DNA of 9,432 nucleotides, from positions 1 through 9,432 of the forward strand of contig JAMCRS010000247.1 of the NCBI GenBank assembly GCA_023380675.1, written 5' to 3'. Origin of the DNA: Chloroflexota bacterium. Lineage in GTDB: Bacteria; Chloroflexota; Anaerolineae; UBA4142. Position 1 is the stretch's first letter. Each line of letters begins with the position of its first letter. The translations under genes and the position numbers were made by a program. Below are positions 1 through 9,432 of this stretch, one piece after another. The notes beneath the pieces are model-generated. The model saw nothing but the letters and a program-made list of their open reading frames with translations, searched no databases and was not told where the DNA came from.

Positions 1-1020
1 GTGGAGAGGGGAGAGCGGTGGCATAATTTGCCCGGTCTGGTGTACCGTGAGGGCGATCACTACCACCGGAACCCGCCAGAGTTTGGCCCGCTCGATATCC
101 TGCCACGGGCGCGGCAGGTAGTGGACAATAGGCGTTATCTAATGGCGGGCGGCATGGGCAACGTCGAGACGAAGCGTGGCTGCGCGCAAAGCTGTATCTA
201 CTGTGCCGATTCGCTGAGCAAGGGGCGGCGCTATCGGCTAAGGTCGCCAAAGGCGGTGGGCGCAGAGCTAGAGGCACTGCTCGACCAGGGGGTGGATTGG
301 CTCCACCTGTGTGACGCCGAGTTCAGCCTGCCACGCGGGCACGCGGAGGCGTTATGCGAAGAGATAGTGGCGCGGGGTCTGAGCGACCGCCTTCGATGGT
401 ATGCCTACGCGGTGGCGCAACCATTTGACGAACGCCTCGCGGCGCTGATGCTTAGAGCGGGGTGTCGGGGAATCAACTTCGGCGTGGACAGTGGGAGCGA
501 CGAGATCTTGAGGCGGCTCGGGCGATCGTATACCGCGGAAGACGTGCGGAGTACGGCCGCGGCGTGTCGAAAGCAAGGCCTGACTTTCATGTTCGATCTG
601 CTGATCGGCGGACCGGGTGAGACAAGGGCGACCGTGCGCGAGACCATTGAATTGATGAAGCAAGTTGATCCGGCGCGGGTGGGCGCGGCGATTGGAGTGC
701 GCATCTATCCGGGCACGAGACTGGCGGCAATGGTGGCAGCCGATGGCTTCCAGCCGGATAACCCGGAGCTACACGGCGTTGTGGCAGGGAACGAGGATTT
801 TGCCGACCCGGTGTTCTACCTATCGGCGGGCTTTGGCGTCGACGGACTGGACTACGTGCGTGAGCTTGTGGATGGCGACCAGCGCTTCTTCCTGGGGGCC
901 AAAAAAGAGGAGCTGAGCCAGAATTACAACTACAACGACAATAGCGTCTTAGTGGAGGCTATTCGCCGGGGTGAACGCGGCGCCTACTGGGACATTTTGA
1001 GGCGAATGCAGACGAAATAG
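1..1020 (+). CDS. Radical SAM protein, probably of the B12-binding-domain class (5' end outside window)
   Basis: This is an iron-sulfur enzyme that would cleave S-adenosylmethionine to start radical chemistry. The cluster motif CAQSCIYC (C-x3-C-x2-C) lies at residues 61-68 of the visible 339. Further on are radical SAM barrel elements: LHLCDAEFS near 102, GINFGVDSGSDEIL near 155 and LIGGPGET near 201. The first visible residues, ending in NLPGLVYR, look like the linker that follows an N-terminal cobalamin-binding domain in B12-dependent radical SAM proteins. The GTG at base 1 is therefore probably an internal valine codon and the true start is upstream. The tail contains NYNYNDN and ends RGAYWDILRR, which resembles a family-specific C-terminal domain. 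The substrate cannot be told; methyltransferases and lipid or cofactor enzymes share this layout. The next gene is convergent, 100 bases away. Radical SAM assignment is firm; the B12 class is inferred. Confidence 0.88.
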   Translation: MERGERWHNLPGLVYREGDHYHRNPPEFGPLDILPRARQVVDNRRYLMAGGMGNVETKRGCAQSCIYCADSLSKGRRYRLRSPKAVGAELEALLDQGVDWLHLCDAEFSLPRGHAEALCEEIVARGLSDRLRWYAYAVAQPFDERLAALMLRAGCRGINFGVDSGSDEILRRLGRSYTAEDVRSTAAACRKQGLTFMFDLLIGGPGETRATVRETIELMKQVDPARVGAAIGVRIYPGTRLAAMVAADGFQPDNPELHGVVAGNEDFADPVFYLSAGFGVDGLDYVRELVDGDQRFFLGAKKEELSQNYNYNDNSVLVEAIRRGERGAYWDILRRMQTK

Positions 1021-1120
1021 GAGACAACGACGAAAGCGGTCACGTTTCCGCAGGGCGGGTTCTCTTATGCTGGCCGGGCCACGCAAAGTGCGCACGGTGG
1101 CGGGAAAGGTGAGAGGACAG

Positions 1121-2389
1121 CTAGGGGGATAGCTTGGTGACCTGCACTAGGCCGATGCGATTGCCGCGCATGGATAGCACCGTCACTTCGAGGTGTTGCC
1201 ATCGGAAGCCATCACCTGCTTTGGGAATGGTGTCTGTTTGCTGAAAGACAAATCCACCAAGGGTATCGACCTCCTCGGAAGGCAGCTCGACTCCGAATAG
1301 CTCGTTGAAGTCGTTGATGCTGATGGAGGCGTCAACGACCACCGTTTGGGGTGAGATGGAGTGGATGAGTCGCCGCTCGGCCCCGAATTCGCTCATTATC
1401 TCTCCCACGACTTCTTCCAGAAGATCTTCGATGGTCACGATGCCGGCGGTGCCGCCATATTCGTCTATGACCGCGGCGATTTGGGTCGACTGCTCGCGCA
1501 TCTCACGTAACAGGTCTGATACCCGCTTGGTTTCTGGCACGACAATTATGGGGCGCATGATCTGTTCTGCTTTGGTGGTTCGATGGCCTAGTGCGTATTG
1601 TACGAGCACATCTTTGGCATTTACCACGCCGACGAGATCGTCGATAGTACCTCGGTAAACCGGCAGACGCGTGAAGCCGCTTTGGCGGATGTCGGCCGCA
1701 AGGCGCTCGACCGTCACGTCTTCGGAAACGCCCGTCACTTGGGTGCGAGGCACCATTACTTCGCGCACAGCGGTTTCTTCGAGCTCTAGAATGTTGCGCA
1801 ACATGCGCGCTTCCTCTACGCCAAGGGTGCCGTGTTCCTCGGCGAGGGCGATCGTAGTCTCGACCTCTTGCTGTCCGATCAGCCAGCGCGGCATTGCCGA
1901 TATGCGGAAGAGACGGGCTATGCCGGTGCTTATCCATCGCAGGATTACGAGGAGGGGCCGCAGAATAAGCACAATCAACTCAATAATTGGCGCGAAGGCC
2001 AGGGCAAATCGTTCCGAATGGGCGCTGGCAATGGTTTTCGGTGTGATCTCTCCAAAGACGACAAGCAGGACGGTGACCCCGATTGTTGCCACGAGAATGG
2101 CAGATCCACCAGAAAAGTAATCAGAGGCGATGATCGTTCCGATCGCCGCCGCGGCAGTGGTCGCCAGGTTGCTGCAAAGCAGAATGGCAGGGAGTAGTTT
2201 ATCGGGCTGTTCTACTAGGCGACTAACGCGTTCAGCGCCCGGCACTCTTTCGTCGACAAGCTGCCGGACGCGCACACGCTGCAGCGACACAAAAGCAGTT
2301 TCGGCGCTGGCGAAGAAGGCGGCGATGGCCAGGGCAAGGGCGAGGAAGAGTAGGTTTAGCGCAAGGTGGCTGACAGCCAAAGGTCTCAC
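1121..2389 (-). CDS. CNNM/CorC (hemolysin-type) membrane protein with DUF21, CBS pair and CorC_HlyC domains
   Basis: This inner-membrane protein belongs to the family linked to magnesium/cobalt homeostasis and historically called hemolysin C-like. With the GTG start at 2389 it has 422 residues, the usual length. In order: a first membrane helix near 12-27 running into FFASAETAFVSL; helices near 66-90 and 97-112, the latter ending in the conserved FGEITPK; a fourth near 128-160; CBS 1 from MVPRTQVTGV (about 212-262); CBS 2 from IMRPIIVVPE (about 277-331) with DEYGGTAGIVTIEDLLEE; and a CorC_HlyC domain with DTLGGFVF near 375-382. The frame stays open to a GTG at 2494 that has GGGAG 8 bases upstream. 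The extra 35 residues contain five cysteines within 17 residues and do not look like a membrane-protein leader, so the shorter start is preferred. A TTG at 2380 is also possible. The stop lies in CTAG. Confidence 0.88.
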   Translation of the reverse strand: MRPLAVSHLALNLLFLALALAIAAFFASAETAFVSLQRVRVRQLVDERVPGAERVSRLVEQPDKLLPAILLCSNLATTAAAAIGTIIASDYFSGGSAILVATIGVTVLLVVFGEITPKTIASAHSERFALAFAPIIELIVLILRPLLVILRWISTGIARLFRISAMPRWLIGQQEVETTIALAEEHGTLGVEEARMLRNILELEETAVREVMVPRTQVTGVSEDVTVERLAADIRQSGFTRLPVYRGTIDDLVGVVNAKDVLVQYALGHRTTKAEQIMRPIIVVPETKRVSDLLREMREQSTQIAAVIDEYGGTAGIVTIEDLLEEVVGEIMSEFGAERRLIHSISPQTVVVDASISINDFNELFGVELPSEEVDTLGGFVFQQTDTIPKAGDGFRWQHLEVTVLSMRGNRIGLVQVTKLSP

Positions 2390-2439
2390 ATCCCTGATCG
2401 AAAAGCGCAGTAGCAACCGAGGCTCGTGCGGTGCAAGAT

Positions 2440-3196
2440 GCATGCCGCACGAGGTCGATAGAGAACACGTACACGTGCAGACCAGCGATGGCACGCTCCT
2501 TGCTCCCAGGCTCGGCGTGTCATTCGCGGATGCTGAGGAGCGGTATCGCTGGAAGCGCGACAGCGCATCTTGCCGAACATGCCCGATGACCTGGCGCTGG
2601 TCGGGGAGCGCACCTTACAGTCAAAGCGCGTCGCGATGTGCCTGGGCACCACGATTGCAGGGATCGAGCTAGACCGAGTGATGACCAAGGACGGTGAGGC
2701 GATACCTACCCGCACAGTGATCTGGGCAGCCGGTATCCAGGCGAACCAGGTCGTGGCGGACTTGCCAGTGACGAAAGGTCGGGGTGGGACCGCGGTGGTG
2801 AATGAATTCTTCCAGATACCGGGCTATCCCGACGTTTCCGCGCTGGGCGACAACGCCGCGACCGCCGACCCGCGCAGCGGAGAGCCGCTGCCAGCGGATG
2901 CCAAGGTGGCGATTCGACACGCGGACTGGGTGGCGAAGAACGTGCTCCATCGCTTGAGTGAGGAGCCGCTGGAGCGGTTCCAGTACGAGCCGATCGGCGA
3001 TATGATCTCGCTGGGCACTTGGTCAGCGGTAGCCGACATCCGCGGCGTGAAACTCTCTGGATTCACGGCCTGGCTGTTGTGGAGGACGTATTATCTGGGA
3101 CGTCTTTTTGGCGCGGAAAACAAGCTCCGCGTGATCACGGACTGGGTGCTGGAGTCCTTTTTCGAGCGCGACACGGCGCGGGTCGAGGCGGCCTAG
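2440..3196 (+). pseudogene. ndh: Type II NADH dehydrogenase (NDH-2) remnant, core deleted
   Basis: A complete NDH-2 is a single-subunit flavoprotein of about 400 residues that passes electrons from NADH to quinone. Here only the C-terminal half is intact: from a TTG at 2570 an open frame of 208 residues carries GEAIPTRTVIWAAG (42-55), the FAD-contacting ALGDNA (91-96), GDMISLGTWSAVADIRG (about 142-158) and a hydrophobic/amphipathic tail (GFTAWLLWRTYYLGRLFG). In-frame homology continues upstream to about 2543 (EARQRILPNMP) and then meets a TGA at 2534-2536. In another frame, 2442-2540 reads EVDREHVHVQTSDGTLLA and ADAEER, which resemble the segments before and after the usual YDYLVLA-G site. 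The FAD-binding GxGxxG N terminus and the NADH-binding GxGxxG are absent. I see internal deletions plus a frame change, so a nonfunctional gene is likely. The TTG frame could still be translated. Its TAG stop overlaps the CTAG at the insertion-sequence junction. Confidence 0.72.
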
Positions 3197-3202
3197 AAAC
3201 CC
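3193..3202 (+). repeat. Left terminal inverted repeat of the insertion sequence
   Basis: CTAGAAACCC is exactly the reverse complement of 5020-5029. Its first four bases also contain the TAG stop of the NDH-2 remnant, so they are probably target sequence rather than element sequence. Confidence 0.7.
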
Positions 3203-3206
3203 GGAC

Positions 3207-3219
3207 GACAAGTCTTGTC
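3207..3219. repeat. Subterminal palindrome GACAAG-T-CTTGTC
   Basis: Two perfect 6-base arms around a single central T lie just inside the left end and overlap the region where a -35 element for the transposase would fall. It could be a transposase or host-factor binding site, which is inference. No equivalent is seen at the right end. Confidence 0.45.
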
Positions 3220-3241
3220 TGGCCGGCTGATATGGTATAAT
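3215..3241 (+). promoter_or_regulatory. Transposase promoter with extended -10
   Basis: TATAAT at 3236-3241 is a perfect -10 box and is preceded by TGG (3233-3235), giving the extended form TGnTATAAT. The best -35 candidate is TTGTCT at 3215-3220 with a short 15-base spacer; an extended -10 does not require a strong -35. Transcription would start near 3248, about 23 bases before the transposase ATG. Confidence 0.62.
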
Positions 3242-3265
3242 GTCGCCGAACTTGCGTTCGGAGGC
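3242..3265 (+). promoter_or_regulatory. Hairpin covering the transposase ribosome binding site
   Basis: CCGAAC (3246-3251) pairs with GTTCGG (3256-3261) around the loop TTGC. After one G-A mismatch the stem can continue with GTC (3242-3244) pairing to GGC (3263-3265). The Shine-Dalgarno GGAGG (3260-3264, 6 bases before the ATG at 3271) would then be fully buried. A transcript begun at the internal promoter near 3248 lacks most of the 5' arm, whereas a transcript reading in from outside carries all of it. This layout would limit translation from read-through RNA, as known for other insertion sequences. Function here is inferred. Confidence 0.5.
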
Positions 3266-3270
3266 TCGCT

Positions 3271-5016
3271 ATGCTCGGCAAACGCTCGGACCAGCTTGGT
3301 CTCTTTGAGGCCGACCACGGTTACCTTGACTTCGTCGGCCGCAACTCGTTCTATGGCTTCCTCGCCAGCCAGCGAGGCAAGCTCTTTCGCGATGTGGACT
3401 TTGCCAAGCTGTACTGTCTCGACAACGGTTGCCCGAGTGTGCCACCCAGCCTCCTCGCGACTGCCCTCCTTCTGCAAACCTATGACCGGGTGTCTGACGA
3501 AGAGGCGAAGGCTCGCGCAGACTTCGACCTGCGCTGGAAAGTGGCCCTCGGCATCGAGCTCGATGCGCGTCCCTTCGCCAAGAGCACCCTCCAGCTCTTT
3601 CGATCCCAACTGGTCATTCACAAAGAGGCTGGCACGGTCTTCAAGAAGAGCCTCGCCTTTGCTCGCCAGACCGGTCACCTGAAGAATCGGAAGATCAAAT
3701 TGGCCCTCGATACAAGCAACATTCTCGGCCGCGGTGCAGTCAAAGATACCTACAACCTCTTGGCCGATGGCATTGTTAAACTGGGGCGTGTGCTGGCTGA
3801 TCTGAATTGTAGCAAGCCTGAGGAGTGGGCCAGCGCCAACGACCTGTCGCGCTATTTCACAGCGGCCAGCATCAAAGGTGAGGCCGACGTTGACTGGGAG
3901 GATGCCAAGGCGCGGCAGAAGTTCCTGCAGGGCGTTGTGGCGGATGCGGACACCCTGCTGGAGACGGCACGCCAGACGCTGGCCAACTATCTTCCTGACA
4001 GCGCCGAGTACAAGCAACTGACCGAGGCGGCTGAACTGCTCGCGCAGTTGCTGCTGCAAGATATCGAGCGCACGCCAGAGGGGGCCAGCATCAAGGAGGG
4101 GGTAGCCAAAGATCGGGTGGTCTCGGTGCATGACCCGGAGATGCGTCACGGACGCAAGAGCAAGTCCAAGCGCTTTGATGGACACAAGGCGGCGATAGCG
4201 GTAGATACCGAGAGTCAACTGATCACGGCGGTGGCCGTCCTGCCCGGCAACGCGCCCGACAAGGAAAAGGCGCTGGAGCTTGTTGAGCAGAGTGAGCAGA
4301 ACGCCGATGTCGAGGTCGAGGAGACTATCGGCGATTGTGCGTACGGAGACGGTGGCACCCGACAGGAGTTCGCCGATGCTGGCCGCAAGATGACGGCGAA
4401 GGTGCCTGATCGGCCGAATACCGGCTACTTCGCCAAAGAGGACTTCCGGATCGATCTGGAGACGATGACCTGCAGTTGTCCGGCGGGACAGGAAAGTCAG
4501 ACGGTGATGCCGAGCGGCAGGTGCCAAGATCGGGAAGGCAACGATGTGAAGCTGCAAGCCTTCCATTTCGACCCGGCGGTCTGCGACGCCTGTGCGATGC
4601 GCCCGCAATGTGTGAAGGCGGAGCCGGGCAAGGGCCGAACGGTGACGATCCATCCCCAGGAGCGGCTGCTGCAAGAGGCGAGAGCCTTTCAGAAGAGCGA
4701 TGCCTTTGGCCCTTACCGGAAATCGCGTCAGGTGGCAGAGCATCGGATCGCCAGACTGATGCAACTTGGCGTGCGACAAGCACGTTATTTCGGACGTACC
4801 AAAACGCTCTTCCAGCTGCTCTTGGCGGCGACGGTGGCCAAATCTGACGCTGGTAGCGACCAAAGTGGGGCTGATGAGGGCGCGAGGCAGCAAGAAGGCG
4901 CCTCTTTTCGCTCATTCCATTGTTCGCCTGGTATCTTTCATGGCTGGCTTCATCCTATCGTTAGCCGATATCTTCCGGCCCAACCCGTCTCCATTCTCTA
5001 CAGAGACGGGTTCTAG
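3271..5016 (+). CDS. IS1182-family-like DDE transposase, C terminus probably frameshifted
   Basis: This enzyme would cut and rejoin the element ends. The N terminus (about 20-110) resembles the DUF772-type domain of IS1182/IS5-like transposases (FLASQRGKLFRDVDF, SVPPSLLATALLLQ, DFDLRWKVALG). Likely catalytic acidic residues are D147 in LALDTSN, D355 in GDCAYGD, and E490 in YRKSRQVAEHRIARLMQLG. HDPEMRHGRKSKSKRFDGHK (about 288-306) is the conserved strand before the core. Cysteines 401, 403, 438, 441 and 447 suggest a small metal-binding insert. After A523 the frame leaves the expected TVANLTLVA-type ending and continues for 58 atypical residues to a TAG at 5014-5016. One extra A in AAA at 4840-4842 explains this: skipping one base gives NLTLVATKVGLMRARG and a stop at 5027-5029, 585 residues in all. 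Start ATG is supported by GGAGG 6 bases upstream. Confidence 0.85.
   Translation: MLGKRSDQLGLFEADHGYLDFVGRNSFYGFLASQRGKLFRDVDFAKLYCLDNGCPSVPPSLLATALLLQTYDRVSDEEAKARADFDLRWKVALGIELDARPFAKSTLQLFRSQLVIHKEAGTVFKKSLAFARQTGHLKNRKIKLALDTSNILGRGAVKDTYNLLADGIVKLGRVLADLNCSKPEEWASANDLSRYFTAASIKGEADVDWEDAKARQKFLQGVVADADTLLETARQTLANYLPDSAEYKQLTEAAELLAQLLLQDIERTPEGASIKEGVAKDRVVSVHDPEMRHGRKSKSKRFDGHKAAIAVDTESQLITAVAVLPGNAPDKEKALELVEQSEQNADVEVEETIGDCAYGDGGTRQEFADAGRKMTAKVPDRPNTGYFAKEDFRIDLETMTCSCPAGQESQTVMPSGRCQDREGNDVKLQAFHFDPAVCDACAMRPQCVKAEPGKGRTVTIHPQERLLQEARAFQKSDAFGPYRKSRQVAEHRIARLMQLGVRQARYFGRTKTLFQLLLAATVAKSDAGSDQSGADEGARQQEGASFRSFHCSPGIFHGWLHPIVSRYLPAQPVSILYRDGF
4982..5012. terminator. Right-end hairpin, possible transcription stop
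   Basis: AACCCGTCTC (4982-4991) and GAGACGGGTT (5003-5012) form a perfect 10-base stem with an 11-base loop at the 3' end of the transposase gene. No T-run follows, so a classic intrinsic terminator is doubtful. It may slow transcripts leaving the element into the convergent hydrolase gene, or be part of the right-end recognition region. Confidence 0.4.
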
Positions 5017-5019
5017 GCT

Positions 5020-5029
5020 GGGTTTCTAG
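5020..5029 (-). repeat. Right terminal inverted repeat of the insertion sequence
   Basis: GGGTTTCTAG is the exact inverted copy of 3193-3202. Its CTAG contains the stop codon of the hydrolase on the minus strand (5026-5028) and the stop of the transposase in the shifted plus frame (5027-5029). Confidence 0.7.
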
Positions 5030-5739
5030 AGGGTCGCCAGAAACGCCCCTAGCGCCTCGTTGAAACGCGTCGGCTGCTCGATCTGCACCATGTGTCCTGC
5101 GCCTGGGATGACTGCCGTCGTGCAGTTTGGCAGGTTCTGCTGGAAGTATTGAGCGTACTTTGGCGGGGTGAGCTTGTCCTGCTCGCCGACGATGGCTACG
5201 GCGGGCATGGTCAGCGCCCCGAGGCGTCCGATGGCGTCGAACTTGTCGCAGGCAGTGAAGTCGCACCAGATGACGTTGCTGCCAGCGACCTCGGCCTGTC
5301 TTCGATACTCGGCCTTCAGCGCGGGGTCGGTGGATGCGGCCCATTCCAAATCTGACATAAGAGCGAGGGCAGACGGAAAGTCTTCGCGTGACTGCTGAAT
5401 GATGGCCGGCAGCACACGCAAGCGAGCGCCCGTGCCGACGAGCACGAGACCGCGGTAGGCCGAGGGGTTGCGCAGAGCCATGGTGAGGATGATACCGCCG
5501 CCGAGGGAATGGCCGGCAATGACTGGGCGATCCGCTTTATGATCGGCAATAAAGCGCTCCACCGCATCAGCATAGGCTTCGATGTCGGACTGAGGCTGAC
5601 CGCCGGCCTCGCCATGCCCTGGCAAATCTACCGCTAGGGGGCGATACTTGCCGCTCAGGTGGCTGACCTGATGGTGCCAAATGGTGGCGTTGCATCCCGT
5701 GCCGTGGACAAATACCACTGAGATCGGATCATTGGACAT
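5026..5739 (-). CDS. Alpha/beta hydrolase
   Basis: A single-domain serine hydrolase of 237 residues. The oxyanion-hole motif is HGTG (12-15), the nucleophile elbow is GHSLGG with S78, the acid is probably D188 in GEQDKLTP, and the histidine is H216 in GAGHMVQIEQP. A lid-like helical insert lies at about 105-170. The fold covers esterases, enol-lactonases, thioesterases and haloperoxidase-like enzymes, so the substrate is not known. I placed the start at the ATG at 5739 because GAGGT sits 5 bases upstream. The frame is open to 5799, but the extra 20 residues are not conserved-looking. No signal peptide is visible, so it is cytoplasmic. The gene reads away from the SDR gene in the same direction, 285 bases downstream of it, with a repeat in between. 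Its stop falls within the CTAG at the insertion-sequence boundary. Confidence 0.9.
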   Translation of the reverse strand: MSNDPISVVFVHGTGCNATIWHHQVSHLSGKYRPLAVDLPGHGEAGGQPQSDIEAYADAVERFIADHKADRPVIAGHSLGGGIILTMALRNPSAYRGLVLVGTGARLRVLPAIIQQSREDFPSALALMSDLEWAASTDPALKAEYRRQAEVAGSNVIWCDFTACDKFDAIGRLGALTMPAVAIVGEQDKLTPPKYAQYFQQNLPNCTTAVIPGAGHMVQIEQPTRFNEALGAFLATL

Positions 5740-5806
5740 GGCGCACCTCTTTCCATCTGCGTTATTCACGTCGATTGCCTTTTTCGAGGTCTCTGTCAAC
5801 GCCGGT

Positions 5807-5959
5807 CAATTACAGGACCTACGCGGTCGGGGTCCGGTTATCCGCAGATTACGCAGATTACGAAGATTACGCAGACGACGCAGATATTTCCGGGTCTTTC
5901 TGGCGTCTTCTACGGTCGCTGCGTCTGAAAATGACCAACCGCGTAACTCCTGTCAATTA
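5807..5959. repeat. MITE-like element with imperfect terminal inverted repeats
   Basis: The ends 5807-5830 and 5935-5959 are inverted copies: the outer AATT, the ACAGGA block and the inner TACGCGGT block match, with a one-base gap and a few mismatches (about 20 of 24 positions). The 104-base interior holds a 9-base tandem repeat and no gene. It occupies most of the spacer between the SDR and hydrolase genes. The small size, paired ends and lack of coding suggest a non-autonomous transposable repeat. I see no clear target duplication. Confidence 0.55.
5845..5889. repeat. 9-base tandem repeat, about five units
   Basis: The unit CAGATTACG is present twice exactly (5845-5853, 5854-5862), then as AAGATTACG, CAGACGACG and finally a degenerate CAGATATTT. 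The plus strand could be read as repeated Ala-Asp-Tyr, but there is no supporting start or ribosome binding site, so I treat it as non-coding. Confidence 0.75.
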
Positions 5960-6024
5960 TCGAGCTGCGAAGGCGTGCCGGTCCAGCCGTATTCGGACAG
6001 CTTGGGCGCTCTGGTGCGATGTGA

Positions 6025-6792
6025 CTACCAGGCGGTCCAGGCGGCGTCCACCATCACGGTGGTGCCGCTCACGTAACTCGAACTATCCGCGGCGAGGAAG
6101 ATGGCCGCGCCGACGATTTCTTGTGGCTCTGCCATACGACCAACCGGGGAGCGCGCCATTAAGTTCTCATATATCTTCTGGTTCGTCCGCAACCCGGTAG
6201 TGAAATCGGTAGCCACGTAGGCCGGCGCGATCGCGTTCACCTGGATGTTGTGCTTTGCCCATTCCACCGCGAGGGTCTTGGTGATCATTTCGCCGCCGCC
6301 CTTAGTGGCGCAGTAGGCGACGAGCCTGGGTAGGGCGACATGGGCACCCGCCGACAACATGTTGATGATCTTGCCGCGTTGCTGCTCGATCATCACGCGA
6401 CCGACGGTTTGGCAACACAGGAAGGTGCCCTTCAGGTTGACCGCGATGATGCGGTCCCAGTCCTCCTCGGAGAGATTCTCGGCACGAACGTAAGCAGGGC
6501 TGATACCGGCGTTGTTTACGAGGATGTCGATCTTGCCAAAGGTGGCGAGGGTTTGCGCGACCAGAGTCTCGACCTGATTGCGCTGGCTAACGTCGACGGT
6601 CAAGGGAAGCGAGCGGCGGCCGATAGTGCTGATCTCGCCGGCCACCTGCTCGACCTCGCTGGTGGTGCGGGCGGTTACCACGACGTCGGCGCCGGCCTCC
6701 GCGAAGCCCAGAGCGATAGCCCGTCCGATGCCGCGGCCACCGCCAGTGACAATGGCCACTTTGTCGGAGAGTGAGAAGCTTACGAGGGACAT
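6025..6792 (-). CDS. SDR-family oxidoreductase
   Basis: A classical short-chain dehydrogenase/reductase of 255 residues that would interconvert an alcohol and a ketone with NAD(P). The cofactor motif is TGGGRGIG (16-23). D67 in VDVS would contact adenine, NNAG is at 93-96, the structural Asn is N119 in VNLKG, and the catalytic triad is S147, Y160 and K164 in the standard S-x12-Y-x3-K spacing. VTAR after the second strand places an arginine where NADP-preferring members often have one. The C-terminal SSYVSGTTVMVDAAWTAW is the typical SDR ending. The start ATG at 6792 has GGAAGG about 8 bases upstream; the GTG at 6801 would sit directly on that site and is rejected. It lies 87 bases after the small cysteine protein on the same strand and is probably cotranscribed. 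The substrate is unknown; a 3-oxo or hydroxyacyl compound linked to the dehydratase pathway is only a guess. Confidence 0.92.
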   Translation of the reverse strand: MSLVSFSLSDKVAIVTGGGRGIGRAIALGFAEAGADVVVTARTTSEVEQVAGEISTIGRRSLPLTVDVSQRNQVETLVAQTLATFGKIDILVNNAGISPAYVRAENLSEEDWDRIIAVNLKGTFLCCQTVGRVMIEQQRGKIINMLSAGAHVALPRLVAYCATKGGGEMITKTLAVEWAKHNIQVNAIAPAYVATDFTTGLRTNQKIYENLMARSPVGRMAEPQEIVGAAIFLAADSSSYVSGTTVMVDAAWTAW

Positions 6793-6879
6793 ATGCTGCA
6801 CCTTCCTTGATTTCCAATCACGGACTGACGGGCTGTACTTCAGGCGACGAACGGAGAGTAACTCGCGTGAGACAGGGCA

Positions 6880-7212
6880 TCAAGAACTTTCGATACCGGT
6901 CGTCGCCGTGGCAAGCCTGATCTTGATGGCTTCGACAATCGCGTCGGCAAGTTTCGCTTCGGGCACCGACTGTGTCTCGACGCTCTCTCCCGCAACCACA
7001 ATGGCGTCGCGTGCCTGGCTTCGGACGTCCTGCCGGTCGGCGCAGGCAGTGAGGCAGCCATTTAGAATGATCACCAAGTCAGCCCCACCACCTGTCAGTG
7101 GCACAAAGGTCATAAAATCGTGGGCGAGCGCGCGGATGCGACTCGCGATATGACCCAATTCAACCTGCGGATTGCAGGAACCGCAATATTTCAGGGCTGA
7201 CTTGGTGATCAT
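6880..7212 (-). CDS. Small four-cysteine protein of unknown function downstream of abfD
   Basis: I do not recognise a named family. The 110-residue product begins MITKSALKYCGSCNPQVEL, with CxxC at 10/13, and continues to DLVIILNGCLTACAD with CxxxC at 53/57. The two cysteine pairs, each at the end of a predicted strand, look like a four-ligand metal or iron-sulfur site. The segment between them and the tail (AIVVAGESVETQS) suggest a small alpha/beta fold. No signal peptide or membrane helix is seen. The ATG follows the dehydratase stop by 14 bases, and no Shine-Dalgarno is visible, so translational coupling to abfD is likely. Position suggests a partner in cluster assembly, electron transfer or repair for the dehydratase, but that is inference. 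The open frame, the strand consistency with neighbours and the cysteine spacing argue that it is real. Confidence 0.8.
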   Translation of the reverse strand: MITKSALKYCGSCNPQVELGHIASRIRALAHDFMTFVPLTGGGADLVIILNGCLTACADRQDVRSQARDAIVVAGESVETQSVPEAKLADAIVEAIKIRLATATTGIESS

Positions 7213-7226
7213 TTACGCGGCAGGGC

Positions 7227-8669
7227 CTACTGCTCGTCTATGCCTGCCAAGCGCAGAGCGAGACGACGCTTGTGCTCCAGATTGGCCTGTCTCAGAATCA
7301 TGACCCGCTGGGCCTGCGGTGAACCCGCTCCGTGCATCGCCTCGGCGAGCGCTGTACCTCCTGTCATGTTCTCGATCAACCGCCCGATGCGAATGCGGTG
7401 TTCCGCGGGGACGTTGGCGACGCCCTTGGTGTACTTTGCGACGAGGGGACCGATTTTCGGATGGCGGAGGTCCTTTTCGGAAGGAGTGGTGGCGATGTAG
7501 CCGCCGGCGATGTCCTGTGCCAACCGGCAAAGCTCGTAGATAAAGCGAGTCACGTTGAGCTTGGTGGTGTTTGCCAAGAGGGGATCGACGAAGTAATTGC
7601 CGGCAGCCAGTCGGCTGCTCTCTAGAGAGCAGGCAATCGATCCACAGTAGAGTGTCTCCGAGAGGTGCACCATCTCGGTGATCTTGTCTCGGACGTGGGA
7701 GGCCTTGGCGGTGCCCTGGAAATCGGCGGCCGCTACGCAGGCGCCGATCAAGACGTCGGCAACACCGGTCTTGCAGCCACCGTAATTCTGACGATGGTAG
7801 CTGGCAAAACGCTCGACCAAGGAGCCAGCAAACTCGGACTCGCCGCAAAGGAAGATGCGGTCATTGGGCACGAAGACATCGTCGAAGATGATGAGGGCCT
7901 CGCCGCCGACGATGCCGAAACGATCGTTGCCGACGTCGATGTCGCCGCCCTCTAAGCGCCGAACGTCATTGCTCTGGCGGCCAAAGACGTAGATGATGCC
8001 GGGCGTGTCGGAAGGAAGGGCGAAGGAGACGGCGTAGTCGGCGTCGTCCTGGCCCATGCCAGTTGTCGGCATGACAAGGACTTCGTGGGAGTTCACGGCG
8101 CCGGTCTGATGGGCTTTCGCACCGCGCACGACGATGCCGTCCGGCCGGCGTTCGATAATATGCAGATAGAGATCGGGGTCGGCCTGTTTGCTGGGCGACA
8201 GACTGCGATCTCCTTTGGGGTCGGTCATTGCGCCGTCGATCATAAGATCGTTTTGCTGGATGTAGCGCAGGTAATCCAGAAACCGGCCGTGATAGTTGGT
8301 GCCACGCTTGGCGTCGACGTCGTGCGTGACGCTAAAGAGGGCGTTGAGGGCATCGTGGCCAACGCAGCGCTGGAAGCAAGTGCCGGTGCGCTGCCCGAGG
8401 GCGCGCAGCATTTTTACTTTCTTTACGAGCTCTTCTGAGCTGTGGTGAATGTGAGTAAAGCGATTGACGCGCTCGCCGGTGAGGTGTGATTGCACCGCGC
8501 CGAGATCCTCGGTCTCCGGGTCATGGGCGAGATCGTAGGTGGCGGCCGCGGAGTTGATGTGCGGTCGAAATGCCGGGTGATCGGGGACACTGTCGACGCG
8601 CTCACCCATGTAGTAGACTTCGAGCTTGAGCTTGCGGAGGCTCTCGCGATACTGCTCGCCGGTCATCAT
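7227..8669 (-). CDS. abfD: 4-hydroxybutyryl-CoA dehydratase / vinylacetyl-CoA delta-isomerase (AbfD-like)
   Basis: This FAD and [4Fe-4S] enzyme would dehydrate 4-hydroxybutyryl-CoA to crotonyl-CoA and isomerise vinylacetyl-CoA. It belongs to the same fold as HpaB-type flavin monooxygenases, but the cluster ligands set it apart. The 480 residues contain C98 and C102 (CFQRC) and H292 and C299 (HRQNYGGC), the same spacing as C99, C103, H292 and C299 of the clostridial enzyme. E257, Y296 and K300 also coincide with reported active-site positions; E443 and A448 (in EAMHGAGSPQAQR) probably match its E455 and A460. I chose the ATG at 8669 because the family starts M-TGEQYRESLRKLK and AAGGAG lies 11 bases upstream. 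The frame is open to 9140, but that extension covers repeats and is not protein-like. A second ATG at 8666 is equivalent. It is the first gene of a likely operon. Possible pathways are GABA/4-hydroxybutyrate use or a hydroxybutyrate carbon cycle; other pathway genes are not in view. Confidence 0.93.
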   Translation of the reverse strand: MMTGEQYRESLRKLKLEVYYMGERVDSVPDHPAFRPHINSAAATYDLAHDPETEDLGAVQSHLTGERVNRFTHIHHSSEELVKKVKMLRALGQRTGTCFQRCVGHDALNALFSVTHDVDAKRGTNYHGRFLDYLRYIQQNDLMIDGAMTDPKGDRSLSPSKQADPDLYLHIIERRPDGIVVRGAKAHQTGAVNSHEVLVMPTTGMGQDDADYAVSFALPSDTPGIIYVFGRQSNDVRRLEGGDIDVGNDRFGIVGGEALIIFDDVFVPNDRIFLCGESEFAGSLVERFASYHRQNYGGCKTGVADVLIGACVAAADFQGTAKASHVRDKITEMVHLSETLYCGSIACSLESSRLAAGNYFVDPLLANTTKLNVTRFIYELCRLAQDIAGGYIATTPSEKDLRHPKIGPLVAKYTKGVANVPAEHRIRIGRLIENMTGGTALAEAMHGAGSPQAQRVMILRQANLEHKRRLALRLAGIDEQ

Positions 8670-8914
8670 AGTCGGGGTGACTCCTTCCTGACGTAGGGCC
8701 ATGGCGAAGCCCAGAATGCTCGAAGGTCGCGCCGCTCGCCAGCGACCGGTGGCCACGGAGAAGGTGACGGCACAGCGGGCACTGAGGGGCAGAGCGCCAG
8801 CAGGGCCTATTGTACCACGAACGCCAGAATCGGGGAAGGGACGTTCAGGTCGGTCATTGGGGCGAATGCATTCTCGTGATCTCGGAGCTTGGAGACGAGG
8901 AATCCTCACCCTAA

Positions 8915-8940
8915 CCCTCTCCTTTTGCGAAAGGCGAGGG
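8915..8940. repeat. REP-like hairpin
   Basis: CCCTCTCCTTT (8915-8925) and AAAGGCGAGGG (8930-8940) form an 11-base stem with one mismatch and a TGCG loop, preceded by CCTCACCCTAA. Intergenic repeats of this type (CCCTAACCCTCTCC followed by the inverse) are common in some environmental bacteria. It could form in RNA on either strand. Confidence 0.65.
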
Positions 8941-8986
8941 AATAGGCCGACGCGTGAGAAAGGCGAGGGCACAGACCGACGCGTGC
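8929..8986. repeat. 29-base tandem duplication
   Basis: Units 8929-8957 and 8958-8986 agree at 25 of 29 positions, sharing GAAAGGCGAGGG and CCGACGCGTG. The first unit supplies the 3' arm of the REP-like hairpin, so the duplication probably arose by slippage from that repeat. Confidence 0.75.
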
Positions 8987-9088
8987 GGAGGCCCCGCTCG
9001 TTAACCTCAAGACAGGTCGTCGTCCCGCCGGTGAGTAGAACGCATTCGCCCTGAGGTCTGCCATTGGCGCGGCGTGGCTGGCGATGCG

Positions 9089-9432
9089 CTACTCGGCTAG
9101 CGCTGGCGCGACGACTACTGGTGCCTTGCCGCCGTCCCAAGCGATGGCGGTGGTGCTGCTGCCGCTAATGGTGACGGTCTTGGCTACCACCTGGCCGTTG
9201 ACGGACGCGGACGTGTGGCCGGCGATGGCGACGTCGGCACCGGGGGCGTAGATCGTGCCGTTGTAGGTGATGTCAGTGCCGCCGGTGATCTGAATGGCAT
9301 TGCCGCCGTCGCTGCGCTTGGAGTAGATAAGGATGTTGTTGTAGGCGGGGCCGCTGTTGAGGGTGCCGCTAGCCTGAGACTCAAAGTGTACAGCGCCGGT
9401 TTCCAGAACGAACTGAACGGCGGCCGCGGTGG
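9089..9432 (-). CDS. C-terminal part of a pilus/surface-type protein (DUF7305-like), 5' end outside window
   Basis: No start codon lies in the window; the frame enters at the right edge and gives 113 residues before a TAG at 9089-9091. The sequence contains NGTIYAPGADVAIAGHTSAS and then GQVVAKTVTISGSSTTA, with about twelve glycines and many serines and threonines. The pattern IYAP-A-V-I-G followed by GQ-AKTV-ISG is typical of the beta-rich C-terminal domain found in proteins with a TadE/TadG- or PilX-like N terminus. Such proteins are exported and sit at the cell surface or in pili. Family placement is from memory of the pattern. The product ends APALAE and the gene points toward abfD, 420 bases away across the repeat block, so it is probably a separate transcription unit. 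Confidence 0.65.
   Translation of the reverse strand, partial: TAAAVQFVLETGAVHFESQASGTLNSGPAYNNILIYSKRSDGGNAIQITGGTDITYNGTIYAPGADVAIAGHTSASVNGQVVAKTVTISGSSTTAIAWDGGKAPVVVAPALAE

Follow-up and report, generated by a model that had tools for sequence, protein, structure and literature searches.

We found that an insertion sequence of the IS1182 family, located in a 9,432-nucleotide stretch of Chloroflexota DNA (contig JAMCRS010000247.1; hereafter the window), very probably duplicates a CTAG target, restores the stop codons of the host genes that end there, and belongs to a group whose members usually end their own transposase in the same tetramer. The device as such is already in print for IS870 and TnRErm46, and its occurrence in the IS1182 family is the new part. 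This extends the combination of a CTAG target with a duplication-supplied stop, for transposase and host genes alike, to one more transposase family and to records from several phyla.

The insertion in the window

The element separates two convergent genes whose stops lie in its flanking CTAGs (Table 1). The NDH-2 remnant terminates in GCC-TAG (TAG at 3194-3196, inside the left CTAG), and the hydrolase on the minus strand terminates in CTC-TAG (TAG at 5028-5026, inside the right CTAG). Deleting 3197-5029 in silico gives GCGGC-CTAG-AGGGTC, in which the palindrome provides TAG on both strands. The sequence, the open reading frames and the CTAG positions thus bear out the claim of the first-pass annotation that the insertion sits exactly at a CTAG common to two convergent stops. 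Its further claim, that both stops are regenerated and neither gene is harmed, stands for the stops and only in part for the genes: the Pyr_redox_2 match of NDH-2 begins at model position 179 of 291, so this gene was already truncated at its 5' end and the hydrolase is the only whole gene spared. The hydrolase end looks natural, as four homologues (45-55% identical) terminate 1-3 residues further on. Among 50 distinct sites, a double convergent stop was called at the window only. A search for an empty counterpart of the insertion site in the window found none; among 393 genomes from a single class (that of G007), no hydrolase relative exceeded 40% identity, and 30 hydrolase-relative loci contained no convincing NDH-2 neighbour (best tblastn E 0.06).

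Table 1. Features of the insertion and its neighbours in the window.
Feature	Position	Strand	Remarks
NDH-2 remnant	2570..3196	+	5' end missing; C-terminal domain complete (model 3-62 of 62)
Left CTAG	3193..3196	.	Duplication status taken from relatives
Body of IS1182-family insertion sequence	3197..5025	+	1829 bp; NCBIfam IS1182 transposase model
Left terminal inverted repeat	3197..3212	+	AAACCCGGACGACAAG
Transposase, portion conserved with relatives	3271..4839	+	DDE_Tnp_1, DDE_Tnp_1_6, DUF772
Frame with conserved transposase C-terminal tail	4766..5029	+	Stop TAG 5027-5029 in right CTAG
Right terminal inverted repeat	5010..5025	-	Reverse complement AAACCCAGCCTAGAAC
Right CTAG	5026..5029	.	Read as target duplication
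Alpha/beta hydrolase	5026..5799	-	

The inverted repeat CTAGAAACCC is present on both sides, with the CTAGs exactly at its outer ends, and the two repeats are only moderately alike (10 of 14 positions after CTAG). The window contains 15 CTAGs, and at least 15 were present in 187 of 200 shuffles; since the tetramer is not over-represented, its paired occurrence at the outer repeat ends is hard to ascribe to chance. The transposase scores 303 bits against NF033551 (IS1182, cut-off 270), which places it in this family, and matches PF13751, PF01609 and PF05598 above cut-off, indicating a DDE transposase domain. It falls outside IS5 (best model 61 bits, cut-off 275) and outside IS481, whose model is absent from its six NCBIfam matches. 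The layout, one transposase reading frame flanked by terminal inverted repeats in 1829 bp, fits the IS1182 family, whose members measure about 1.3-1.95 kb.

CTAG as the duplicated target

CTAG together with matching inverted repeats was observed at both ends in 40 out of 47 complete relatives with enough flank (the 47 contain the near-identical pair L071/L072), and six of the other seven retain one recognisable end of this kind, as judged by eye. Moreover, Sorangium So ce26 carries three copies that differ from one another at 0-1 of 1737 bases, each with CTAG and with an outer flank of its own, so the relatives do combine CTAG on both sides with differing outer sequence, which the first-pass annotation had named as support. 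On plasmids, CTAG flanks were found in 6 out of 8 loci hand-picked among the 60 matches listed, and in 6 out of 6 further loci, most of which are DNA relatives of the first eight. The locus collection retained the best 80 of 85 loci; genome sets of 396 and 393 contributed five new loci, several of them repeating contigs already in the set, and of 36 pattern matches in viral contigs 0 were confirmed.

The constancy of CTAG at nearly all complete ends would also be expected if CTAG were part of the terminal repeats and travelled along with the element to targets that differ. We consider this very improbable, given the uninterrupted sites of relatives. A single CTAG is present in the uninterrupted Rhodococcus locus L180, which is 98% identical to the Dietzia locus L085 (CTAG is kept in L179 too), and in L192, which is 94% identical to the Sorangium locus L053; both contradict a CTAG carried by the element. 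In addition, R. jostii RHA1 has a sequence in which the left flank of L081 continues through a CTAG, and the two tandem copies in L219 have one CTAG in common. L180 and L192 are the two closest and the only junction-spanning empty sites with CTAG itself, whereas the more diverged ones contain one tetramer of equal length other than CTAG: CTAT in L193 and CTAC in L194 (both compared with L053), CTTG in L182 and CTGG in L183 (both compared with the Thermoflexaceae locus L023), and CAAA in L207 (compared with L028). The carried CTAG draws its support from these, as CTAG is absent from these relatives of L023 and L028 and from two of the three usable relatives of L053, and from L028 itself, where the CTAG forms an in-frame stop in the metallo-beta-lactamase-fold gene that the insertion breaks; its target can have been a CTAG only if the broken gene already had a nonsense codon. 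Because empty relatives hold one tetramer where inserted copies hold two, we conclude that CTAG is the duplicated target, and by analogy with these relatives this should apply to the window too. The duplication proposed by the first-pass annotation is thus upheld, and its expectation of an empty site with one CTAG was realised in L180 and L192 and not in L193, L194, L182, L183 and L207. The 4-bp duplication of the IS1182 family is seen in L085/L180 and L053/L192, and it is presumed in the window.

Of the remaining Sorangium sequences, L195 is rearranged at the site and L196 stops short of it, and 6 genomes offered no empty counterpart for the sites L068 and L177. When plasmids were searched with L086, L082, L220 and L217, none of the matches listed was an empty site that spans the junction. 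We also considered open frames in broken genes as support for a single CTAG, an argument rejected by its control: after removal of the element from ten called intragenic sites, the frame was open in 8 with no CTAG left, in 8 with one and in 4 with two. As frames were open as often with no CTAG, the argument was dropped.

The transposase stop and known elements

In the window, the transposase frame as read spans 3271-5016, with its stop (5014-5016) inside another CTAG (5013-5016). Relative to 15 aligned relatives it is frameshifted near 4842, where it leaves the tail frame; the right CTAG supplies TAG to the unshifted transposase frame on the plus strand and to the hydrolase on the minus strand. 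In relatives, the right inverted repeat codes for the last transposase residues (e.g. ..RPGF), and the TAG of the right CTAG is the transposase stop in 17 out of 25 copies with at least 55% identity (these 25 include the window) and, over all copies, in 20 out of 49. In the other 8 of the 25, the window as read among these, the transposase is not ended by the right CTAG. The idea that the transposase uses CTAG for its own stop therefore holds in a stronger form than was proposed. The distance from a core motif to this TAG is divisible by three in 12 out of the 17 close copies in which the motif was found (not found in 8 of 25; p = 0.002, a binomial value that is optimistic because the counted copies are related), and the ten fully open tails have seven different lengths. 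The trait is clustered on a 45-copy tree, with 9 changes compared to a shuffled mean of 14.9, and as few changes occurred in 1 out of 500 shuffles.

We propose that the DDE transposase joins the element to the palindrome CTAG with what would be a 4-base stagger, and that repair then leaves CTAG on either side, in keeping with the uninterrupted sites of relatives. Since CTAG reads TAG on both strands, insertion at a gene-ending CTAG would hand that gene its stop back, and insertion at a convergent pair with a common CTAG would restore both stops, which is the arrangement seen in the window. Within the clade of the window element, the transposase frame usually crosses the right inverted repeat as far as the end of the element and takes its stop from the duplicated CTAG; this may have been retained because the terminal repeat is also coding and a fixed target always provides the stop. 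It is conceivable, if unlikely, that the missing stop serves as a seating check, in which a correctly ended transposase comes only from a copy at CTAG and a misplaced copy reads into the host, with near-miss tetramers perhaps overwritten by an element-carried CTAG. Such overwriting might follow from L028 and the relatives without CTAG, and a seating check, if true, would make the function of the enzyme depend on target specificity.

Among known elements, IS870 is presumably an Agrobacterium element filed under IS5/IS427; if this filing is right, it differs in family from the window element, whose transposase is IS1182 and lies below the IS5 cut-off. The CTAG target of IS870 is reported to supply the stop of its large reading frame (Fournier, Paulus and Otten, 1993), the arrangement that we find in 17 out of 25 close copies, with the window copy frameshifted. 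For TnRErm46/ISRe46 of Rhodococcus equi, the accessible text describes CTAG as the target, its TAG as the transposase stop at the right end, and a TAG at the left end that ends some target genes, such as parB, and leaves them uninterrupted (PMC6794481). This element differs in being a resistance transposon of the IS481 family with a six-base NCTAGN duplication, and the same text describes no convergent double stop (PMC6794481). Within the IS1182 family, ISPse1 of Paracoccus seriniphilus was captured on a trap plasmid with a 4-bp duplication and 16/16 inverted repeats; in the main text as available to us, the sequence of the duplication is not stated and the term CTAG is absent (PMC3281130). 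Our literature search for CTAG in an IS1182-family context, in which looser matches were examined in part, found no such element; in the looser matches examined, CTAG occurred in primers only.

Gene ends as landing sites

These sequences contain a CTAG about once per kilobase; 7.5-9.5% of CTAGs are gene stops, compared to 0.08% for a random position, which puts numbers on CTAG as a low-harm landing site. The first-pass annotation supposed that the element is steered to gene ends. We analyzed 50 distinct sites (after removing 7 with too little flank and the duplicates L072, L201 and L205) with a home-made codon-usage gene caller and observed that 9 out of 50 were called stop-codon sites; of the remaining CTAGs in these sequences, 22 out of 292 were so called (p = 0.03; the background includes the sequences of the three duplicates). 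This excess would fit an active steering to stop codons or convergent gene ends beyond CTAG itself, which we nevertheless regard as quite improbable: among sites outside genes the excess is gone (p = 0.48), convergent intergenic sites, for which enrichment had been anticipated, are not enriched (p = 0.56), 10 out of 50 sites are called intragenic, and L028, a called stop site, breaks a gene. A separate steering property is thus not supported. The gene-end bias would instead follow from CTAG positions in genomes and the loss of gene-breaking copies, with no separate gene-end sensor. Intragenic insertions are depleted but do occur: for L023 and L028 an uninterrupted relative confirms the position inside a gene, for L084 the annotation of the record does so, and the others rely on the gene caller only. 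Intragenic insertions showed no preference for the CTA-G frame (7:1 versus 82:23, p = 1; the frame assignment was made by eye and omitted L033 and L051).

A precedent for another route to gene ends is IS1272 of Staphylococcus, which is assigned to the IS1182 family and, according to the portion of the source available, replaces inverted-repeat targets without duplication (PMC5678879). An element that likewise recognises and replaces gene-end hairpins or terminators might leave self-complementary flanks, and at one of the ten positions outside CTAG, the fifth, self-complementarity is indeed more frequent than it is for other CTAGs (0.46 versus 0.27). However, self-complementarity over all ten positions is 2.56 compared to 2.72 at other CTAGs (52 sites, 310 controls), stems of at least 8 are present in 1 out of 51 sites and 2 out of 296 controls, and neither L180 nor L192 has a hairpin next to the tetramer that the insertion would have removed. 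Replacement of a palindrome, with the target repeat deleted and no duplication, was not found in the relatives, unlike IS1272, and we regard this explanation as scarcely credible for the window element.

L023 was rejected as a stop-codon site, as uninterrupted relatives place it inside what we take to be an hsdM-like gene. Long antisense reading frames had made this locus resemble a stop-codon site, and for this reason the codon-usage gene caller was adopted. Of the called stop-codon sites without a Pfam match, L019, L040 and L052 were accepted by eye and L058 looks antisense. Pfam support was observed for the window, L005 (galactokinase domains) and L007 (PEPCK domain), and L082 is backed by the record's own annotation.

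CTAG as target or as element end

An IS1182-family insertion sequence occupies the interval between the two CTAG tetramers listed in the table.

Features of the element and its surroundings in the window
Feature	Position	Strand	Remark
IS1182-family element	3197-5025		one CTAG at either side
Left CTAG	3193-3196
Right CTAG	5026-5029
NDH-2 gene, 5'-truncated		plus	ends in left CTAG
Alpha/beta hydrolase gene		minus	ends in right CTAG
Transposase frame shift	near 4842		one base, relative to 15 relatives
Second CTAG	5013-5016
Stop of shifted transposase frame	5014-5016		in second CTAG
CNNM/CorC-like gene	1121-2494	minus	stop also within CTAG
Additional CTAG stop	1121-1124		no insertion there

We compared the element with the best 80 of 85 relatives from one genome collection (29-73% identity). 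Copies were counted as complete if they matched over 1400 bp or more, and 47 of these had enough flank, set at a minimum of 200 bp on the left and 330 bp on the right. In 40 of the 47, CTAG and then inverted repeats that match each other (≥7 of 14) stood at either end. All seven exceptions (L010, L016, L036, L067, L076, L077 and L080) apart from L080 retain, by eye, one recognisable end of this kind. Outer flanks vary between copies, even among three from a single Sorangium genome that differ at 0-1 positions. Of eight plasmid loci picked out of 60 listed matches, six were CTAG-flanked, the others being ISMno10 (Methylobacterium) and one in Priestia; six further plasmid loci, most selected as DNA relatives of the first eight, were all CTAG-flanked.

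The choice between CTAG as target and CTAG as part of the element end is made by empty sites, i.e. the same places in relatives without the element. The Dietzia site L085 corresponds to a single CTAG in Rhodococcus L180 (98% identity), and L179, with another element nearby, likewise retains CTAG. The Sorangium site L053 has a single CTAG in L192 (94%), and CTAT in L193 and CTAC in L194 with length unchanged; L195 carries a rearrangement here and L196 falls short of the site. For Thermoflexaceae L023, a member of the window's wider clade, the element-free counterparts hold a single CTTG (L182, 75%) or CTGG (L183, 73%). These alignments indicate that CTAG is the duplicated target, as the first-pass annotation had proposed. 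At L028, an in-frame CTAG stop lies inside a metallo-beta-lactamase-fold gene (CTAGs at 4857-4860 and 6762-6765) and the counterpart L207 (70% at the protein level) has a single CAAA; either this gene was broken before insertion or the pre-insertion tetramer was not CTAG. A frame that reads through the site was rejected as evidence for the tetramer, since in the ten called intragenic sites frames were equally open with no CTAG (8) and with one (8), and open in 4 with two. Across ten flank positions at 52 insertion sites there was in general no palindrome or hairpin signal outside CTAG. The fifth base outward from CTAG on either side can pair with its counterpart at 0.46 of these sites versus 0.27 of other CTAGs, perhaps a chance deviation at one of ten positions.

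A transposase stop taken from the flank

The TAG of the right-hand CTAG is the first stop of the transposase frame in 20 of 49 CTAG-flanked copies and closes the gene in 17 of the 25 copies at ≥55% identity (window included), so that the suggestion that the transposase uses CTAG for its own stop holds for most close copies; read from sequence, these transposases borrow their stop. Where the core motif was found (17 copies), its distance to this TAG was divisible by three in 12 (p = 0.002, the copies being related); ten of those 12 have a frame open over its full length, and their tails come in seven lengths between 63 and 88 codons. The terminal repeat encodes the end of the tail, which accordingly reads ..RPGF or similar. 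The trait clusters on a 45-copy tree, with at least nine changes against a shuffled mean of 14.9 (1 of 500 shuffles as low); we infer that this clade gained it early and lost it repeatedly. The window copy falls in this clade, nearest to L002 and L001, and its frame shift, either a mutation or a sequencing error, moves its stop as read to the second CTAG.

The CTAG/stop-codon device is in print for IS870, to judge by the title of Fournier et al. 1993 (cited in PMC6471742). PMC6794481 describes CTAG closing the transposase and some target genes of TnRErm46, a member of the IS481 family. Within IS1182, a 4-bp duplication is published for ISPse1 (PMC3281130) and the replacement of inverted repeats for IS1272 (PMC5678879). 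We found no open-access paper connecting IS1182 with a CTAG target; ISfinder or TnPedia, outside the search, may list such a target.

Insertion sites and gene ends

Using a home-made codon-usage gene caller, we classified 50 distinct insertion sites and 292 other CTAGs from the same sequences. Nine insertion sites lay at a stop codon and ten within a gene, the others being intergenic or at contig edges; the other CTAGs included 22 at stops and 159 within genes. Intragenic insertions were thus depleted (p = 6e-6), and stop-codon sites were in excess when all sites were counted (p = 0.03). This excess was gone once only sites outside genes were compared (p = 0.48), and convergent intergenic sites were not enriched among the 50 (p = 0.56), so that the proposed steering towards gene ends is not borne out as a separate property. 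Outside evidence supports four of the called stop-codon sites (window, L005, L007, L082); L019, L040 and L052 were accepted by eye, L058 appears antisense, and at L028 the insertion breaks a gene. Both the transposase and an opposite-strand host gene stop in the right CTAG at L005 and L007. These sequences have roughly one CTAG per kilobase. Of 348 CTAGs, counting insertion sites, 9.5% end a called gene (33 genes), compared with 0.08% for a random position. Insertion at CTAG therefore hits stop codons some hundredfold more often than insertion at random, and needs no further sensor.

In the window, the C-terminal end of the hydrolase looks natural, because four homologues (45-55% identity) stop 1-3 residues later. 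The NDH-2 gene has a complete C-terminal domain (model 3-62 of 62) and has lost its N-terminal part, and was therefore probably dead already.

The two IS1182 plasmid relatives without CTAG flanks lie on Priestia (L088) and Methylobacterium (L087) plasmids; the Priestia copy has CCCCCTT on one side and CTTGAGGGG on the other, and a palindromic target is possible. A Rhodococcus plasmid (L219, 559-4312) carries a head-to-tail pair of IS1182 copies with one CTAG in common (2428-2431). The actinobacterial copies L081, L217, L218 and L219 adjoin, at CTAG, similar sequence starting GGC(C)GTGTTTC, followed in L081 by an annotated IS5-family transposase; this is perhaps the end of another element with the same landing site.
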